Origin: an uncultured Nesterenkonia sp.
Lineage (GTDB): Bacteria; Actinomycetota; Actinomycetes; Actinomycetales; Micrococcaceae
Assembly (NCBI GenBank): GCA_947494195.1
Contig: CANLUC010000003.1
Span: forward strand, 310,001 to 374,000
Reading direction: 5' to 3'
DNA length: 64,000 nt
The notes under the pieces were generated by a model. It was not told where the DNA came from. It saw only the letters and a list, made by a program, of their open reading frames with translations, and searched no databases. The position numbers were made by a program, and so were the translations under genes. Shown piece after piece: positions 1 through 64,000 of this stretch (its first letter is position 1; every line of letters begins with the position of its first letter).

Positions 1-28
1 ACTGCAGCTCATCCGGGACGGTGCTCAT
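1..28 (-). CDS. Possible 5' end of a gene leaving the window
   Basis: Only nine codons are visible on the minus strand, beginning MSTVPDELQ at an ATG at position 28. A GGAG ribosome-binding sequence lies eight bases upstream. It would be the next gene downstream of the sugar ABC operon on the same strand. Too little is present to name a product. A short open plus-strand reading ending at 124 competes with it, so this is a tentative call. Confidence 0.3.
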
Positions 29-205
29 AGCTTCGGCTCCACTCTCGACCTCGCGGTCACGGGGCAGACGACATCCGACGATGACATCGGTGTCCTGCTG
101 ACCAGTTCGTTTGTCTGCGAATAACTTAGCACCCCAGGCTGGCCTGCGGATATGCCCTTCGGTCCTCAGTCCCGCGCGCATCTGCGGACAGGGGCCCGCC
201 GCGGT

Positions 206-1456
206 TCAAGCCTTCTTGGCCGCTGCGAACCGCTCCGCATCGCGACGTCGATCCTCGCGTGCTTCCCGCGTCAGCTCCGCGCCCGCCTCTTCATCACGAG
301 TGAGGTTCTCTCCGGAGACCGGGTCGAAGAGGTGCATCCGCCGCGTGTCCAGCCACAGCTCGGCGGTGTCTCCTCCGCGGAACCGCGAGGTGGCATCCAC
401 CTCGACCACCAGCTGGGTGCGCAGCTCATCGGCATCCATCTCCTCGGCCAGATTCTGCAGCGCATCCGCCACCCGCTCGTCGGTCTCGTAGCCGACATAG
501 GCGTACTGCTCATTGCCCAGCCACTCGCTGTGGCTGATCTCGGCGGTGAAGGTGGTGCCCTTCGAAAGCTGCACGTCGCTGAGCTGAGTCGCGTCCTCGA
601 AGAACTCCGGGCGGATGCCCGCGAGCACGATGTCACGCCCCGCTCCGGCCTTCGCGGCGCGGTCAGGGATCTCGATCTTTCCCAGCGGAGTGGAGAACAC
701 GTTGCCCTCCACCGTTCCGGGCAGGAAGTTCATCGAGGGCGAGCCGATGAAGCCTGCCACGAAGAGGTTGGCCGGCTGTTCGTAGAGCTCACGCGGCGAG
801 GCGATCTGCTGGAGCAGGCCCTTCTTGAGCACCGCCACCCGGTCGCCGAGCGTCATGGCCTCGGTCTGATCATGGGTGACATACACGCTGGTGGTGTTGA
901 GCTCGCGCTGAAGGCGCGCGATCTCGGCGCGCATCTGGCCACGGAGCTTGGCGTCCAGGTTCGAGAGCGGCTCGTCGAAGAGGAAGGCGTCGGCGTCGCG
1001 CACGATCGCGCGACCCATCGCCACCCGCTGACGCTGACCGCCCGAGAGGTTCGCGGGCTTGCGGTCCAGGTGCTCGGTGAGCTCCAGCATGGTCGCGGCG
1101 TACTGCACCTTCTCGTCGATCTGCTCCTTGGTGAACTGCCCCTTGGTCAGCCGCATCGGGAAGGCGATGTTCTCGTACACGGTCAGGTGGGGGTACAGCG
1201 CGTAGCTCTGGAAGACCATGGCGAGGTTGCGCTCACGGGGAGCCTTCTCATTGACCCGCTCTCCCCCGATGAGCAGGTCGCCCTCGGTGATGTCCTCGAG
1301 GCCGACGATCATGCGCAGCAGCGTGGACTTGCCGCAGCCTGAGGGTCCCACCAGGATGATGAACTCGCCGTCCTCGATGTCGATGGAGATGTCGTTGACG
1401 GCGGGGAAGCCGTCGTCGTACTTCTTGACGAGGTTCTGAAGCGTGATGGATGACAT
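206..1456 (-). CDS. Carbohydrate ABC importer ATP-binding subunit (SugC/MsmK/UgpC type)
   Basis: ATPase that powers uptake of an oligosaccharide through the two permeases encoded just upstream; acts at the cytoplasmic face of the membrane. The 416 residues show Walker A GPSGCGKST (37-45), the Q-loop glutamine in VFQSY (83), signature LSGGQ (137-141), Walker B AFLFDEP (157-162) and a switch histidine in VTHDQTEAM. After about residue 235 comes the C-terminal regulatory OB/TOBE extension typical of MalK-like subunits. The stretch GERVNEKAP followed by MVFQSYALYPH closely resembles mycobacterial SugC. Last gene of the four-gene operon, 21 bp after the second permease, with an AAAGGA ribosome-binding site. 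The substrate, probably trehalose or a maltose-like sugar, is inferred from the binding protein. Confidence 0.9.
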   Translation of the reverse strand: MSSITLQNLVKKYDDGFPAVNDISIDIEDGEFIILVGPSGCGKSTLLRMIVGLEDITEGDLLIGGERVNEKAPRERNLAMVFQSYALYPHLTVYENIAFPMRLTKGQFTKEQIDEKVQYAATMLELTEHLDRKPANLSGGQRQRVAMGRAIVRDADAFLFDEPLSNLDAKLRGQMRAEIARLQRELNTTSVYVTHDQTEAMTLGDRVAVLKKGLLQQIASPRELYEQPANLFVAGFIGSPSMNFLPGTVEGNVFSTPLGKIEIPDRAAKAGAGRDIVLAGIRPEFFEDATQLSDVQLSKGTTFTAEISHSEWLGNEQYAYVGYETDERVADALQNLAEEMDADELRTQLVVEVDATSRFRGGDTAELWLDTRRMHLFDPVSGENLTRDEEAGAELTREAREDRRRDAERFAAAKKA

Positions 1457-1477
1457 GGAAGTGGAGTCCTTTTCTAC

Positions 1478-2335
1478 TCAGCCCTTGACGGCGCCCTGGG
1501 TCAGTCCGGAGACGATCTGTCGCTGGAAGAGCAGCACCAGCACGACGACGGGAATGGTGACGACGATGGCGGCAGCCGAGATCGCGCCGGTGGGCTCCTC
1601 GAACTGTGAGGCACCCGTGAAGAACGCCAGGGCCGCCGGCACCGGGCGGGCGGCTTCGGTGGAGGTCAGCGATATCCCGTAGACGAAGTCGTTCCAGGCG
1701 ATGAAGAAGGCGATGATCGCGGTGGTGAAGACTCCGGGCATGGCCAGCGGGACGATGGCGCGTCGGAAGGCCTGCCACTGGGTCGCGCCGTCGACCTGCG
1801 CCGCCTGCTCCAGGTCCCACGGGATCTGCCGGAAGAACGCGGCCAGCGTCCAGATGGAGATCGGAAGCGTCAGTGAGAGATACGGGATGATCAGACCCAG
1901 CCAGGTGTCGTAGAGCCCGATGTTGCGCCAGAGGTTGAACAGCGGAGTGACCACCGAGATCACTGGGAAGATCGAGACTGCCAGCGCGGAACCGAGAATG
2001 ATCTTCTTGCCCGGGAAGTCCAGTCGGGCGATGGCGTAGGCACACAGTGTCGCCAGGACCACGGCGATGAAGGTGGCGATCAGCGTGATGCCGATCGAAT
2101 TGCGCAGCGCCGTGAGGAACAGGCCCTGCGCGTCGCCGATGAGGATCATCTGATAGTTCTCCCAGGTCCAGCTCGAGGGCAGGAAGGACGCGTTGCCGAG
2201 GTCCGCCTGGGTCTTGAAGCTGGTGGCCAGGATCGCGGCCACGGGGAACAGCGCGTAGAGCAGCACGACGACGGTCAGCACCGTCCACCCGAGCCGCTGC
2301 CTGCCGGTGAGCTTCCCATTGGAGGCCATGGTCAC
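1478..2335 (-). CDS. Carbohydrate ABC transporter permease, MalG/SugB type
   Basis: Inner-membrane permease of the sugar importer, 285 residues with about six transmembrane segments. The first lies at residues 15-38 (WTVLTVVVLLYALFPVAAIL). The coupling-helix EAA-like motif is visible near residues 180-205 (DLEQAAQVDGATQWQAFRRAIVPLAMPG), and is where the ATPase docks. The short N-terminus before the first helix is typical of MalG rather than MalF partners. Its start codon overlaps the stop of the preceding permease by four bases (ATGA), so the two are translationally coupled. An alternative start two codons in (MASNGK) would break the overlap and is less attractive. Confidence 0.9.
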   Translation of the reverse strand: MTMASNGKLTGRQRLGWTVLTVVVLLYALFPVAAILATSFKTQADLGNASFLPSSWTWENYQMILIGDAQGLFLTALRNSIGITLIATFIAVVLATLCAYAIARLDFPGKKIILGSALAVSIFPVISVVTPLFNLWRNIGLYDTWLGLIIPYLSLTLPISIWTLAAFFRQIPWDLEQAAQVDGATQWQAFRRAIVPLAMPGVFTTAIIAFFIAWNDFVYGISLTSTEAARPVPAALAFFTGASQFEEPTGAISAAAIVVTIPVVVLVLLFQRQIVSGLTQGAVKG

Positions 2336-3324
2336 TTCCCTCCCTTGGCATCGGTGCCGCTGGCCAGATCGACCTTGAAGAACTTGATCGCGATGAAGCA
2401 GATCAGCAGCACGCAGATGAACAGAATGACCGAGACCGCAGAGCCCAGCCCGATCTCGAGGCGTCCGATAGAGGTCCTGTACGCCAGCAGGGAGAGCACC
2501 TCGGTATTGGCCGACCCATTGGTCATGATGAAGACGTTGTCGAAGATGCGGAAGGCATCCAGGGCCCGGAAGAGCACCGCCACCATGATCGCCGCCTTCA
2601 TGTTCGGCAGGATCACCCGGGTCATCTGCTGGCGCCAGCTGGCGCCATCGACCTTGGCGGCCTCGACCAGCTCGTCGGGGACCTGGGCCAGGCCCGCCAG
2701 CAGCAGCAGCGCGATGAACGGTGTGGTCTTCCAGATCTCCGAGGCCATGATGATGGTGATGGCGGTGCCGAAGTTGGCGAACCAGTCGAGATCGCTGTCG
2801 ATGCCCGGCACCCAGCTGAACCAGTTGTTCACGAACCCGGAGTTGATGTCGAACATGTAGTACCAGGCGAAGGCCGAGACGACCGTGATGATGCCGTAGG
2901 GCACGAGGATCGCCGTGCGCAGCGCGCCGCGGATCCGCTTGAGCGCCTTGTGCATCACCAGCGCCAGGCCGAAGCCGAGGACCAGCTCCACCGCCACGGT
3001 CACCACGGTGACGAAGAGCGTCACCCCCAGCGCCTGCCAGAACACCTCGACGTCGGAGAAGATGGTGAGGTAGTTCTGCAGGAACACGAACGACCGATCA
3101 TCCGGTGCGGTGAGCCGGAAGGAGAACAGCGAGTCGTAGACGGCCTGCGCGATCGGATACGCGGTCACCGAGAGCATGATGAAGAACGCCGGGCCTGCGA
3201 TCAGCCAGCCCAGCCGGGCCTCGGACTTCGCGCGGTTGCTCTTCTTGCCTGTGCCGCGTCTCGGCTGGGAGGACCCGCTGTTCTCACGCTTCTGCCGCCT
3301 GGATGTCTCTGGTGCGGTGGTCAC
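2332..3324 (-). CDS. Carbohydrate ABC transporter permease, MalF/SugA type
   Basis: Second membrane subunit of the sugar importer, 330 residues. A long basic cytoplasmic N-terminus (about 40 residues rich in Arg/Lys/Ser) precedes the first membrane helix (LGWLIAGPAFFIMLSVTAYPIA). A periplasm-facing loop follows, then five more helices. The EAA coupling motif appears as ELVEAAKVDGASWRQQMTRV near residues 217-236. It begins with a GTG that overlaps the TGA of the solute-binding protein gene (GTGA), and its stop overlaps the next permease start in the same way. All four genes therefore look like one tightly coupled transcript. Confidence 0.9.
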   Translation of the reverse strand: MTTAPETSRRQKRENSGSSQPRRGTGKKSNRAKSEARLGWLIAGPAFFIMLSVTAYPIAQAVYDSLFSFRLTAPDDRSFVFLQNYLTIFSDVEVFWQALGVTLFVTVVTVAVELVLGFGLALVMHKALKRIRGALRTAILVPYGIITVVSAFAWYYMFDINSGFVNNWFSWVPGIDSDLDWFANFGTAITIIMASEIWKTTPFIALLLLAGLAQVPDELVEAAKVDGASWRQQMTRVILPNMKAAIMVAVLFRALDAFRIFDNVFIMTNGSANTEVLSLLAYRTSIGRLEIGLGSAVSVILFICVLLICFIAIKFFKVDLASGTDAKGGK

Positions 3325-4631
3325 AGGAGACGCTCCCCTCTGAGGACTTCAACGATGAAGGAATCGGTCTCGGAAGGCGTGCTGTCCGCGCGCACCCCCG
3401 AGATGGGTGTGAACTCCTGCTGAATCGCTGTGGAGATTTCGTTGTAGAACGGAGTCTGGGGTCGAGGTGCCGCATTGGCGAGGGCCTCGCGGATGGCATC
3501 GGCCATCGGATAGTCCTCTTCCAGCGCTTCGTCGTCGTAGGCAGATTCCGAGGACGGCGGGTTGCCGTTGGTGATGAAGTACTCCGTCTGGTTCTCCGGC
3601 TGCACGATGCATTCGATCGCGTCGAAGGCGAGGTCCTGGTGCTCCGACTCGGCCCCTACCCCGAGGTTGATCCCGCCCAGCGGCGGCGCGGAGGCAGTGT
3701 CCTCGTCGACGCGGGGGTACTGCGACCACCCGATGTCCTCGAGGAGGTCCTGCTCCAGGACGCCCTCCTCAACGGCGGCCTTGGTCGCGGCCCAGACGAA
3801 CGGCCAGTTCACCATGAAGGAACCGTTGTCCCCCTGGAAGAGCAGCATGGACTGGTTCTCGTCCATGGACGCAACCCCGGGGCCGGCGAGTCCCTCGGTG
3901 CCGATGGTCCCGATGATGTCGGCGGCCTTCTCGCCTTCGGCGGTGTCGAAGTTGGTCTCGAGGTCCACGGCCCGAGCTTCGGGATCGACGAGGATCGAGG
4001 TGTCCTGCGACTCCACCAGTGCGTTGAGCCAGACCGTCATGGACTCCGCGCGCGTGCCCTGCACACCCAGCAGCTTGTTCTGCTCCATGGCGGCGTCGAT
4101 GACCTGGTCCCAGGTGACCGGCTCGTCCATATCGAGTCCAGCCGCCTCCGTCACCGATTCCCGGTACCAGAGCAGCTGGGTGTTGGCCCAGAACGGGACG
4201 GCGACGAGCTCCTCATTCCACATCGCTCCGGCCAGCGCCCCCTCCAGGGTGTCCCCTGTGGTGGCCTCCTCGGTCTCGGCAGGGACTGGCGCAAGGAATC
4301 CGGGCTCGGCCAGCTCGGGGATGAATGGGGGGTCCAGCGACATGATGTCCAGCGAGTTGTCGCCCGCGGCAAGTCGTCGAGCCAGCTGTTCGCGCTGCGA
4401 GGGCGCATCCGCAGGAAGCAGCGAGGTCTGGATCTGGTAGGCGCCTTCAGACTCCTCGGTGCATTGCTGCGCGAGGGTGGCTTGGCCGCCGTCGTCGGGG
4501 TTGATATACCAGGTGAGGACCGGTACGTCCTCATCCCCAGAGCATCCGCTCAGCAGGAGCCCTGCCGCGAGTGCGGCACCGACCGCTCGAGCTGAGCGCC
4601 CTCTGTGTGGGGTGCCAACGGAACCACCCAT
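3321..4631 (-). CDS. Sugar ABC transporter substrate-binding lipoprotein (LpqY/MalE-like)
   Basis: Extracytoplasmic sugar-binding protein of about 436 residues that delivers substrate to the two permeases. The N-terminus has arginines, a hydrophobic stretch (AVGAALAAGLLLSG) and lipobox LLSGC, so it should be a lipid-anchored lipoprotein. The ORF could begin at a GTG at 4673. I prefer the ATG at 4631 because it gives a normal-length signal peptide and has GAGAGG about ten bases upstream. The segment QREQLARRLAAGDNSLDIM, then LDPPFIPELAEPGFLAPV, resembles mycobacterial LpqY, the trehalose-recycling receptor. Substrate by analogy only. First gene of the importer operon; no sugar-responsive regulator is encoded beside it in this window. 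Confidence 0.85.
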   Translation of the reverse strand: MGGSVGTPHRGRSARAVGAALAAGLLLSGCSGDEDVPVLTWYINPDDGGQATLAQQCTEESEGAYQIQTSLLPADAPSQREQLARRLAAGDNSLDIMSLDPPFIPELAEPGFLAPVPAETEEATTGDTLEGALAGAMWNEELVAVPFWANTQLLWYRESVTEAAGLDMDEPVTWDQVIDAAMEQNKLLGVQGTRAESMTVWLNALVESQDTSILVDPEARAVDLETNFDTAEGEKAADIIGTIGTEGLAGPGVASMDENQSMLLFQGDNGSFMVNWPFVWAATKAAVEEGVLEQDLLEDIGWSQYPRVDEDTASAPPLGGINLGVGAESEHQDLAFDAIECIVQPENQTEYFITNGNPPSSESAYDDEALEEDYPMADAIREALANAAPRPQTPFYNEISTAIQQEFTPISGVRADSTPSETDSFIVEVLRGERLL

Positions 4632-4765
4632 GAATCTGCCGCCTCTCGTCACCCGGCGACGGTGCCGGGTCACTGAATGTGACCTGAGCCACTACGTGAG
4701 AGAGAGACTACACCTCAGCTGACTCCCAGGAAATAGCCAGGCAATCCAGGGAGGAAAAGCCCAGG

Positions 4766-6058
4766 TCAGGCCGATTTCTTGCGGAATTTCTTGGCTTCGC
4801 TCAGCGTCACCAGCTCCGCATCGGCACCTTCACGCACCACAGCTTCGGTGATGGTCACGGTGGCGATGTCATCCCGAGAGGGAAGTTCGAACATGACCGG
4901 GCCGAGCACGTTCTCCAGAATCGAGCGCAGACCGCGGGCACCGGTGCCACGCAGCTCAGCCTGTTCCACCACCGCCCCCAGCGACTCAGGAGTGAACTCC
5001 AGTTCCACCCCATCGATCGCGAAGATCTTCTGATACTGCTTCACCAGGGCGTTGCGGGGCTTGGTGAGGATATCGGTGAGCGCGGCGGCGTCGAGCTGCT
5101 CCACCGTCGCAATGACCGGGAGGCGCCCGATGAGCTCGGGAATCAGTCCGAACTTGTGCAGGTCCTCGGGCTCGACATCGGCATAGCTGGCCTCACCCCG
5201 GGTGATGGTGGACAGCGGCGCGCCGAAACCGATCCCCTTGCGGCCGGCACGAGACTCGATGAGTTCCTCCAGGCCGGCAAAAGCTCCGGCAACGATGAAG
5301 AGGATGTTGGAGGTGTCGATCTGGATGAACTCCTGCTGCGGGTGCTTGCGCCCGCCCTGCGGAGCCACCGAGGCCACGGTTCCCTCGAGGATCTTCAGCA
5401 GCGCCTGCTGGACACCCTCGCCGGAGACGTCGCGAGTGATGGAGGGGTTCTCGGATTTGCGGGAGATCTTGTCGATCTCGTCGATGTAGATGATGCCCTG
5501 TTCGGCCTTCTTGACGTCCCCGTCGGCGGCCTGGATGAGCTTGAGCAGGATGTTCTCCACGTCTTCACCGACATACCCGGCCTCGGTGAGGCTGGTCGCG
5601 TCGGCGACGATGAAGGGAACCTGCAGCTTTCGGGCAAGCGACTGGGCCAGATAAGTCTTGCCCGAACCGGTGGGGCCGACCATCAGGATGTTGGACTTGC
5701 CGATCTCAACATCATCCAGCGGGCCCTTCTCCAGGGAGGTGGTCTTCTTCGCCGAGCCGGTGGCCTGGATCCGCTTGTAGTGGTTGTGCACCGCTACGGA
5801 GAGGGACCGTTTGGCCTTGTCCTGGCCGATCACGTACTCGTCGAGGAAATCGTAGATCTCCCGAGGTTTGGGCAGCTCGAAGTCATCGGGCTCCTGCACC
5901 TCGTTGAGGTACTCCTCGATGATCTCGTTGCACAGTTCTATGCACTCGTCACAGATGTAGACCCCCGGTCCAGCGATCAGCTTGTACCGGACCTGCTTCT
6001 GGCTCTTTCCGCAGAATGAGCACTTGAGCAGATCTGCGCTCTCACCTATGCGTGCCAT
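4766..6058 (-). CDS. clpX: ATP-dependent Clp protease ATP-binding subunit ClpX
   Basis: AAA+ unfoldase that recognises, unfolds and threads proteins into the ClpP1P2 chamber; cytoplasmic. The 430-residue product is of normal length. The N-terminal zinc-binding domain has four cysteines (C13, C16, C36, C39). Walker A GPTGSGKT is at 128-135 and Walker [11 protein letters not shown] at 189-198. The [10 protein letters not shown] segment is near 258-267, and the IGF loop that docks onto ClpP is at 276-278. It lies downstream of clpP1-clpP2 on the same strand, separated by 157 bp that include a perfect 13-bp inverted repeat, so it probably has its own promoter or is expressed by read-through. Confidence 0.97.
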
Positions 6059-6122
6059 GGATGTGCAATCCCCTCAAGACCTGATGTGTGGTTCGTATCT
6101 AGGGTACTTCAGGGCACTGACA

Positions 6123-6157
6123 CGATCGGGGACGTCCGTGAAGAACGTCCCCGATCG
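6123..6157 (-). terminator. Perfect 13-bp hairpin between clpP2 and clpX
   Basis: Bases 6123-6135 and 6145-6157 are exact reverse complements (CGATCGGGGACGT) with a nine-base loop. There is no U-tract on either strand. It lies about 60 bp after the clpP2 stop, so it may end or attenuate clpP1P2 transcription before clpX. Other possibilities are an operator or an RNA-processing stem. Confidence 0.55.
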
Positions 6158-6215
6158 AGTCATATGTGAAGCGGTGCGTGATCTGTTCAGAAGCCTGACG
6201 CGCCGAGGCCCTGGG

Positions 6216-6884
6216 TCAGACCGGCAGCTTGCGTGAGGCAAGAACCTCGTCGACCAGGCCGTAGTCCTTCGCGCCGGCGGCGGAGAGGAACTTGTCGCGG
6301 TCGATGTCCTCGGCGATCTCATCCTTGGACTTCTTGGTCAGGTCGGCAAGGACCTCTTCCATCCAGTCGCGGATCCGGCGGACTTCGTCGGCCTGAATCT
6401 GGAGGTCAGTGGCGGTGCCCTGGGTGCCGCCCACTGCTGGCTGGTGGATCAGCACTCGTGCATTCGGCAGCGCCAGGCGCTTGCCGGGGGTGCCAGCGGC
6501 GAGCAGCACCGCCGCGGCAGAGGCCGCCTGACCCAGGCAGACCGTCTGGATGTGCGGTCGCACGAACTGCATGGTGTCGTAGATGGCGGTCATCGCGGTG
6601 AAGGAACCGCCCGGGGAGTTGATGTAGAGCGTGATGTCCCGCTCCGAGTCCATGGACTCCAGCACCAGCAGCTGAGCCATGATGTCGTCGGCCGAGGCAT
6701 CGTCGACCTGGCTGCCCAGGAAGACGATGCGGTCCTCGAAGAGCTTCGCGTAGGGGTCCTGACGCTTGAAGCCATACGGGGTGCGCTCCTCGAAGGAGGG
6801 CAGGATGTAGCGGGAGTCGGGCATGGTCGGCGCGCTGGGCTGGGCAGCGGGGAGGCCGGGTGCCGAGTTGTCAAAGAGGTTCAT
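6216..6884 (-). CDS. clpP2: ATP-dependent Clp protease proteolytic subunit ClpP2
   Basis: Serine protease subunit, second of the paired actinobacterial ClpP paralogues that assemble as a mixed ClpP1P2 tetradecamer with ClpX or ClpC. The 222 residues carry the nucleophile serine in GQAASAA (S122), the histidine in LIHQP (H147) and an aspartate in the DIDRDKF segment. The N-terminal extension of about 35 residues (Pro/Ala-rich, then [14 protein letters not shown]) is longer than in ClpP1, as is usual for ClpP2. It follows clpP1 after 65 bp on the same strand and is presumably co-transcribed with it. Confidence 0.96.
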
Positions 6885-6949
6885 GTCAGATGTGCTCCTG
6901 TGGTCCTGGTGCGAAACGCTGGCAGACGGTGTTCTTCTCCCGTGCGGGA

Positions 6950-7558
6950 TCAGAGGCCCCCGCCGCCGGAGACGGTGGAAGACCGCTTGGCGATCTTGTC
7001 GAAGAAGCCGTAGGCGAGGCCGTCTTCAGCGGTGAACCACTTGTCACGCGCGTTGTCCCGAAGGATGGTCTCGAGGCTCTGGCCGGTCTGCTCTGCAGTC
7101 AGCTCGGCCATGACCTGCTTCATGTGCTGGATCAGCTGCGCCTGGATCCGGACGTCCGACTCGGTGCCCCCGATGCCGCCGGAAGGCTGGTGCATCAGGA
7201 TGCGCGCGTGCGGAGTGGCGAATCGCTTGCCGGGGGTGCCCGAGGAGAGCAGGAACTGCCCCATCGAGGCGGCCAGGCCGGTGGCCACGGTGACGACGTC
7301 ATTCGGGATGAACTTCATCGTGTCGTAGATGGCCATGCCCGCGGTCACGGAGCCGCCCGGGGAGTTGATGTAGAGCGTGATGTCTCGCTCGGGGTCCTCG
7401 GCGGAGAGCAGCAGCATCTGCGAACAGATGGTGTTGGCGTTGTCGTCGCGGACCTCTGAACCGAGCCAGATGATCCGCTCCTTGAGCAGACGGTTGTAGA
7501 TGTAGTCATCGCGGGACGCAGGGTCCACGGTGGACATGCTCGGCAGGTTCTGGGTCAT
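6950..7558 (-). CDS. clpP1: ATP-dependent Clp protease proteolytic subunit ClpP1
   Basis: First ClpP paralogue, 202 residues from the chosen start. Serine nucleophile in GLAASMG (S98), histidine in LMHQPSGG (H123), and an aspartate in RDNARDKW. The reading frame stays open 43 codons upstream to 7687. The ATG at 7558 is preferred because GGAGGA stands about eight bases before it and the resulting N-terminus ([10 protein letters not shown]) matches family length. First gene of the clpP1-clpP2 pair. A pair of inverted TTCGCTG/CAGCGAA elements lies 106-140 bp upstream and could be a regulatory site. Confidence 0.96.
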
Positions 7559-7663
7559 GGACTCATCCTCCACTGGTGGGTCAAGCTGGGTCGGCACTGG
7601 CAGTGCCCTCGCCAAGAACATTACTGGTTGTGCCGGGGCTGGCGAGCCCCCGGCGCGGGACTG

Positions 7664-7698
7664 TTCGCTGTTGGCACACGCGTTCAACTGCCAGCGAA
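7664..7698. promoter_or_regulatory. Inverted TTCGCTG / CAGCGAA pair upstream of clpP1
   Basis: TTCGCTG at 7664-7670 and its exact reverse complement CAGCGAA at 7692-7698 flank 21 bp. The half-sites resemble the GTTCGC/GCGAAC half-sites reported for the actinobacterial clp regulator ClgR. The spacing is wider than the published five-base spacer, so assignment to ClgR is only a suggestion. The position, upstream of clpP1 and downstream of tig, fits a clpP1P2 promoter region. Confidence 0.35.
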
Positions 7699-7709
7699 GT
7701 CCATCACGC

Positions 7710-7746
7710 GAAGAAGGGCCCCACCGCGATGGTGAAGCCCTTCTTC
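7710..7746 (-). terminator. Hairpin downstream of tig
   Basis: GAAGAAGGGC (7710-7719) pairs with GCCCTTCTTC (7737-7746); inside the 17-base loop CACC pairs with GGTG. It begins 15 bp past the tig stop codon on the minus strand. There is no T-run, which is common for GC-rich actinobacterial terminators. Confidence 0.7.
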
Positions 7747-7761
7747 TGTGACAGCTCAGTG

Positions 7762-9171
7762 TCAGTTCTGCTTGGTGTCCTCGGTGGTCTCAGCCTCGGG
7801 AGCCTCGGTCTCAGCCGCTTCGGTCTCCGAAGCTTCAGCCTCGACTGACTCGACCTCGCCGGACTCATCCTCATCACCGGCGGGGGTGACGAAGTCAGTC
7901 AGATCGACGGTGTTGCCCTCGGTGTCCTTCACGACGGCGAGCTCGAGCACCTTGGCCAGAGCCTTGCGACGACGAACCTCACCCATGATCATCGGCACCT
8001 GGCCGGCCTGGTCGAGCATCTGCGCGAACTGGTTCGGCTCCATGCCGTACTGCGAGGCGGTGGAGACGATGTACTCGATGACCTCGCTCTGTTCGACGCC
8101 GATCTCTTCCTTCTCCGCGATCTCATCCAGGACGAGCTCATTGCGGAAGGCATCTGCCGTCTGCTTGGAGATCTCTTCGCGGTGCTCCTCGGTGTCGTGG
8201 TCGTCACCGGACTCGTGGCCCTGCGAGGTGAAGTGCTGCTCCACCTGCTCGGCGACCACCGAATCGGGCACGGGGACCTCGATGAGCTCCATGAGCTTCT
8301 CCAGGACCTTGTCGCGGGCCTCGACGCCCTGCTCCACGACGAGGTTCTCCTCGGCCTTGGAGGCCAGATCGGCGCGCAGCTCCTCGATGGTGTCAAACTC
8401 CGACGCCATCTGGGCGAACTCATCGTCCGCTTCGGGAAGCTCGCGCTCCTTGACCGCCTGCAGGGTGACCTTGACGGACGCGGTCTCACCGGAGTGATCG
8501 CCGCCGGCAAGGGTGGTCTCAAAGGTGGCGTCCTCGCCGGCCGAGAGGCCCTCGAGGGCTTCGTCGATGCCCTCAAGCATGGTGCCGGCGCCGACCTGGT
8601 AGGAGAGTCCCGAAGCCGTGTCGACCTCTTCCTCTCCGACTTTGGCGACCAGATCGATGGTCACGAAGTCGTCGTGGGCGGCGGGGCGCTCGACGTCCTT
8701 GAGCGTGCCGAAGCGGCCACGCAGCTCGTCGAGCTGCTCCTGGACGGCGGCATCATCGGCGGAGCGTGTCTCCACCTCGACCTCGAGGCCGGAGTAGTCC
8801 GGGAGCTCGATGACCGGCTTGACGTCCAGCTCGCCGCTGAACTTCAGTGTGCCTTCGTTGGTCTTGACGTCGGGGATCTCGTCGATCTCGACCTCGGGGC
8901 GGGAGAGCGGAGTGATCTCCGCTTCGGCCAGACCCTGCTGGTAGAAGTCGTTGAGACCGTCGTTGATGGCCTGCTGCATCACATATTCGCGACCGACACG
9001 CTGGTCGATGATTGCCGCGGGGACCTTGCCCTTGCGGAAGCCCGGGACCTGAACCTGCTCGGCGATGCTCTTATAAGCAGCCTTGATCTTGGGCTCAAGC
9101 TCTTCGGAAGTCACCTCTACGGTGAGCTTGACGCGGGTCGGGTTCAGATTTTCTACGGTGCTCTTGACCAC
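7762..9171 (-). CDS. tig: Trigger factor, ribosome-associated chaperone
   Basis: Folding chaperone that binds the ribosome near the exit tunnel, plus a peptidyl-prolyl isomerase. The 469 residues contain the ribosome-docking signature GFRKGK (44-49). A central FKBP-like domain (about 160-245, starting [12 protein letters not shown]) and the C-terminal helical arms follow. The last 40 residues are an acidic Glu/Thr/Ala-rich tail of a type common in actinobacterial trigger factors. Starts with GTG after AGGAG at good spacing. It lies upstream of clpP1 in the usual tig-clpP-clpX order, but a hairpin after tig suggests separate transcripts. Confidence 0.95.
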
Positions 9172-9211
9172 GTGTGGGGCTCCTGATCGATGACTGGTGG
9201 ATCGTCTGCTG

Positions 9212-9285
9212 TCGGGGTGACAGGATTTGAACCTGCGGCCTCACGCTCCCAAAGCGCGCGCTCTACCAAGCTGAGCTACACCCCG
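9212..9285 (-). tRNA. tRNA-Pro (TGG)
   Basis: On the minus strand a full cloverleaf of 74 nt can be folded: acceptor CGGGGTG/CACCCCG, D-arm GCTC/GAGC, and anticodon stem CGCGC/GCGTG. The seven-base loop TTTGGGA gives anticodon TGG. The T-arm contains GTTCAAATC. Discriminator A; CCA is not encoded. Confidence 0.95.
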
Positions 9286-9375
9286 ATCTCCCGACCACGC
9301 CGCTTCAGCCTGCCGTTCGCACGGCATGCGTCTGCAGGGACAATGGCGGACCGGTATACAGTACCGTGCTCCTGT

Positions 9376-9420
9376 CCTGGGCGACGAATCCTCACGCGCC
9401 CTGGGGGACGAATCCTCACG
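9376..9420. repeat. Two copies of a 21-bp direct repeat, 24-bp period
   Basis: Both copies share the core GACGAATCCTCACG and differ at one base (C at 9382, G at 9406). Two copies with a short linker could be tandem duplication or paired binding sites; nothing here decides between them. Confidence 0.6.
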
Positions 9421-9508
9421 GCACACACCGCGACGGGAGCTCTCCGGGCTGGTGGATTCTGCTCGAGAACCGCGGATTCGCCCTGAGACCACGATCACTG
9501 GATATCGA

Positions 9509-9538
9509 TTGGCGTGCCCGCTGACCGGGTGCTAGAGT
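9509..9538 (+). promoter_or_regulatory. Promoter for tRNA-Lys
   Basis: TTGGCG at 9509-9514 and TAGAGT at 9533-9538 are separated by 18 bp, matching a housekeeping sigma -35/-10 layout. Transcription would start near 9545, about 55 bp before the mature tRNA 5' end. Confidence 0.55.
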
Positions 9539-9598
9539 TTTATGTCGTTGCCCTGCTGATGAGGCGGGCGGCGAAATGAAGACATCGTCTGCGATTCA

Positions 9599-9671
9599 GG
9601 GCCTCTAGCTCAATTGGTAGAGCATCAGACTCTTAATCTGCAGGTTTCGGGTTCAAGTCCCGAGGGGCCCA
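9599..9671 (+). tRNA. tRNA-Lys (CTT)
   Basis: A 73-nt cloverleaf: acceptor GGGCCTC/GGGGCCC (one G-U pair), D-arm GCTC/GAGC, anticodon loop CTCTTAA giving CTT, T-arm TCGGG/CCCGA with TTCAAGT. The top of the anticodon stem has a T-C mismatch. CCA is not encoded. A U-tract terminator follows at 9705-9748. Confidence 0.95.
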
Positions 9672-9704
9672 CTGTGCATCGCGCAGACGCTGTCTTCGGG
9701 ATCA

Positions 9705-9748
9705 GACCGTCGACTCGCGAGTTCATCTCGTGGTTCGGCGGTCTTTTT
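9705..9748 (+). terminator. Intrinsic terminator after tRNA-Lys
   Basis: GACCGTCG (9705-9712) pairs with CGGCGGTC (9736-9743, one G-U), followed directly by five T residues. It is the clearest classical U-tract terminator in the window. Confidence 0.75.
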
Positions 9749-9814
9749 CGTCTCCGCCCAGCTTCGGTGATGGCCCCGGCTCGACCGTCGGGACTGGGCT
9801 TCAGCCCTGTTGCC

Positions 9815-10351
9815 TCAGGCCGCGTCCATCTTCTCCACGGTGTCCATGAAGTAATCGATGAACTCGAAGAAATCATCGACGTCCTTGCGCTGATGCAGCA
9901 CGACGTCCGGGAACTTCTCAAGACGGACCTGGCCGTGCAGGTCCAGCGTCACCCGTCTGCCCGTCGAGAGTGCCAGCTCCACGAGATTGTCTCGGGTGGC
10001 CATCCCCGCAAGGTTGGTCAGGTTCACCAAGGTGGGTATCAGCGCCGTGGCCGCCCCGGGCAGTTCAGCTCGACGCAGCACCTCCACGCGGTCCAGCGCC
10101 TCCTGGAGGTCCACCGGACAGAGCACGATCTCCACGGGCTCCCGTCGGTAGCCCACCAGGAGCAGGGTCTCGGACCTCTCATTCGGCGCCCGAGTCGATT
10201 CCAAGGATTCTTCCTCCCCGGAGGAGGGCCCCAGGTCGGTGGTGCAGAGGATGTTGTATGCACCGAAGTTCATCACGGAGGCGTCAAATGTGGCACGCAG
10301 AGCGTTCACCAGGTGCTGTTCCGGCCTGCTGCGCTCGGTGGTGATGACCAT
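9815..10351 (-). CDS. Hypothetical protein
   Basis: A 178-residue soluble protein that I do not recognise. It is mixed alpha/beta with no signal peptide or membrane helix. A variable Ser/Glu-rich loop sits near residues 45-60. The C-terminus is acidic and helical (KDVDDFFEFIDYFMDTVEKMD). The frame is open to a GTG at 10411, but the ATG at 10351 has GAGG five bases upstream and keeps the gene clear of the divergent bcp leader. The single cysteine pair (C36 and one further in) is too far apart for a zinc finger. It stands alone between tRNA-Lys and bcp; no function is proposed. Confidence 0.75.
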   Translation of the reverse strand: MVITTERSRPEQHLVNALRATFDASVMNFGAYNILCTTDLGPSSGEEESLESTRAPNERSETLLLVGYRREPVEIVLCPVDLQEALDRVEVLRRAELPGAATALIPTLVNLTNLAGMATRDNLVELALSTGRRVTLDLHGQVRLEKFPDVVLHQRKDVDDFFEFIDYFMDTVEKMDAA

Positions 10352-10440
10352 GGGTGCCTCGACTCTCACGGGGGCGTCGGAGCTCCAGTCTACGGATAGG
10401 CTGACAAGCACGCATGAGCCACACCGTTGAAAGGACCCCG

Positions 10441-10908
10441 ATGACGATCCGACTTGAACCTGGCGATTCGGCCCCGAACTTCACCCTTCCCAGCACCGGC
10501 GGCGACACGGTGAGCCTCAAGGAGCTGCAGGGCCAGAAGGTGGTCCTGTACTTCTACCCGAAGGCCTCCACCCCGGGGTGCACCACACAGGCCTGTGATT
10601 TTCGGGACTCGCTGTCCTCGCTCGCCGCCGGCGGCTACACGGTCCTGGGCATCTCCCCCGATCCGGTGACAGACCTGGAGAAGTTCACCGCGGAGCAGTC
10701 GCTGAGCTTCCCGCTGCTCTCGGACGAAGACCATGCGGTGGCGGAGTCCTTCGGCGCCTGGGGCGAGAAGACGAACTACGGTCGGGTGAGCGAGGGCCTG
10801 ATCCGCTCCACCATCGTCTTGGATGAGACCGGGACAGTGACTCTCGCGCAGTACAACGTGAAGGCGACGGGCCACGTGGCCCGTCTGCGCGAGAAGCTCG
10901 GAGTCTGA
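10441..10908 (+). CDS. bcp: Thiol peroxidase, Bcp/PrxQ family
   Basis: Cytoplasmic peroxiredoxin that reduces hydrogen peroxide and organic hydroperoxides using thioredoxin-type donors. The 155-residue product has the peroxidatic cysteine in STPGC (C47) and the resolving cysteine five residues later (C52, TTQAC), the atypical two-Cys arrangement of this family. The thioredoxin fold begins at about residue 30 (QKVVLYFYPKAS). The frame extends nine codons upstream, but the ATG at 10441 has AAAGGA six bases before it and yields the family N-terminus. Monocistronic, followed by a strong hairpin and tRNA-Leu. Confidence 0.93.
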   Translation: MTIRLEPGDSAPNFTLPSTGGDTVSLKELQGQKVVLYFYPKASTPGCTTQACDFRDSLSSLAAGGYTVLGISPDPVTDLEKFTAEQSLSFPLLSDEDHAVAESFGAWGEKTNYGRVSEGLIRSTIVLDETGTVTLAQYNVKATGHVARLREKLGV

Positions 10909-10925
10909 TCTCCTGTAGAATGAGC

Positions 10926-10963
10926 GGTCGCTGGAGGGCCATCCATGCAGCCTCCCAGCGACC
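10926..10963 (+). terminator. Hairpin between bcp and tRNA-Leu
   Basis: GGTCGCTGG (10926-10934) pairs exactly with CCAGCGACC (10955-10963) and AGG/CCT extends the stem inward. It starts 17 bp after the bcp stop and ends five bases before tRNA-Leu. No T-run. Confidence 0.6.
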
Positions 10964-10967
10964 CCAA

Positions 10968-11051
<84 letters not shown>

Positions 11052-11084
11052 CCAGCGCACCTCCCCCGAGCATAAGGACCAGAG

Positions 11085-12728
11085 ATGCTCTCAGCCATCG
11101 AACGACGCCGTTTCCTCGGCGCCTTCGGCGTGGCCGGGGTCGCCGGCGTGCTGCAGCGTCCCAGCTCGGCCGCGCACGCCGCCCCCACCCCTACCTCGGA
11201 CACCGAAGCCCCGACGGACACCGAGCCCGAGGGAATCGTGCTCTCCGCCGTCTCCTCGGTGGTCTCCATGGATCCTGCCCTGGCTGTGGACACGGAGACC
11301 GAGCGGGTCTGTCGGCAGGTCTTCGAGACCCTGGTGGGGATCGACGGGGACACCGGTGCCACTGCGCCGCTGCTCGCCAAGGACTGGAAGGCAAGCCGCA
11401 ATGGGCTGCGCTACACCTTCACGCTGCGCGAGGGCGTGACCTTCCACGACGGCAGCGCGCTCACGGCCGACGTCGTCGTCGCGAACTTTCGGCGCTGGGG
11501 ACAGATGGATCAGCTGCTCCCGGATGACGGTCCAGCGCGGACCACACTGGCCTTCGAGTCGCTCTTCGGCGGGTTCATGGATCAGGAGGCCTGCCTGCTG
11601 GAGTCGGCGGAGGCCACGGATGACTTCACGGTCGAGCTGACGCTCAAGGAGCGGCTGGTCTTCCTGCCCGAAGCTCTGGCCATGCCGCCCTTTGGCATCG
11701 CCTCGGCGGAGGTCCTCTCGGACTCCGACCCCGAGCGGCTGGCCCGGGGACCTATGGGCACCGGTGCCTATCGGATCGTCAACGTGGGTGAGGATGAGGT
11801 GGTCCTCGAGGCCTTCACCGACTATTGGGACGGCGTTCCCCCGACTCCACGCGTGGCGGTCCGCACACTGCCTCGCTCCTTCGACAGGCTGCGCGAGCTT
11901 CAGCGCGGAGAGATCGACGTCTACGACTACATCACCGCGGACAATCTCCGTTCCCTGGTGCAGGCTGGGCGGCTGATCCTGCAGCGGGATCCCTTCTCCG
12001 TGCTCTACCTGGGCTTCAACCTTGAGCATCCGATCATGGGTGACCGGGATGTGCGCGAGGCGGCCGCTCGTGCCATCGACCTCAACGCCCTGGTCGAGTC
12101 CTATTTCCTCGAGGGCACCCGGCCGGCCTACCACTTCACGCCCGCAGCCCTGGAGGTTCAGTCCGAGGAGGCGTCCCGGTACAGCTTCAACGTCGAGGAG
12201 GCGCAGGCACTGCTCGAGGAGACCGGGTACGACGGCGAGCCGCTGCCCTTCTACTATCCGATGAACGCCACCCGCAGCTACTTCCCGCGACCCGAGGCGG
12301 TCTTCGCCTCAGTGGCCAGAGATCTCACCGCAGTGGGTTTCAACATCAGACCGCAGCCGGTCTCCTGGGACGGCGGCTATGTGCAGTCGCTGCTCGAAGA
12401 CGACAAGCGGGCGATGCACCTTTTGGGCCGCAACGGTGGATACCGCTCTCCGCATTCGTTCTTCGGCCCACTGTTCTCCCAGCAGACACCCGAGTTCAAC
12501 TACGATTCGGAACAGGTCCGAGAACTGATCAACACCGCCCGCAGCGTCGCCGAGGAGCAGCGTCGCAACGACATCTACCGGGAGGTCTCGGATCTGGTGG
12601 CCGAGGACCTGCCGGCCCTTCCCCTGGTGCACCCGATCTCGGGCGTTGCGCTGGGGCGCGGGGTCACCGACTACCCGATGTCTCCGGTGCTGCACGAGCT
12701 TTTCAAGAACATCATTCCCGCCGAATAG
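11085..12728 (+). CDS. ABC transporter substrate-binding protein, family 5 (oligopeptide/nickel type), Tat-exported
   Basis: Extracytoplasmic solute receptor of 547 residues. The N-terminus ERRRFLGAFGVAGVAG is a twin-arginine signal and ends in an Ala-x-Ala region (AAHAAP). There is no lipobox cysteine. After a short Thr/Pro/Glu linker comes the family-5 fold: the N-terminal motif around TETERVCRQVFETLVG, then KDWKASRNGLRYTFTLREGVTFHDGSALTADVV in consecutive segments. The ATG at 11085 is preceded by AAGGA at good spacing. No permease or ATPase genes of the Dpp/Opp type are adjacent, so it is either an orphan receptor or serves a transporter elsewhere. Substrate cannot be told from the sequence. 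Confidence 0.88.
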   Translation: MLSAIERRRFLGAFGVAGVAGVLQRPSSAAHAAPTPTSDTEAPTDTEPEGIVLSAVSSVVSMDPALAVDTETERVCRQVFETLVGIDGDTGATAPLLAKDWKASRNGLRYTFTLREGVTFHDGSALTADVVVANFRRWGQMDQLLPDDGPARTTLAFESLFGGFMDQEACLLESAEATDDFTVELTLKERLVFLPEALAMPPFGIASAEVLSDSDPERLARGPMGTGAYRIVNVGEDEVVLEAFTDYWDGVPPTPRVAVRTLPRSFDRLRELQRGEIDVYDYITADNLRSLVQAGRLILQRDPFSVLYLGFNLEHPIMGDRDVREAAARAIDLNALVESYFLEGTRPAYHFTPAALEVQSEEASRYSFNVEEAQALLEETGYDGEPLPFYYPMNATRSYFPRPEAVFASVARDLTAVGFNIRPQPVSWDGGYVQSLLEDDKRAMHLLGRNGGYRSPHSFFGPLFSQQTPEFNYDSEQVRELINTARSVAEEQRRNDIYREVSDLVAEDLPALPLVHPISGVALGRGVTDYPMSPVLHELFKNIIPAE

Positions 12729-12847
12729 TCGCACCTGTTGCCCGTGTAAAGAATTTCATTCGCTCGGCTCCCCGCGGGTAGAGTCGCTGATCGGATACCC
12801 CGCACCACCCCCGGGTCTCGTCAGGGGGAACACTCAAGGAGAACTCT

Positions 12848-14359
12848 GTGGCCAAGTCATCGTCGACAAGCGCTCATGCGCCCAGCGCAGTGCAGAAGTT
12901 CGACGTCGTGCTCATCGGCGCCGGAATCATGTCCACCACGCTCGGCTCGATGCTCAAGGAGCTGGAGCCGGACTGGACCATCGGCATGTTCGAATCCCTG
13001 GACCAGGCCGGGCAGGAGTCCTCCGACCCGTGGAACAACGCCGGCACCGGCCACGCCGCGCTGTGTGAGCTCAACTACACGCCCCGCGGCGCAGACGGCA
13101 AGGTCTCCACTGCCAAGGCACAGGGGATCAACGAACAGTTCACGGTCTCCAAGCAGCTGTATTCCCACTGGGTCAAGGTCGGAACGCTCGGTTCCCCGCG
13201 GACCTTCATCAACGGGCTGCCGCACATCAGCTTCGTCTGGGGCGACAAGAACGCGGAGTACCTGCAGGAGCGCTATGAGGCCATGAAGGCCCAGCCGCTG
13301 TTCTCCGACATCGTGCACACCGAGGACCAAGCCGAGATCGCCGAGTGGGCTCCCCTGCTGATCGAGGGTCGTGACCCCTCCCAGCGGGTGGCAGCCTCGA
13401 AGTTCGACACCGGCACCGATGTGGACTACGGCTCACTCACCCGGCAGCTCGCCACACACCTGGACAGCAGCGGCGTGGAGGTGCGCTACGGCCACGAGGT
13501 GCAGTCGGTCAAGCGCGGCTCCGACGGCCGATGGGACGTCAGGGTCAAGGACAAGGCCACCGGTGAGCGCAGCACCGCCAGCGCTCGCTTCGTCTTCGTG
13601 GGCGCCGGCGGAGGTGCCCTGGGACTCCTGCAGGGAGCCGGGATCGACGAGATCAAGGGCTTCGGCGGGTTCCCCGTCTCCGGAAAGTTCCTGCGCAGCA
13701 CGGATCCGGCGGTGGCCGAACGTCACCACGCCAAGGTCTACGGCCTCGCCTCGGTGGGCGCTCCGCCGATGTCGGTCCCCCACCTCGACACCCGGTTCGT
13801 GGAAGGACGCCGCACGCTGATGTTCGGTCCCTACGCGGGCTTCTCCACCAACTTCCTCAAGAGCGGCTCCTTCATGGACCTGCCGCTCTCGGTCCGCCCG
13901 CACAACCTGATCCCGATGCTGCAGGTCGGCAAGGACAACACCGACCTGGTGACCTACCTGATCAAGGAGGTCACGAAGTCCTCCAGCGCGAAGTTCGACG
14001 AGCTGCACAACTTCTTCCCCGACGCGGGATCCGATGCGTGGGAGATGATCACCGCCGGTCAGCGCGTGCAGGTGATGAAGAAGGACGACAAGGGCAAGGG
14101 CGTGCTGCAGTTCGGCACCGAGCTGATCTCAGCCCGGGATGGTTCCATCGCGGGTCTGCTGGGCGCCTCCCCCGGTGCCTCCACCGCTCCGTCCATCATG
14201 TTCTCCCTGCTGGAACGCTGCTTCGGGGCACAGATGGACCGCTGGCGTCCGAAGCTCGAGCAGATGGTGCCCTCCTTCGGGCGCGCGCTCAATGACAACC
14301 CGGCATTGCTTTCCGAAGTCACGGCGGAGACCGCCAAGACCCTGCAGCTCGAGCCCTGA
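12848..14359 (+). CDS. mqo: Malate:quinone oxidoreductase
   Basis: FAD-dependent peripheral membrane dehydrogenase that oxidises malate to oxaloacetate and passes electrons to the quinone pool, bypassing NAD-linked malate dehydrogenase in the TCA cycle. The 503-residue sequence shows the FAD-binding start VVLIGAGIMSTTLGSML (21-37). The family-specific segment SSDPWNNAGTGHAALCELNY follows, and further on GPYAGFSTNFLKSGS and LLGASPGASTAPSIM near the C-terminus. GTG start with AAGGAG seven bases upstream. Only three bases separate its stop from the following hydrolase ATG, so the two are probably co-transcribed. Confidence 0.96.
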   Translation: MAKSSSTSAHAPSAVQKFDVVLIGAGIMSTTLGSMLKELEPDWTIGMFESLDQAGQESSDPWNNAGTGHAALCELNYTPRGADGKVSTAKAQGINEQFTVSKQLYSHWVKVGTLGSPRTFINGLPHISFVWGDKNAEYLQERYEAMKAQPLFSDIVHTEDQAEIAEWAPLLIEGRDPSQRVAASKFDTGTDVDYGSLTRQLATHLDSSGVEVRYGHEVQSVKRGSDGRWDVRVKDKATGERSTASARFVFVGAGGGALGLLQGAGIDEIKGFGGFPVSGKFLRSTDPAVAERHHAKVYGLASVGAPPMSVPHLDTRFVEGRRTLMFGPYAGFSTNFLKSGSFMDLPLSVRPHNLIPMLQVGKDNTDLVTYLIKEVTKSSSAKFDELHNFFPDAGSDAWEMITAGQRVQVMKKDDKGKGVLQFGTELISARDGSIAGLLGASPGASTAPSIMFSLLERCFGAQMDRWRPKLEQMVPSFGRALNDNPALLSEVTAETAKTLQLEP

Positions 14360-14362
14360 TCC

Positions 14363-15151
14363 ATGGCTCGCCTCGAGTTTCCGGCTCCCGACACCGTCCG
14401 CACACCTGCCGGTCTGACCCTGCATACCTGGCCGCATCCCGAGCCTACGGGCCCACCTGTCCTGCTGATCCACGGTTTCGCGAGCAGCACGCTCTACAAC
14501 TGGGTGAAGACCGGATGGCTTGACCCGCTGGCCACGACCGGGCGCACCATCATCGCGGCGGATCTTCCCGGACACGGGGACTCCAAGGAGACGAACCCAG
14601 ACGGTGTCCGGGTCGGCGATATCCTCCGGGACCTCAGGACCCATCTCCAGGAGCAGGGGCACGGCACGGTGGCCGTGCACGGCTACTCGCTCGGTTCCCG
14701 GATCGCCTGGGAGTTCAGCGCGGGGCACCCGGAGATGGTGACTCACCTGGTCATGGGTGGCTCCCCGACGGATGACCGGCTGAGCGCTCTTGAACCGAAG
14801 CAGGCGCGCCTCTGGGTGCAGGAGGGCGTCCGACCGCTCGATGACCTCACGCGCAACGTCGTGACCATGGCTGGAAAGCTGCCCGGCGCCAATGTGCCGC
14901 ACGTGGTGGAGCTTCTGCTGAGCCTCTCGGCAGATCCCTATGACCCCGCGGCAGCCGTGCCCGCAGCTCCGACCCTGGTGGTCGCCGGCTCGCAGGATGA
15001 GATCGCTTCCGAGGCAGCATCCCTGGTGCCGCTGATCACCGCGGCAGGCGCCGTCGGCACCTTCGTCCAGATCCCGGACCGGGATCATGTCAACGCGGTG
15101 ACCTCGCGTGACTACAAGTCGGCAGTGGTCGAGTTCCTGCAGACCTCCTGA
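14363..15151 (+). CDS. Alpha/beta fold hydrolase
   Basis: A 262-residue serine hydrolase of the alpha/beta fold. Oxyanion region HGFASS; nucleophile elbow GYSLGS; acid residue in VVAGSQDEIAS; catalytic histidine in the RDHVNAV segment near the C-terminus. No signal peptide or membrane helix, so cytoplasmic. Substrate unknown; many related small hydrolases are esterases. It starts three bases after the mqo stop, which suggests co-expression with the malate oxidase but does not establish a shared pathway. Confidence 0.85.
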   Translation: MARLEFPAPDTVRTPAGLTLHTWPHPEPTGPPVLLIHGFASSTLYNWVKTGWLDPLATTGRTIIAADLPGHGDSKETNPDGVRVGDILRDLRTHLQEQGHGTVAVHGYSLGSRIAWEFSAGHPEMVTHLVMGGSPTDDRLSALEPKQARLWVQEGVRPLDDLTRNVVTMAGKLPGANVPHVVELLLSLSADPYDPAAAVPAAPTLVVAGSQDEIASEAASLVPLITAAGAVGTFVQIPDRDHVNAVTSRDYKSAVVEFLQTS

Positions 15152-15187
15152 GCGCGTCCCGCCGAACTCTCAGACCCCGCCGCTCCG

Positions 15188-16603
15188 TCAGGCCGAGCCC
15201 TCCCCGGGCTTCCTGAGTGTGGACGTCTGGGGACCCACAGGCCTGGGCGTTCCCCAGAGCTGACCCCCGAGCACCACGACGACGGCCACGAGGCTTCCTG
15301 ATACGGCCGCCAGTGTGGACCCGCCGTAGCCGAGTTCGTCGGCGGCTATCCCGGCGAGCGTGAGCCCCAGACAGACTCCCAGGAGCAGCCCCCCGGAGAC
15401 TGCCGACATCGCGTGCGGCAGTCGCTCGACCGGTGCCCCCGTGCCCAGACTCGCGTAGAGCGCGACGCTCAGACGACCGAGCATGACTGCACTGAGCACG
15501 CAGAGCGCACTGAGCACCAGAAACGATCCCGTCGTCGAGGCGAGGGTGCCCACGGCCAGAAGCACCAGGGAGAGCCCCAGCAGCACTGTCACGTGAAGGC
15601 GCCGTCGACGCAGCAGGAGCGGACTGCTGAAGGCCTGTGAGTTCGCCCGCCCCGCCAGCACCGACGCTGCAGCGATGAGTCCCATCGGCACCGTGAACAG
15701 GCTAGGTCGCGGCAGCATCTGCGCCGACCCCAGGACGGTGATCCACAGCGCACCCAGCACCCCGCCCAACGCTGCCGCCAAGAGAACCGCCGCCAGGAGC
15801 CCACGCGCCCACCCCGCACCCGACGTGACGGAGCCCTCGCCCGAGCGGAGGTTCTCAGCCATGGCCTCTTCCTCCACCTCCGCGGGAAGACCCAGCCGGT
15901 CGGGAGGATCCTCTGGGGCGAGCCCACGGTGTTCCAGGAGCAGCTGCTGGGCATGTTCGACCCCGCCGAGCGGTGACCGGGCCGCTTCGATCGACGCCAC
16001 ATCGAGCAGGGCGCGGTCCACGGCGAAGAGCGGAACGGCGGAAGCGGTCAGGACTGCAGAAGTCAACAGCCCCGCGGTCGGTCCGACCCCGAAGCTCAAC
16101 GCTGCCACCATCAGAGGAGCGGCGATCAGCGCGGCGTCATCCAGGCGGACTTCCTTCCGAAGCCCTGCCCGCACGCCCGGATCCGCCTGCGTCGGGTGTG
16201 CCGCAGGGGCCCAGCGTTGCGCCCGGCTGAAGGTGGCGGTCGCGGGTGCACTCAGGCCTGCGACGGCCGCGAAGACGAGCAGCAGCCCGTAGATCACCGC
16301 GTCGGAGGTCAGAGTGTCCTGGCGGGTGAGCCGGTCGATGCTGCTGACCATCAGCACCAGCATCAGCACGTGGACGATGGCGCTGACCAGGAGGACGTTG
16401 CGCGCGCCGACCCGCGAGGCCAGCAGGCTGGCCGCCGGTCCGCCCACGGACATGCCCACCAGGGCCGCGGCCACCAGGGTGGCAGTCGTGAAAATCGACC
16501 CGGTGCCCGCAGCCGTCGCGGCCATCACACCGATGGGAAGAAGCGGCACGGGCAGGCGCGCTGCGAAAGAGACCCCGGTCCCGTAGCCGCGCAGCCGACT
16601 CAC
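15188..16603 (-). CDS. MFS-like multi-pass membrane protein
   Basis: A 471-residue polytopic membrane protein with about 12 predicted hydrophobic segments. Between helices two and three there is a GGPAASLLASRVGARN loop like the first cytoplasmic loop motif of major facilitator proteins. A large cytoplasmic loop of about 70 residues (roughly 200-265, with EHAQQLLLEHRGLAPEDPPDRLG) splits the two halves. Probably a secondary transporter or efflux protein; substrate not indicated. Its start overlaps the sbcC stop by four bases, so it is the last gene of an sbcD-sbcC operon, an unexpected partner for a DNA-repair nuclease. Confidence 0.75.
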   Translation of the reverse strand: MSRLRGYGTGVSFAARLPVPLLPIGVMAATAAGTGSIFTTATLVAAALVGMSVGGPAASLLASRVGARNVLLVSAIVHVLMLVLMVSSIDRLTRQDTLTSDAVIYGLLLVFAAVAGLSAPATATFSRAQRWAPAAHPTQADPGVRAGLRKEVRLDDAALIAAPLMVAALSFGVGPTAGLLTSAVLTASAVPLFAVDRALLDVASIEAARSPLGGVEHAQQLLLEHRGLAPEDPPDRLGLPAEVEEEAMAENLRSGEGSVTSGAGWARGLLAAVLLAAALGGVLGALWITVLGSAQMLPRPSLFTVPMGLIAAASVLAGRANSQAFSSPLLLRRRRLHVTVLLGLSLVLLAVGTLASTTGSFLVLSALCVLSAVMLGRLSVALYASLGTGAPVERLPHAMSAVSGGLLLGVCLGLTLAGIAADELGYGGSTLAAVSGSLVAVVVVLGGQLWGTPRPVGPQTSTLRKPGEGSA

Positions 16604-19600
16604 GGGATCACCATCTCGGTGGTGGAGCCGTTTCGGTGCCGCAGCACCCGCAGCTGAGTGGGAATGGCGCGGTGCATCTCGCTGACGTGGCTGACCAGCC
16701 CCACCCGGCGCCCCTCTCCCTGGAGCCTGTGCAGGGCGCTCATCACATGCTCGAGACTGTCCTCATCCAAGGAGCCGAATCCCTCGTCGATGAACAGCGA
16801 CTCCATCCCGATTCCGCCCGACTCTGCCTGGACCACCTCGGCGAGTCCCAGAGCCATGGCCAGTGATGCCATGAAGGTCTCCCCTCCGGAGAGTGAGGAG
16901 GTGGAACGCTCGACGTCGCTGTGTTCGTCGTGGACCTTGAGATCCAGACCCTGCAGACCTCGTCCCGCGGCGTCGTCGCTGTGCATCAGACGGTAGCGCT
17001 GTTCCGACATCGTCGCCAGGTGTCGAGTGGCTGCCTCCGCCACCCGCTCCAGCCGGGCGGCGAGCACATAGGTCGTCAAGGTCATCTTCAGCCCATTCTC
17101 CGCACCTGCCCCGTTGATCGTCGCTGCGAGGTCGGCTCGGCGGCGCTGTTCCACCAGGACGGTGTCCCGGTGGTGTTGAGCCTGCTCGAGCTTGTCGGCA
17201 TGCTCCTCGAGGGCCTCACGCTGAGCATCGAAGCGCACCAGCGCCGCGGCAGCCGTCTGCGCCTGAGCTGCGGCGCTCTGCCTCCGCTGCGCCGCGGTGG
17301 CGAGCTGCTCGGCATCCGGGCGTTGCTCTCCGACCTCGTGCCGGCGGCTGCCGCCCTGAATGATCTCCTGGACAGACTCGTACTCCAACTCTCGCTCGAG
17401 CTCATCCCAGGCGTCGACGGCCGCGCGATGCTCGTGGAGCTCCTCCGCGCTGAGCCGGGCGGCCTCGAGCTCGGTGGAATCGGCGAAGGCAGAGGCCTGA
17501 AGCTGCTGCTCTGCGGCCTCTCCCGCGCGGTCCCGGTGCGCCTGCTGGAGCTGAGCCTCCTCGATCTGCTTCTGCGCCGCTTTCACCGCGACCTGCGTCT
17601 TCTCCAGCGCTGCCAGGCGCAGGGCGACGGATTCATAGCTTCCGCGCAGCTTCCTCAGGGTCGACTCGAGCTCGGTGATCTCCGCCGCGTGCTGGGCTGC
17701 CGCTTCGCCGCTGCGCTGCGAGGTGCGCAACGCCTGGGCGTGCTGCTGGCGCATCTCGTGCTCCCGCGCTGTGTCCTGGTCGAGCTGCTCTCGCAGGGAG
17801 CGCTGGAGCCTGCGCTGTTCCTCCGCTTCTTGCAGGGCGAGCCGAGCGTGTTCGAGACTGCGCTCTGTCTCCGTGACGCTCACCTGCGCGTGTTCGCCGA
17901 GTCCGGCGAGCAGGTCCTGGTGTTGATCGGTCATGCTGCGCTGTTCGATCCGGGCCTCATTCACCGCGTCCCGGGCGGTCTGCAGCTGAGATTGGCTCTG
18001 CTCGATCTGCTCCCGGGTCACCGAGGTGTCACTGTCAGTGGCAGGGTCGGGGTGCGAGGTGGATCCGCAGACCAGGCAGGGGTGCCCGGGCTCGAGCTCA
18101 CCCGCGAGCTGCACCGCGACGTCGCGCAGGTAGTGTTGAAGCCGCTCGCGATGCGCAGACTCCAGACGTCGGTGCTCATCCTCCCGCTCCGTCACGCGGG
18201 AGCCCCAGAGCTCGACACGGCTCTGCAGACGATCGCGGGAGCGCTGCGCCTCCTCGCGTGCCACCAGCTCGTCGCACGTCGCCCGGGCCTCATCACGAGC
18301 GGCTTCGAGGGCGTCGGGGTCTCTCAGCCGGTTCTGCTTCTCCTGGCGGGAGGCCGCCAGGCGTTCCAGCTCCTTCGCGTGCTCCTCGGCCTCGGTCCGC
18401 GCCTGATCGGCGACGCGCTGGGACTCTGCCTGCCGGGTCCGCAGAAGCCCATGCCGCTGCTCATGTTCGGCGGCTTCCGGCCCGGTCAGTCGGGCGCGCA
18501 GAGTGAGAAGCTGCTCGGCCGCAGCCGCGGCCAGTTCCAGACGTGGGTGACCCTGGACGTCCAGGAGCTCGACAGTGCTGATGTCCTCCGGCTGCAGCTC
18601 CGCGAACTCCCGGAGTTCGCACGCCGCCGAGCGAGCACCCGACTCTGCACGCTCCACGGCACCGGTGTGCTCCCGCACCGCCTCCTGAGCGGCGCCAAAC
18701 CACTCCAGCACCTGCTTCGCAGCCTCGTGACGCTTCAGCTCCTTGCGCTTCTCGGCGATCGAGGCTGCCTGCCTCTGATGCTCGGTGCGGCGCACCGCGT
18801 GCTGGGCATAGCGCCGCAGCGCCTCGTCCCGCTCGCGCAGCTCGCTGTCCTGATCCTGGGTGCGCTGCGCAGCCTCGGTGCTCGTCTCAGCAGCAGCCAC
18901 GAGCAGAAGCCGACGACGACGCACCGCCTCGCTCACCCGTTCGGGCAGCTCGGCCTGGGACAGGTCGGACAGCTCGGCGGCGTCCGACTCCTCGGACTGC
19001 CCAGACTCACCCAGGAGCATCGACCGGGCCGCCTGACGAAGATTCTCCGTGTGCAGCTCGATCCTGGCGCTGGTCTCCTTGAGCTGCTGCTCGGACTCCC
19101 GGGCGCGTTCGCGCAGGTGCCGCTCGAGCAGGGTGAATCGCTCCGTGTCGAAGAGCCGTTCCAGGAGCTCCTGCTTGTCCTTGCTGCTGGCATGGAGGAA
19201 CTGGGCGAAGGACCCTTGCGGCAGGAGGATCACCTTGGTGAACTGGTGGAGGTCCAGCCCGAGCAGTCGCTGGATCTCATCGTTCGCCGCTTGGATGCCC
19301 GAGGAGTAGGGCTGCCACTCCCCCGCCTGGTCCAGATGCAGCGTGACCCGCTGCCCGACCTCACGCACCCTGCTCGGGTCCCGCTTCTGGGGGCGCCCAT
19401 GCTGCGGGGATCGCCAGATCCGGCAACGTTGGCCGGCCTGGGTGAACTCGAGCTCCACAAAGGGTTCACTCTCGGCAGCGGCGTGGGTGCTCTTCAGCCG
19501 CGTCCTGTCGCGCTGACCCGGGACGTCCCCGTAGAGCGCGAAGGTCACGGCGTCGAGGATCGAGGTCTTCCCCGCGCCGGTGCGTCCACGCAGCAGAAAG

Positions 19601-19689
19601 AGACCGTCCGCCCCGAGTCGATCGAAATCGACTCGCTCGGTGCCAGCGAATGGACCGAAGGCATGCAGAGTCAGCTGATGCAGCTTCAT
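16600..19689 (-). CDS. sbcC: Exonuclease SbcC, SMC-like ATPase subunit
   Basis: ATPase and DNA-tethering subunit of the SbcCD (Rad50-Mre11-type) nuclease that processes hairpins and double-strand ends. The 1029 residues start with a Walker A GRTGAGKTS (35-43). Very long Gln/Glu/Arg-rich coiled coils follow, interrupted near residue 536 by the zinc hook CLVC that dimerises two molecules. The C-terminal lobe has the ABC signature LSGGETFMASLAMAL and Walker B SLFIDEGFGSLDEDS. It overlaps sbcD by four bases upstream and a membrane-protein gene by four bases downstream. Confidence 0.96.
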   Translation of the reverse strand: MKLHQLTLHAFGPFAGTERVDFDRLGADGLFLLRGRTGAGKTSILDAVTFALYGDVPGQRDRTRLKSTHAAAESEPFVELEFTQAGQRCRIWRSPQHGRPQKRDPSRVREVGQRVTLHLDQAGEWQPYSSGIQAANDEIQRLLGLDLHQFTKVILLPQGSFAQFLHASSKDKQELLERLFDTERFTLLERHLRERARESEQQLKETSARIELHTENLRQAARSMLLGESGQSEESDAAELSDLSQAELPERVSEAVRRRRLLLVAAAETSTEAAQRTQDQDSELRERDEALRRYAQHAVRRTEHQRQAASIAEKRKELKRHEAAKQVLEWFGAAQEAVREHTGAVERAESGARSAACELREFAELQPEDISTVELLDVQGHPRLELAAAAAEQLLTLRARLTGPEAAEHEQRHGLLRTRQAESQRVADQARTEAEEHAKELERLAASRQEKQNRLRDPDALEAARDEARATCDELVAREEAQRSRDRLQSRVELWGSRVTEREDEHRRLESAHRERLQHYLRDVAVQLAGELEPGHPCLVCGSTSHPDPATDSDTSVTREQIEQSQSQLQTARDAVNEARIEQRSMTDQHQDLLAGLGEHAQVSVTETERSLEHARLALQEAEEQRRLQRSLREQLDQDTAREHEMRQQHAQALRTSQRSGEAAAQHAAEITELESTLRKLRGSYESVALRLAALEKTQVAVKAAQKQIEEAQLQQAHRDRAGEAAEQQLQASAFADSTELEAARLSAEELHEHRAAVDAWDELERELEYESVQEIIQGGSRRHEVGEQRPDAEQLATAAQRRQSAAAQAQTAAAALVRFDAQREALEEHADKLEQAQHHRDTVLVEQRRRADLAATINGAGAENGLKMTLTTYVLAARLERVAEAATRHLATMSEQRYRLMHSDDAAGRGLQGLDLKVHDEHSDVERSTSSLSGGETFMASLAMALGLAEVVQAESGGIGMESLFIDEGFGSLDEDSLEHVMSALHRLQGEGRRVGLVSHVSEMHRAIPTQLRVLRHRNGSTTEMVIP

Positions 19690-20909
19690 GGGCGCACCGC
19701 CTGCAGACCCTGGTCGATGAGTTCCCGCTCCTCGGGGCTGGGACCGCGCCCGCCGCGCACATGCTCCAGGAAGCCTTCGATGACCTCGGTATCGGTGCGT
19801 GCCTGCTCCACCTTTGCCGAGTAGGTGCGGTGGGGCGAGTCCTGGCGGCCGGTGTGGGCGAAGGCGGCCAGGTGGGGATAGCTCTCCTGCACGCGCTGGA
19901 ATGCTCGCTCGGGGCGCACACTGTCGGTGAGCTTCACCTGGACATACGAGTCCCGATGAGCGGCCACCGTCTCCTTCGCGAGGAGCTCCTCCAGCGTCCC
20001 CTCCAGCTGCGCCAACGGACGGCCGATGCTCCAGTCCAGCGCCTGGGCGGGATCTTGGGTCTGTGAGTCCCAGAGCCAGGCACCTTTGGCCTGATGGGTC
20101 TCGGAGAACGAGTAGCGCAGCGGTGAGCCGCTGTAGCGCACCGTCGAGGTGAGCCGCTGCCGTCCATGGAGGTGGCCCAGCGCGACGTAGTCGAAGCCGT
20201 CGAAGAGCTCCAGCGGGACCACGGTGAGGCCTCCGATGGTGTCCTCGTGGTGCTCTGGGGCCTCACCGGCGGCGACGTCCAACCCGATGTTGCGCTCTGA
20301 ATCGCTCGCCGCCCCGTGGGCTGCGAAGAGGTGCGCCATCAGAATCACCGTCAGCGGCGCCCTCGCCGTGTCCGAGTCGGTTGCTGCGGCTGTTCCATAC
20401 GCTGCTCGTCGAGATTCGACATCGGCCCAGATGCGCCGAACGACCTCGGCGGTGATCCCTGTGTGGTGGCCGCGGTCGAGTCCCAGTGCGGGCGCGAAGA
20501 GCTGCGGCTCCAGATAGGGCATTCCGTAGACCAGCGTGGTGCCTCCCGTCGGCTCGGTGAACTCCACCGGGGTCCAGGCGTCCTCGAGTGAGCTGCGGAT
20601 GTGCACCCCCGAGCGACGCATGAGTCCGCGCCCGAATCCGAGCCGGGCCGCCGAGTCATGATTGCCCGGCGTGATGACGACCTGGACACCGGTGTCCACC
20701 AGGCGCTGGAGGCAGCCTTCCAGTGCGGCCACGGCCCATTCAGGCGGCAGTGCGCGGTCATAGATGTCTCCCGCAATGAGCACGACATCCACTGCGTGCT
20801 CCTTGACAGCTGCACCGAGCGCCCAGAGCATCTCTTCCTGCTCCTCCCGCAGGGAATGGCCGTGGAAGCCACGGCCCAGGTGCCAGTCGGAGGTGTGTAG
20901 CCAGCGCAT
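19686..20909 (-). CDS. sbcD: Exonuclease SbcD, Mre11-like nuclease subunit
   Basis: Metal-dependent phosphoesterase subunit of SbcCD. The 407 residues contain the five metal-binding blocks of the family in order: TSDWHLG (6-12), AGDIYDR, TPGNHDSA, MAHLFA and ALGHLHGR. First gene of the sbcD-sbcC operon. No Shine-Dalgarno is visible; instead TAGCGT ends six bases before the ATG, which fits transcription starting at or next to the A of the start codon (leaderless mRNA). Confidence 0.95.
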   Translation of the reverse strand: MRWLHTSDWHLGRGFHGHSLREEQEEMLWALGAAVKEHAVDVVLIAGDIYDRALPPEWAVAALEGCLQRLVDTGVQVVITPGNHDSAARLGFGRGLMRRSGVHIRSSLEDAWTPVEFTEPTGGTTLVYGMPYLEPQLFAPALGLDRGHHTGITAEVVRRIWADVESRRAAYGTAAATDSDTARAPLTVILMAHLFAAHGAASDSERNIGLDVAAGEAPEHHEDTIGGLTVVPLELFDGFDYVALGHLHGRQRLTSTVRYSGSPLRYSFSETHQAKGAWLWDSQTQDPAQALDWSIGRPLAQLEGTLEELLAKETVAAHRDSYVQVKLTDSVRPERAFQRVQESYPHLAAFAHTGRQDSPHRTYSAKVEQARTDTEVIEGFLEHVRGGRGPSPEERELIDQGLQAVRP

Positions 20910-20915
20910 GGCTCC

Positions 20916-20921
20916 ACGCTA
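20916..20921 (-). promoter_or_regulatory. Candidate leaderless -10 box of sbcD
   Basis: TAGCGT on the minus strand followed by six bases and the sbcD ATG. Matches the TANNNT actinobacterial -10 consensus at the position expected for a leaderless transcript. No clear -35. Confidence 0.45.
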
Positions 20922-20964
20922 TCGGCTGGCACGGACATGGCCGGAGCACCACCCCGGCGCAGAC

Positions 20965-20970
20965 TATTCT
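20965..20970 (+). promoter_or_regulatory. Candidate leaderless -10 box of the ADP-ribosylglycohydrolase-like gene
   Basis: TATTCT followed by six bases (GGGAGC) and the GTG start. The GGGAG is too close to the start to act as a normal ribosome-binding site. Confidence 0.45.
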
Positions 20971-20976
20971 GGGAGC

Positions 20977-21756
20977 GTGGATTCCGCCGAGAAACTGATC
21001 AGTCGCTTCTATCCGGTGCTCGCCGCGGGTGCCCGCCAGGGTGAGTCCCGCGCTCATCATGCGGAGCTGCTGCATCAGCTCTGCACCGCCGATGGTCTGC
21101 TGGAGCTCCTGGACTGGACCAGGCAGGGACTCGGTGCGGATCCGCTCGCCTGCATGTGGCTGGGGTCCCTGCGCTGGTATTGCGTGGTGACGGGGTCCTA
21201 TCCGCTCGGCGCCCCGCAGCCTCCCTCTCGCACGGTCGATGCTCAGCTGACGAGCCTTCGCAGCGAGGGGTCGCTGACGCTGCAGCCGGATTCCGCAGCG
21301 GGCAGCCTCGCGGGCCTGGCGGAGGGACAGATGGCCTATCCCAGTGCGCCCGCTCAACCGGACTCCCAAGCTCCCCAGGCGCTGCTGCGCGTGGTGCCCG
21401 TGGGACTCGTGCCCTATATCGACGAGCCGATGCGCCGTGCCTGGGCGCGGCAGACCGTGGCTCTCACGCACGGACACCCCGCGCTGCTGCACCGCGCGGA
21501 GGAGCTTGCTGTGCTGGTCCACGAGCTCGCCACCTCATCGGCACCGATCTCCGAGGGCACTGCGCGGGCACGCCGCGAGCTCACCGAGTCCATCCAGGAT
21601 GCCTCGATCCGGGAGATCCTGGAGCGACAGCTCGCCGCCGCGCTGGAGCCAGACGACTTCGTCGGCCCAGACCAGCCCCGGGACAGGCACCCCGGGCTGC
21701 TTCCGGTGATCGATCACCTCGCCCAGCAGTGGGAGGAGGTCACTCGCGCGCAGTGA
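20977..21756 (+). CDS. Shortened ADP-ribosylglycohydrolase-like protein, probably non-catalytic
   Basis: A 259-residue protein beginning with GTG at 20977; the frame stays open upstream into the sbcD region but codons there are antisense to sbcD. Residues 135-168 (ALLRVVPVGLV then ALTHGHPALL) look like the core of the ADP-ribosylglycohydrolase family, where a MRVAPLGL-type segment is followed by a LTHGHP signature. Residues 40-85 (LLDWTRQGLGADPLACMWLG) also fit that family. Missing are the N-terminal GDALGAP/DDT metal-binding part and the C-terminal D-x-D-T metal motif, so removal of ADP-ribose is unlikely. Divergent from sbcD by 67 bp; its 3' end overlaps the convergent exonuclease gene by 17 bp. 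Family assignment is by eye. Confidence 0.6.
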   Translation: MDSAEKLISRFYPVLAAGARQGESRAHHAELLHQLCTADGLLELLDWTRQGLGADPLACMWLGSLRWYCVVTGSYPLGAPQPPSRTVDAQLTSLRSEGSLTLQPDSAAGSLAGLAEGQMAYPSAPAQPDSQAPQALLRVVPVGLVPYIDEPMRRAWARQTVALTHGHPALLHRAEELAVLVHELATSSAPISEGTARARRELTESIQDASIREILERQLAAALEPDDFVGPDQPRDRHPGLLPVIDHLAQQWEEVTRAQ

Positions 21757-22873
21757 CCTCGGCCGGGGCGGCGTCACCGCCGGGAGCATCGGCCTCGACG
21801 GGCGCGCCGGCTGGCGCATACGCCTCGGTCTGCACAGGGACCGGCCACGCCGCACCGAGCAGCGCACGGAACTCCTCTTCGGCGATGAGCCGGATCGACT
21901 GACCCTCCGCCTGACGGCGCAGCGCATCCCGTGCCTTGCTGCTGCGCAGCGGGAAGGACTCCTGCGGTGCGGCCAGCTCCCACGGTTCGAAGCCGTCACC
22001 CACGACCAGCAGCGAAGTGGCTGCCGTGACCCGGGAGGAGGTGCCGGCGCCGAGACCTGCCACGATCTCCTTGGCCTCGGCCCGCGGAATGGACAGGCTG
22101 CCGGTGAAGCTGAGCTGCTGACCGAACAGGGCGTGGTCCGGGTCTGCCACCGCAGACGGCGGGAGGTTCTTTCCCTCATCCTGCCACCGCATCAGGTCCG
22201 GCATGTGCCGAGGAGCGGGAGCCGGCAGGCGTGCATCGAAGAGGTGTGCCATGGTGCGCACCTGGCGGGTGGCGCGGGATTCCCGCGCGCGCGGACCCTG
22301 CCAGGCCTCCATCGACCGAGCCGCGACGCCACTCTCCTGGAAGAGGCGGTGGATCGGGCCCACCGCTCGTCGCTCGGCGATGTCGCAGACCACGGCTGCG
22401 CTGGCTCGGGCGTCCTCCAGTGCGTAGTGATGGGCGGTGAGCTCATACCCGGCCTCGGCGGCGGCCTTGGGCAGAGCATGCGAGGGAAGCTGATAGTTCG
22501 CACGGGACAGTCGCACCGAGCACAGGCAGCTCAGCCCCGGGGAGTCCAGACCGCTGACCTCGAGGGCGGATTCGAAGACCTCGATGTCGAAGGCTGCATT
22601 GTGGGCCACCAGCACGTCTCCGGCGATGAAGGCGCTGATCTCTTCGAAGAGCTCCCCGAAGCGGGGGGCCTTCGCCACGGCCTCGGCGGTGATCCCATGG
22701 ATTGCCACATTGTGGGGGTCGAATCGGTCAAAGCCCTCCGGCGGGCGCATGGCCGAATAATAGGTCTGCACCTCCTGCCCATCGCGGACCTTGACCATGC
22801 CGATGGCGCAGGGGGAGCCGCGGAATCCGTTGGCGGTCTCGAAATCGACCGCGGTGAAGTCGAGCCCCTTCAC
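21740..22873 (-). CDS. DEDDh 3'-5' exonuclease with C-terminal BRCT domain
   Basis: DnaQ-like exonuclease of 377 residues. The exonuclease part has D10 and E12 in VDFETAN, the second aspartate in AHNAAFD, and the H-x4-D pair in HHYALEDA, i.e. the DEDDh set. A linker of about 60 residues precedes a BRCT-like domain (about 250-350, from QLSFTGSLSIPRAEA to LIAEEEFRALLG) of the kind found in NAD-dependent ligase and related exonucleases. A Pro/Ala-rich tail ends the protein. Likely acts in DNA processing or repair. Last gene of the clpS-murI-rph-rdgB operon; its ATG overlaps the rdgB stop by four bases. Confidence 0.88.
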   Translation of the reverse strand: MKGLDFTAVDFETANGFRGSPCAIGMVKVRDGQEVQTYYSAMRPPEGFDRFDPHNVAIHGITAEAVAKAPRFGELFEEISAFIAGDVLVAHNAAFDIEVFESALEVSGLDSPGLSCLCSVRLSRANYQLPSHALPKAAAEAGYELTAHHYALEDARASAAVVCDIAERRAVGPIHRLFQESGVAARSMEAWQGPRARESRATRQVRTMAHLFDARLPAPAPRHMPDLMRWQDEGKNLPPSAVADPDHALFGQQLSFTGSLSIPRAEAKEIVAGLGAGTSSRVTAATSLLVVGDGFEPWELAAPQESFPLRSSKARDALRRQAEGQSIRLIAEEEFRALLGAAWPVPVQTEAYAPAGAPVEADAPGGDAAPAEVTARE

Positions 22874-23535
22874 CGCGTCAGTGCTTCGAGAATGCGCGGG
22901 CGCAAGGCGGCGAACGCCTCTCCGCGGTGGGAGATCGCGTTCTTCTCCTCCATGGAGAGCTCCGCCGTGCTGCGAGTCTCTCCCGAGGGCTGCAGGATCG
23001 GGTCATAGCCGAATCCCCCGGCACCCTGCGGTGACAGCAGAAGGCTGCCGCGCAGCGTCCCGGTCGTGGTGAACTCCGCCGCCGGGGCGTGCGCGGACGC
23101 GGGGACCACCAGCGCGGCCACGCAGACGAACGCCGCGCCGCGGTGTTCCGGTGCGATGTCCGCGAGCTGCTCGAGCAGCAGCCGCAGGTTGTTCTCATCC
23201 GAGGCCTGCGCGCCGGCCCAGCGCCCCGAGAAGATCCCCGGTGCGCCGCCGAGCACGTCCACTGCCAGTCCCGAGTCATCCGCCACGGCGGGGAGCCCGG
23301 TCTCGGCGGCCACTGCGCGCGCCTTGAGCAGTGAGTTCTCGGTGAAGCTGATGCCGGTCTCGGGGATCTCCGCGCAGCCAGCCGTGGCCGCGTCGATCAC
23401 TGCCTGCTCGAGGTCTAGCTCTCCCAGCGCTCTGCTGGAATCGAGCGTGCCCGACGCGGTGTGCGAGCCGAGCAGCGCCCGGAACTCCCGCAGCTTGCCG
23501 GGGTTCCGGGTGGCCAGGACGATCCGGGCGTTCAC
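22870..23535 (-). CDS. rdgB: Non-canonical purine NTP pyrophosphatase, RdgB/HAM1 family
   Basis: Cytoplasmic house-cleaning enzyme that hydrolyses dITP, ITP and XTP to monophosphates and pyrophosphate, keeping them out of DNA and RNA. The 221 residues include the nucleotide-binding start [12 protein letters not shown] (7-18) and the catalytic block [20 protein letters not shown]. Near the C-terminus come GGFGYDPI and the ISHRGEA motif. Overlaps rph upstream and the exonuclease gene downstream by four bases each. The rph-rdgB order is widely conserved in actinobacteria. Confidence 0.95.
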
Positions 23536-24272
23536 TGCGCGAGCGCCTCCCGCTGCATGGTGGCCAGGCTCTTGGTGCCGCCGAGGGCAAGATCCAGCAG
23601 GGTGTCCAGCTCCGCGCGGTTGAAGGGCGCCCCTTCAGCGGTGCCCTGCACCTCGACGAAGTCTCCGGAGCCGGTGACCACCACGTTCATATCGGTCTCT
23701 GCGGTCGAGTCCTCGGCGTAGGGCAGGTCCAGCACCGCCTGTCCCCCGGGCAGCACTCCCACGGAGATGGCGGAGACCGAATCCTTCAGGACCTCGGCGC
23801 GCTTGGCCACGTGGCCTTCGCTGCGCGCCCACTCGACTGCATCGGCCAGGGCCACGAAGGCACCGGTGATCGCAGCGGTGCGGGTCCCGCCGTCGGCCTG
23901 GAGCACGTCGCAATCCAGGGTGATCATGTTCTCGCCCAGTGCCTTGGTGTCCACCACGGCCCGCAGCGATCGTCCGATGAGTCGCGAGATCTCATGGGTG
24001 CGACCACCGATCTTCCCCTTGACGGCCTCACGGGCAGATCGGGTGTTTGTGGCGCGCGGGAGCATCGAATATTCGGCCGTGACCCAGCCGGCTCCCTGTC
24101 CCTTGAGCCAGCGCGGCACATTGGACTCGAAGGAGGCGGTGCACAGCACTCGGGTGCCGCCGAACTCGATCAGCGCCGACCCTTCGGCGTGGTCGCTCCA
24201 ATGGCGGGTGATGGTGACCGGACGGAGCTCATCGGCTGCTCGTCCGTCGGTCCGCAGATTAGTGATGGTCAC
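23532..24272 (-). CDS. rph: Ribonuclease PH
   Basis: Phosphate-dependent 3'-5' exoribonuclease that trims tRNA 3' ends. The 246-residue sequence has the family start [20 protein letters not shown] and the arginine-rich [19 protein letters not shown] block that binds phosphate and RNA. The [20 protein letters not shown] core follows, then the conserved [15 protein letters not shown] near the C-terminus. Four-base overlaps with the genes on both sides make it part of a continuous translated operon. Confidence 0.96.
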
Positions 24273-25102
24273 TTCTCACTCTCTTCATGTGGTGTGGTCC
24301 TGGTTCCGCCGATCTCATAGCTGACACCGGCGACGGCGACGGCGAGGTCGCCGCTATACTGCTCTCTGGCGCGGGCGAGGAGCACGCGCTGCGAGGTCCA
24401 GACGGGGATGTGGGTCAGCAGCAGGCGGCCCACGCCTGCCTCGCGTGCGCTGATTCCGGCGCGACGCCCGTTGAGGTGGACGCCCTCGATGTGATCATCC
24501 CGACCGTCCTCGAAGGCCGCCTCGCAGAGGAACAGATCTGCGCCCCGGGCCGCCTCGAGAAGTCCGTCGCAGGCGTCGGTGTCCCCCGAATAGGTCAGCG
24601 TGTGCGGCAGGCCGTCCGCGGAGGCCTCGGGCGCCACATCGATGCGCAGCGCGTAGGCCTCCTCGATCGGATGGCGCGCAGGGACCGGGGTGATGGTGAA
24701 CGGCCCGATCGTCTCTGCCTGCCGGGGCCGCCAGGTCTTGAAGTCGAAGTCCGGGTGCATCCCCGGGTTGGGGTCCATCCCATAGGCGCTGGCGATGCGC
24801 TGATCGGTCGTCGAAGGCCCGTAGACCGGGACGTGCTTCCCGGGCCAGCCGCCTGGACGCCATCGAATGGCGACGTGGAGCCCGCACAGGTCCATGTAGT
24901 GGTCAGGATGCAGGTGGGAGAGGCAGACGGCGTCGATGTCTTCCAGCGCGAGGTGCTGCTGCAGCTTTCCCAGGGCCCCATTGCCGAGATCCACGACCAC
25001 CCGCCAGGTGCGGCCCTGGTAGTCGGCGGTCAGCAGATAGCACGACGCCGGGGACTCCGGGCCGGGGAATGACCCGCTGCACCCGATGATGGTGAGTTTC
25101 AT
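24269..25102 (-). CDS. MBL-fold metallo-hydrolase
   Basis: A 277-residue metallo-beta-lactamase-fold enzyme with the zinc motif HLHPDH (63-68). An upstream glycine-rich start [14 protein letters not shown] and further histidines in PARHPIEEA and the C-terminal THIPVW segment are present. The short HxHxDH layout with GCSGS at the N-terminus is like the RNase Z / cyclic-nucleotide phosphodiesterase branch of the superfamily. A phosphodiesterase activity is therefore likely but unproven. It sits 18 bp after murI and overlaps rph by four bases. Confidence 0.85.
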
Positions 25103-25120
25103 ATGGTGCGTTGCTCCCCT

Positions 25121-26020
25121 TCAGTCATCCTGCGCTCCGGCCAGCATAGCGGGAGTGATCCGCTGAATCACACCGGTCGGATAGGCTTCCCGCACGTGGT
25201 CCACCTGCTGCACTCTGCTGACCTCGGGACCGAGGAATCGACGGGCCAGCGCCCGGAAAGCCTCCGCGTCTCCGGTGGAGAGGAAGGTGTGCACCGCCGC
25301 TGGACCGGGGCCATCTGGCGAGTCCATCGGGCGTTGGAGCCCGTGCCGGGTGAGCGCGCGGTAGAGGTCCTTGGCGGTCTCCTCGGCCGAGGAGACCAGC
25401 GTGACCTGCTCCCCCATCACATAGGAGATGACCCCGGTGAGCAGCGGGTAGTGGGTGCAGCCCAGGACCAGGGTGTCGACCTCCGCGGCCTTGAGCGGCT
25501 CAAGATACTCCTGGGCTGCCTGGAGCAGGTCGTCGCCCGCGGTCACGCCGCGTTCGACGAACTCCACGAATCGCGGGCAGGCGGCCGCGGTGATCTTCAG
25601 CTGCGGGGCTGCGGCGAAGCTGTCCTCGTAGGCGCCCGAGCCCACGGTGGCGCTGGTGCCGATCACGCCGATGCGCCCGTTGCGGGTGGCAGAGGCCGCT
25701 CGGCGCACGGCCGGCTGGATGACCTCGATGACCGGTATCCCGTGCCGGTCGGTATAGCGCTCCCGGGCATCGCGCAGCACCGCCGCGGAGGCGGAGTTGC
25801 AGGCGATGACCAGCGCCTTGACTCCGGAGTCGACGAGCTCGTCCATGACGCCCAGGGCGTGGGCCCGCACCCGGGCGATGGGCAGCGGACCGTAGGGCCC
25901 GTGGGCGGTGTCACCGAGGTAGGTGATGGCCTCCCCAGGCAGCTGATCCAGCACGGCCCGGGCGACGGTGAGGCCCCCGACTCCGGAATCGAAGATGCCC
26001 ACCGGAGCGGATGCATTCAT
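25121..26020 (-). CDS. murI: Glutamate racemase
   Basis: Makes D-glutamate for peptidoglycan. The 299-residue protein has the family start [12 protein letters not shown] (8-19), the first catalytic cysteine in VIACNSASA (C74) and the second in [11 protein letters not shown], plus GDTAHGPYG near residue 36. About 30 residues longer than the Bacillus enzyme, with a C-terminal tail [18 protein letters not shown]-type rather than a recognisable domain. Its ATG overlaps the DUF2017 stop by four bases. Confidence 0.95.
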
Positions 26021-26649
26021 GCGGCGCCCGTGTCCTCGTCGGTCTCCTCCTCCGGGAGAAACTCGGTCATGGCGCTGAAGAGGGACTCCTGCAGCCAGGT
26101 GATGAAGGTGTAGATCTCCGCCATGAAGGACTCGGAGTCCTTGGACCGCGAGGCGAGGGCCAGCTCATGCACGCGCTCGGCGTCCTCCTCGGTCTCCAGG
26201 TTCAGCCGGCTGGCCAACGTCAGCCGCAGGTCGTTGAGGGCGCGCCCGAACACCGGGGCGACATCCTCCTGGATGCTGAGCGGGGAGCTCTCCAGAAGCA
26301 TCCGCGCGGTGCGCAGGTCCGCAAGCTTGGCCCCACGCAGCGAGCTCTCACTCAGCCGCCGAAAATGTCCTGCCTCCTCCTCATCGGCCAGCGCATCGGG
26401 GAGCAGTCGACGCAGCACCTCGTCCGTCGGCGCAGCCAGCGGCTCGTCGCTTCCGAGGCCGGCCATCTCGGCCCGGAAGTGCGCGAAGTCGGGGTCCTCG
26501 GAGGCGCCGTCCGGTGTCGAGTCGGTCTCCTTCTCACGGTTCTGCAGCAGCGTGATGACATCGGCGCAGAGCGAGCTGAGCAGCCGGCGTTCGTGCTGGT
26601 CCAGATCGGCGCGGTAACCCTTGGTCGTGGCGCGGAAAGCAGTGGCCAC
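26017..26649 (-). CDS. DUF2017 family protein
   Basis: A 210-residue acidic, all-helical cytoplasmic protein of the actinobacterial DUF2017 family. That family is usually encoded directly after clpS, as here. Conserved-looking parts are the [20 protein letters not shown] helix near the N-terminus and [13 protein letters not shown] near the C-terminus. Function unknown. The constant pairing with ClpS suggests a role connected with the Clp N-degron pathway, but that is inference from gene order. Three bases separate it from clpS; it overlaps murI by four bases. Confidence 0.88.
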
Positions 26650-26652
26650 GGA

Positions 26653-26964
26653 TTACTCGGCCTCTTCCAGGGTGGCCTGGAGCCCGAACTGATGCATCGC
26701 CGTGACGTCCTGCTCGGCCTTCTCCCGCGGGCCATGAGAGACCACGGCGCGGCCCTGGTGATGGACCTGGAGCATGAGCTCCTTGGCGCGTGCCTTGGAG
26801 TGGCCGAAGTAGCTGCGGAACACCCAGCTGACGTAGGTCATCAGGTTCACGGGGTCGTTCCAGACCACCACCTGATACGGGCGCTGGCCGGAGAGAAGCT
26901 GGGAGAACTCGGAATCGAGGTCAGTCTCCTCGCGGCTGAGCGTGGATCCTTGCGCTGAACTCAT
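26653..26964 (-). CDS. clpS: ClpS, ATP-dependent Clp protease adaptor
   Basis: Adaptor that brings proteins with destabilising N-terminal residues to a Clp AAA+ unfoldase (ClpC-type in actinobacteria). The 103-residue product has a flexible N-terminal extension and the folded core from PYQVVVWNDPVNLMTYV. The N-degron pocket residues are the N-D in WNDP, the methionine in NLM and the histidine in LQVHHQG. The frame extends ten codons further, into pncB. The ATG at 26964 is preferred because TAGAAT ends exactly seven bases before it. First gene of a seven-gene operon and divergent from pncB with 23 bp between start codons. Confidence 0.93.
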   Translation of the reverse strand: MSSAQGSTLSREETDLDSEFSQLLSGQRPYQVVVWNDPVNLMTYVSWVFRSYFGHSKARAKELMLQVHHQGRAVVSHGPREKAEQDVTAMHQFGLQATLEEAE

Positions 26965-26971
26965 GCTCCGT

Positions 26972-26977
26972 ATTCTA
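26972..26977 (-). promoter_or_regulatory. Candidate leaderless -10 box of clpS
   Basis: TAGAAT on the minus strand, seven bases before the clpS ATG. It overlaps the plus-strand -10 candidate of pncB by two bases, so the two promoters cannot easily be occupied at once. Confidence 0.55.
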
Positions 26978-26981
26978 CGCT
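26976..26981 (+). promoter_or_regulatory. Candidate leaderless -10 box of pncB
   Basis: TACGCT followed by six bases (GGGGCA) and the pncB GTG. A second TATTCT lies at 26971-26976, giving an 11-base leader as the alternative. Confidence 0.5.
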
Positions 26982-26987
26982 GGGGCA

Positions 26988-28310
26988 GTGACACGTGAAC
27001 CCGCAGCCACCCAGACCACCGCCCTGCTCACCGATCAGTACGAACTGACCATGGTGCAGGCAGCCCTCGCTTCCGGCGCCGCCGAGCGTCGCTGTGTGTT
27101 CGAGGTCTTCACCCGCCATCTTCCGGCCGGTCGACGCTATGGCGTGGTGGCCGGCACCGGTCGGATGCTCGAAGGCCTGGAGCAGTTCCAGTTCGGCGCC
27201 GCGGAGATCGATTGGCTGGCTGCGCAGGGAATCGTCGACGATCCCACGCTGGACTTCCTCGCCGACTACCGGTTCAGCGGTGACATCCACGGCTACGCCG
27301 AGGGCGAGGTGTTCATGCCCGACTCCCCGGTGCTGCGCGTCGAGTCCAGCTTCGCCGAGGCCTGCCTGCTCGAGACCTACGTGCTCTCCGTGCTCAACCA
27401 CGATTCCGCGATCGCCTCCGCGGCCTCACGCATGAGTCTCGCCGCAGGCGACAGGCCGTGCGTGGAGATGGGGTCTCGGCGCACCCAGGAGCTCAGCGCC
27501 GTGGCCTCGGCCCGGGCCGCCGCCGTCGCCGGCTTCACGGCCACCTCGAACCTGGAGGCCGGCCGACGCTGGGGGCTGCCCACGATCGGCACCGCGGCCC
27601 ATGCCTTCACCCTGCTGCATGATTCGGAGGAGGAGGCCTTCCAGGCTCAGGTCAAGGCCTTCGGGCCTGGGACCACCCTGCTGGTGGACACCTACGACGT
27701 CCCCACCGCGGTCCGTCGCGCCGTGGAGATCGCCGGAGCAGAGCTTGGTGCCGTGCGGCTGGACTCCGGAGACCTCGTGGAACAGGCCCGCGAGGTCCGT
27801 GCGCTGCTGGACTCCCTGGGGAACACCGGCACCAAGATCATCGTCTCCTCGGATCTGGACGAGCACGCCATCGCGCGGCTGCAGGCGGCTCCCGTGGATT
27901 CCTACGGCGTGGGCACGAAGCTGGTCACCGGGGCCGGCTCCCCCACGGCAGCCATGGTCTACAAGCTCGTGGCCCGCACCGACGACGACGGCGACACCGT
28001 CTCCGTGGCCAAGAAGGCCGAAGGCAAGAAGAGCATCGGCGGGGTGAAGCATCCGGCCCGCAGCTTCGATGCCCAGGGGCGTGCCGAGGCCGAGCTGATC
28101 GGCATCGGCACGTCACCTGAGGCCCACGGTGCTCCGACCCGGGAACTCATGGTGCCGCTGGTGCGTGACGGACAGGTCCAGGCCCAGCACCTCGGAGCGG
28201 AGGGCGTGCGCCGGGCCGCTCGGCGGCATGCTGATTCCCTGGCAGAGCTTCCTGCCGGGGCCAAGCGCCTGCAGGACGGCGACCCGGTGCTTCCCACGAT
28301 CTTCAGCTGA
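26988..28310 (+). CDS. pncB: Nicotinate phosphoribosyltransferase
   Basis: Converts nicotinic acid and PRPP to nicotinate mononucleotide, the entry step of Preiss-Handler NAD salvage. The 440 residues include the family N-terminus LLTDQYELTMVQAAL, the GSRRTQELSAVASARAAAV block and the GLPTIGTAAHAFTLL segment. VRLDSGDLVEQAREVR and GVGTKLVTGAGSPT follow in the PRTase-like barrel. GTG start without a usable Shine-Dalgarno. PncA, which makes its substrate, is encoded about 1.7 kb downstream on the same strand. Its stop region overlaps the convergent XRE regulator by eight bases. Confidence 0.95.
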   Translation: MTREPAATQTTALLTDQYELTMVQAALASGAAERRCVFEVFTRHLPAGRRYGVVAGTGRMLEGLEQFQFGAAEIDWLAAQGIVDDPTLDFLADYRFSGDIHGYAEGEVFMPDSPVLRVESSFAEACLLETYVLSVLNHDSAIASAASRMSLAAGDRPCVEMGSRRTQELSAVASARAAAVAGFTATSNLEAGRRWGLPTIGTAAHAFTLLHDSEEEAFQAQVKAFGPGTTLLVDTYDVPTAVRRAVEIAGAELGAVRLDSGDLVEQAREVRALLDSLGNTGTKIIVSSDLDEHAIARLQAAPVDSYGVGTKLVTGAGSPTAAMVYKLVARTDDDGDTVSVAKKAEGKKSIGGVKHPARSFDAQGRAEAELIGIGTSPEAHGAPTRELMVPLVRDGQVQAQHLGAEGVRRAARRHADSLAELPAGAKRLQDGDPVLPTIFS

Positions 28311-28914
28311 GCTGCCGCCCGGGAGGGGCGGGGTGGTCTTCGGCGCGGGCCGCCGCATGGTGTTCCGCGTGCGTGTTCACGGCAGCGTCGTTGAGGATGC
28401 AGATCACTTCGGCATCTTCCGGCCCGACGGCGCTGAGACCATGCGGCCGCAGGGTGTCGAACTCGGCGGCTTCCCCGGCCCGCAGCAGGATCTCCTCCTC
28501 ACCGAGCTGCAGCCGCAGTCGGCCGGAGAGCACATACAGCCACTCGTATCCGTCGTGACTGCCCAGCTCGGCGATCGGTGGCCGCGGCACATACCTGATC
28601 TTGTAGGTGTGCACAGGAGAGTGCTCCGGTGACAGCGGTTGCACCAGCATCCCGTTGCGCTCCCAGGCGTCTCGCTGCACGCGCGGATCCGGGCTCGACG
28701 AGACCAGCAGCTCATCCACGGTGATGCCGAGGCTGCGGGTGATCGGCAGCAGCAGCTCCAGGCTCGCCTGCCGTTTCCCCGATTCCAGCCGAGAAAGCGT
28801 GCTCGGCGAGATGCCGGCGCTGCGCGCCAGTCGGTCGAGGGTCCATCCGTGGGCGGTGCGCGCCGAACGCAGGCGCAGACCCAGCTGGGCGAGTTCTTCC
28901 ATGCTGCTCATCAT
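28303..28914 (-). CDS. XRE-family transcriptional regulator with C-terminal cupin domain
   Basis: A 203-residue regulator: helix-turn-helix at about 10-65 (LGLRLRSARTAHGWTLDRLA then SPSTLSRLESGKR) and a cupin sensor fold at about 100-175 (GYEWLYVLSGRLRLQLGEEE then LRAGEAAEFDTLRPHG). The tail is His/Ala-rich. Several ATGs are possible (28950, 28914, 28911, 28902); 28914 is a compromise, since no convincing ribosome-binding site decides it. Divergently transcribed from the FAD oxidoreductase, with a TCTTGC/GCAAGA palindrome just upstream that is a natural operator candidate. Ligand unknown. Confidence 0.85.
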   Translation of the reverse strand: MMSSMEELAQLGLRLRSARTAHGWTLDRLARSAGISPSTLSRLESGKRQASLELLLPITRSLGITVDELLVSSSPDPRVQRDAWERNGMLVQPLSPEHSPVHTYKIRYVPRPPIAELGSHDGYEWLYVLSGRLRLQLGEEEILLRAGEAAEFDTLRPHGLSAVGPEDAEVICILNDAAVNTHAEHHAAARAEDHPAPPGRQLS

Positions 28915-28921
28915 GACAAGT

Positions 28922-28940
28922 TCTTGCTGTTTCGGCAAGA
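28922..28940. promoter_or_regulatory. Palindromic operator candidate between XRE regulator and FAD oxidoreductase
   Basis: TCTTGC (28922-28927) and GCAAGA (28935-28940) are exact inverted repeats with a seven-base spacer. It lies 8 bp upstream of the regulator start and 40 bp upstream of the oxidoreductase start. Symmetry and position fit autoregulation by the neighbouring XRE protein. Confidence 0.5.
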
Positions 28941-28967
28941 CGTCTTTCAACCGCTCTCGGCGCGGAG

Positions 28968-28973
28968 CATGCT
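28968..28973 (+). promoter_or_regulatory. Weak leaderless -10 candidate of the FAD oxidoreductase gene
   Basis: CATGCT followed by six bases and the ATG at 28980. One mismatch to TANNNT; a GGAG eleven bases before the ATG is the alternative signal for a leadered mRNA. Confidence 0.3.
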
Positions 28974-28979
28974 GGATTC

Positions 28980-29945
28980 ATGAACAGCACAGCAGAAGCA
29001 GAAGTGTACGACGCCATCATCATCGGTTCCGGTGCGGCGGGTCTGAGCGCCGCACAGTCACTGGGGCGCGCCCTGCGCCGGACCCTGATCCTCGACACCG
29101 GCACACCGAGAAACCGATTTGCCGCTCAGATGCACAATGTGCTCGGCCATGACGGGACGCCCCCGGAGGAGCTGATCCGAGTCGGACTCGAAGAAGCCGC
29201 GCACTACGGCGTGGAGCGCGTGCAGGCCGGGGTGCACCGGGTGAGCGAATCGACTCGCAGCTCCGGGCCGCGCGAGCTGGTGGTGACGCTGGACTCCGGG
29301 ACGCAGCTCTTCGCCCGCAGCATCATCGCCGCCTCCGGTCTGACCGACGAGCTCCCCGCCATCCCGGGACTGGCCGAGCGGTGGGGGCACAGCGTGCTGC
29401 ACTGCCCGTACTGCCATGGCTGGGAGGTCCGCGGACAGCGACTCGCGGTCCTGGCCACCACGCCGATGCAGGTGCATCAGGCGCAGCTGATCCGCCAGTG
29501 GAGTGATCGGCTCACGTTCTTCAGCGCCGGTGCGGGAGATCTCCCCGCCGAGACAGTTCAGCGTCTGCAGGCCCGCGGGGTCGTCGTCGATCCCACTCCC
29601 GTGGTGGAGGTGACCGGCGCGGGGGACGCAGTCCACACGGTGGTGCTCGACGACGGCCGGTCGGTCGCCGTGGATGCGATCTTCACCGCAGGGGAGCACA
29701 TTCCCCGCGACCGCTACCTGAGTGGTCTCGACCTGGACCGTGAAGAGACGCCCGTGGGCAGCTTCTTGAGGGTGGACGCGATGGGAGCCACCTCGCATGA
29801 CCGCATCTGGGCGGTGGGCAACGTCGCGAACCCGATGGCCACCGTTCCGATGTCCATGGCGATGGGCAGCTTCGCCGGCGCAGCGGCGAACGCGGCTCTG
29901 GTCACTGAGGAGTTCGATCTCGCTGTGGCGGGGCAGAACAAGTAA
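28980..29945 (+). CDS. NAD(P)/FAD-dependent oxidoreductase, thioredoxin-reductase-like with CPYC active site
   Basis: A 321-residue flavoprotein of the thioredoxin reductase fold. The FAD motif is GSGAAG (16-21). The redox pair is C142-C145 in HCPYCHGWEVRG. NAD(P)-domain residues follow it, and GxxWAVGNVANPMATV closes the FAD site. The CPYCHGWE sequence differs from classical thioredoxin reductase (CATCDG) and resembles the GliT/HlmI-like dithiol oxidoreductase branch. The natural substrate may therefore be a small dithiol rather than thioredoxin. Divergent partner of an XRE-cupin regulator. Confidence 0.88.
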   Translation: MNSTAEAEVYDAIIIGSGAAGLSAAQSLGRALRRTLILDTGTPRNRFAAQMHNVLGHDGTPPEELIRVGLEEAAHYGVERVQAGVHRVSESTRSSGPRELVVTLDSGTQLFARSIIAASGLTDELPAIPGLAERWGHSVLHCPYCHGWEVRGQRLAVLATTPMQVHQAQLIRQWSDRLTFFSAGAGDLPAETVQRLQARGVVVDPTPVVEVTGAGDAVHTVVLDDGRSVAVDAIFTAGEHIPRDRYLSGLDLDREETPVGSFLRVDAMGATSHDRIWAVGNVANPMATVPMSMAMGSFAGAAANAALVTEEFDLAVAGQNK

Positions 29946-30019
29946 CGTGGTTCCTGTGCGGCGATCAGGACGCTGCGCCGCACAGGACAGTTCACGAATC
30001 GCCCGAGCAGGAGGACACA

Positions 30020-30664
30020 GTGGCCCACGCCCTGATCATCGTCGACGTGCAGCAGGACTTCTGCGAGGGCGGTGCCCTGGCAGTTGCGGGCGGGGCTCGT
30101 GTGGCCAGTGAGATCAGTGAGTTCCTCGAGGACACCTACGCCGAGTACGACGCGATCCTCACCACCCAGGACTGGCACATCGAGCCCGGCGGACACTTCT
30201 CTGAGACCCCGGACTTCTCGACGAGCTGGCCCGTGCACTGCGTGGCAGGCACCGCCGGCGCCGAGCTGCACCCCAACCTTGACACCGAGCACGTGGATGC
30301 CCATTTCCTCAAGGGCCTCTACTCGGACGGCTACTCCGGATTCGAAGGCCTGCAGGGCGATCCGGAGAAGGTCGGCAGCCTGGAAGGCGAGAACGGCACG
30401 AAGGTGGCACCTGCTGCAGCGGTGTCCGACTCCTCACTGGATCTGCATGCCTGGCTCGACACCCAGGACATCGATGCCGTGACCATCGTGGGCATCGCCA
30501 CCGACCACTGCGTCCGGGCCACCGTCCTGGACGCCGTGGAGAACGACTACCGGGTGCGAGTCATCCGTGAACTCACGGTGGGAGTCAGCAAGGATTCCGT
30601 GGAGGAGACCTACCGGGAGTTCAGCGCCGCTGACGTAGAGATCCTCAGCCTCGAGGACCTGTAA
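30020..30664 (+). CDS. pncA: Nicotinamidase (pyrazinamidase-like)
   Basis: Hydrolyses nicotinamide to nicotinate and ammonia, supplying PncB. The 214-residue isochorismatase-fold protein has the catalytic triad D9 (IVDVQQDF), K98 (FLKG) and C164 (TDHCVRAT). The metal ligands D51, H53 and H59 are in DWHIEPGGH. GTG start preceded by AGGAGG at ideal spacing, so this one is clearly a leadered gene. Being on the same strand as pncB and separated from it only by the regulator/oxidoreductase pair makes this a loose NAD-salvage cluster. Confidence 0.95.
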   Translation: MAHALIIVDVQQDFCEGGALAVAGGARVASEISEFLEDTYAEYDAILTTQDWHIEPGGHFSETPDFSTSWPVHCVAGTAGAELHPNLDTEHVDAHFLKGLYSDGYSGFEGLQGDPEKVGSLEGENGTKVAPAAAVSDSSLDLHAWLDTQDIDAVTIVGIATDHCVRATVLDAVENDYRVRVIRELTVGVSKDSVEETYREFSAADVEILSLEDL

Positions 30665-30681
30665 CCCCCAGGACCTCTAGC

Positions 30682-30695
30682 CCCGCCACGGCGGG
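30682..30695. terminator. Short GC hairpin between convergent pncA and helicase genes
   Basis: CCCGC/GCGGG with loop CACG, directly before the stop codon of the minus-strand helicase gene and 18 bp after pncA. Small and without a clear U-tract, so only a possible terminator. Confidence 0.35.
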
Positions 30696-32483
30696 TCATT
30701 TCCGTCCCACGAACCACATCTGGATCTTCTTCAGCCGCTGCTCCAGCTGGGCCTGCGTGGCCTGACCCACTGCCGGTCCCCCACAGGCATCCCGAAGCTT
30801 CGTGTGGATGCTGCCCTGGTGCATGCCGGTCTTGGCCGCATAGGCCGAGACCGACTTGTTCAGCGTCGCGCGCAGAGACTTGAGCTGACGGTGGTCCACC
30901 ACCGGTTCGGCGGCAGCGGAGTCCTGCGGCTTGCGGCGCAGCTGATCCGCCTGGTGCTGACGCAGCAGCGTGGAGACCTGCTCGGGCTCCAGCAGTCCGG
31001 GGATGCCGAGGAAGTCCATCTCCTCCTCTGAACCCATGGCACCGCCGAGCCCGAACTCGTTGCCGTCGAAGAGGACCTTGTCGAAGGCGGCATTGGAGTG
31101 CAGGGCGGCGAACTCTCCGCGGTCCATCGCCTCGGAGCCGCGTTCCTCTCGGTTCGCCTCCTCGAGCAGGTCGTCGTCGAGGTTCTCCTCGGCGTCTTCT
31201 GCCGCGGTGCGCGGCACGTCCAGGGCGTGATCGCGCTCCTGCTCCATCTCATTGGCCAGGTCTGTGAGCACCGGGACCGAGGGCAGGAAGACCGAGGCCA
31301 CCTCTGCCTTCTTGCGCAGGCGCACGAAGCGCCCCACAGCCTGGGCGAAGAACAGCGGGGTCGAGGTGGAGGTCGCGTAGACACCCACGCAGAGCCGCGG
31401 GACGTCGACCCCCTCCGAGACCATGCGGACGGCGACCATCCACAGTCTGGAGCTGTCCGCGGAGAACTCCTCGATCCGGTTGGAGGCGTCCTTGTCATCG
31501 GAGAGCACCACCGTGGTCTTCTGACCGGTGAGCTCGTCGAGCTGGGCGGCATAGGCGCGGGCGGCCTCGTGGTCGGTGGCGATGACCAGGCCGCCGGCGT
31601 CGTCGATCTTGTCGCGGACCTTGAGCAGTCGCTGATGCGCGGCCTTGAGCACCGAGGGGATCCACTCCCCCTCCGGATTCAGCGCCGTGCGCCAGGCGTG
31701 GTTCGTGATGTCCTTGGTGGCTGCGGCGCCGAGCTGGGCCTCCATCTCCTCGCCGCTGGAGGTGCGCCAGCGCATGTTCCCCGAATAGGCCATGAAGACC
31801 ACGGGGCGCACCACCCGGTCCTTCAGCGCGGGTCCGTAGCTGTAGGCGTAGTCCGCCTTGGAGCGGCGCACCCCGCTGGCATCCTCCACATACTCCACGA
31901 ACGGGATCGGCGAGGTGTCCGAGCGGAACGGGGTCCCCGTGAGCGCCAGACGGCGCACGGCCGGATCGAAGGCCTCACGCACGCCATCGCCCCAGGACAG
32001 CGCGTCACCGGCATGGTGGATCTCATCGAAGATGACCAGCGTGCGGCCGGCCTCGGTCTTGTTCCGATGCAGCGCAGGCTTGTTCGCCACCTGCGCGTAG
32101 GTCACGACGACGCCGATGTACTGGCGCCCGTGCCGTCCGTCGGAGTTCTTGAAGTTGGGGTCCAGGGCAAGGCCCACCCGTCCGGCGGCATCTGCCCACT
32201 GGCGCTTGAGGTGTTCGGTGGGGGCGACCACATAGATGCGGTTGACCTCACCGGATTCCACGAGCAGCTTGGCCACGCGCAGCGCGAAGGTGGTCTTGCC
32301 GGCGCCAGGGGTCGCGACCGCGAGGAAGTCCTTGTGCCGCTTCTGGATATAGCGATCCAGGGCCTCCTGCTGCCATTGGCGCAGTGTCCCGGCGGTGCCG
32401 TGCGCCGCTCGGTGAGGATAGACCGGGGGAAGGGATCTGCCGACGTCGGTGCCGACGTCGAACAGCGTCTCAGAATGCTCCAC
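30696..32483 (-). CDS. DEAD/DEAH-box superfamily 2 helicase
   Basis: A 595-residue SF2 ATPase. Q-tip like RQWQQEALDRY near residue 35; Walker A TPGAGKTT (58-65); Walker B DEIHH (153-157); motif III LTGTPFRSDT. The second RecA-like domain has MVSEGVDVPRLCVGVYAT and the arginine-finger region QAVGRFVR. The C-terminal 180 residues are acidic and end in a helical basic region (LKSLRATLNKSVSAYAAKTG) that may bind nucleic acid. GTG start, 21 bp after the DUF3039 gene, so co-transcribed with it. Type III restriction-like helicases share these motifs, but no methylase or nuclease is adjacent. Confidence 0.85.
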   Translation of the reverse strand: MEHSETLFDVGTDVGRSLPPVYPHRAAHGTAGTLRQWQQEALDRYIQKRHKDFLAVATPGAGKTTFALRVAKLLVESGEVNRIYVVAPTEHLKRQWADAAGRVGLALDPNFKNSDGRHGRQYIGVVVTYAQVANKPALHRNKTEAGRTLVIFDEIHHAGDALSWGDGVREAFDPAVRRLALTGTPFRSDTSPIPFVEYVEDASGVRRSKADYAYSYGPALKDRVVRPVVFMAYSGNMRWRTSSGEEMEAQLGAAATKDITNHAWRTALNPEGEWIPSVLKAAHQRLLKVRDKIDDAGGLVIATDHEAARAYAAQLDELTGQKTTVVLSDDKDASNRIEEFSADSSRLWMVAVRMVSEGVDVPRLCVGVYATSTSTPLFFAQAVGRFVRLRKKAEVASVFLPSVPVLTDLANEMEQERDHALDVPRTAAEDAEENLDDDLLEEANREERGSEAMDRGEFAALHSNAAFDKVLFDGNEFGLGGAMGSEEEMDFLGIPGLLEPEQVSTLLRQHQADQLRRKPQDSAAAEPVVDHRQLKSLRATLNKSVSAYAAKTGMHQGSIHTKLRDACGGPAVGQATQAQLEQRLKKIQMWFVGRK

Positions 32484-32504
32484 AGAGTCGTAGATCAGCG
32501 GGGG

Positions 32505-32924
32505 TCAGCTGCGGCCGAAGCCGAAGAAGCCACGCTTGCCGCCGGAGTCGCCGCCGGACTTGCCCTCACCGTCGCCGTCGCCGCCTCCCTGCATCTCTTC
32601 GTAGATCTCTTTGCATTCCGGGCAGACCGGGAACTTCTGCGGATCCCGTGAGGGGGTCCAGACCTTGCCGCAGAGCGCGACCACGGCTCCGCCCTCCAGG
32701 GCAGACTCCATGATGCGATTCTTGTTCACGTAATGGGCGAAGCGCTCGTGGTCACCGGGCTCCGAGAGCTGCTCCTGGTGCTCACGCTCGATCGTGGCGG
32801 CACCACCGGGGGCCGGGGCGGCGTCGGGATCCGCGGTATGCATGCGGACGGACCGGTCCAGGCGTGAACTCCGCAGGCTGGGGTGGACGTCAGCGGGGAG
32901 GAATCCATTCTCATTGACCATCAT
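32505..32924 (-). CDS. DUF3039 domain protein
   Basis: A 139-residue protein with a conserved middle (ERFAHYVNKNRIMESALEGG) and a cysteine pattern ALCGK ... FPVCPECKEIYEEM that could bind zinc. The Gly/Asp/Lys-rich tail ends GFFGFGRS. The family is known from actinobacteria without a function. The frame extends upstream to 32972, but TAGAAT ends seven bases before the ATG at 32924, the same geometry as clpS, so a leaderless start there is preferred. Upstream partner of the helicase gene. Confidence 0.8.
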   Translation of the reverse strand: MMVNENGFLPADVHPSLRSSRLDRSVRMHTADPDAAPAPGGAATIEREHQEQLSEPGDHERFAHYVNKNRIMESALEGGAVVALCGKVWTPSRDPQKFPVCPECKEIYEEMQGGGDGDGEGKSGGDSGGKRGFFGFGRS

Positions 32925-32931
32925 GGGGTCC

Positions 32932-32937
32932 ATTCTA
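32932..32937 (-). promoter_or_regulatory. Candidate leaderless -10 box of the DUF3039 gene
   Basis: TAGAAT on the minus strand followed by seven bases (GGACCCC) and ATG. Confidence 0.5.
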
Positions 32938-32983
32938 CCGAGCCTCGGCCTCCAGATCATCCACCACCCCACGATCCGCCGGT

Positions 32984-34564
32984 CTAGTACTGGATCACCT
33001 GTTGGAAGAGCTCAGGCTGAGCGCGCTCGTAGACGCGGGCCCCCAGTCGCACTCCGGCCCAGCACAGCGCCAGGCCCTTGAGCACCGATCCCAGGGCGAG
33101 CACCCAGACCAGCCAGGAGACGTCTCCGAGCAGCCAGACGGCCAGCAGAGCGAGTTCGGGCAGCATCAGCAGGAGCGTGGCGATCATGGTGCCGAGCTGG
33201 ACCGCCATCAGCCGCCCGGTGGACCCCGAGGGCTGGCTCAGCGGGCCGTCCCCGGGCTTGGGGACCGGATAGGTGAACCGCGCCGAGATCAGGCAGGAGA
33301 GTCCGGCTGCGCTGAAGAGCATGCCGAGGCTGACCCCGAGCAGCGCCACGGTGACGCTCGGCTCGGTGAACATCAGCGCCGGCACCAGGGCTGCGACCGC
33401 GGTGGCAGGCAGCGCGAAGGTCATCAGGCCCACCAGCCGTCCCAGCCTGTCGGCGACCCCGCTCACGCCGGTGGTCACATGCAGGGCGAAGGCGGAGTTG
33501 TCATAGGAGATGTCTGCTGAGATCGCGTACCCCAGCGTGAAGCCGAAGAAGGGTCCGAGCGCGAGCAGCACCCAGGGCTGGTCCAGCTGGAAGTACATCA
33601 CCACCGCCAGCACCACGAGGGCCGGAAGCACCACGAGCGTGCCCCCATATCGCGTGTCTTTGAGCCAGTAGGTGGTGGCACGCGCTGCCACCGCCCCCCA
33701 CGGAGTGGCCGGGAACCGCTCGAACAGCCCGACGCCGGTGGCGTTCTTCGCAGCCGAGGAACCGCGCGCAGAGGGCTGCTCGGTGATCTTCACCAGCCCA
33801 GCCCGGATGACGAGCACAGCCACCCCGAGCGTCGCCGCCACGATGAGCAGCCGCAGACCCAGCGCAGCCCAGTTCCCGGCGGCGGCGTCCGCGGGAAGCG
33901 CCGCGCCTGCACCCAGCGGCGTCAGCGCGAGGAAGTCGACGACGGCCGGCAGCGCCTCCTCGAACGAGGCGAAGGCGGTCTCGAGTCCGATGACGATCGG
34001 GTAGGCCAGCACCATCACCGACAGCGCGAGGATGGCCAGGACGTCACGCGACCGGCGTCCGCTGAGCCAGGCGCTGATCGAGGTGGTCACTGCCTGCGAG
34101 ACCAGGCTGAAGCTGATCAGCAGCAGCGGAAGCGTCAGCGCCGCGGTGAGGGCCGCAGCGAGGTCCCAGCGCCAGTGCACGACCTGTCCGACCAGCCAGA
34201 TGAACGTCAGCGCGGCACCGATCGAGATCAGCCCGGTCACCGCGATCCCCAGGACCAGTGACCTGCGAGGGATCCCGTAGGTGACGAACTGACGCGGATT
34301 CATGGTGGTGTCGGCGCCGGAGATGAACACCGGGACGATCAGCCACACCAGGAACACCGCAGAGCCCATGAGCACGCTGGCGGTGCGGACCATCTCCGGG
34401 TCGACCTCTGCGGGGCTGCCCGAGCCGATCTGCAGCACGAAGATGGTCACCACGATGCCGAGGCCATAGAGCCCGGCGAAGACCGTCCCGAGGATGTGCC
34501 AGGCGGACTGGTTGAAGCTGTTGAGCGTGAGGTCCTTCTTGAGTCGGATCAGAGACGCAACCAC
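32984..34564 (-). CDS. ABC exporter permease subunit
   Basis: A 526-residue membrane protein with about 12 hydrophobic segments, the permease partner of the adjacent ATPase. The open frame extends to 34699 but would run far into the ATPase gene. The GTG at 34564 has AGGAG five bases upstream and gives the N-terminus VVASLIRLKKDLTLNSFNQS, an amphipathic start typical of such permeases. It then overlaps the ATPase 3' end by 16 bases. Substrate unknown. Confidence 0.8.
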   Translation of the reverse strand: MVASLIRLKKDLTLNSFNQSAWHILGTVFAGLYGLGIVVTIFVLQIGSGSPAEVDPEMVRTASVLMGSAVFLVWLIVPVFISGADTTMNPRQFVTYGIPRRSLVLGIAVTGLISIGAALTFIWLVGQVVHWRWDLAAALTAALTLPLLLISFSLVSQAVTTSISAWLSGRRSRDVLAILALSVMVLAYPIVIGLETAFASFEEALPAVVDFLALTPLGAGAALPADAAAGNWAALGLRLLIVAATLGVAVLVIRAGLVKITEQPSARGSSAAKNATGVGLFERFPATPWGAVAARATTYWLKDTRYGGTLVVLPALVVLAVVMYFQLDQPWVLLALGPFFGFTLGYAISADISYDNSAFALHVTTGVSGVADRLGRLVGLMTFALPATAVAALVPALMFTEPSVTVALLGVSLGMLFSAAGLSCLISARFTYPVPKPGDGPLSQPSGSTGRLMAVQLGTMIATLLLMLPELALLAVWLLGDVSWLVWVLALGSVLKGLALCWAGVRLGARVYERAQPELFQQVIQY

Positions 34565-35319
34565 GAGAGCTCCTGATCTCCGCCTTCGAGCCCGACCAGT
34601 TCGACGAACCGGGTCTCGAGGTCGACCTCGCCCTGGACCTCCTGCAGGGTTCCAGAGGCCAGCAGCTGCCCCTCCGAGATGATCCCCACGTGGGAGCACA
34701 TACGCTGCACGAGGTCCATCACGTGGCTGGAGAGGATCACCGTGCCGCCGGAGGCGACGTAGGACTCGAGCAGGCCACGGATGGTTCGTGCAGAGACCGG
34801 GTCCACCGCCTCGAAGGGCTCATCGAGCACCAGCAGCTCCGGGGCGTGGACCATGGCGGAGGCCAGCGCGATCTTCTTGGTCATGCCCGCCGAGTAGTCC
34901 TGGACCAGCTTCCCGGCCGACTCTTCCAGGCCGAGCACGCGCAACAGATCGGTGGTCCGTTCCTGCACCGTCTCCCGGTCCATCCCGCGGAGCAGACCTG
35001 CATAGGTCACCAGCTGGGACCCGGTGAGCTTGTTGAACAGCAGCACGCCGTCAGCGAGGACTCCCATGCTGCGCTTGGCCTCGCTGGGCCGGGCCCAGAC
35101 ATCGATTCCGACCACCTCGGCGATGCCGGCATCTGGGCGCAGCAGGCCGGTGGCCATGGAGAGTGTGGTGGTCTTGCCCGCTCCGTTGGGTCCGACGAAC
35201 CCGTAGAAGGATCCGCGCGGGACATCCAGGTGCAGGTCCTGAACGGCCGGCGTCTGTCCGAATCGTTTGGACAATCCGCTCAACCGCAGGGCGGGCGTGG
35301 TCAGGCTCGGGGAATCCAT
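34549..35319 (-). CDS. ABC transporter ATP-binding protein (ABC-2/exporter type)
   Basis: A 256-residue ATPase with Walker A GPNGAGKTT near 43-51 and Walker B LLVLDEPFEAVDP. The signature helix reads DYSAGM instead of LSGGQ, a variant seen in some ABC-2 exporters. The start at 35319 (MDSPSLTTPALRL) is chosen over 35337 because TAGGCT ends seven bases before it, matching other leaderless candidates here. It and the overlapping permease gene form a two-gene exporter operon. No substrate gene or immunity gene is visible beside it. Confidence 0.88.
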   Translation of the reverse strand: MDSPSLTTPALRLSGLSKRFGQTPAVQDLHLDVPRGSFYGFVGPNGAGKTTTLSMATGLLRPDAGIAEVVGIDVWARPSEAKRSMGVLADGVLLFNKLTGSQLVTYAGLLRGMDRETVQERTTDLLRVLGLEESAGKLVQDYSAGMTKKIALASAMVHAPELLVLDEPFEAVDPVSARTIRGLLESYVASGGTVILSSHVMDLVQRMCSHVGIISEGQLLASGTLQEVQGEVDLETRFVELVGLEGGDQELSWLRL

Positions 35320-35326
35320 GCAGCTG

Positions 35327-35332
35327 AGCCTA
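35327..35332 (-). promoter_or_regulatory. Candidate leaderless -10 box of the ABC exporter operon
   Basis: TAGGCT on the minus strand followed by seven bases and the ATG at 35319. Confidence 0.45.
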
Positions 35333-35409
35333 CACATCCCAGGTCAGCCCGGGCCTCAGCCCTGAGAGGTACTTTTACGTGCGCTGAGCGCTACCGGGCC
35401 GGGGCCGGC

Positions 35410-36369
35410 TCAGAACAGAGCCCGGGCGAGCTGCTTGCGCGAGGTCGACACCCGTGGGTCTGTGTCGCCGACGATGGAGTAGAGCTCCACCAGGTGAACC
35501 CGCGCAGCTTCCCGGTCATCACCGAAGTGAGTCTGGATGAATCGGACGAGCCGAGACAGACCGTCCTCGACATGTCCGCCGAGGATATCGACGTCGGCCA
35601 CTGCGATCTGCGCCTGGACATCGTCTGGCTGATCGGCCCCGAGCTGACGAGTCTGTGCGATGTCGACCCCTGCGGTGCGCTGCAGCAGCCGCACCTGAGC
35701 AAGACCGATCTTCGCGTCCTCATCATCGGGCTTCTCCTTGATCGCACGCTCGTAGGCGGCGGCGGCCTTCGCATAGTCCCCTGCCTCCAGGGCGTCCTGC
35801 GCCTCCTGATGCAGCGGGGGCAGCTCCGGCTCGGCCGGCACCTCAGACCCCTCCCCCTGGTCAGCCCGCGTGGACTGTGGCGGAAGCTTCTGGGTCATGC
35901 CGTTCTGGGTGGCCATCTGGACCATCTGGGTCACCAGCTGACCCAGCTGCTCGCTGGGCACCGAGGAGTCGAACTCCCCGACCGGCCGGCCTCCGATGAA
36001 GGCGGTCGCCACCGGCACCTGATCAGCGCTCTGAGCCAGTTCAGGGTGGGCGGAGGCGTCGATCTGGGCAAGCAGGATGCGGCCCTGCTGGGCGTCGACG
36101 AGATCCTCCAGGGTGGTCTTCATCGTCGCAGAGGCGGAATCCGCGCCGAAGATCAGCACGATCACGGGTGCCTGCGAGGAGAGCTCCACCACCTGCTGAA
36201 GCTGCTGCGGCTGCACCGCAACGGCCCAGCTGTCAGCTGTAGTGCCCGCTGGCGCGGGCCCTGCACCCTGCGGTGCGGTCTGCGCCGAGGAGGGGGCGAG
36301 GGAGGAGAGATCCACCGCTCCCCGGGTATCGACTCGTCGAGACTGTGGCTGTTGAGCGGAATCTGTCAC
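35410..36369 (-). CDS. CnoX/YbbN-like thioredoxin-fold protein with TPR domain, no CXXC
   Basis: A 319-residue cytoplasmic protein. After a Ser/Pro/Ala-rich N-terminus (about 45 residues) comes a thioredoxin-like fold (about 60-165). There the position of the redox motif reads GADSASATMK, with no cysteine, and the cis-proline region reads VPVATAFIGG. Residues 185-315 form TPR-like helices (HQEAQDALEAGDYAKAAAAYERAIKEKP). This is the layout of the CnoX/YbbN chaperone-like proteins, which hold rather than reduce clients. It therefore probably acts as a holdase or scaffold. Likely monocistronic; 66 bp separate it from the large membrane protein gene upstream. Confidence 0.82.
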   Translation of the reverse strand: MTDSAQQPQSRRVDTRGAVDLSSLAPSSAQTAPQGAGPAPAGTTADSWAVAVQPQQLQQVVELSSQAPVIVLIFGADSASATMKTTLEDLVDAQQGRILLAQIDASAHPELAQSADQVPVATAFIGGRPVGEFDSSVPSEQLGQLVTQMVQMATQNGMTQKLPPQSTRADQGEGSEVPAEPELPPLHQEAQDALEAGDYAKAAAAYERAIKEKPDDEDAKIGLAQVRLLQRTAGVDIAQTRQLGADQPDDVQAQIAVADVDILGGHVEDGLSRLVRFIQTHFGDDREAARVHLVELYSIVGDTDPRVSTSRKQLARALF

Positions 36370-36435
36370 TGCAGCTCTCCTTGCGCGTCGGCGTCCACCG
36401 TGGCGGACCTGGGGACGAATCTCCTGAAGCGGAGA

Positions 36436-38508
36436 TCAGTCGAGGATATTGACCTCGTTCACAATATCGTGGACGCCCAGGACCACGACTTTCTCGTCAT
36501 CCTCGGCGGGGATGTGCAGGATCATCGACTCGCGGTTGATGATGTCTGCATCGGCGGTGGTGGACTCAGTCTCGGCCAGCTCGGCGCTGACGCCGGAGAA
36601 GTTGATGGAGGCACCCTCCTCCGGGCGAAGCTGGGTGGTCGAGTCGAAGCTTCCCACGGCGAGCACCGAACCATCGGGCAGTCGCATCGCTGTGGAACCC
36701 TCGCCGATCAGTGGGCGGGTGTAGGAGATCTCGAGGTCCTCGGCGGACTCGCGCAGCTCGTCCTGGTACGCCTGCAGATCCTCGATGTATGCGTTGTCCT
36801 CGACGTTGTTGCCGAAGTAGTACTCACCGTTGTTCAGGAAGACCGCCGTACGCTCCATGGCGAGGTTCGCAGCGAACAGCGCCACCTCCTCGGTGGGATC
36901 GACAGGTTCCACACCGCCGTCCTCGGCGGAGATGGCGGGGAACTCGGTGCCCGGGACCATCAGCACCGACTGGATGAGCTCGTAGTTCTCCCGCGGGGAG
37001 GCCTGCTCGATGACCAGCACCTGAGGGATCTCGGCCTCGGCATCCTGTGTGATGACCACTGCTTGACGCGGGAAGTCGCCCTCCGAGGTGACGGCGGCGC
37101 TGAGGATCTCGGTGCCGATGGCGTCGGGCATGACGTCCTCGTCGATCTCATGGTTGCGATAGGTCAGCTCGCGGACCGTCTCGGCGTTGCCGGAGACCCG
37201 GGGAGCAAGCAGCTCGGCGTCGAAGGCCTCGTCCGCTGCGGCGGTGTGCTCGGCGATGTCGTCGATGATGCCCTGCAGCTGTGATTCCAGCAGCACGGAA
37301 TAGCCCTCGTCCTCGGTCTCCACCTCGTCGGCTTCGACATCTTCGGTCTGCTCGCTCTCGCCGGGCGTGGGCTCAGCGTCGGAGACCAGCACGGCGGGAC
37401 TCAGGGCGAGGGAGAGCGCCGCGGCGGTGGCGACGGAGCGGCTGCGCCACGTGCGCCCCTCGGTGTCGTCCCGCTCGTCCCGGTCGTCCTCAGTGTTCTC
37501 GGTGTCGGGCTCGTCGGCGCCGGCCGGATCCGAGCCGATGGGCTCGATGATGCCGGTCGCGTCGGGATCTTCCGACGATGCCCCCCGCTCCTCGGCGGGA
37601 ACCTGGGGGTGGACCTCGGTGCGGTCGGCGTCCGCGCTGTGCGGCTGGTGCGTCATCTCATCCTCCGTGGCTCCGGCCGCGGTTCCGGTGTCGGTGTCAT
37701 CCTCTGCGGCGGCGTTGGTGCTCACCGTGGCGGTGCCGAGGGCGACGCCGGCGATGCCCTGCGCAGTCCCGCTGGACGCGGCGCCTGCACTGGACGCGGC
37801 GCCTGCACTGCCCACGGTCGTCGCGGAGTCGAGTCCGCTGCCGGAGGCCGCACGCGTCGTGTGCTCGCCGCGGCTGGTCTTCTCGCCACGCTTCGCATCG
37901 GCGGTCTTGCGGGAGCGCAGGAACAGGAAGAGCCCCAGCAGCACGAGCAGCGCGCCGAGCACGATCAGCACGGTGCCGAGAAGGTGGTCGGGCTCTTCTT
38001 CCAGTTCGACGCTGACCGTGGTGGGGGCCGGCTGCTCGCCGTCGCGGAACATCAGCAGGCTCCAGTCCCCGCTGTCGTCCGGTGCGCTCCAGGCATAACG
38101 CAGGTCACCTTCGGTGGTCTCGCTCGCCACCCAGAGGTCCGAATCAGCCGGGTCCGGGACGGTGGCCTCGCCCTCCGCGAACTCCGTCTCGATGGTGTCC
38201 TCAGCATCGTCCTGGCCCTCCTGGACCGCCCCGATGGTCACGTGGGCGGCGTCGCCGACCCAGGCTTCGATGTCCTGGGTGCGTCCGAGCGCAATGGTGT
38301 ACTCGCCCTCGGCCGAGATCGTGAACTCTTCGCGCTGAGCTTCTTCGTCGATCAGATCATCGCTGATCACGGTGAGGGGCGCCTCGTCCACCTCCTGTGT
38401 CTGCGCGGTGGGGACCTCGTCGGAGGCCCAGACGGTCAGCAGGCCCACTCCGATCCCTGCCAGCAGCAGGCCCAGAATGAAAGTGATGATGGAAGCGGGA
38501 AAGCGCAC
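36436..38508 (-). CDS. Large three-helix membrane protein, function unknown
   Basis: I do not recognise this 690-residue protein. Visible parts in order: an N-terminal membrane anchor (TFILGLLLAGIGVGLL), then an acidic outer domain to about 175. A second helix (GTVLIVLGALLVLLGLFLFL) and a basic stop (RSRKTADAKRGEK) follow. A long low-complexity Ala/Ser/Gly then Asp/Glu/Thr region runs to about 350, before a third helix (VATAAALSLALSPAVLV). A C-terminal globular domain (about 395-690) begins ESQLQGIIDDIAEHTAAADEAFDAELLAPRVSG. The acidic linker contains a perfect 18-bp tandem duplication. GTG start with AAGGA upstream. Divergent from the AI-2E-type permease by 146 bp that includes an unusually AT-rich patch. 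Confidence 0.75.
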   Translation of the reverse strand: MRFPASIITFILGLLLAGIGVGLLTVWASDEVPTAQTQEVDEAPLTVISDDLIDEEAQREEFTISAEGEYTIALGRTQDIEAWVGDAAHVTIGAVQEGQDDAEDTIETEFAEGEATVPDPADSDLWVASETTEGDLRYAWSAPDDSGDWSLLMFRDGEQPAPTTVSVELEEEPDHLLGTVLIVLGALLVLLGLFLFLRSRKTADAKRGEKTSRGEHTTRAASGSGLDSATTVGSAGAASSAGAASSGTAQGIAGVALGTATVSTNAAAEDDTDTGTAAGATEDEMTHQPHSADADRTEVHPQVPAEERGASSEDPDATGIIEPIGSDPAGADEPDTENTEDDRDERDDTEGRTWRSRSVATAAALSLALSPAVLVSDAEPTPGESEQTEDVEADEVETEDEGYSVLLESQLQGIIDDIAEHTAAADEAFDAELLAPRVSGNAETVRELTYRNHEIDEDVMPDAIGTEILSAAVTSEGDFPRQAVVITQDAEAEIPQVLVIEQASPRENYELIQSVLMVPGTEFPAISAEDGGVEPVDPTEEVALFAANLAMERTAVFLNNGEYYFGNNVEDNAYIEDLQAYQDELRESAEDLEISYTRPLIGEGSTAMRLPDGSVLAVGSFDSTTQLRPEEGASINFSGVSAELAETESTTADADIINRESMILHIPAEDDEKVVVLGVHDIVNEVNILD
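37772..37807. repeat. Perfect 18-bp tandem duplication in the coding sequence
   Basis: Two identical 18-bp units (37772-37789 and 37790-37807) encode a repeated six-residue Ala/Ser/Gly unit in the low-complexity linker of the 690-residue membrane protein. Being in frame, it changes linker length only. Confidence 0.8.
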
Positions 38509-38642
38509 GGGTGAGAAGTCCTTGATCGGGAGAGGCGAGGGTCCAGCGGTCTAGAATACCGAAGATAACAATAAGATCACAGTCTGGGTATCCGCTGGAC
38601 GGTGAGATGCGCGTCGATGCGGATCCGGGCGCGGCGGATGGA

Positions 38643-38648
38643 TAGGCT
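38643..38648 (+). promoter_or_regulatory. Candidate leaderless -10 box of the AI-2E-family permease gene
   Basis: TAGGCT followed by six bases (GAGCGC) and the GTG at 38655. An AT-rich patch (about 38552-38593) lies further upstream and may also serve the divergent gene. Confidence 0.5.
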
Positions 38649-38654
38649 GAGCGC

Positions 38655-39854
38655 GTGACAGACTCCGAGCGGAATACCCAGCGCACGGCCCGGCTTCGGG
38701 GCATGGCACGCCGCTACCGACTCCGCCTTCCCAAGCGTGCCCCACGTCGCCCGATCGCCGAGCTGGATCAGTATGGCCTGCCGCCTGTCGCCGTGGGAAC
38801 GACGGAGAAGGCCGCCACCTACGCCTCCCGCCCGATCTACACGGGGTTCATGCTCGCCGTGGGCGTCGGCCTGGCACTGCTGGTCTTCTACGTCGCCCAG
38901 GCCAACACACAGCTGCTGGTCTGGATCGCGGCGGCACTGTTCATCGCCATCGGCCTGGATCCGGTGGTGCGCAGCCTGGAGCGTGCGGGATTCCCCCGCC
39001 CGGCCGGGGTCGCGGTCACCATCACAGTCTTTCTCGGTCTGGTCTCCACGGTCATCGCCGCCCTGGCACCCATGGTGACCGAGCAGACGACCACCTTTCT
39101 CGGATCGCTCCCCCGACTGGTCGAGGGCATCTCGAGGTCCGACTGGTTCGAACGCATCGATGAGGACTTCCAGGTCCAGCAGATCATCGACACCGAGGTC
39201 AATCGGTTCATCTCGAACCCTGGCAACGTCACCAACGCTCTGGGCGGGCTCTTCGGGGTGGGAACAGCAATCCTCACCACGGCACTGGGCACGCTGGTGG
39301 TCTTCGTGCTGGCGATCTACTTCTTGTCTTCGTTGCCAGTGATGACCGCCTGGGGCTATCGGCTGGCGCCGCGCTCCTCACGCGAACGGGTCCAGCACCT
39401 GGGCGATCGAATCCTTGACGGGGTCGGGCACTACGTCATGGGCCAGGCCTTCGTGGCGGTGCTCAACGGCGTGGTCGCCTTCATCGCGATCAGCATCGCG
39501 GGCGTCCCCTTCGGGGTGCTCTTCGCCGTCGTCGCGGGCGTCCTGGCCTTCATCCCGCTGGTGGGCCCGGTCACCGGCGGCACGCTGGTCACGCTCGTGG
39601 CGCTGACCGTGGACTGGCAGACCGCGGCGACCTTCGCGGCGATCTACTTCGTCTATCTGCAGGTCGAGGCCTATCTGGTCTCGCCGCGCATCATGGCGCA
39701 CGCTGTGCGGATCCCGGCCGCCGTCGTCGTGATCTCGGTGCTCGCCGGCGGCACCCTGCTCGGTGTGCTCGGCGCCCTCATGGCGATCCCCACGGCGGCC
39801 GCGGTCATGCTGCTGACCCGCGAGGTGCTGATCCGCCGCCAGGACGCGCGCTAG
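38655..39854 (+). CDS. AI-2E family (PerM-like) membrane protein
   Basis: A 399-residue polytopic protein with about seven or eight membrane helices. A basic N-terminal tail of about 60 residues (RRYRLRLPKRAPRRP) precedes the first helix. The family motif is seen near the C-terminal half: GVPFGVLFAVVAGVLAFIPLVGPVTGG in successive segments, then the QVEAYLVSPRIMAHAV region. The family name comes from E. coli TqsA. Members include Na+/H+ antiporters and general exporters, so the substrate is open. GTG start with a -10-like TAGGCT six bases upstream and no Shine-Dalgarno. Confidence 0.88.
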   Translation: MTDSERNTQRTARLRGMARRYRLRLPKRAPRRPIAELDQYGLPPVAVGTTEKAATYASRPIYTGFMLAVGVGLALLVFYVAQANTQLLVWIAAALFIAIGLDPVVRSLERAGFPRPAGVAVTITVFLGLVSTVIAALAPMVTEQTTTFLGSLPRLVEGISRSDWFERIDEDFQVQQIIDTEVNRFISNPGNVTNALGGLFGVGTAILTTALGTLVVFVLAIYFLSSLPVMTAWGYRLAPRSSRERVQHLGDRILDGVGHYVMGQAFVAVLNGVVAFIAISIAGVPFGVLFAVVAGVLAFIPLVGPVTGGTLVTLVALTVDWQTAATFAAIYFVYLQVEAYLVSPRIMAHAVRIPAAVVVISVLAGGTLLGVLGALMAIPTAAAVMLLTREVLIRRQDAR

Positions 39855-39875
39855 CGGGCAGAGCCAGACACCGTC

Positions 39876-40187
39876 TCAGCCGATCCGCCAGCAGTGGGTG
39901 TGCCAGTGCCGCCGATCGGCCGCCGCATGCTCATCGCCGAAGATCGAGTCCGCTCGCCAGGCCACCACATGAGCGGTGCCGGCAGAGACCGGAAGGTGGC
40001 ACCCCGGGCAGGTGTACTGCTTCTGCGCGGCGGAGGCCGAGATGTGCCGGACGTGGTACTCGCCGTCGCGGCGGCGCACGGTCCCGGAGGAGAACGCCCC
40101 CTGGCCGAAGACTCCGGTGGAGAGCGGCCGGTGCTCGCGCTGCCACTTCGACCCGCGGCGGCCTGACCCCTTCGCTGACTTCGCCAT
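39876..40187 (-). CDS. Small Cys/His-rich protein, probable zinc binder
   Basis: A 103-residue protein: a basic N-terminus ([20 protein letters not shown]), a middle [15 protein letters not shown], then CPGCH followed 30 residues later by HWHTHCW. The two Cys plus the His/Cys cluster could form one zinc site. The frame is open to 40376, but that would overlap nucS on the opposite strand; the ATG at 40187 has GGAG three bases upstream. It lies convergent to the AI-2E permease gene and divergent from nucS by about 79 bp. Function not known to me. Confidence 0.7.
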
Positions 40188-40252
40188 GACTCCATTGTTC
40201 CAGGTGCTCGGCATGCGCGGGGCACGATGCACCGGGCGGCAGTCGAAGCGGG

Positions 40253-40258
40253 TAGGAT
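40253..40258 (+). promoter_or_regulatory. Candidate -10 box of nucS
   Basis: TAGGAT eight bases before the nucS GTG, slightly longer spacing than the other leaderless candidates. No ribosome-binding sequence is present in between. Confidence 0.4.
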
Positions 40259-40266
40259 CAATCACC

Positions 40267-40959
40267 GTGCGATTGGTGATTGCGACCTGTTCAGTGTCAT
40301 ATTCCGGCCGGCTCAATGCCCATCTGGCCCAGGCCACGCGCCTGCTGATGGTCAAGGCCGACGGCGGAGTGCTCATCCACTCCGACGGCGGCTCCTATAA
40401 GCCGCTGAACTGGATGTCGCCCCCCGCCACTCTGCGGATCACATCGCCGGATGCTCAGCAGCTCGAGGCCGGGATCTCCGAGGTCTGGACGGTCTCCGCC
40501 ACCAAGAGCGACGACACGCTGAGCATCCTGATCAGCGAGATCCATGAGGACATCTCCCACGACCTCGGCGCAGACCCGGGGCTGGTCAAGGACGGCGTGG
40601 AATCGGATCTGCAGCGACTCCTCGCGGAGCAGATCGAGCTTCTCGGGGCCGGTCACCGGCTCATTCGCCGGGAACACCCCACCCCCATCGGACCTGTGGA
40701 TCTGCTGGCACGCGGGCCGCAGGGCCACGTCGCCGTGGAGCTCAAGCGCCGCGGCGACATCGACGGGGTGGAGCAGCTCACGCGTTACCTGGATCTGCTC
40801 AATCGGGATCCGCTCCTGGCTCCGGTGCAGGGAATCTTCGCCGCCCAGCAGATCAAGCCGCAGGCTCGCACACTCGCCGAGGACCGCGGCATCCGCTGCC
40901 TGGTCCTGGACTACGATGCGATGCGCGGCGTCGACGACGCCGACTCCCGCCTCTTCTAG
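40267..40959 (+). CDS. nucS: Endonuclease NucS, non-canonical mismatch repair
   Basis: Mismatch-specific endonuclease that cuts both strands at mispaired bases; the main mismatch-repair protein of actinobacteria that lack MutS/MutL. The chosen GTG gives [20 protein letters not shown], the family N-terminus, and a 230-residue product. Upstream in-frame codons are antisense to another gene and are discarded. N-terminal DNA-binding part with [11 protein letters not shown]. RecB-like catalytic residues D145 (PVDLLA), E158 and K160 (VAVELKRRG). The C-terminus ends DSRLF, resembling the short sliding-clamp-binding tail of this family. Confidence 0.95.
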
Positions 40960-41015
40960 AACGCCTCCCGCTGCAGCGGGGCATAACTGCAGGCAAGACA
41001 GAGCAGCGGGAAAGG

Positions 41016-41062
41016 CAAAGAGCGGGCCCGGTCTCCATGATGGAGACCGGGCCCGCTCTTTG
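41016..41062. terminator. Very strong bidirectional terminator between nucS and atpC
   Basis: Bases 41016-41037 and 41041-41062 are perfect reverse complements over 22 bp with a three-base apex (TGA). The outer ends are CAAAG/CTTTG. It lies between convergent nucS and the atp operon, 27 bp after the atpC stop, so it probably ends both transcripts. Confidence 0.85.
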
Positions 41063-41088
41063 ACTGCTGAGCTCCTCAGCTGACTGGC

Positions 41089-41355
41089 TCAGTCCTCGAT
41101 GAGTTCGGCATCATCGGCGACGATGGTCACGCGATCCGAATCGACCGAGAAGAACCCGCCATTGACCTTGGCCTTGACCGGAGCACCCTCGACCGGATCG
41201 ATGAGCAGCTCGCCCTCCGCCAGCAGCGACAGCACCGGAGTGTGACCGGGAAGGATTCCCATGTCGCCCTCCACCGTGCGACCGCGGACCGATTTGGCGG
41301 CGCCGGACCAGACCGCGTGGTCGCTGGCGACCACCTGCACGTCGAGTTCCGCCAT
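41089..41355 (-). CDS. atpC: F1Fo ATP synthase subunit epsilon
   Basis: Regulatory subunit of the F1 central stalk. At 88 residues it holds only the N-terminal beta-sandwich domain (ELDVQVVASDHAVWSGAAKS ... MGILPGHTPVLSLL). The C-terminal helical hairpin that inhibits ATP hydrolysis in E. coli is missing, as in other actinobacterial epsilons such as those of about 85-120 residues. Last gene of the atp operon, two bases after atpD, and followed by a 22-bp perfect terminator stem. Confidence 0.95.
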   Translation of the reverse strand: MAELDVQVVASDHAVWSGAAKSVRGRTVEGDMGILPGHTPVLSLLAEGELLIDPVEGAPVKAKVNGGFFSVDSDRVTIVADDAELIED

Positions 41356-41357
41356 GA

Positions 41358-42848
<1,491 letters not shown>

Positions 42849-42885
42849 TCAAAACGTCTATAGGCCTGCGGGAGTACCCCGTGGG

Positions 42886-43773
42886 CTAGCTCGCGGCCAA
42901 GGCGTCGGCACCCGCGATGAGCTCGCTGAGCTCCTGGGTGATCTCTGCCTGGCGAGCGTTGTTGCGCAACAGGGTGTACTTCTTGATGAGATCGTCTGCG
43001 TTGTCCGCAGCCGACTTCATCGCCCGCTGGCGTGCCGCGAGCTCGGAGGCCGAGGCTTCCAGCATCGCCGCGAAGATCTTGGACTCGATGTACCGCGGGA
43101 GCAGCGCATCGAGCACCTCCTCGGCATTCGGCTCGAAGTCATAGAGCGGGTTCGGCTCGTGCTCGGCGTCGCTCTCCACGAAGGCCAGCGGCAGCAGACG
43201 TCGCGCCACAGGCTCCTGCTTCACCATGGACTGGAACTCGGTGTACACGAGGTACAGCTCGTCCACGCCGCCCTCCTCAGTGGGCTGCAGGAAGCGGTCC
43301 ACCAAGGTGCGGCCGATCTCCTGAGCACGTTCCACCTCGGGAGCGTCCGTGTTGCCGGTCCATACCTGGTCGTACTCCCGCTCACGGAAGTCGTAGAACG
43401 CCTGTGCCTTGCGTCCATAGAGGTAGGGACGGACTTCCTTGCCGTCTTCACGCAGTCGCTTCGTCAGGGCCTCGCCCTGCTTGAGCACATTGGTGGAGTA
43501 GGCACCGGCAAGACCGCGGTCGCTGGTGAGGATCAGCACTGCCGCGCGGGTGGGGTTGTCCACCTTTGTGGTCAGCACGTGATCGATGTCGTTCTGCGAG
43601 GCCACGGCGGAGACCGCACGAGTGATGGCTTCTGCGTATGGCAGGGCCGCACGCGCACGGCTGCGTGCTTTGCCGATGCGCGACGTCGCGATCAGCTCCA
43701 TCGCCTTGAAGATCTTCTTCATCGACGAGGTCGATGCGATCTTCTGGCGGTAGACCCGGATCTGGGCTCCCAT
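42886..43773 (-). CDS. atpG: F1Fo ATP synthase subunit gamma
   Basis: Rotor shaft of F1. The open frame begins at 43965, inside atpA, but the family start [20 protein letters not shown] is at 43773, giving 295 residues. The N-terminal helix and the C-terminal helix ([31 protein letters not shown]) that form the coiled coil are both present. [15 protein letters not shown] marks the central Rossmann-like domain. An inserted acidic segment ([16 protein letters not shown]) is of the type found in actinobacterial gamma subunits. Confidence 0.96.
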
Positions 43774-43828
43774 GCTTGTCCTTCCCTGATGTCTTCCAGT
43801 CGGTGATTCTGCCGGGCTGAGCGGTGGC

Positions 43829-45457
43829 TCAGCTCTTGGCTGGAATCTCTTCCTGGCTGATCTCGTCGGCGGACATCGCTTCGGTCTGCTCGTTGCCCAC
43901 CAGGGACTCCGAACCCTCGGCGTGGAACTCCTTCTTGAACGCGACCATGGCTTCCTTGAGCGCACTGACCGTGTCGTCCTCGAGCTTGCCCGAGGAGGCG
44001 ATGTTGGTCAGCACATTGGTCTTGCGACGCAGGTAGTCCAGCCAGTCGGTCTCGAAGCGCTTGATGTCCGCGGTCTCGACATCGTCCAGGTGGCCCTGGG
44101 CGCCGGTCCAGATCGAAGCGACCTGGTCCTCGACCGGGTACGGCGTGTACTGAGCCTGCTTGAGCAGCTCGGTCTGACGCTCACCGCGCACCAGCTGCTG
44201 GCGCGTGGCGGGATCGAGGTCCGAGGCGAACATCGCGAAGGCCTGCATGTCGCGGTACTGCGCCAGGTCCAGCTTCAGCGTGCCGGAGACCTTCTTCATG
44301 GCCTTCATCTGCGCCGCGCCACCCACGCGTGACACCGAGATGCCCACGTCCACGGCGGGACGCTGGTTGGCGTTGAAGAGATCCGACTGCAGGAAGATCT
44401 GACCATCGGTGATGGAGATGACGTTGGTCGGGATGTAGGCCGAGACGTCATTCGCCTTGGTCTCGATGAGCGGAAGACCGGTCATCGAACCGGCACCGAG
44501 CTCGTCGGAGAGCTTGGCGCAGCGTTCGAGCAGACGGGAGTGGAGGTAGAACACGTCGCCCGGGAACGCCTCGCGCCCCGGCGGGCGGCGCAGCAGCAGA
44601 GACACTGCGCGGTAGGCCTCGGCCTGCTTGGAGAGGTCATCGAAGACGATGAGCACGTGCTTGCCGCCGTACATCCAGTGCTGGCCGATGGCCGACCCTG
44701 CGAACGGTGCAAGGTACTTATAGCCCGCTGGGTCAGAGGCTGGGGAGGCCACGATCGTGGTGTACTCCAGCGCGCCGCGCTCCTCGAGGGTCTGCCGCAC
44801 AGCTGCGATGGTGGAGGCCTTCTGGCCCACAGCCACGTAGACGCAGCGCACCTGCTTGTCGACGTCGCCGGACTCCCAGTTGGCCTTCTGGTTCAGGATG
44901 GCGTCGATCGCAATGGCGGTCTTGCCGGTCTGGCGGTCACCGATGATCAGCTGACGCTGACCGCGGCCGATCGGGATCATGGCGTCGATCGCCTTGATGC
45001 CGGTCTGCAGCGGCTCGTGCACCGACTTGCGCTGCACCACCGAGGGTGCCTGCAGCTCCATCGGGCGGCGACCCTCGGGGGTGATCTCGCCCTTGTCATC
45101 GATGGGCTTGCCCAGCGGGTCGACCACGCGACCCAGGAATTCGTCACCCACCGGGACGGAGAGGACCTCGCCGGTGCGAGTGACCTCCTGGCCCTCCTCG
45201 ATGCCGGAGAACTCACCGAGGACCACGACGCCGATCTCGCGGGTGTCGAGGTTCTGGGCCAGGCCCAGGGTTCCGTCTTCGAAGCGAAGAAGTTCGTTTG
45301 CCATGGTCGAGGGAAGTCCCTCGACTCGAGCGATGCCGTCAGCCGCGGAGATCACGCGTCCGACCTCGACGCGCTCAGCGCTGCCGGGATCATAGGACGC
45401 TGCGAACTCGTTCAAGGCGTTGCGGACGTCGTCGGCGTTGATGGTCAAGTCGGCCAT
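43829..45457 (-). CDS. atpA: F1Fo ATP synthase subunit alpha
   Basis: Non-catalytic nucleotide-binding subunit of F1. 542 residues with P-loop GDRQTGKT in [17 protein letters not shown]. The N-terminal barrel contains [16 protein letters not shown], and [17 protein letters not shown] and the arginine-bearing [10 protein letters not shown] lie towards the C-terminal half. The C-terminal 30 residues form an acidic extension ([20 protein letters not shown]) beyond the E. coli end. A C-terminal extension on alpha is also known in mycobacteria, where it helps suppress ATP hydrolysis. The sequence here is not obviously the same. Confidence 0.97.
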
Positions 45458-45548
45458 CTGCAGTCCCTGCTCTCCTCAGTCATGGCCGCAGTGTGCGGCC
45501 GGGTGGTTCAAAGATTCACGTGTGTGTGAGCTATGTCTTCTATGAAGA

Positions 45549-46358
45549 CTAGCTGGCCAGCTTCCGGTGCAGTTCATTGAGCTTGGTGGCGACAGTGCTG
45601 TCGACCACCTCATCACCGACCTGTACACGAATGCCACCGACCACAGCTGGGTCGACGACGACGTCGAGTTGCAGCTCCCGGCCGAAGTAGCGGTCGAGGC
45701 TGGCCCCGAGTCGCTGCACATAGGCCGAGTCCAGCTCTTTGGCGACGGTGACCTGGGCGATCCAACGCTGCTGACGTTCTGCGATCTGCTCCGAGAAGCG
45801 CTCCAGAAGCTGCGTGGGACGCAGTCCCCGCGGCTTCGTGACGGCACGGTCGATCAGCAGCCGCGCTTCGGAGCTGACACCGGGCGTCAGACGCTCGGCG
45901 AGCTGCTTCTTCGCCTCCGGACGGGCCTGCGCATCCGTCAGCGCGCGCTGCACCTCATGCGAGGACGACACGGTCCGGCGGAAGTCCAGCAGGGTCGTCT
46001 CGAGGTTCTCGAGTCCCTTCAGGCCTTCACGCTCGGCCGCCCGCGTGACCACGATGACCGCCATGATCTCCACGGCGTCGCCCAGGTCACGCTCACGGCT
46101 CCAGCGTCGTGAGACCAGGGCCTCGAGGATCGACGCGGTGGCTGAGCTGACCTTGCCGCCGAAGAGGCTCTGGACCATTGCTGCCCGGGCCAGCGGCTCG
46201 CGCGACGGATCGGTGAGGCTGCGACGCAGCCCCGCCGAGGAGTCGAGCACGTCCAGCGCGGCGAAGAGCTCCTCGGCGACCGCAAGATCAGCCTGCGCGA
46301 TCACCTGTTCGAGCTCGCGCTGCACCGTTGCGAGAGATTCGGTGGTCACCGCTGCCAT
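45549..46358 (-). CDS. atpH: F1Fo ATP synthase subunit delta
   Basis: Peripheral-stalk subunit linking F1 to the b subunits. 269 residues, longer than the roughly 180 of E. coli. The start is SLATVQRELEQVIAQADLAVAEELFAAL, and the conserved C-terminal block reads VVDPAVVGGIRVQVGDEVVDSTV. In mycobacteria the extra N-terminal part comes from a b-delta fusion; here b is encoded separately and delta is only extended. Its ATG shares one base with the atpF stop (TAATG), indicating translational coupling. Confidence 0.95.
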   Translation of the reverse strand: MAAVTTESLATVQRELEQVIAQADLAVAEELFAALDVLDSSAGLRRSLTDPSREPLARAAMVQSLFGGKVSSATASILEALVSRRWSRERDLGDAVEIMAVIVVTRAAEREGLKGLENLETTLLDFRRTVSSSHEVQRALTDAQARPEAKKQLAERLTPGVSSEARLLIDRAVTKPRGLRPTQLLERFSEQIAERQQRWIAQVTVAKELDSAYVQRLGASLDRYFGRELQLDVVVDPAVVGGIRVQVGDEVVDSTVATKLNELHRKLAS

Positions 46359-46945
46359 TACTGCGCCGCCCCCGTCTGGCCAGCCTGTGCTGACTGATCA
46401 GCGTCGAGATCGGCCAGGAAGCGATCCACCACTCGCTGGGAGCGGGTGTCGTCCTCGAGGGCCTCCCCGACGATGCGGCTTGCAAGCTGGGTGGCAAGTG
46501 TCCCCACCTCGGCCTGCAGGGAGTGCGCAGCCGAAGCCCGCTCGGCGGCGATGTGCTGCTGAGCCTGCTCGGTGATGCGAGCGGCCTCGGCCGCCGCCTT
46601 CTCCTTGTGCTCGGCAACGATCTCGGCGCCCTCGGCGCGAGCCTCCTCGCGGAGACGGCTCGCCTCCGCGCGTGCCTCGCTGAGGTTCTTCTCGTACTCG
46701 GCCTTCAGGGCCTCGGCCTCGGCCTGAGCCTTCTCAGCTTCGTGCAGGCCACCTTCGATGGCCTGTCTGCGGTCCTGGTAAGCCTTCTCGAACGCCGGGG
46801 CGATGAACTTCACCACGACGAAGAGCAGCGCGGCGAAGCCGACTGCGCTGGCGAGAATCTCCCAGGGATTGGGAACAAGGGGGTTTGCGTCCTCGGCCGC
46901 GGCCTGGAGCAATTGTGCCCTGATCATGCGTTCACCCATTTCCAT
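46358..46945 (-). CDS. atpF: F1Fo ATP synthase subunit b
   Basis: Membrane-anchored stator. 195 residues: a short outside part, one membrane helix (ILASAVGFAALLFVVVKFIA) and a long Glu/Ala/Arg-rich coiled coil (RQAIEGGLHEAEKAQAEAEA onward). Starts at MEMGER or, seven codons in, at MIRAQLLQAAA; the second has GGGTGA about four bases upstream and cannot be excluded. A single b gene implies a homodimeric stator. Confidence 0.95.
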   Translation of the reverse strand: MEMGERMIRAQLLQAAAEDANPLVPNPWEILASAVGFAALLFVVVKFIAPAFEKAYQDRRQAIEGGLHEAEKAQAEAEALKAEYEKNLSEARAEASRLREEARAEGAEIVAEHKEKAAAEAARITEQAQQHIAAERASAAHSLQAEVGTLATQLASRIVGEALEDDTRSQRVVDRFLADLDADQSAQAGQTGAAQ

Positions 46946-47013
46946 AGTCTGACGGTCCTATGACCGTGGTTCTGCGCTCCTGCGCCAACGTCCACGGCAT
47001 CATGTTGCGACCT

Positions 47014-47217
47014 CTAGAGGACGAAGGCGAAGACCAGAGCCAGAATCGCAAGGGCCTCGGCCAGTGCGAAGCCGAGCAGTGCGATGGGCTGCAGGATGCG
47101 CTGCGCCTCGGGCTGGCGGGCAACACCGTTGATGTAGGCCGAGAAGATCAGACCCACACCGATGGCGGAACCGATGGATGCCAGGCCGTAGCCGATCAGG
47201 TTAAGGGAACCATCCAT
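47014..47217 (-). CDS. atpE: F1Fo ATP synthase subunit c
   Basis: Proton-carrying ring subunit of Fo. 67 residues forming two helices: [20 protein letters not shown] and [20 protein letters not shown], with the essential carboxylate Glu in FALAEAL. The polar loop reads RQPEAQR. The frame is open upstream to 47304, but the ATG at 47217 gives the family N-terminus ([11 protein letters not shown]). The 130 bp between atpB and atpE contain short stems (CTGAA/TTCAG and CCCGG/CCGGG) that could help set the high expression c needs. Confidence 0.97.
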
Positions 47218-47347
47218 GTCCTTGTGCTCTCTTTCTGATAAGGATGCCGGCAGGTACACCGACAGATTCTTGGGTGCATCCCCATCCCCGGTCGAGCCGG
47301 GCATGGAGGTTTTTTCTCATGGGCGTGCTGCCCTGAAAATCTTCAGG

Positions 47348-48157
47348 CTAGTGGGCGTCCGCTTCGATCGCGCCCTGCAGATAGATCGCCGTGAGCAGTG
47401 CGAAGACGAAGGCCTGCAGGACCATCATGAGCAGCTCGAGGAAGTACAGCGCGATGAATCCGATCAGGACCAGGACGCCGGTGGCGTTCATCAGCAGCGA
47501 CTCCTGCTGGCCGATGAGGAACTCGGCGCCGGAGCCGGCGAGCATCACGATCATGTGACCGGCGAGCATCACGGCCATGAGTCGCAGCGAGTGCGTCACC
47601 GGACGAACGATGAAGTTCGAGATGATCTCCAGCGGGATCAGCAGCGGCAGCACCGCCTTCGGGACGCCTGCCGGAACGACTGCCAGCTTGAAGTAGCGGG
47701 GACCGTACTTCTGCACACCGACACCGATCCAGGTGAAGTACACGATGGCCGCCATCAGATAGGCAGGTCCGGCGTGGGAGAAGGTGGGCATCTGCAGGAA
47801 CGGAATGGCGCCGAAGAGGTTGTTGACCAGCACGAAGAAGAAGATCGCAAAGAGGAAGGGCACCCATTTGGCGAAGTGCTTCTCGCCGAGGATGTCCTTC
47901 GCGATGGTGTTGCGGACGAATCCGTAGCCGGCCTCTGCGGCCCACTGCAATCGTGACGGGACCAGTGACCGCTTCCGGATGGCCCACATGAAGAACAGGT
48001 AGATGATGATCACTGAAAGGATCGCCATCAGCATGTTCTTGCCGAAGCCTGTCCCCCATTCGGCCATCCACGGGAAGATCTCTGGGAGGTGGGTCTCACT
48101 GATCGTGGGCGGCGTGAATCCACCTTCATTGGTGGCCATGAGCGCAAGCGACTGCAA
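47348..48157 (-). CDS. atpB: F1Fo ATP synthase subunit a
   Basis: Stator membrane subunit that forms the proton half-channels with the c-ring. About 269 residues with the conserved arginine helix segment reading HSLRLMAVMLAGHM and the final helix FVFALLTAIYLQGAIE. The first ATG with the right frame (48139) has no ribosome-binding sequence. A TTG six codons earlier (48157) is preceded by GAGAGGA at seven bases, so I annotate the TTG start (LQSLALMATNEGG). A start at 48271 would add an improbable 38 residues. Second gene of the atp operon after atpI. Confidence 0.93.
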   Translation of the reverse strand: MQSLALMATNEGGFTPPTISETHLPEIFPWMAEWGTGFGKNMLMAILSVIIIYLFFMWAIRKRSLVPSRLQWAAEAGYGFVRNTIAKDILGEKHFAKWVPFLFAIFFFVLVNNLFGAIPFLQMPTFSHAGPAYLMAAIVYFTWIGVGVQKYGPRYFKLAVVPAGVPKAVLPLLIPLEIISNFIVRPVTHSLRLMAVMLAGHMIVMLAGSGAEFLIGQQESLLMNATGVLVLIGFIALYFLELLMMVLQAFVFALLTAIYLQGAIEADAH

Positions 48158-48388
48158 CGCTGGTCCTCTCTGCGGTGTCTTTCGATCCTGACAAGGATGA
48201 GCAATTGGTGCGGCGGCGAGTGGAGTGATGCTCGTCAGCCTGACGCGACCCTCGGCAAGCCTACCAAACACATTGTGTGATCCAGAGCATGGCCGATTTC
48301 TGCACCCAGTCTACTACATCGCGTAGAACTTCCCGGACGCAGGGACCGGCCGAGAAGGCTTCGACATGGGGCGTCGCAGAGGCAGACG
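48158..48388 (-). other. 231-bp leader between atpI and atpB
   Basis: No gene seen. It carries a TANNNT match TAGGCT on the minus strand at 48258-48263 and another (TAGACT) near 48310-48320, either of which could start an atpB transcript. A short CACAnTGTG-type symmetrical element lies at about 48270-48280. So atpB-C may be transcribed separately from the genes upstream of atpI. No convincing -35. Confidence 0.35.
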
Positions 48389-48820
48389 TCAGGGGTGCGG
48401 CGTCACGGTGAACCGCATCCTGCGGAAGGCCATCAGCTCCGCCGTCTGCCAGACCACCACGACCGCGAGGGCCGTGAGCCCTGCCCAGGCCGCACTGACC
48501 CAGTCAGGTGCTTCCACGGTGCTCAGCACGATGCCGAGCAGCGCCAGCTTGACCACGAAGCCCAGCATGAACGCCACGATCGTCAGTCCCGGGGCGTGAC
48601 GCTCAGCCAGGTCCACGATCAGCAGGGTGAGCGCGGAGAGCAGCACGACGGCGAGTCCACCTCCTGCCGCGCTGCCGGCCGCCGCCGGACCGTCGAGCAC
48701 CCAGCCGAGCCCCGCGGACAGTGCCGTGGCGAGCAGACCTGCCGCACAGGCGACGATCAGCACCCGGCGCCATCCGGTGAAGCGTTCGACCGGCTCAGAG
48801 GCCGCGAGAGGCTGGCTCAC
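48389..48820 (-). CDS. atpI: AtpI-like small membrane protein
   Basis: A 143-residue protein with four hydrophobic segments, placed directly before atpB, the position of AtpI (F-ATPase subunit I), which aids c-ring assembly or Mg2+ supply in other bacteria. Sequence similarity is weak, as is usual for AtpI, so the name rests mainly on location and topology. GTG start overlapping the wecA stop (GTGA). Confidence 0.7.
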   Translation of the reverse strand: MSQPLAASEPVERFTGWRRVLIVACAAGLLATALSAGLGWVLDGPAAAGSAAGGGLAVVLLSALTLLIVDLAERHAPGLTIVAFMLGFVVKLALLGIVLSTVEAPDWVSAAWAGLTALAVVVVWQTAELMAFRRMRFTVTPHP

Positions 48821-50046
48821 AGCTGTCCTTCCTCGGCCGCGGCGGGGCCAGGTTCATGGGGTGGCTGGTAGGGAGAGTGCGCAGGCTCTCCGCGGCGCTG
48901 CCTCAGCCGTCGTTCGCGCAGCGCCTGTTCGGCTGCCGCGCGGTTCACCCGGCGGGCTCGTCGGCGCAGCCAGGGACCCAGGGTGAAGACGACGGCGGCG
49001 CCGAGGCTCAGCATCATCAGCAGGGTGACGATCCACCATTCGACGAAATACAGGGACACCGCCCCGAAGGCGAACAGCGCGGACCAGAAGTACAGCAGCA
49101 GCACCGCCTGCGGATGGGAGTATCCGCCGTCGACCAGCTTGTGGTGCAGGTGACCGCGGTCCGGGCTGAAGGGTGAGGCGCCGCGCGCCGTGCGCCGAGC
49201 CACGGCGAGGGCCAGGTCCAGCAGCGGCAGCAGCGTCACAGCCAGCGGCAGCAGGATCGGCATGTACGCCGGGATGTTGCGAAACCTGAAGCCCTCGGTC
49301 AGCTGGCCGACGTCGGCGGTCACAGCGAGGGCGCCGGCCGCCATCACCAGACCCAGCAGCATCGCCCCGGTGTCTCCCATGATGATCCGCGACGGGTAGA
49401 AGTTGTGCGGCAGGAAGCCGAGGCAGGACCCCAGCAGCACCGCCATCAGCAGCGTGACCAGGTTGGAGGCGTCGAAGGCGTTGATCGAGAGCGTGAGCAG
49501 GTAGCTGTAGATGAAGAAGGCGGCAGCACCCAGGGCCGCCACACCTGAGGCCAGACCGTCGAGCCCGTCGATGAAGTTGAAGGCATTGATCGTCAGGACC
49601 ACCACGAAGACGGTGAGGAAGGCCTGCACCCAGGGCCCGCCCACGCCCAGCCAGCCCACCGGCATCACCTCCAGGGTGATGCCATGGACCACCAGGATGA
49701 CGGCGGATCCCACCTGTCCTGCGAGTTTGACCATCCAGGGGATGTCCCAGGCGTCGTCGGCCATCCCGACCAGGAGGATCAGCACCATCGCGGCGAAGAC
49801 CCCGCGCACCGGAGTGAGATCGGCGAAGATCCCCTCCAGATACGGGATCGTGGAGGCTGCGGCGAGCCCTACGATCATGCCCATGAACATAGCCACCCCG
49901 CCCCAGCGCGGCTTGATCTGGCTGTGCACGTCGCGGTCCCGGATCTGGGTGTAGATGCCCAGCTTCAGCGCGATCGTGCGGACCAATGGCGTCAGCAGAT
50001 AGGTGACCACCATCGACACGGCCAGGACGGCGAGGAAATAGATCAT
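48817..50046 (-). CDS. wecA: Undecaprenyl-phosphate sugar-1-phosphate transferase (WecA/TagO/MraY superfamily)
   Basis: Membrane enzyme that moves a sugar-1-phosphate, likely GlcNAc-1-P, from a UDP-sugar to undecaprenyl phosphate to start cell-wall polymer synthesis. 409 residues with about 11 helices. Catalytic motifs: an aspartate pair region MADDAWDIPWM, NAFNFIDGLDGLASG, and MGDTGAMLLG. The HLHHKL segment (DRGHLHHKLVDGG) is typical of the WecA/TagO branch. The C-terminal 45 residues are basic and cytoplasmic. It overlaps tsaC upstream and atpI downstream by four bases each. Confidence 0.92.
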   Translation of the reverse strand: MIYFLAVLAVSMVVTYLLTPLVRTIALKLGIYTQIRDRDVHSQIKPRWGGVAMFMGMIVGLAAASTIPYLEGIFADLTPVRGVFAAMVLILLVGMADDAWDIPWMVKLAGQVGSAVILVVHGITLEVMPVGWLGVGGPWVQAFLTVFVVVLTINAFNFIDGLDGLASGVAALGAAAFFIYSYLLTLSINAFDASNLVTLLMAVLLGSCLGFLPHNFYPSRIIMGDTGAMLLGLVMAAGALAVTADVGQLTEGFRFRNIPAYMPILLPLAVTLLPLLDLALAVARRTARGASPFSPDRGHLHHKLVDGGYSHPQAVLLLYFWSALFAFGAVSLYFVEWWIVTLLMMLSLGAAVVFTLGPWLRRRARRVNRAAAEQALRERRLRQRRGEPAHSPYQPPHEPGPAAAEEGQL

Positions 50047-50732
50047 GAGGGAGAGTCGGAGGCCTTTGCAGCAGCATCTTCGATCCCGCGCACCGTGGGC
50101 TCGATGGCCTGGATCTCCGCCAGCGGCAGCGCACCCTGGCGCACCACTCGGGGCGGCGTCACGGTGGCATCGATGATCGTCGAGGCGGCGCTGGAGCTGC
50201 GGGCACCGCCGTCGAGGTAGACCGAGACGGATTCCGCGAGCATCTGCTGGGCCTCTTCGACGGAGGTGGCCGCGTCCATGCCGGTCCGGTTCGCCGAGGA
50301 GACCGCGAGCGGACCGGTGGCGCCCAGCAGGTCCAGGGCCAGCTCATCGGCGGGCATGCGCAGCGCCACGGTTCCGTGGGTCTCCCCCAGGTCCCAGTGC
50401 AGCGAGGGCTGAGCCTGCAGGATCAGAGTCATCGCGCCGGGCCAGAAGGCCCCGGCGAGTGCGCGCGCCGCCTCGGGGACATCGATCGCCAGTGCGTCCA
50501 TGACCTCCGCTCGGCCGATCAGCACCGGCGGGGGCATCGCACGGCTGCGACCCTTGGCCGCGAGCAGCACGGCGACAGCCTGCGGGGAGAAGGCGTCGGC
50601 GCCGATGCCGTAGACGGTGTCCGTGGGCAGGACCACGACCTCTCCGCGAGAGAGCGCATCCTGGGCCTGGGCGATCCCCTCAGCGCGGGAGGCTGGGTCC
50701 ATACAGTCGACTGTTCGGCTCACGCGGGACAT
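50043..50732 (-). CDS. tsaC: L-threonylcarbamoyladenylate synthase, Sua5/YrdC family
   Basis: Forms threonylcarbamoyl-AMP for the t6A modification of ANN-decoding tRNAs. The 229 residues carry the family sequences RGEVVVLPTDTVYGIGADAF, KGRSRAMPPPVLIGR and TGPLAVSSANRTGM in order. The ATG at 50732 overlaps the prmC 3' end by 13 bases. A GTG at 50723 overlaps the prmC TGA by four bases and is an equally plausible coupled start. Upstream partner PrmC also serves translation, a common actinobacterial pairing. Confidence 0.93.
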   Translation of the reverse strand: MSRVSRTVDCMDPASRAEGIAQAQDALSRGEVVVLPTDTVYGIGADAFSPQAVAVLLAAKGRSRAMPPPVLIGRAEVMDALAIDVPEAARALAGAFWPGAMTLILQAQPSLHWDLGETHGTVALRMPADELALDLLGATGPLAVSSANRTGMDAATSVEEAQQMLAESVSVYLDGGARSSSAASTIIDATVTPPRVVRQGALPLAEIQAIEPTVRGIEDAAAKASDSPS

Positions 50733-51670
50733 TCTTTCATGTGCGATGCGGGTTCTTCGTCAAGGGCTGCGCTTGTTGCTCGGTCACGTCCGGTGAGGTC
50801 CTGATGCGTGGCCACCGCGCTCAGAGCCGCATCGGCGCGGCAGCGTGCCGCCAGGGCGGGGGCTTGGACCTCCGCGTGTTCCAGGATGAACCATCCTCCT
50901 GGGACCAGCAGTCGCTTGGCGGTCTCGATCACCGCGAAGGGCATGGCCAGCCCGTCCGCCCCGCCGCCGTAGAGGGCCAGTTCGGGGTCGTGGACCCGGA
51001 CCTCCTCCTCGCGCGGGACCATCCCCTCAGGGATATAGGGCGGATTGGAGACGACGACGTCGAAGCTCGCCTCCCACCCCGGCGGCACCTCGCGCAGGTC
51101 ACGCTGGTGCAGCGTCACCCCGAGCGGGCCGAGGTTCAGCTCGGCCCAGGCCACTGCCGACGCAGAGAGCTCCACGGCGTGGACCTCCGCCTGCGGGTGC
51201 TCTGCGGCGATGGCAGCGGCGAGGGCGCCGGACCCGGTTCCGAGATCCACCACTCGTGGCCTCCACCCAGCGGGCCGGCTCTGCGCCATGGAGGCCAGCT
51301 TCTCGAGCGCCACCTGGGCCACCTGCTCCGTCTCGGGGCGCGGGATGAACACGCCGGGTCCCACTCGAAGCTGGAGGTGCCTGAACGGTGCGACTCCGGT
51401 CAGGTGCTGCAGCGGCACACGAGCCTCCCGCTCCCCCACCAGATCGGTGAAGCGCGCCGCCTGGGGCGCGGTCAGTGCGCTGCCGGCGATCGCCATCGCC
51501 GCGAGACGTCCGCGGGAGACGTCCAGCACATGGGCGGCCAGCACCTCGGCGTCCACGCGCGGGCTGGGCACGCCGGCCTCGCTGAGGCGTCGGGTCGCTT
51601 CGCGCAGGAGCACGTCGGTGCTGTGCTCCACCCCGGTGCTGTGTTCCGCCCCTGAATCGTGCTGGACCAT
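50720..51670 (-). CDS. prmC: Release factor glutamine methyltransferase
   Basis: SAM-dependent enzyme that methylates the GGQ glutamine of release factors, including PrfA encoded just upstream. 316 residues with the SAM motif DLGTGSG (142-148) and catalytic NPPY (209-212). The helical N-terminal substrate domain includes LREATRRLSEAGVPSPRVDAEV. The first 20 residues contain a small repeat (HSTG then HSTD) absent from typical family members. Five bases after prfA. Confidence 0.94.
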   Translation of the reverse strand: MVQHDSGAEHSTGVEHSTDVLLREATRRLSEAGVPSPRVDAEVLAAHVLDVSRGRLAAMAIAGSALTAPQAARFTDLVGEREARVPLQHLTGVAPFRHLQLRVGPGVFIPRPETEQVAQVALEKLASMAQSRPAGWRPRVVDLGTGSGALAAAIAAEHPQAEVHAVELSASAVAWAELNLGPLGVTLHQRDLREVPPGWEASFDVVVSNPPYIPEGMVPREEEVRVHDPELALYGGGADGLAMPFAVIETAKRLLVPGGWFILEHAEVQAPALAARCRADAALSAVATHQDLTGRDRATSAALDEEPASHMKECPA

Positions 51671-51675
51671 CGGGC

Positions 51676-52782
51676 TCAGCTCTCGGTGTCGTTCAGCGCC
51701 GCGAGTCGCTCCTGCTCATCGAGCTGGACACAGGACTGGATCACGGCTTCGAGGTCACCGTTGATCACGGTGTCCAGGTTGTAGGCCTTGTACCCGCTGC
51801 GGTGATCCGCGATCCGGTTCTCCGGGTAGTTGTAGGTGCGGATCCGTTCCGAGCGGTCCATGGTGCGGACCTGGGACTTGCGCACCTGGGCGTTGTCGGC
51901 GTCGATCTGTTCCTGCTGGTGAGCAAGGATCCGGGAGCGCAGCACCCGCATCGCGGCGTCCTTGTTCTGCAGCTGGGACTTCTCGTTCTGCATGGCCACC
52001 ACGATCCCGGTGGGCAGGTGGGTGATGCGCACGGCGGAGTCGGTGGTGTTCACGGACTGTCCGCCGGGGCCCGAGGAGCGATAGACGTCGATCTTGAGAT
52101 CATTCTGACTGAGTTCGACCTCCTCCGGCTCATCGACCTCAGGCAGGACGAGCACACCGGCCGCAGAGGTATGGATGCGTCCCTGCGATTCCGTCTCGGG
52201 CACACGCTGCACGCGGTGCACGCCACCTTCGAACTTCAGGTGGGCGTAGACGCCGAGCGCCGGATCATTGGTGGAAGACTTGATCGCCATCTGCACGTCC
52301 TTATAGCCGCCGGCGTCTGAGGCGGTGGCCGAGAGGATCTCGGTCTTCCAGCCCTTGGACTCGGCGTAGCGGGTGTACATGCGCAACAGGTCTCCGGCGA
52401 AGAGCGCGGCCTCGTCACCGCCAGCACCGCCCTTGACCTCGATGATCACGTTGCGCACGTCGTTCTCATCGCGAGGAATGAGCATGCGCAGCAGCTTGGC
52501 GGCGGCGGCGTCGAGCTGCTCGGTCAGCGCCGGGATCTCAGCGGCGAACTCTGCGTCCTCCTGGGCGAGCTCCTGGGTGGTGGCGAGGTCCTCGCTGATC
52601 CGCTTCCAGTTCTTGTGCGCCTCGGCGACGCCGTTGAGCTGGGCGTAGCGGCGTCCCAGGCGGCGCGCCAGGGACTGGTCGGCATGGACCTCAGGGTCGG
52701 CAAGCTGCTCCTGGAGCTCGGCATGCTCGGCGAGCAGCGTCGAGACGGAGTCGAACATCCGGGCATTGATCTCTGCGCTCAT
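51676..52782 (-). CDS. prfA: Peptide chain release factor 1
   Basis: Recognises UAA and UAG stop codons and triggers peptide release. 368 residues with the GGQ motif in [10 protein letters not shown] (240-242). The codon-recognition tripeptide is PET (195-197) in [10 protein letters not shown]; the outer P and T of the family P-x-T motif are retained. The substrate of PrmC, encoded directly downstream. No rpmE gene lies between rho and prfA, unlike in Mycobacterium. Confidence 0.96.
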
Positions 52783-52852
52783 GGGCGGGTTCTCTCTGTT
52801 TCCGTGTCTGCCCGATCATGCGGGGCGGGTGTGGACCGGGATGGTACAGGCA

Positions 52853-52886
52853 AAGCCCGGGGCGAGCTCATGCTCACCCCGGGCTT
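52853..52886 (-). terminator. Hairpin between rho and prfA
   Basis: AAGCCCGGGG (52853-52862) pairs with CCCCGGGCTT (52877-52886); after one mismatch GAGC pairs with GCTC around a four-base loop. It starts 16 bp after the rho stop codon. It probably ends the rho transcript. Confidence 0.75.
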
Positions 52887-52901
52887 GCGCTGTTGAAGCG
52901 G

Positions 52902-55115
52902 CTAGCTGCCGTTGTCACCAAGCGTGGTCTTGGAGGCACGCATCAGGAACTCCGCATTGGACTGGGTCTCCTTGAGCTTGTTGATCAGCAGATCCAGACC
53001 CTGCTCCTGCTCGAGTCCGGAGAGGACGCGGCGCAGCTTCCACATGATCTTGACCTCCTCCGGCGAGAGCAGATTCTCCTCGCGACGGGTGGAGGACTCG
53101 TTGACGCTCACGGCCGGGAAGATCCGCTTGTCCGCCAGGCGGCGGGACAGACGCAGCTCCATGTTGCCGGTGCCCTTGAACTCCTCGAAGATGACCTCGT
53201 CCATCTTGGACCCGGTCTCCACCAGCGCGGTGGCGAGGATGGTGAGCGAGCCGCCGTTCTCGATGTTGCGCGCAGCGCCGAAGAATCGCTTCGGCGGGTA
53301 GAGCGCATTGGCATCGACGCCGCCGGAGAGGATGCGACCCGAGGCGGGGGCAGCGGTGTTGTACGCACGTCCGAGACGAGTCATGGAGTCCAGCAGCACG
53401 ACGACGTCCTTGCCCAGCTCCACGAGACGCTTCGCGCGTTCGATGGCCAGCTCAGCGACCGTGGTGTGGTCATCCGCAGGGCGGTCGAAGGTCGAGGCGA
53501 TGACCTCGCCGTCGACCGTGCGCTGCATGTCGGTGACTTCCTCGGGGCGCTCGTCGACCAGGACCATCATGAGGTGGACCTCAGGGTTGTTGGTCTTGAT
53601 CGCGCTGGCCAGGGCCTGCAGGATGATCGTCTTGCCTGCCTTGGGCGGGGAGACGATGAGCCCGCGCTGACCCTTGCCGATGGGGGCGATGAGGTCGATC
53701 ACGCGTGGCGCGATGTTCTTCGGATCGCCTTCCAGACGCAGACGGTCCTGCGGGTAGAGCGGGACCAGCTTGCTGAACTCGACGCGGTCGGTGTTGGACT
53801 CGGCGGGACGTCCGTTGACCGCGTCCAGCTTCACCAGCGCGTTGAACTTGGCGCGCTTATTGGGGTTCTCGCCTTCGCGTGGCGCCCGGATGTGACCGTG
53901 GACGGCGTCGCCCTTGCGCAGGTTGTGCCGCTTGACCTGGGCGAGTGAGACGTAGACGTCATTGGGTCCGGAGAGGTAGCCCGAGGTGCGCACAAAGGCG
54001 TAGTTGTCGAGCACGTCCAGGATGCCCGCCACGGGCACCAGGACGTCATCCTCGGTGATCTCGGTGTCGTCGACCTCGGGGTCGCGCCCGCGGCGACGGT
54101 TGTTGCGGTCGCCGCGATCATTGCGGTCGTTGCGATCGTTGCGATCGTTGCGATCGTTGCGGTCGTTACGGTTCCGGTTGCGACGATTGCGCCGCTCCTC
54201 ATCGCGGCCGCCCTCATTGCGGTTGTTGTCACGACCACCGTCATTGCGGCTGTTGCGACCGCCGCCGTCATTGCGGTTGTCACGATTGTTGTCACGACCG
54301 CCGTCGTTGCGGTTGTCGCGATCGTTGTCACGACCCCCGTCGTTGCGGCTGTCGCGGTTGTCGTCGCGCCCGCCGTCGTTGCGGCTGCCACGGTTGTTGT
54401 CGCGACCGCCGTCGTTGCGGTTGTCGCGGTTGTCGTCGCGCCCGTTGTTGTCGCGATTGCGGCGACCGCGGCCTTCGCCGTCGTTGTCCTGATCCGCGCC
54501 GTTGGTCTGCGCGGGGCTGGACTCCTGACCGTTCTGCTGCGGTCCACCGTTGTCGTCACGGTTGCGATTGCGGCGGTTGCGATTGCGTCCGCGGGGCTGA
54601 CCCTCGCCGGAGTCCTCGGAACCGTTGTTCTGCGCACCCTGCTCGTCCGCGCTGCGGCTCTGTGCTGCGGCCTGATCGGAGCGGCTGTTCTCGGTGCTGG
54701 TGTTCTGCGCGTTCTCGGCGTCGTTCTTTGTCGACGCGGCCTGCTCGGCCTCCTGCGGGGCGGCATCGGCCTTGGCCCGGCGACGGTTGCGCTTCGGGGC
54801 GGCGGGCTCGTCGGCTGCGGCCTTCCCCTGAGCCTCTCCGCCTGCGGCGGATTGTCCGTCACGGCCCTCAGTGGCCGCCTGCTCCTGCTTCTTGTCCCGT
54901 TCTGCGACTGCCCCGCCGCGCTGGTGTGAGGAGATGGCCTCGACCAGCGCGGACTTGCGCATGCGGGAGCTTCCGGTGATGCCGAGCTGGGAGGCAAGTG
55001 CCTGCAGCTGGGCGAGCTTCAGACCGGCAAGCCCGGAGCTCTTGGCCTCGGGTGCAGCGGACTCGGCCGTTTCGGCGGTCTGAGTCGCAGTGGTCTCAGC
55101 GGTGGTTTCTGTCAC
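52902..55115 (-). CDS. rho: Transcription termination factor Rho with a long disordered insertion
   Basis: Hexameric RNA translocase that ends untranslated transcripts. At 737 residues it is far longer than E. coli Rho (419). Order: a Rho_N helical start (about 28-65, [20 protein letters not shown]), then a low-complexity region of about 280 residues. That region is first Ala/Glu/Gln-rich and then made of Arg/Asp/Asn/Gly repeats. It continues with the RNA-binding OB fold ([20 protein letters not shown]) and the ATPase with P-loop [15 protein letters not shown] and the R-loop region [12 protein letters not shown] start with GGAAGGAA upstream. Long Arg-rich insertions are known in actinobacterial Rho; the repeat number here is notable. 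Confidence 0.96.
54116..54170. repeat. 9-bp tandem repeats in rho
   Basis: About six near-identical 9-bp units (GATCGTTGC and variants on the plus strand) encode a run of Asn-Asp-Arg triplets in the disordered region of Rho. Such tracts can change length by slippage without shifting frame. Confidence 0.8.
54228..54460. repeat. 36-bp periodic repeats in rho
   Basis: Five to six degenerate 36-bp units encode a 12-residue Asn/Asp/Arg/Gly consensus around RNDGGRD. The period equals that of some CRISPR repeats, but the units are continuous, coding and without spacers. Confidence 0.8.
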
Positions 55116-55423
55116 GAAGGTTCCTTCCCCCTCGTCAGGCAGGCCCGGCGGATGCGCCGTCCTGCGGTGTCTTCAACGGAGCGTCAGAGGTCCGTTGGCT
55201 TATTTCTGTTTTTCCGCGCATACAACGTTGGGGAGATTTCTTGCATGGTCCGCGTCCCCGGCGGGGAGTGGGATCATCGCGGGGCCCTGTTGGATCCCCC
55301 TCGGTGGAGAGGGCAGCGGCCAGCGCGCTCAGGAAAAAAGTGCAACTCGCGCGGAGGAACATTCTGATGATTGCCCTGGGTCCATCATGGTGATCCCGGA
55401 GGCGCAGCATGCAGTGCACACTG
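55116..55423 (-). other. 308-bp rho leader region
   Basis: No convincing gene. On the minus strand, leading into rho, it contains a six-T run (about 55335-55340), a CAACGGA/TCCGTTG stem (55174-55197) and a TCCCC/GGGGA stem (55255-55267). An ATG-initiated 19-codon open stretch begins at an ATG-ATG near 55390. Rho is often autoregulated through its leader, so this is the place to look; nothing seen proves it. Confidence 0.45.
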
Positions 55424-56512
55424 TCATGCCGAATGTGATTCCACTGTAGCACCTGTCCCCGCGATGGGCAGGATCCAGGGCGTGAACACGTGGCCCCGCG
55501 CGTCGGGCCCGCCACGTGCGACGATGTGCTCTGCTGCGCGCTCCGCCTGCTCATCACCCGCCGCGAGGACCAGGACCGAGGGACCGGCACCGGAGATGAC
55601 CGCGGCGAACCCGGCTGCGCGCAGCGAGTCCACCAGAGCCATGGAGCCGGGGAAGGCCGGACGGCGCTGCTGCTGATGCAATGAGTCCTCCGTGGCCTCC
55701 AGGAGCAGCTCCGGAGCGGTGGTCAGTGCATGCACCAGCAGCGCTGCCCGCGCCGAGTTCCGCGCGGCGGCGGCATGCGGCACGTCGGCGGGAAGGAGGT
55801 CGCGGGCCACCTGTGTGGATTGCTCGAAGTTGGGCACGGCGACGACGGTGCGCAGCTGCGCGTGGGGGCTCAGTCGTGCGGTCCTGAAGGCGCCCGGCCT
55901 CGCAGGGGTCTCCCGCTCGGGCTGCTGCTGCCAGGAGATGGCCACGCCTCCGCGCAGGGCCGGCACGTAGTTGTCCGGGTGACCCTCGATGCGGGAGCCG
56001 ATCTGCAGCTTCTCATCATCGGTGAGGCCCTGCGGGAGCAGCGCATCGGCCGTCATCACGGCCGAGGCCACCGCGGAGGCCGAAGATCCGAGCCCTCGGC
56101 TGTGCGGGATGTTGTTCTGCGCACGGACCTGCAGATCGGGCAGGCTGTAGCCCTTGACCGCCAGGATCTTCTCGACCAGGGTCACGACCAGATGGGAGGC
56201 GTCACGAGGGAGAGTGGCGGAGCCTTCGCCCTCCACCGAGATCTCGATGCTGGCCTCGGCCCCCGCACGCGGGGAGGCCTGGACGGTGATCTCGTCATAG
56301 AGCCCCAGTGCCAGACCCATCGTGTCGTAACCCGGACCGAGGTTTGCCGAGGTGGCCGGCACGCTCAGCTGAAACGTGAGCGGGGCCGACAGCGGCTCGC
56401 TGAGACGGACCTGCCTGGACGCCGAGCCGGGAGTCGCGTCGGGCCCCTCGGCGATCGCCTGCTCAGGCGCCAGTCCCTGGCCCAGCTTGTCCATGCTGCT
56501 CTGCCCACTCAT
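55424..56512 (-). CDS. thrB: Homoserine kinase
   Basis: GHMP-family kinase that phosphorylates homoserine with ATP, the step before threonine synthase. 362 residues from the ATG at 56512, which follows the thrC stop by four bases. The frame is open further but inside thrC. ATP-binding motif GLGSSASAVASAV in PHSRGLGSSASAV, N-terminal LSVPATSANLGPGYDTMG, and a C-terminal GAGPSVLVLA loop. The first 40 residues (Ser/Ala/Gly-rich) are extra compared with most ThrB. Confidence 0.94.
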   Translation of the reverse strand: MSGQSSMDKLGQGLAPEQAIAEGPDATPGSASRQVRLSEPLSAPLTFQLSVPATSANLGPGYDTMGLALGLYDEITVQASPRAGAEASIEISVEGEGSATLPRDASHLVVTLVEKILAVKGYSLPDLQVRAQNNIPHSRGLGSSASAVASAVMTADALLPQGLTDDEKLQIGSRIEGHPDNYVPALRGGVAISWQQQPERETPARPGAFRTARLSPHAQLRTVVAVPNFEQSTQVARDLLPADVPHAAAARNSARAALLVHALTTAPELLLEATEDSLHQQQRRPAFPGSMALVDSLRAAGFAAVISGAGPSVLVLAAGDEQAERAAEHIVARGGPDARGHVFTPWILPIAGTGATVESHSA

Positions 56513-56516
56513 GAGA

Positions 56517-57623
56517 TCAGAGCCCCAGCTGACGAGCCACAGTCTCCACGTCCTGCGGCACCATGGTCGGCGTGACATCGGAGCCGTCGGCGTTCTTCAG
56601 CGCCCAGTCGGGGTCCTTGAGCCCATGTCCGGTCACCGTGATCACGATGGTCTTCTCGGCTGGCACCTCCCCGGCGGAATGCTTCTTGATCAGCCCGGCC
56701 ACACCGGCGGCGGAGGCTGGCTCCACGAAGACGCCCTCCTTGGAGGAGAGCCAGCGGTGCGCCGCGAGGATCTCCTCATCGGTCACCGCTTCGATCACAC
56801 CCGAGGAGTCATCTCGAGCGGCCTCGGCCTTCTCCCAGGAGGCGGGGTTGCCGATCCGGATGGCGGTCGCGACCGTCTCCGGTTCGGTGATGGGATGTCC
56901 CTGGACGATCGGGGCGGCACCTTCGGCCTGGAAGCCCCACATGATCGGAGTGTGAGTGGCCACCGCGGCGAGCTCCGCGGAGTCTTCGCCGTGAGGGTTG
57001 GTCCAGGGCTGGGAGTACTCCTGATAGCCCTTCCAGTAGGCAGTGATGTTGCCGGCGTTTCCGACCGGGAGCAGGTGATAGTCGGGGGCGTCGCCGAGCG
57101 CATCGACGACCTCGAAGGCTCCGGTCTTCTGTCCCTCGATGCGGGCCGGGTTCACCGAGTTCACCAGGAAGACCGGATAGTTCTCGGAGAGCTTCCGCGC
57201 GATGTCGAGGCAGCCGTCGAAGTTGCCGTCCACCTGGATGAGCTCGGCGCCGTGGGCCACTGCCTGGGAGAGCTTGCCCATGGCGATCTTCCCGGCGGGC
57301 ACCAGAACCGCGCAGGTCAGCCCGGCCTGGGTCGCGTAGGCGGCGGCGGAGGCCGAGGTGTTTCCGGTGGAGGCGCAGACCACGGCCTTGGCTCCCTCGG
57401 CCACGGCGGCGGTCATCGCCATGGTCATGCCGCGGTCCTTGAAGGAGCCGGTGGGGTTCATCCCCTCGACCTTGAGGTAGACCGTGCCGGAGACCAGTTC
57501 AGACAGCGCAGGGGCGTGGACCAGCGGGGTCCCGCCCTCCCCCAGGGTGATGACCTGGGTGGAGTCATCGACGGGGAGTCGCTCTGCATATTCACGGATC
57601 ACTCCGCGCCATTGGTGCGCCAC
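56517..57623 (-). CDS. thrC: Threonine synthase
   Basis: PLP enzyme that converts O-phosphohomoserine to threonine. 368 residues; the PLP lysine is in GSFKDRGM (about residue 62), with the phosphate-binding loop in [27 protein letters not shown] is the other cofactor loop. The compact length and the [17 protein letters not shown] start match the actinobacterial class. GTG start with AAGGAG nine bases upstream. Followed immediately by thrB. Confidence 0.95.
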
Positions 57624-57685
57624 GTAAGGGTGCTCCTTCGTCTTCGTGCTGCCGGTGTCTCGGCTGGGCGGTCTGGGACTTCTGC

Positions 57686-57715
57686 CTGCTGGGGTTCTGA
57701 CTGCTGGAGTTCTGC
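57686..57715. repeat. Two 15-bp imperfect tandem repeats in the hom-thrC spacer
   Basis: CTGCTGGGGTTCTGA (57686-57700) is followed by CTGCTGGAGTTCTGC (57701-57715), 13 of 15 identical. The 118-bp spacer between hom and thrC is otherwise without a gene or clear terminator. Confidence 0.5.
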
Positions 57716-57741
57716 TCGGTCCTGCGTCGCGGGGCCTGGGA

Positions 57742-59091
57742 CTACTGTTCCACCTCGACGCGGAGCACGGAGTTCACCGCGCGGACCACGTCGAGCCCCT
57801 TGAGAGTGGCCACAGTGTCGTGGAGGTCCTTCTCGCGCGCCAGGTGGGTGACGATCTGCACGACGGCGCCGCGAACTCGCGCGGCCTCGGTGTCGACCTC
57901 GCCGTCGATCGAGACGCTGCCGGGCTGGCGCATGGATTCGATGGAGACGTGGTGGTCCGCCAGGACACGGGCCACCTCGGCGATCACGCCTTCCCGATCG
58001 GCGACCTCCATGTCGATGTAGTACTGGGTGCGGGCATCATCCACGGGCAGTGCGCGGACGCTCTGCCAGTCACCGAAGCTGTCGGTGGAGGCCGGATGCG
58101 CCGACCCGCTGTGGAGTCGGCGTGCCACGGAGACCACGTCCCCCATGATCGCCGAGGAGGTGGGCAGACCGCCTGCACCCTGACCGTAGAACATCAGCTC
58201 CCCGGCGTTCTCGGCCACCACGAAGACGGCGTTGAACGCGCCGCGCACGCTGGCCAGCGGGTGGGTGCGTGGCAGCAGGGTGGGGTGGACGCGGAGGATG
58301 GCGCCGTCGTCGTTCTTCTCCACGATGGCCAGCAGCTTGATGACATAGCCGGAGGCGGCGGCCGCCTCGATATCGGCCGCGGAGACCGCGGTGATGCCCT
58401 CGCAGTAGACGTCGTCGATGCTGAAGGGGGTATGGAAGGCCAGCGCGCCGAGGATCGCGGCCTTCGCGGCGGCGTCGTGGCCCTCGACGTCGGCGGTGGG
58501 GTCGGACTCGGCGTAGCCCAGTCGCTGAGCCTCGGCCAGGGCGTCGTCGAAGGCGGCTCCGGTGGAGTCCATCTGGTCGAGGATGTAATTGGTGGTGCCG
58601 TTGACGATGCCCATCACCTTGGTGATGCGGTCACCGGAGAGCGATTCCTGGATCGGGCGCAGGATCGGGATCGCGCCGCCCACGGAGGCCTCGAAGCGCA
58701 GCAGCGCACCGGATTCCGCGGCGAACTCGCTGAGCTCTCCCCCGCGGACCGCGAGCAGCGCCTTGTTGCCCGTGACCACGGCGGTGCCTGCACGGAGCGC
58801 GCGCTCCACCAGCGCGCCGGCCGGCTCGAGTCCGCCCATGAGTTCGATGATCATGTCCGCCTCATCCACCAGTGCCTCGGCATCGGTGGTGAGCAGCTCG
58901 CCGGGGATCCTCCAGTCACGCGGGGCCTGCACGTCGCGGACCGCGACGCCGATCAGCTTGACCGGCGCGCCCACGCGGGAGGAGATGAGCTCGCGCTCTT
59001 CGACGAGGGTGCGTGCCACCTGGGCACCCACGTTCCCTGCGCCGAGCAGTCCGATCTTCAGCGGCTGCGCGCTGGTGCTCGAGTTGGACAT
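57742..59091 (-). CDS. hom: Homoserine dehydrogenase
   Basis: Reduces aspartate semialdehyde to homoserine, the branch point for threonine and methionine. 449 residues from the ATG at 59091, preferred over 59118 because GAGG stands five bases upstream. NAD(P) motif [12 protein letters not shown]; catalytic region [16 protein letters not shown]; a C-terminal ACT domain ([20 protein letters not shown]) that usually senses threonine for feedback inhibition. 118 bp upstream of thrC on the same strand. Confidence 0.95.
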
Positions 59092-59147
59092 CCTGACCTC
59101 AATCTCTTGTGCCTGCACGGTTCCCGGCGTTGTGCGCGTGCTGTGTC

Positions 59148-60671
59148 TCAGTCGGCGGCAAAGCCGGTGTCGCGTCCGAGCATGTCCTGCTCGGTCTCCC
59201 GGCGGATGAGCACCTGGGAGTCACCGTTGTGCACGGCGACCACGGCTGGTCGAGTCAGGTAGTTGTAGTTGCTCGACAGCGAGTGGCAATACGCTCCGGT
59301 GGCGGGAACGGCAAGGAGATCGTCCCGGGCCGTCGCCGTCGGCAAGTATACGTTTCGCACCACGATGTCGCCGGACTCGCAGTGTTTGCCCACGATGCGA
59401 GACAGCGAGTGTTCGCCGGTCACCCGACGGCCTGCGAGCACGGCGGAATACTCGGCGTCATAGAGGACCCCGCGGGCGTTGTCGCTCATGCCGCCGTCCA
59501 CCGCGACATAGCGGCGTGAGGTGGTCGATCCGTCGGGCGCTTCGACCTGCACGTTCTTCTGCACGCCCACGCGGTAGAGGGTGACTCCGGCCGGGCCGAC
59601 GATGGCGCGACCGGGTTCGATCGAGATCCGCGGCACGCGGAGGTCTTCTGCGGCGCAGGCCTGCTTCACGGTGGCGGCCAGCGCCTGAGCGATCGCCTCG
59701 GGGTGCCGGGGGGCATCGGCTTCGGTGTAGGCGATGCCGTGGCCGCCGCCGAGATCCAGCTCGGGAAGTTCGATCCCGTAGGCGCTGCGCAGGCTTGCCA
59801 GGAAGCTGATCAGCTTGCTCGCCGCCAGTTCGAACCCGGCGGGCTCGAAGATCTGTGAGCCGATGTGGGCGTGGAGTCCGCGCAGTTCGATGCCGGGAAG
59901 CTCAAGTGCGCGGGTCGCAGCGGTCCAGGCCGGGGAGCCGAGATAGGGGTTGGTCTCCCCCGGCGCGGACGGGTGCGTCTCGGGCTCTTCCGGGTCGAGT
60001 GCCGGCGTCAGAGAAAGGCCGAACTTCTGGTCCTCGTGCGCGGTGGCGATGTACTCGTGGGTGGAGGCGTGGACTCCGGGGGTGAGTCGCAGCATCACGG
60101 GGGCACGCGTGCCGGCGGCGACGGCGAGGGCGGAGACGCGCTCGAGCTCGTCGAGCGAGTCCGCGATGATCCGTCCGATCCCGGCGTCGAGCGCGCGCTG
60201 GATCTCGGCGTCGGACTTGTTGTTTCCATGCAGCCCGATGTGCTGCGGAGGCACTCCCCCGGCCAGTGCGAGCGCCAGTTCGCCGCCGGAGGCAGTGTCC
60301 ACGCAGAGTCCCTCTTCGGTGGCCCAGCGTGCCACGTGGGTGCTCAGGAAGGCCTTGCCGGCGTAGAAGACGTCGACCTCCGTCTCGGGGGCGAAGGCCG
60401 CAGCGAAGGCCGCACGGAAACTGCGGGCGCGGGCGCGGAAGTCTGCCTCGGAGAGCACATAGAGCGGGGTGCCGTGCTGCTGGGCCAGGGTCTCGACGTC
60501 GGCCCCGCCGATGACCAGGCGCCCTTCGGCGTCGCGGTGCGTGTCCGCCGGGAACAGCGCTGCTTCGAGGTCATCGGTGTCCCGGCGAGGGCTCAGCCAG
60601 GCCGGGGCCAGCGGATGCTTGGGCAGGGGTGTGGTGGAGGTGGTGTCCGTGGAGGGCGGTTCAGGGGTGAT
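59148..60671 (-). CDS. lysA: Diaminopimelate decarboxylase, with no canonical start codon for its N-terminus
   Basis: PLP enzyme that makes lysine from meso-diaminopimelate. The PLP lysine is in FYAGKAF; further motifs are GLHGNNKS, the GGGHGIAYTE glycine loop and SIEPGRAIVGPAG. The only in-frame GTG (60458) begins VLSEADFRAR, cutting off about 70 residues with an actinobacterial LysA look (HPLAPAWLS, then EGRLVIGGADVETLAQQHGT). Upstream of it there is no ATG, GTG or TTG back to the argS stop, which is in the same frame. I annotate from an ATC at 60671 as the longest candidate (507 residues). Alternatives are a CTG at 60626, a +1 shift at CCC-TGA after a GTG at 60681, or a sequencing indel in that C run. 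Confidence 0.85.
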   Translation of the reverse strand: MTPEPPSTDTTSTTPLPKHPLAPAWLSPRRDTDDLEAALFPADTHRDAEGRLVIGGADVETLAQQHGTPLYVLSEADFRARARSFRAAFAAAFAPETEVDVFYAGKAFLSTHVARWATEEGLCVDTASGGELALALAGGVPPQHIGLHGNNKSDAEIQRALDAGIGRIIADSLDELERVSALAVAAGTRAPVMLRLTPGVHASTHEYIATAHEDQKFGLSLTPALDPEEPETHPSAPGETNPYLGSPAWTAATRALELPGIELRGLHAHIGSQIFEPAGFELAASKLISFLASLRSAYGIELPELDLGGGHGIAYTEADAPRHPEAIAQALAATVKQACAAEDLRVPRISIEPGRAIVGPAGVTLYRVGVQKNVQVEAPDGSTTSRRYVAVDGGMSDNARGVLYDAEYSAVLAGRRVTGEHSLSRIVGKHCESGDIVVRNVYLPTATARDDLLAVPATGAYCHSLSSNYNYLTRPAVVAVHNGDSQVLIRRETEQDMLGRDTGFAAD

Positions 60672-60677
60672 GGCGGC

Positions 60678-62333
60678 TCACATCCTTTCGGGTGCGGTGA
60701 CGCCGAGCAGCGCCAGACCGTTGCGCAGCACCTGTGCCGTGGCGTCGTTGAGCCAGAGCCGGGTGCGATTGAGGTCGGTGACAGGGTCCTGGACGCCGTC
60801 GGGGCTGACGCTGGGCGCGACGCGGCAGACGGCGTACCAGCCGTGATAGGCGCTAGCCAGTGACTCGAGGTAGCGGGCGACCCGGTGCGGTTCGCGCAGC
60901 TCCGCGGCGGAGGCGACCACGGAGGTGAAGCGGCCCAGCTGGGAGAGCAGCTCCTCCTCGGTCTCGTGGGTGAGCAGTCCGGCATCGAAGGATTCACGGT
61001 CCACTCCGGCGGCCTCGGCGTTGCGGGCCGCGTTGCGCGAGCGGGCGTGGGCGTATTGGACGTAGAACACCGGGTTGTCGTTGGTGCGTGACTGCAGCAG
61101 CTCGGGATCCACGTCGATCGGTGAATCGGCCGGGAAGCGGGCGAGCGTGTAGCGCAGCGCGTCGGTGCCCAGCCAGTTGATCAGGTCGCTGAGTTCGATG
61201 ATGTTGCCGGCGCGCTTGGAGAGCTTGGCGCCACGGATCGACATGAGCTGCCCGATCAGCACCTCGATGTTGCGCTGAGGATCGTCTCCGGCGCAGGCCG
61301 CGATGGCCTTGAGCCGGGAGACATAGCCGTGGTGGTCCGCCCCGAGGAGGTAGATCTTCTCGGTGAAGCCGCGCTCGCGCTTGGAGAGGTAGTAGGCGGC
61401 ATCAGCGGCGAAGTAGGTGGGCTCGCCGTCGGCCTTGAAGAGCACCCGGTCCTTGTCATCGCCGAAGTCTGAGGTGCGCAGCCAGACGGCGCCGTCGCGG
61501 TCCTCGATATGACCCTGCTCGCGCAGCGTCTCGATGGCGGTGGCGACCTTGCCGTCGGCATGCAGGGACTGCTCGGAGAAGAAGACGTCAAAGTGGACCC
61601 CGAAGGCTTCCAGGGTGTCCTTGATCTGTCCCATCTGCGCCTGATATCCCAGTTCCCGCACGATCGGCAGCGCTTCCTCGCGCGGCATGTCCTTGACGTC
61701 TGGGCGGGCGGCGAGGATCTCCTCGGCCAGCTCGATCACATAGGCGCCGGGGTAGCCGCCCTGCGGCACGTCTTCGCCGTGGATCCGGGAGAGCACCGAG
61801 TGGCCGAAGACGTTCATCTGGTTGCCGGCATCATTGATGTAGTACTCGTTGGCGACCTCGGCTCCCGAGGCGCGCAGCAGCCGGCCGATGGCATCGCCCA
61901 GGGCGGCCCAGCGGGTGTGCCCGATGTGCAGCGGCCCCGTCGGGTTCGCCGAGACGAACTCGATGTTGACCGTGCGCCCGGCCAGGGCATCGTTGTGCCC
62001 GAAGGTGTCCCCGGCCTCCACGATGGTGCGCGCCAGCAGACCCGCGGCGGCAGCCTCCACCGTGATGTTGATGAACCCGGGGCCGGCGATCTCGATGCGC
62101 TCCACGCCGGAGACCTGCTCGAGGCGTGCGGCGAGGATCTCGGCGAACTGGCGCGGGGCCATGCCGGCCTTCTTGGCCAGCTGCAGGGAGATCGCGGTGG
62201 ACCAGTCCCCGTGCTCGCGATTCTTGGGGCGTTCGACGACGACGGTCTCGGGGAGGTCGACGCTCAGCTCACCGGCTTCGACAGCTTCGGCGAGCACGCT
62301 CTTGACAACGGCGGAGAGTTCTTCAGGAGTCAC
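60678..62333 (-). CDS. argS: Arginyl-tRNA synthetase
   Basis: Class I synthetase charging tRNA-Arg. 551 residues with the N-terminal additional domain (MTPEELSAVVKSVLAEAVEA), the HIGH-type motif PTGPLHIGHTRW, the KMSKS-type motif GAKLSKRAGN and a C-terminal anticodon-binding helical domain. GTG start; TAGACT ends exactly six bases before it, with no Shine-Dalgarno, suggesting a leaderless transcript. First gene ahead of lysA, hom and the threonine genes; its stop (ATGTGA) abuts the problematic lysA start. Confidence 0.96.
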   Translation of the reverse strand: MTPEELSAVVKSVLAEAVEAGELSVDLPETVVVERPKNREHGDWSTAISLQLAKKAGMAPRQFAEILAARLEQVSGVERIEIAGPGFINITVEAAAAGLLARTIVEAGDTFGHNDALAGRTVNIEFVSANPTGPLHIGHTRWAALGDAIGRLLRASGAEVANEYYINDAGNQMNVFGHSVLSRIHGEDVPQGGYPGAYVIELAEEILAARPDVKDMPREEALPIVRELGYQAQMGQIKDTLEAFGVHFDVFFSEQSLHADGKVATAIETLREQGHIEDRDGAVWLRTSDFGDDKDRVLFKADGEPTYFAADAAYYLSKRERGFTEKIYLLGADHHGYVSRLKAIAACAGDDPQRNIEVLIGQLMSIRGAKLSKRAGNIIELSDLINWLGTDALRYTLARFPADSPIDVDPELLQSRTNDNPVFYVQYAHARSRNAARNAEAAGVDRESFDAGLLTHETEEELLSQLGRFTSVVASAAELREPHRVARYLESLASAYHGWYAVCRVAPSVSPDGVQDPVTDLNRTRLWLNDATAQVLRNGLALLGVTAPERM

Positions 62334-62339
62334 CGGAAC

Positions 62340-62345
62340 AGTCTA
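62340..62345 (-). promoter_or_regulatory. Candidate leaderless -10 box of argS
   Basis: TAGACT on the minus strand followed by six bases (GTTCCG) and the argS GTG. Confidence 0.5.
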
Positions 62346-62461
62346 CGGGGTATGCCCCATCGGCCTCATTCGCCCGTCCGGATCATCCGTTGGGCGAGAA
62401 TCGTCGGAATAACCGAGCGACGGCGCCCCAGAACGACGATTTCGGCCCACTGGATGTGGGG

Positions 62462-63190
62462 TCAGCCGAGGAGCCCGAGCACTCCGGTGACGCTGAGGTA
62501 GATGCCCAGTCCGGCCAGGATCACGCCGCTGCCCATCTCGATCCGCCCGGTGACCACCGGGTTGGAGAGCCAGGTGTTCGCCGCATCGACCAGCAGGACG
62601 ACGCCGACCAGGAAGATCAGCATGCTCATCGCGACGGTTCCGCCGAGCACGCCGATCGCGAAGGCCGGTGACGCTCCGACCGGGGTGAACTGGGGGAAGA
62701 GCGCCAGGAAGAACAGCCCCACCTTGGGATTGGTCATACAGCTGGCCAGTCCGATCAGGAACGTGCCTCGAAAGGTCGTCGCGCCACGCCGGGACCGCGG
62801 CTGCGCGGCTGGGGCGCCTGGGGCGACCTCGGGTGCGTGCGGAGCGTAGGGTCCGCCCACCAGGGCTGGAACGCCCGCGGCGGTGCGCACGCGCGACTTG
62901 AGCAGGACCCGGGCGCTGCGCATGGCGCGCGCTCCGAGGAAGATCACGTAGAGCCCACCGATCAGGCTGAGCAGCTCATAGGCGATCGGTGAGGCCTGGA
63001 ACAGCGCTGCCAGACCCGTGGCCGCGAGCGCCGCCCAGATCAGCGCCGCCAAGGAGGATCCGGTCGCCGCCCCCAGCCCCGCCCGGCGCGAGACGAGCGC
63101 GTTGCGCAGCGCGAGCATCGTGTCCTGCCCCGGGGTGACCGCCAGGACGGCGGACACGGCGAGCAGAGCGAGGTAGCTGGAGAGCGTCAT
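62462..63190 (-). CDS. LysE/RhtB family amino-acid exporter
   Basis: A 242-residue membrane protein with about six helices, starting LALLAVSAVLAVTPGQDTML; the TPGQDTM segment near residue 19-25 is the hallmark of the LysE superfamily. A hydrophilic Pro/Ala/Arg-rich loop of about 45 residues lies between helices three and four. Substrate not determinable. The placement next to lysA and argS and opposite a LysR regulator recalls the lysE-lysG basic amino-acid export pair of Corynebacterium. An AGGA site is eight bases before the ATG. Confidence 0.88.
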   Translation of the reverse strand: MTLSSYLALLAVSAVLAVTPGQDTMLALRNALVSRRAGLGAATGSSLAALIWAALAATGLAALFQASPIAYELLSLIGGLYVIFLGARAMRSARVLLKSRVRTAAGVPALVGGPYAPHAPEVAPGAPAAQPRSRRGATTFRGTFLIGLASCMTNPKVGLFFLALFPQFTPVGASPAFAIGVLGGTVAMSMLIFLVGVVLLVDAANTWLSNPVVTGRIEMGSGVILAGLGIYLSVTGVLGLLG

Positions 63191-63200
63191 GCATCCATCC

Positions 63201-63212
63201 TGGTGGACACCA
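63201..63212. promoter_or_regulatory. Short inverted repeat between the LysE exporter and LysR gene
   Basis: TGGTG/CACCA with a two-base centre, 11 bp upstream of the exporter start. LysR proteins bind such symmetrical sites, but this one is short and close to the start codon. Confidence 0.25.
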
Positions 63213-63268
63213 CTAGTCAGGACAAGCAGATAAAAGCTAACGACCGTTCGTCACTGCCGAATCCGCGG

Positions 63269-63274
63269 CATACT
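63269..63274 (+). promoter_or_regulatory. Candidate leaderless -10 box of the LysR gene
   Basis: CATACT followed by six bases (GGTGGC) and the ATG at 63281. One mismatch to TANNNT. Confidence 0.35.
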
Positions 63275-63280
63275 GGTGGC

Positions 63281-64000
63281 ATGTTGAATCCGCACCGGCT
63301 CCGCGTGCTGCAATCGGTCATCGCCACCGGTTCCATCCAGGGCGCTGCGCGCAGCCTCCACTATTCCCCCGCCACCGTGAGCCAGCACATGAACACGCTC
63401 AGCCAGGAGACGGGTCTGACGCTGTTCGAACGCACCGGACGCGGACTTCGCCCGACCCAGGCCGGACTGTCTCTGGCCGAAGCGAGCGCCGGAGTTCTTC
63501 AGGGTCTGGATGAATTGGACCGCCTGGTGCAGAACATGCGTCATGGACACTCCCGACACCTGGTGATCGCGAGCTTCACCTCGGCGGCCAAGGAGTGGCT
63601 TCCTCGCGTGGTGGCGGCTCTTCGCTCCAGCGAACCGGAGCTGACGGTGCAGATCAGCCTGAACGAGCCCTACACCGAGAAGACCAGCAATGCAGTGGAC
63701 ATCGACATCCGCAATGAATCCCCGCTGGAACCCGAAGAGCACTTCGAGGGGTACCTGCGTCACCGGCTGCGGGACGAGGACTTCGCCGTCGTCCTGCCCG
63801 CCGATCACCCGCTCTGCGCGAGCGAGATCGTGGAGGTTCATCAGCTTGCGGACCAGATGTGGGTGGATCATGACATCAAGGACAGCCCCAACGGGCGCAT
63901 GATTCGCACCGCCTGCCAGGCGGCTGGCTTCGTGCCCCAGTTCGCCGCGCGGCTCGATGACCACACTGCCGCGCTCGCGCTGGTGGCTGCCGGACTGGGC
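63281..64000 (+). CDS. LysR-family transcriptional regulator (3' end outside the window)
   Basis: 240 codons are visible and the frame is still open at the window end. The N-terminal winged helix-turn-helix is clear (MLNPHRLRVLQSVIATGSIQ, then AARSLHYSPATVSQHMNTLS and ETGLTLFERTGRGLRPTQAG). From about residue 85 the periplasmic-binding-protein-like effector domain begins (RHLVIASFTSAAKEWLPRVV). Divergent from the LysE-family exporter, which is the usual layout for a LysR protein and its target. Inducer unknown. Confidence 0.9.
   Translation, partial: MLNPHRLRVLQSVIATGSIQGAARSLHYSPATVSQHMNTLSQETGLTLFERTGRGLRPTQAGLSLAEASAGVLQGLDELDRLVQNMRHGHSRHLVIASFTSAAKEWLPRVVAALRSSEPELTVQISLNEPYTEKTSNAVDIDIRNESPLEPEEHFEGYLRHRLRDEDFAVVLPADHPLCASEIVEVHQLADQMWVDHDIKDSPNGRMIRTACQAAGFVPQFAARLDDHTAALALVAAGLG

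Follow-up and report, generated by a model that had tools for sequence, protein, structure and literature searches.

Organization of the argS-lysA Junction

The window, i.e., the whole stretch of 64,000 nucleotides that was analyzed, derives from a 2.78 Mb draft genome of an uncultured Nesterenkonia sp., and the nearest named relative found was Nesterenkonia sp. Act20, whose LysA is 93% identical. The genes argS and lysA follow one another on the minus strand, and the features at their junction are as follows:

60678..62333, minus strand: argS, arginyl-tRNA synthetase; an open reading frame whose C-terminal 200 residues were matched in relatives, the gene name being taken from an earlier finding and assigned by eye
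60678..60689, minus strand: Shine-Dalgarno-like sequence GAAAGGATGTGA, formed by the three final codons of argS together with its stop, with one mismatch against the complement of the 16S 3' tail
60661..60681, minus strand: mini-ORF overlapping argS, GTG AGC CGC CAT CAC CCC TGA, on which the idea of a +1 slip is based; present in the window, its slip site not conserved
59148..60671, minus strand: lysA, diaminopimelate decarboxylase; 507 codons counted from the ATC, plus the stop
60669..60671, minus strand: ATC, the proposed lysA start codon; argS stop plus 6 nt, followed by ACN, in nine of nine clade genomes
60618..60671, minus strand: variable, Pro/Ser/Thr-rich N-terminal linker of LysA; counted from the ATC, it runs for 18 codons up to the conserved block, and it stays open in the same frame in nine of nine
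60456..60617, minus strand: conserved HPLAP...GTPLYV block of 54 codons, ungapped in nine species, its last codon being the first NTG
60456..60458, minus strand: GTG 60458, the first NTG in the lysA frame; encodes the conserved V of GTPLYV and is probably not a start

The 3' end of argS reads GAA AGG ATG TGA, with the TGA at 60680-60678, and the lysA frame is that of argS, continuing behind the TGA as GCC GCC ATC ACC CCT GAA. Between the argS stop and GTG 60458, no ATG, GTG or TTG was found in the lysA frame of the window. An earlier note on this DNA had described this absence as well as the continuity of the two frames, with correct coordinates and codons. The further elements that it listed were also found in the sequence, namely, a GTG at 60681 that overlaps the argS TGA and runs for six codons to CCC TGA, and a run of four C (CACCCCTGA). 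Three explanations had been offered for this arrangement: a programmed +1 frameshift, a rare start codon (ATC or CTG), or one extra C in the run.

The Segment Preceding the First NTG Codon Encodes LysA

Homology to a solved diaminopimelate decarboxylase, 2o0t (E 3.7e-119), covers nearly the whole length of LysA (query residues 38-222 and 248-500) and establishes its identity as this enzyme. With the ATC counted as residue 1 and GTG 60458 as residue 72, LysA aligns from residue 38 onward, beginning at residue 12 of 2o0t. Within the HPLAP...GTPLYV block, the pairwise differences over all pairs of the nine species, aligned without gaps, were 167, 124, and 576 at codon positions 1, 2, and 3, respectively. 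As the block evolves as coding sequence and aligns with solved LysA, the start of translation must precede it. The suggestion of the earlier note that the residues upstream of GTG 60458 belong to the real LysA is in agreement with these observations for all 54 codons of the block.

A start of LysA at GTG 60458, with the upstream block left untranslated, would have the merit of using the first NTG in the frame. It is nevertheless extremely unlikely, as the preceding block shows coding-type evolution and its residues align with solved LysA, and as the GTG itself encodes the conserved V of GTPLYV, so that a protein starting there would omit a conserved part of the enzyme. A gene caller limited to ATG, GTG, and TTG would truncate the conserved N-terminus in just this manner, beginning the window LysA 71 codons late.

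Conservation of the ATC Codon in Nine Genomes

The argS-lysA junction was readable in 29 of the 30 genomes of the genus, while G028 gave no lysA match. L082 is a duplicate of L001, and the junction of L002 is the same as that of L084; each was counted once. L110 comes from a genome (G015) that is 62% complete and matched lysA in pieces; it has the junction ATG ACT in another frame and was assigned to the ATG group. The lysA and infC matches of G015 (L110 and L141) were interrupted by frame changes or stops, probably owing to a low-quality assembly.

In nine genomes, ATC-ACN was found two codons after the argS TGA, within the shared pattern GAAAGGATGTGA NCC NNC ATC ACN, and the Thr codon behind the ATC varied at its third base (ACC, ACG, ACT, ACA). 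Invariant bases are not rare in this clade, as 42 of 110 fourfold sites were invariant over the last 200 argS codons of the nine genomes. The other 20 readable junctions of the genus carried an ATG (19) or a GTG (one, L100) within the same interval; a Thr codon came directly after the ATG in 11 of these 19 genomes. The two genes also stood in the same order and close together in the other members of the genus. In a tree of 34 rows, comprising 28 loci of the genus and six named loci from outside it (L110 and L111 were left out), the nine ATC genomes formed one branch with a support of 100/100, for which a single change is sufficient. A survey of NTG starts covered 111 loci, of which five were not judgeable (four of the 80 named loci, and L111), and scored an NTG as present wherever it lay in the open frame; among the 80 named loci, with the four not judgeable, only L002 (Act20) was without an NTG start.

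The distance from the ATC to the conserved block ranged from 16 to 40 codons, with seven different lengths, and was always open in the frame of the ATC (9/9). Seven of the nine clade members had no ATG, GTG, or TTG before the block, and L085 and L088 each had a single GTG late in the linker. In L086, L087, and L089, the ATC was the only codon among ATG, GTG, TTG, CTG, ATT, ATC, and ATA between the argS stop and HPLAP. CTG occurred in five of the nine linkers, no single CTG being common to all. The rare start codon of the earlier note is, therefore, strongly supported as far as the ATC is concerned (nine of nine genomes, fixed distance, sole candidate in three), whereas the CTG found no such backing. 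That lysA begins at some other linker codon, such as CTG or GTG, or that the species differ in the start they use, is improbable: the CTG of five linkers and the GTG of two might serve, and L085 and L088 could start at the latter, but of the codons of these kinds only the ATC is common to all nine, and three linkers lack any other candidate.

The linker GTG of L085, codon 29 after the argS stop, has GGAGG five bases upstream and is absent from the sister locus L108. It is possibly a second, newer start.

A programmed +1 frameshift would involve initiation at GTG 60681, translation of six codons, and entry into the lysA frame by slipping at CCC UGA, and it predicts the peptide HHPEPPSTDTTSTTPLPK in the window species. 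Programmed +1 frameshifting of the RF2 type occurs at a stop codon, and the window possesses the corresponding codon-stop geometry. This geometry is present exactly in the window and in L083, and in L084 and L087 the stop occupies the same position but follows a different codon. The slip site, however, is not conserved, as CCC TGA was found in only two of the nine clade members, with CTC TGA in one and TGC TGA in one, which argues against a mechanism of the RF2 type. In L085, L086, L088, L089, and L108, the frame of the overlapping GTG has no nearby stop, so that slipping at a stop could not take place there. Taken over the clade, frameshifting has hardly any probability as the route into lysA. 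The extra C proposed in the earlier note also fared poorly when the junction was compared in relatives for a run of three C: in the two nearest relatives, the stretch is as long as in the window (CACCCC in one, CACCTC in the other), L083 with the same run and L084 with a run of equal length, so that no indel error is indicated. Moreover, nine separate assemblies agree in the absence of an NTG before the conserved block (seven of them) or in having a single late GTG there (two).

Read-through of the argS UGA, giving an ArgS-LysA fusion, would be compatible with the common frame of the two genes, which is open from the TGA onward in all nine genomes, and with the use of TGA as the argS stop throughout the clade. 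It would leave ATC-ACN at a fixed distance unexplained, since a fusion has no need of the ATC, and TGA also ends argS in 16 of the 20 other members of the genus, which have starts of their own. Such a fusion is, on these grounds, very unlikely.

The linker behind the ATC was hard to align between subgroups of the clade, and inspection by eye of near relatives did not reveal clear purifying selection in it. It is rich in Pro, Ser, Thr, and Ala, with a repetitive look in L087 (GTSTGTSTATPSP), and its variation between 16 and 40 codons across related species gives it the look of a rapidly changing tail attached to an otherwise conserved enzyme.

Shine-Dalgarno-Like Sequence at the End of argS

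The 3' tail of 16S rRNA was found in 24 of the 30 genomes of the genus, but not in the window's own draft. The duplex energy of the Shine-Dalgarno-like sequence with this tail was -14.6 in all nine clade members. The 9 nt from AGGATG of GAAAGGATGTGA to the ATC represent a suitable spacing for a Shine-Dalgarno sequence. A strong sequence at the end of argS may have made the loss of the AUG tolerable.

A strengthening of the Shine-Dalgarno sequence to offset the AUC was also considered. The value of -14.6 compares with a mean of -9.7 in the 20 others (p 0.016, uncorrected for relatedness), but five ATG-start species reach -15.2 (5/20; the sister pair L093/L094, L090, L097, and L109), and the proposal was rejected. 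Because these relatives slightly exceed the clade, the strong Shine-Dalgarno-like sequence is not special to the genomes with AUC.

Initiation of infC in the Same Genus

The gene infC served as a control for initiation at ATC in this genus. All 30 genomes (L112-L141) showed AGGAG, 8 nt and then ATC-AGC-GA(A/G)-CCA. In 16 of them, no NTG separated an upstream in-frame stop from the ATC, and the first NTG downstream was located 11 to 58 codons into the gene. The other 14 genomes had some in-frame NTG further upstream and, taken alone, are no proof of an ATC start. Judged by this pattern, infC of the genus probably starts at ATC, and owing to it Nesterenkonia appears able to start translation at AUC. 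A caller restricted to NTG codons would misplace the infC start as well. In E. coli, infC has an AUU start with autocontrol, according to works cited in PMC9845219.

Proposed Initiation of lysA at AUC

It is very probable, from the comparison of these sequences, that lysA is translated from the AUC at 60671-60669, that this start arose once, and that it has been kept in nine Nesterenkonia species. An ancestral AUG would have changed to AUC a single time, in the common ancestor of one Nesterenkonia clade, whose members would have retained the AUC ever since. Ribosomes finishing argS would stop at the UGA six nucleotides upstream of the AUC, coupling lysA to argS; alternatively, fresh 30S subunits would bind the Shine-Dalgarno-like GAAAGGAUGUGA that overlaps the argS end. 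In either case, the AUC would be placed in the P site, the initiator tRNA (fMet) would start there, and the protein would begin with fMet-Thr-Pro-Glu. A start at AUC predicts the tryptic N-terminal peptide (M)TPEPPSTDTTSTTPLPK in the window species.

The AUC could also have a regulatory role. By sharing with infC a start that is disfavored by IF3, lysA might make both diaminopimelate consumption and lysine supply depend on free IF3, and thereby on the condition of the translation machinery, throughout the clade; we regard this as a tentative and rather doubtful idea. Initiation at AUC in vitro, as far as the available part of PMC10158994 describes it, was assayed with mismatched anticodons (UAU, AAU), for which higher IF3 meant a smaller fraction of full-length peptide, and the AUC/CAU pair is not covered there. 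IF3 may lower lysA output. An AUC start shared by a whole clade in a housekeeping enzyme, together with sister species that start at ATG, would make the choice between tolerated drift and regulation testable, and such a start could reveal an unusual tuning of a housekeeping gene, namely, the one for the last step of lysine synthesis.

Comparison With Known Systems and Occurrence in the Genome

Genes that start at AUN codons are a known kind, and lysA would resemble infC in having an AUN start behind a Shine-Dalgarno sequence. Unlike infC, it is a biosynthetic gene, its AUC was seen in just a single clade, and its proposed start lies directly behind the stop of another gene. To our knowledge, natural AUC starts have rarely been documented outside infC. 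When compared with the ordinary actinobacterial argS-lysA junction, order and tightness are the same, but the other members of the genus use ATG or GTG.

A reconstruction of 61,358 ancestral AUG starts recorded switches to GUG (363), UUG (113), CUG (2), and AUU (1) and none to AUC in the available text (PMC5622118). This reconstruction is taken to rest on annotated starts, which would hide cases of AUC. The essential L12ae gene of the archaeon Staphylothermus marinus has no valid start codon, and an ATC start was proposed for it from an alignment (PMC2678158). The likeness to lysA lies in the proposed ATC; L12ae is archaeal and concerns a single species, with no conservation described in the available part of that report. 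Among the matches listed in a search on non-AUG starts, Nesterenkonia, and argS-lysA, which included few subscription journals, there was no prior report for lysA, for the clade, or for the stop-adjacent setting; the term argS-lysA occurred in two Corynebacterium papers among these matches.

Similar genes were screened for by comparing 374 kb of the window's contig with 400 kb of the relative G012, which covered 273 non-overlapping coding-like genes; infC lies on another contig. At least 12 aligned codons preceded the first NTG in 89 of the 273 genes, and in seven of the 89, the changes there were dominated by third positions. Of these seven genes from the 374 kb, only lysA had a long stretch (55 codons) that a normal NTG start does not explain. 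In o504, o505, and o1547, the stretches were short (14-17 codons), and o990 and o1890 have a Shine-Dalgarno-like sequence ahead of the first NTG. In o1866 (rplS by eye), an ATG lies behind AAGGAG, with a conserved leader and a stop in G012.

Outside the window, the rplS-like gene (by eye) at G000:C3:240132-240684 (L173-L174) was observed to have a normal ATG with AAGGAG, preceded by about 160 bases of conserved leader, which we take to be, perhaps, an L19 leader.
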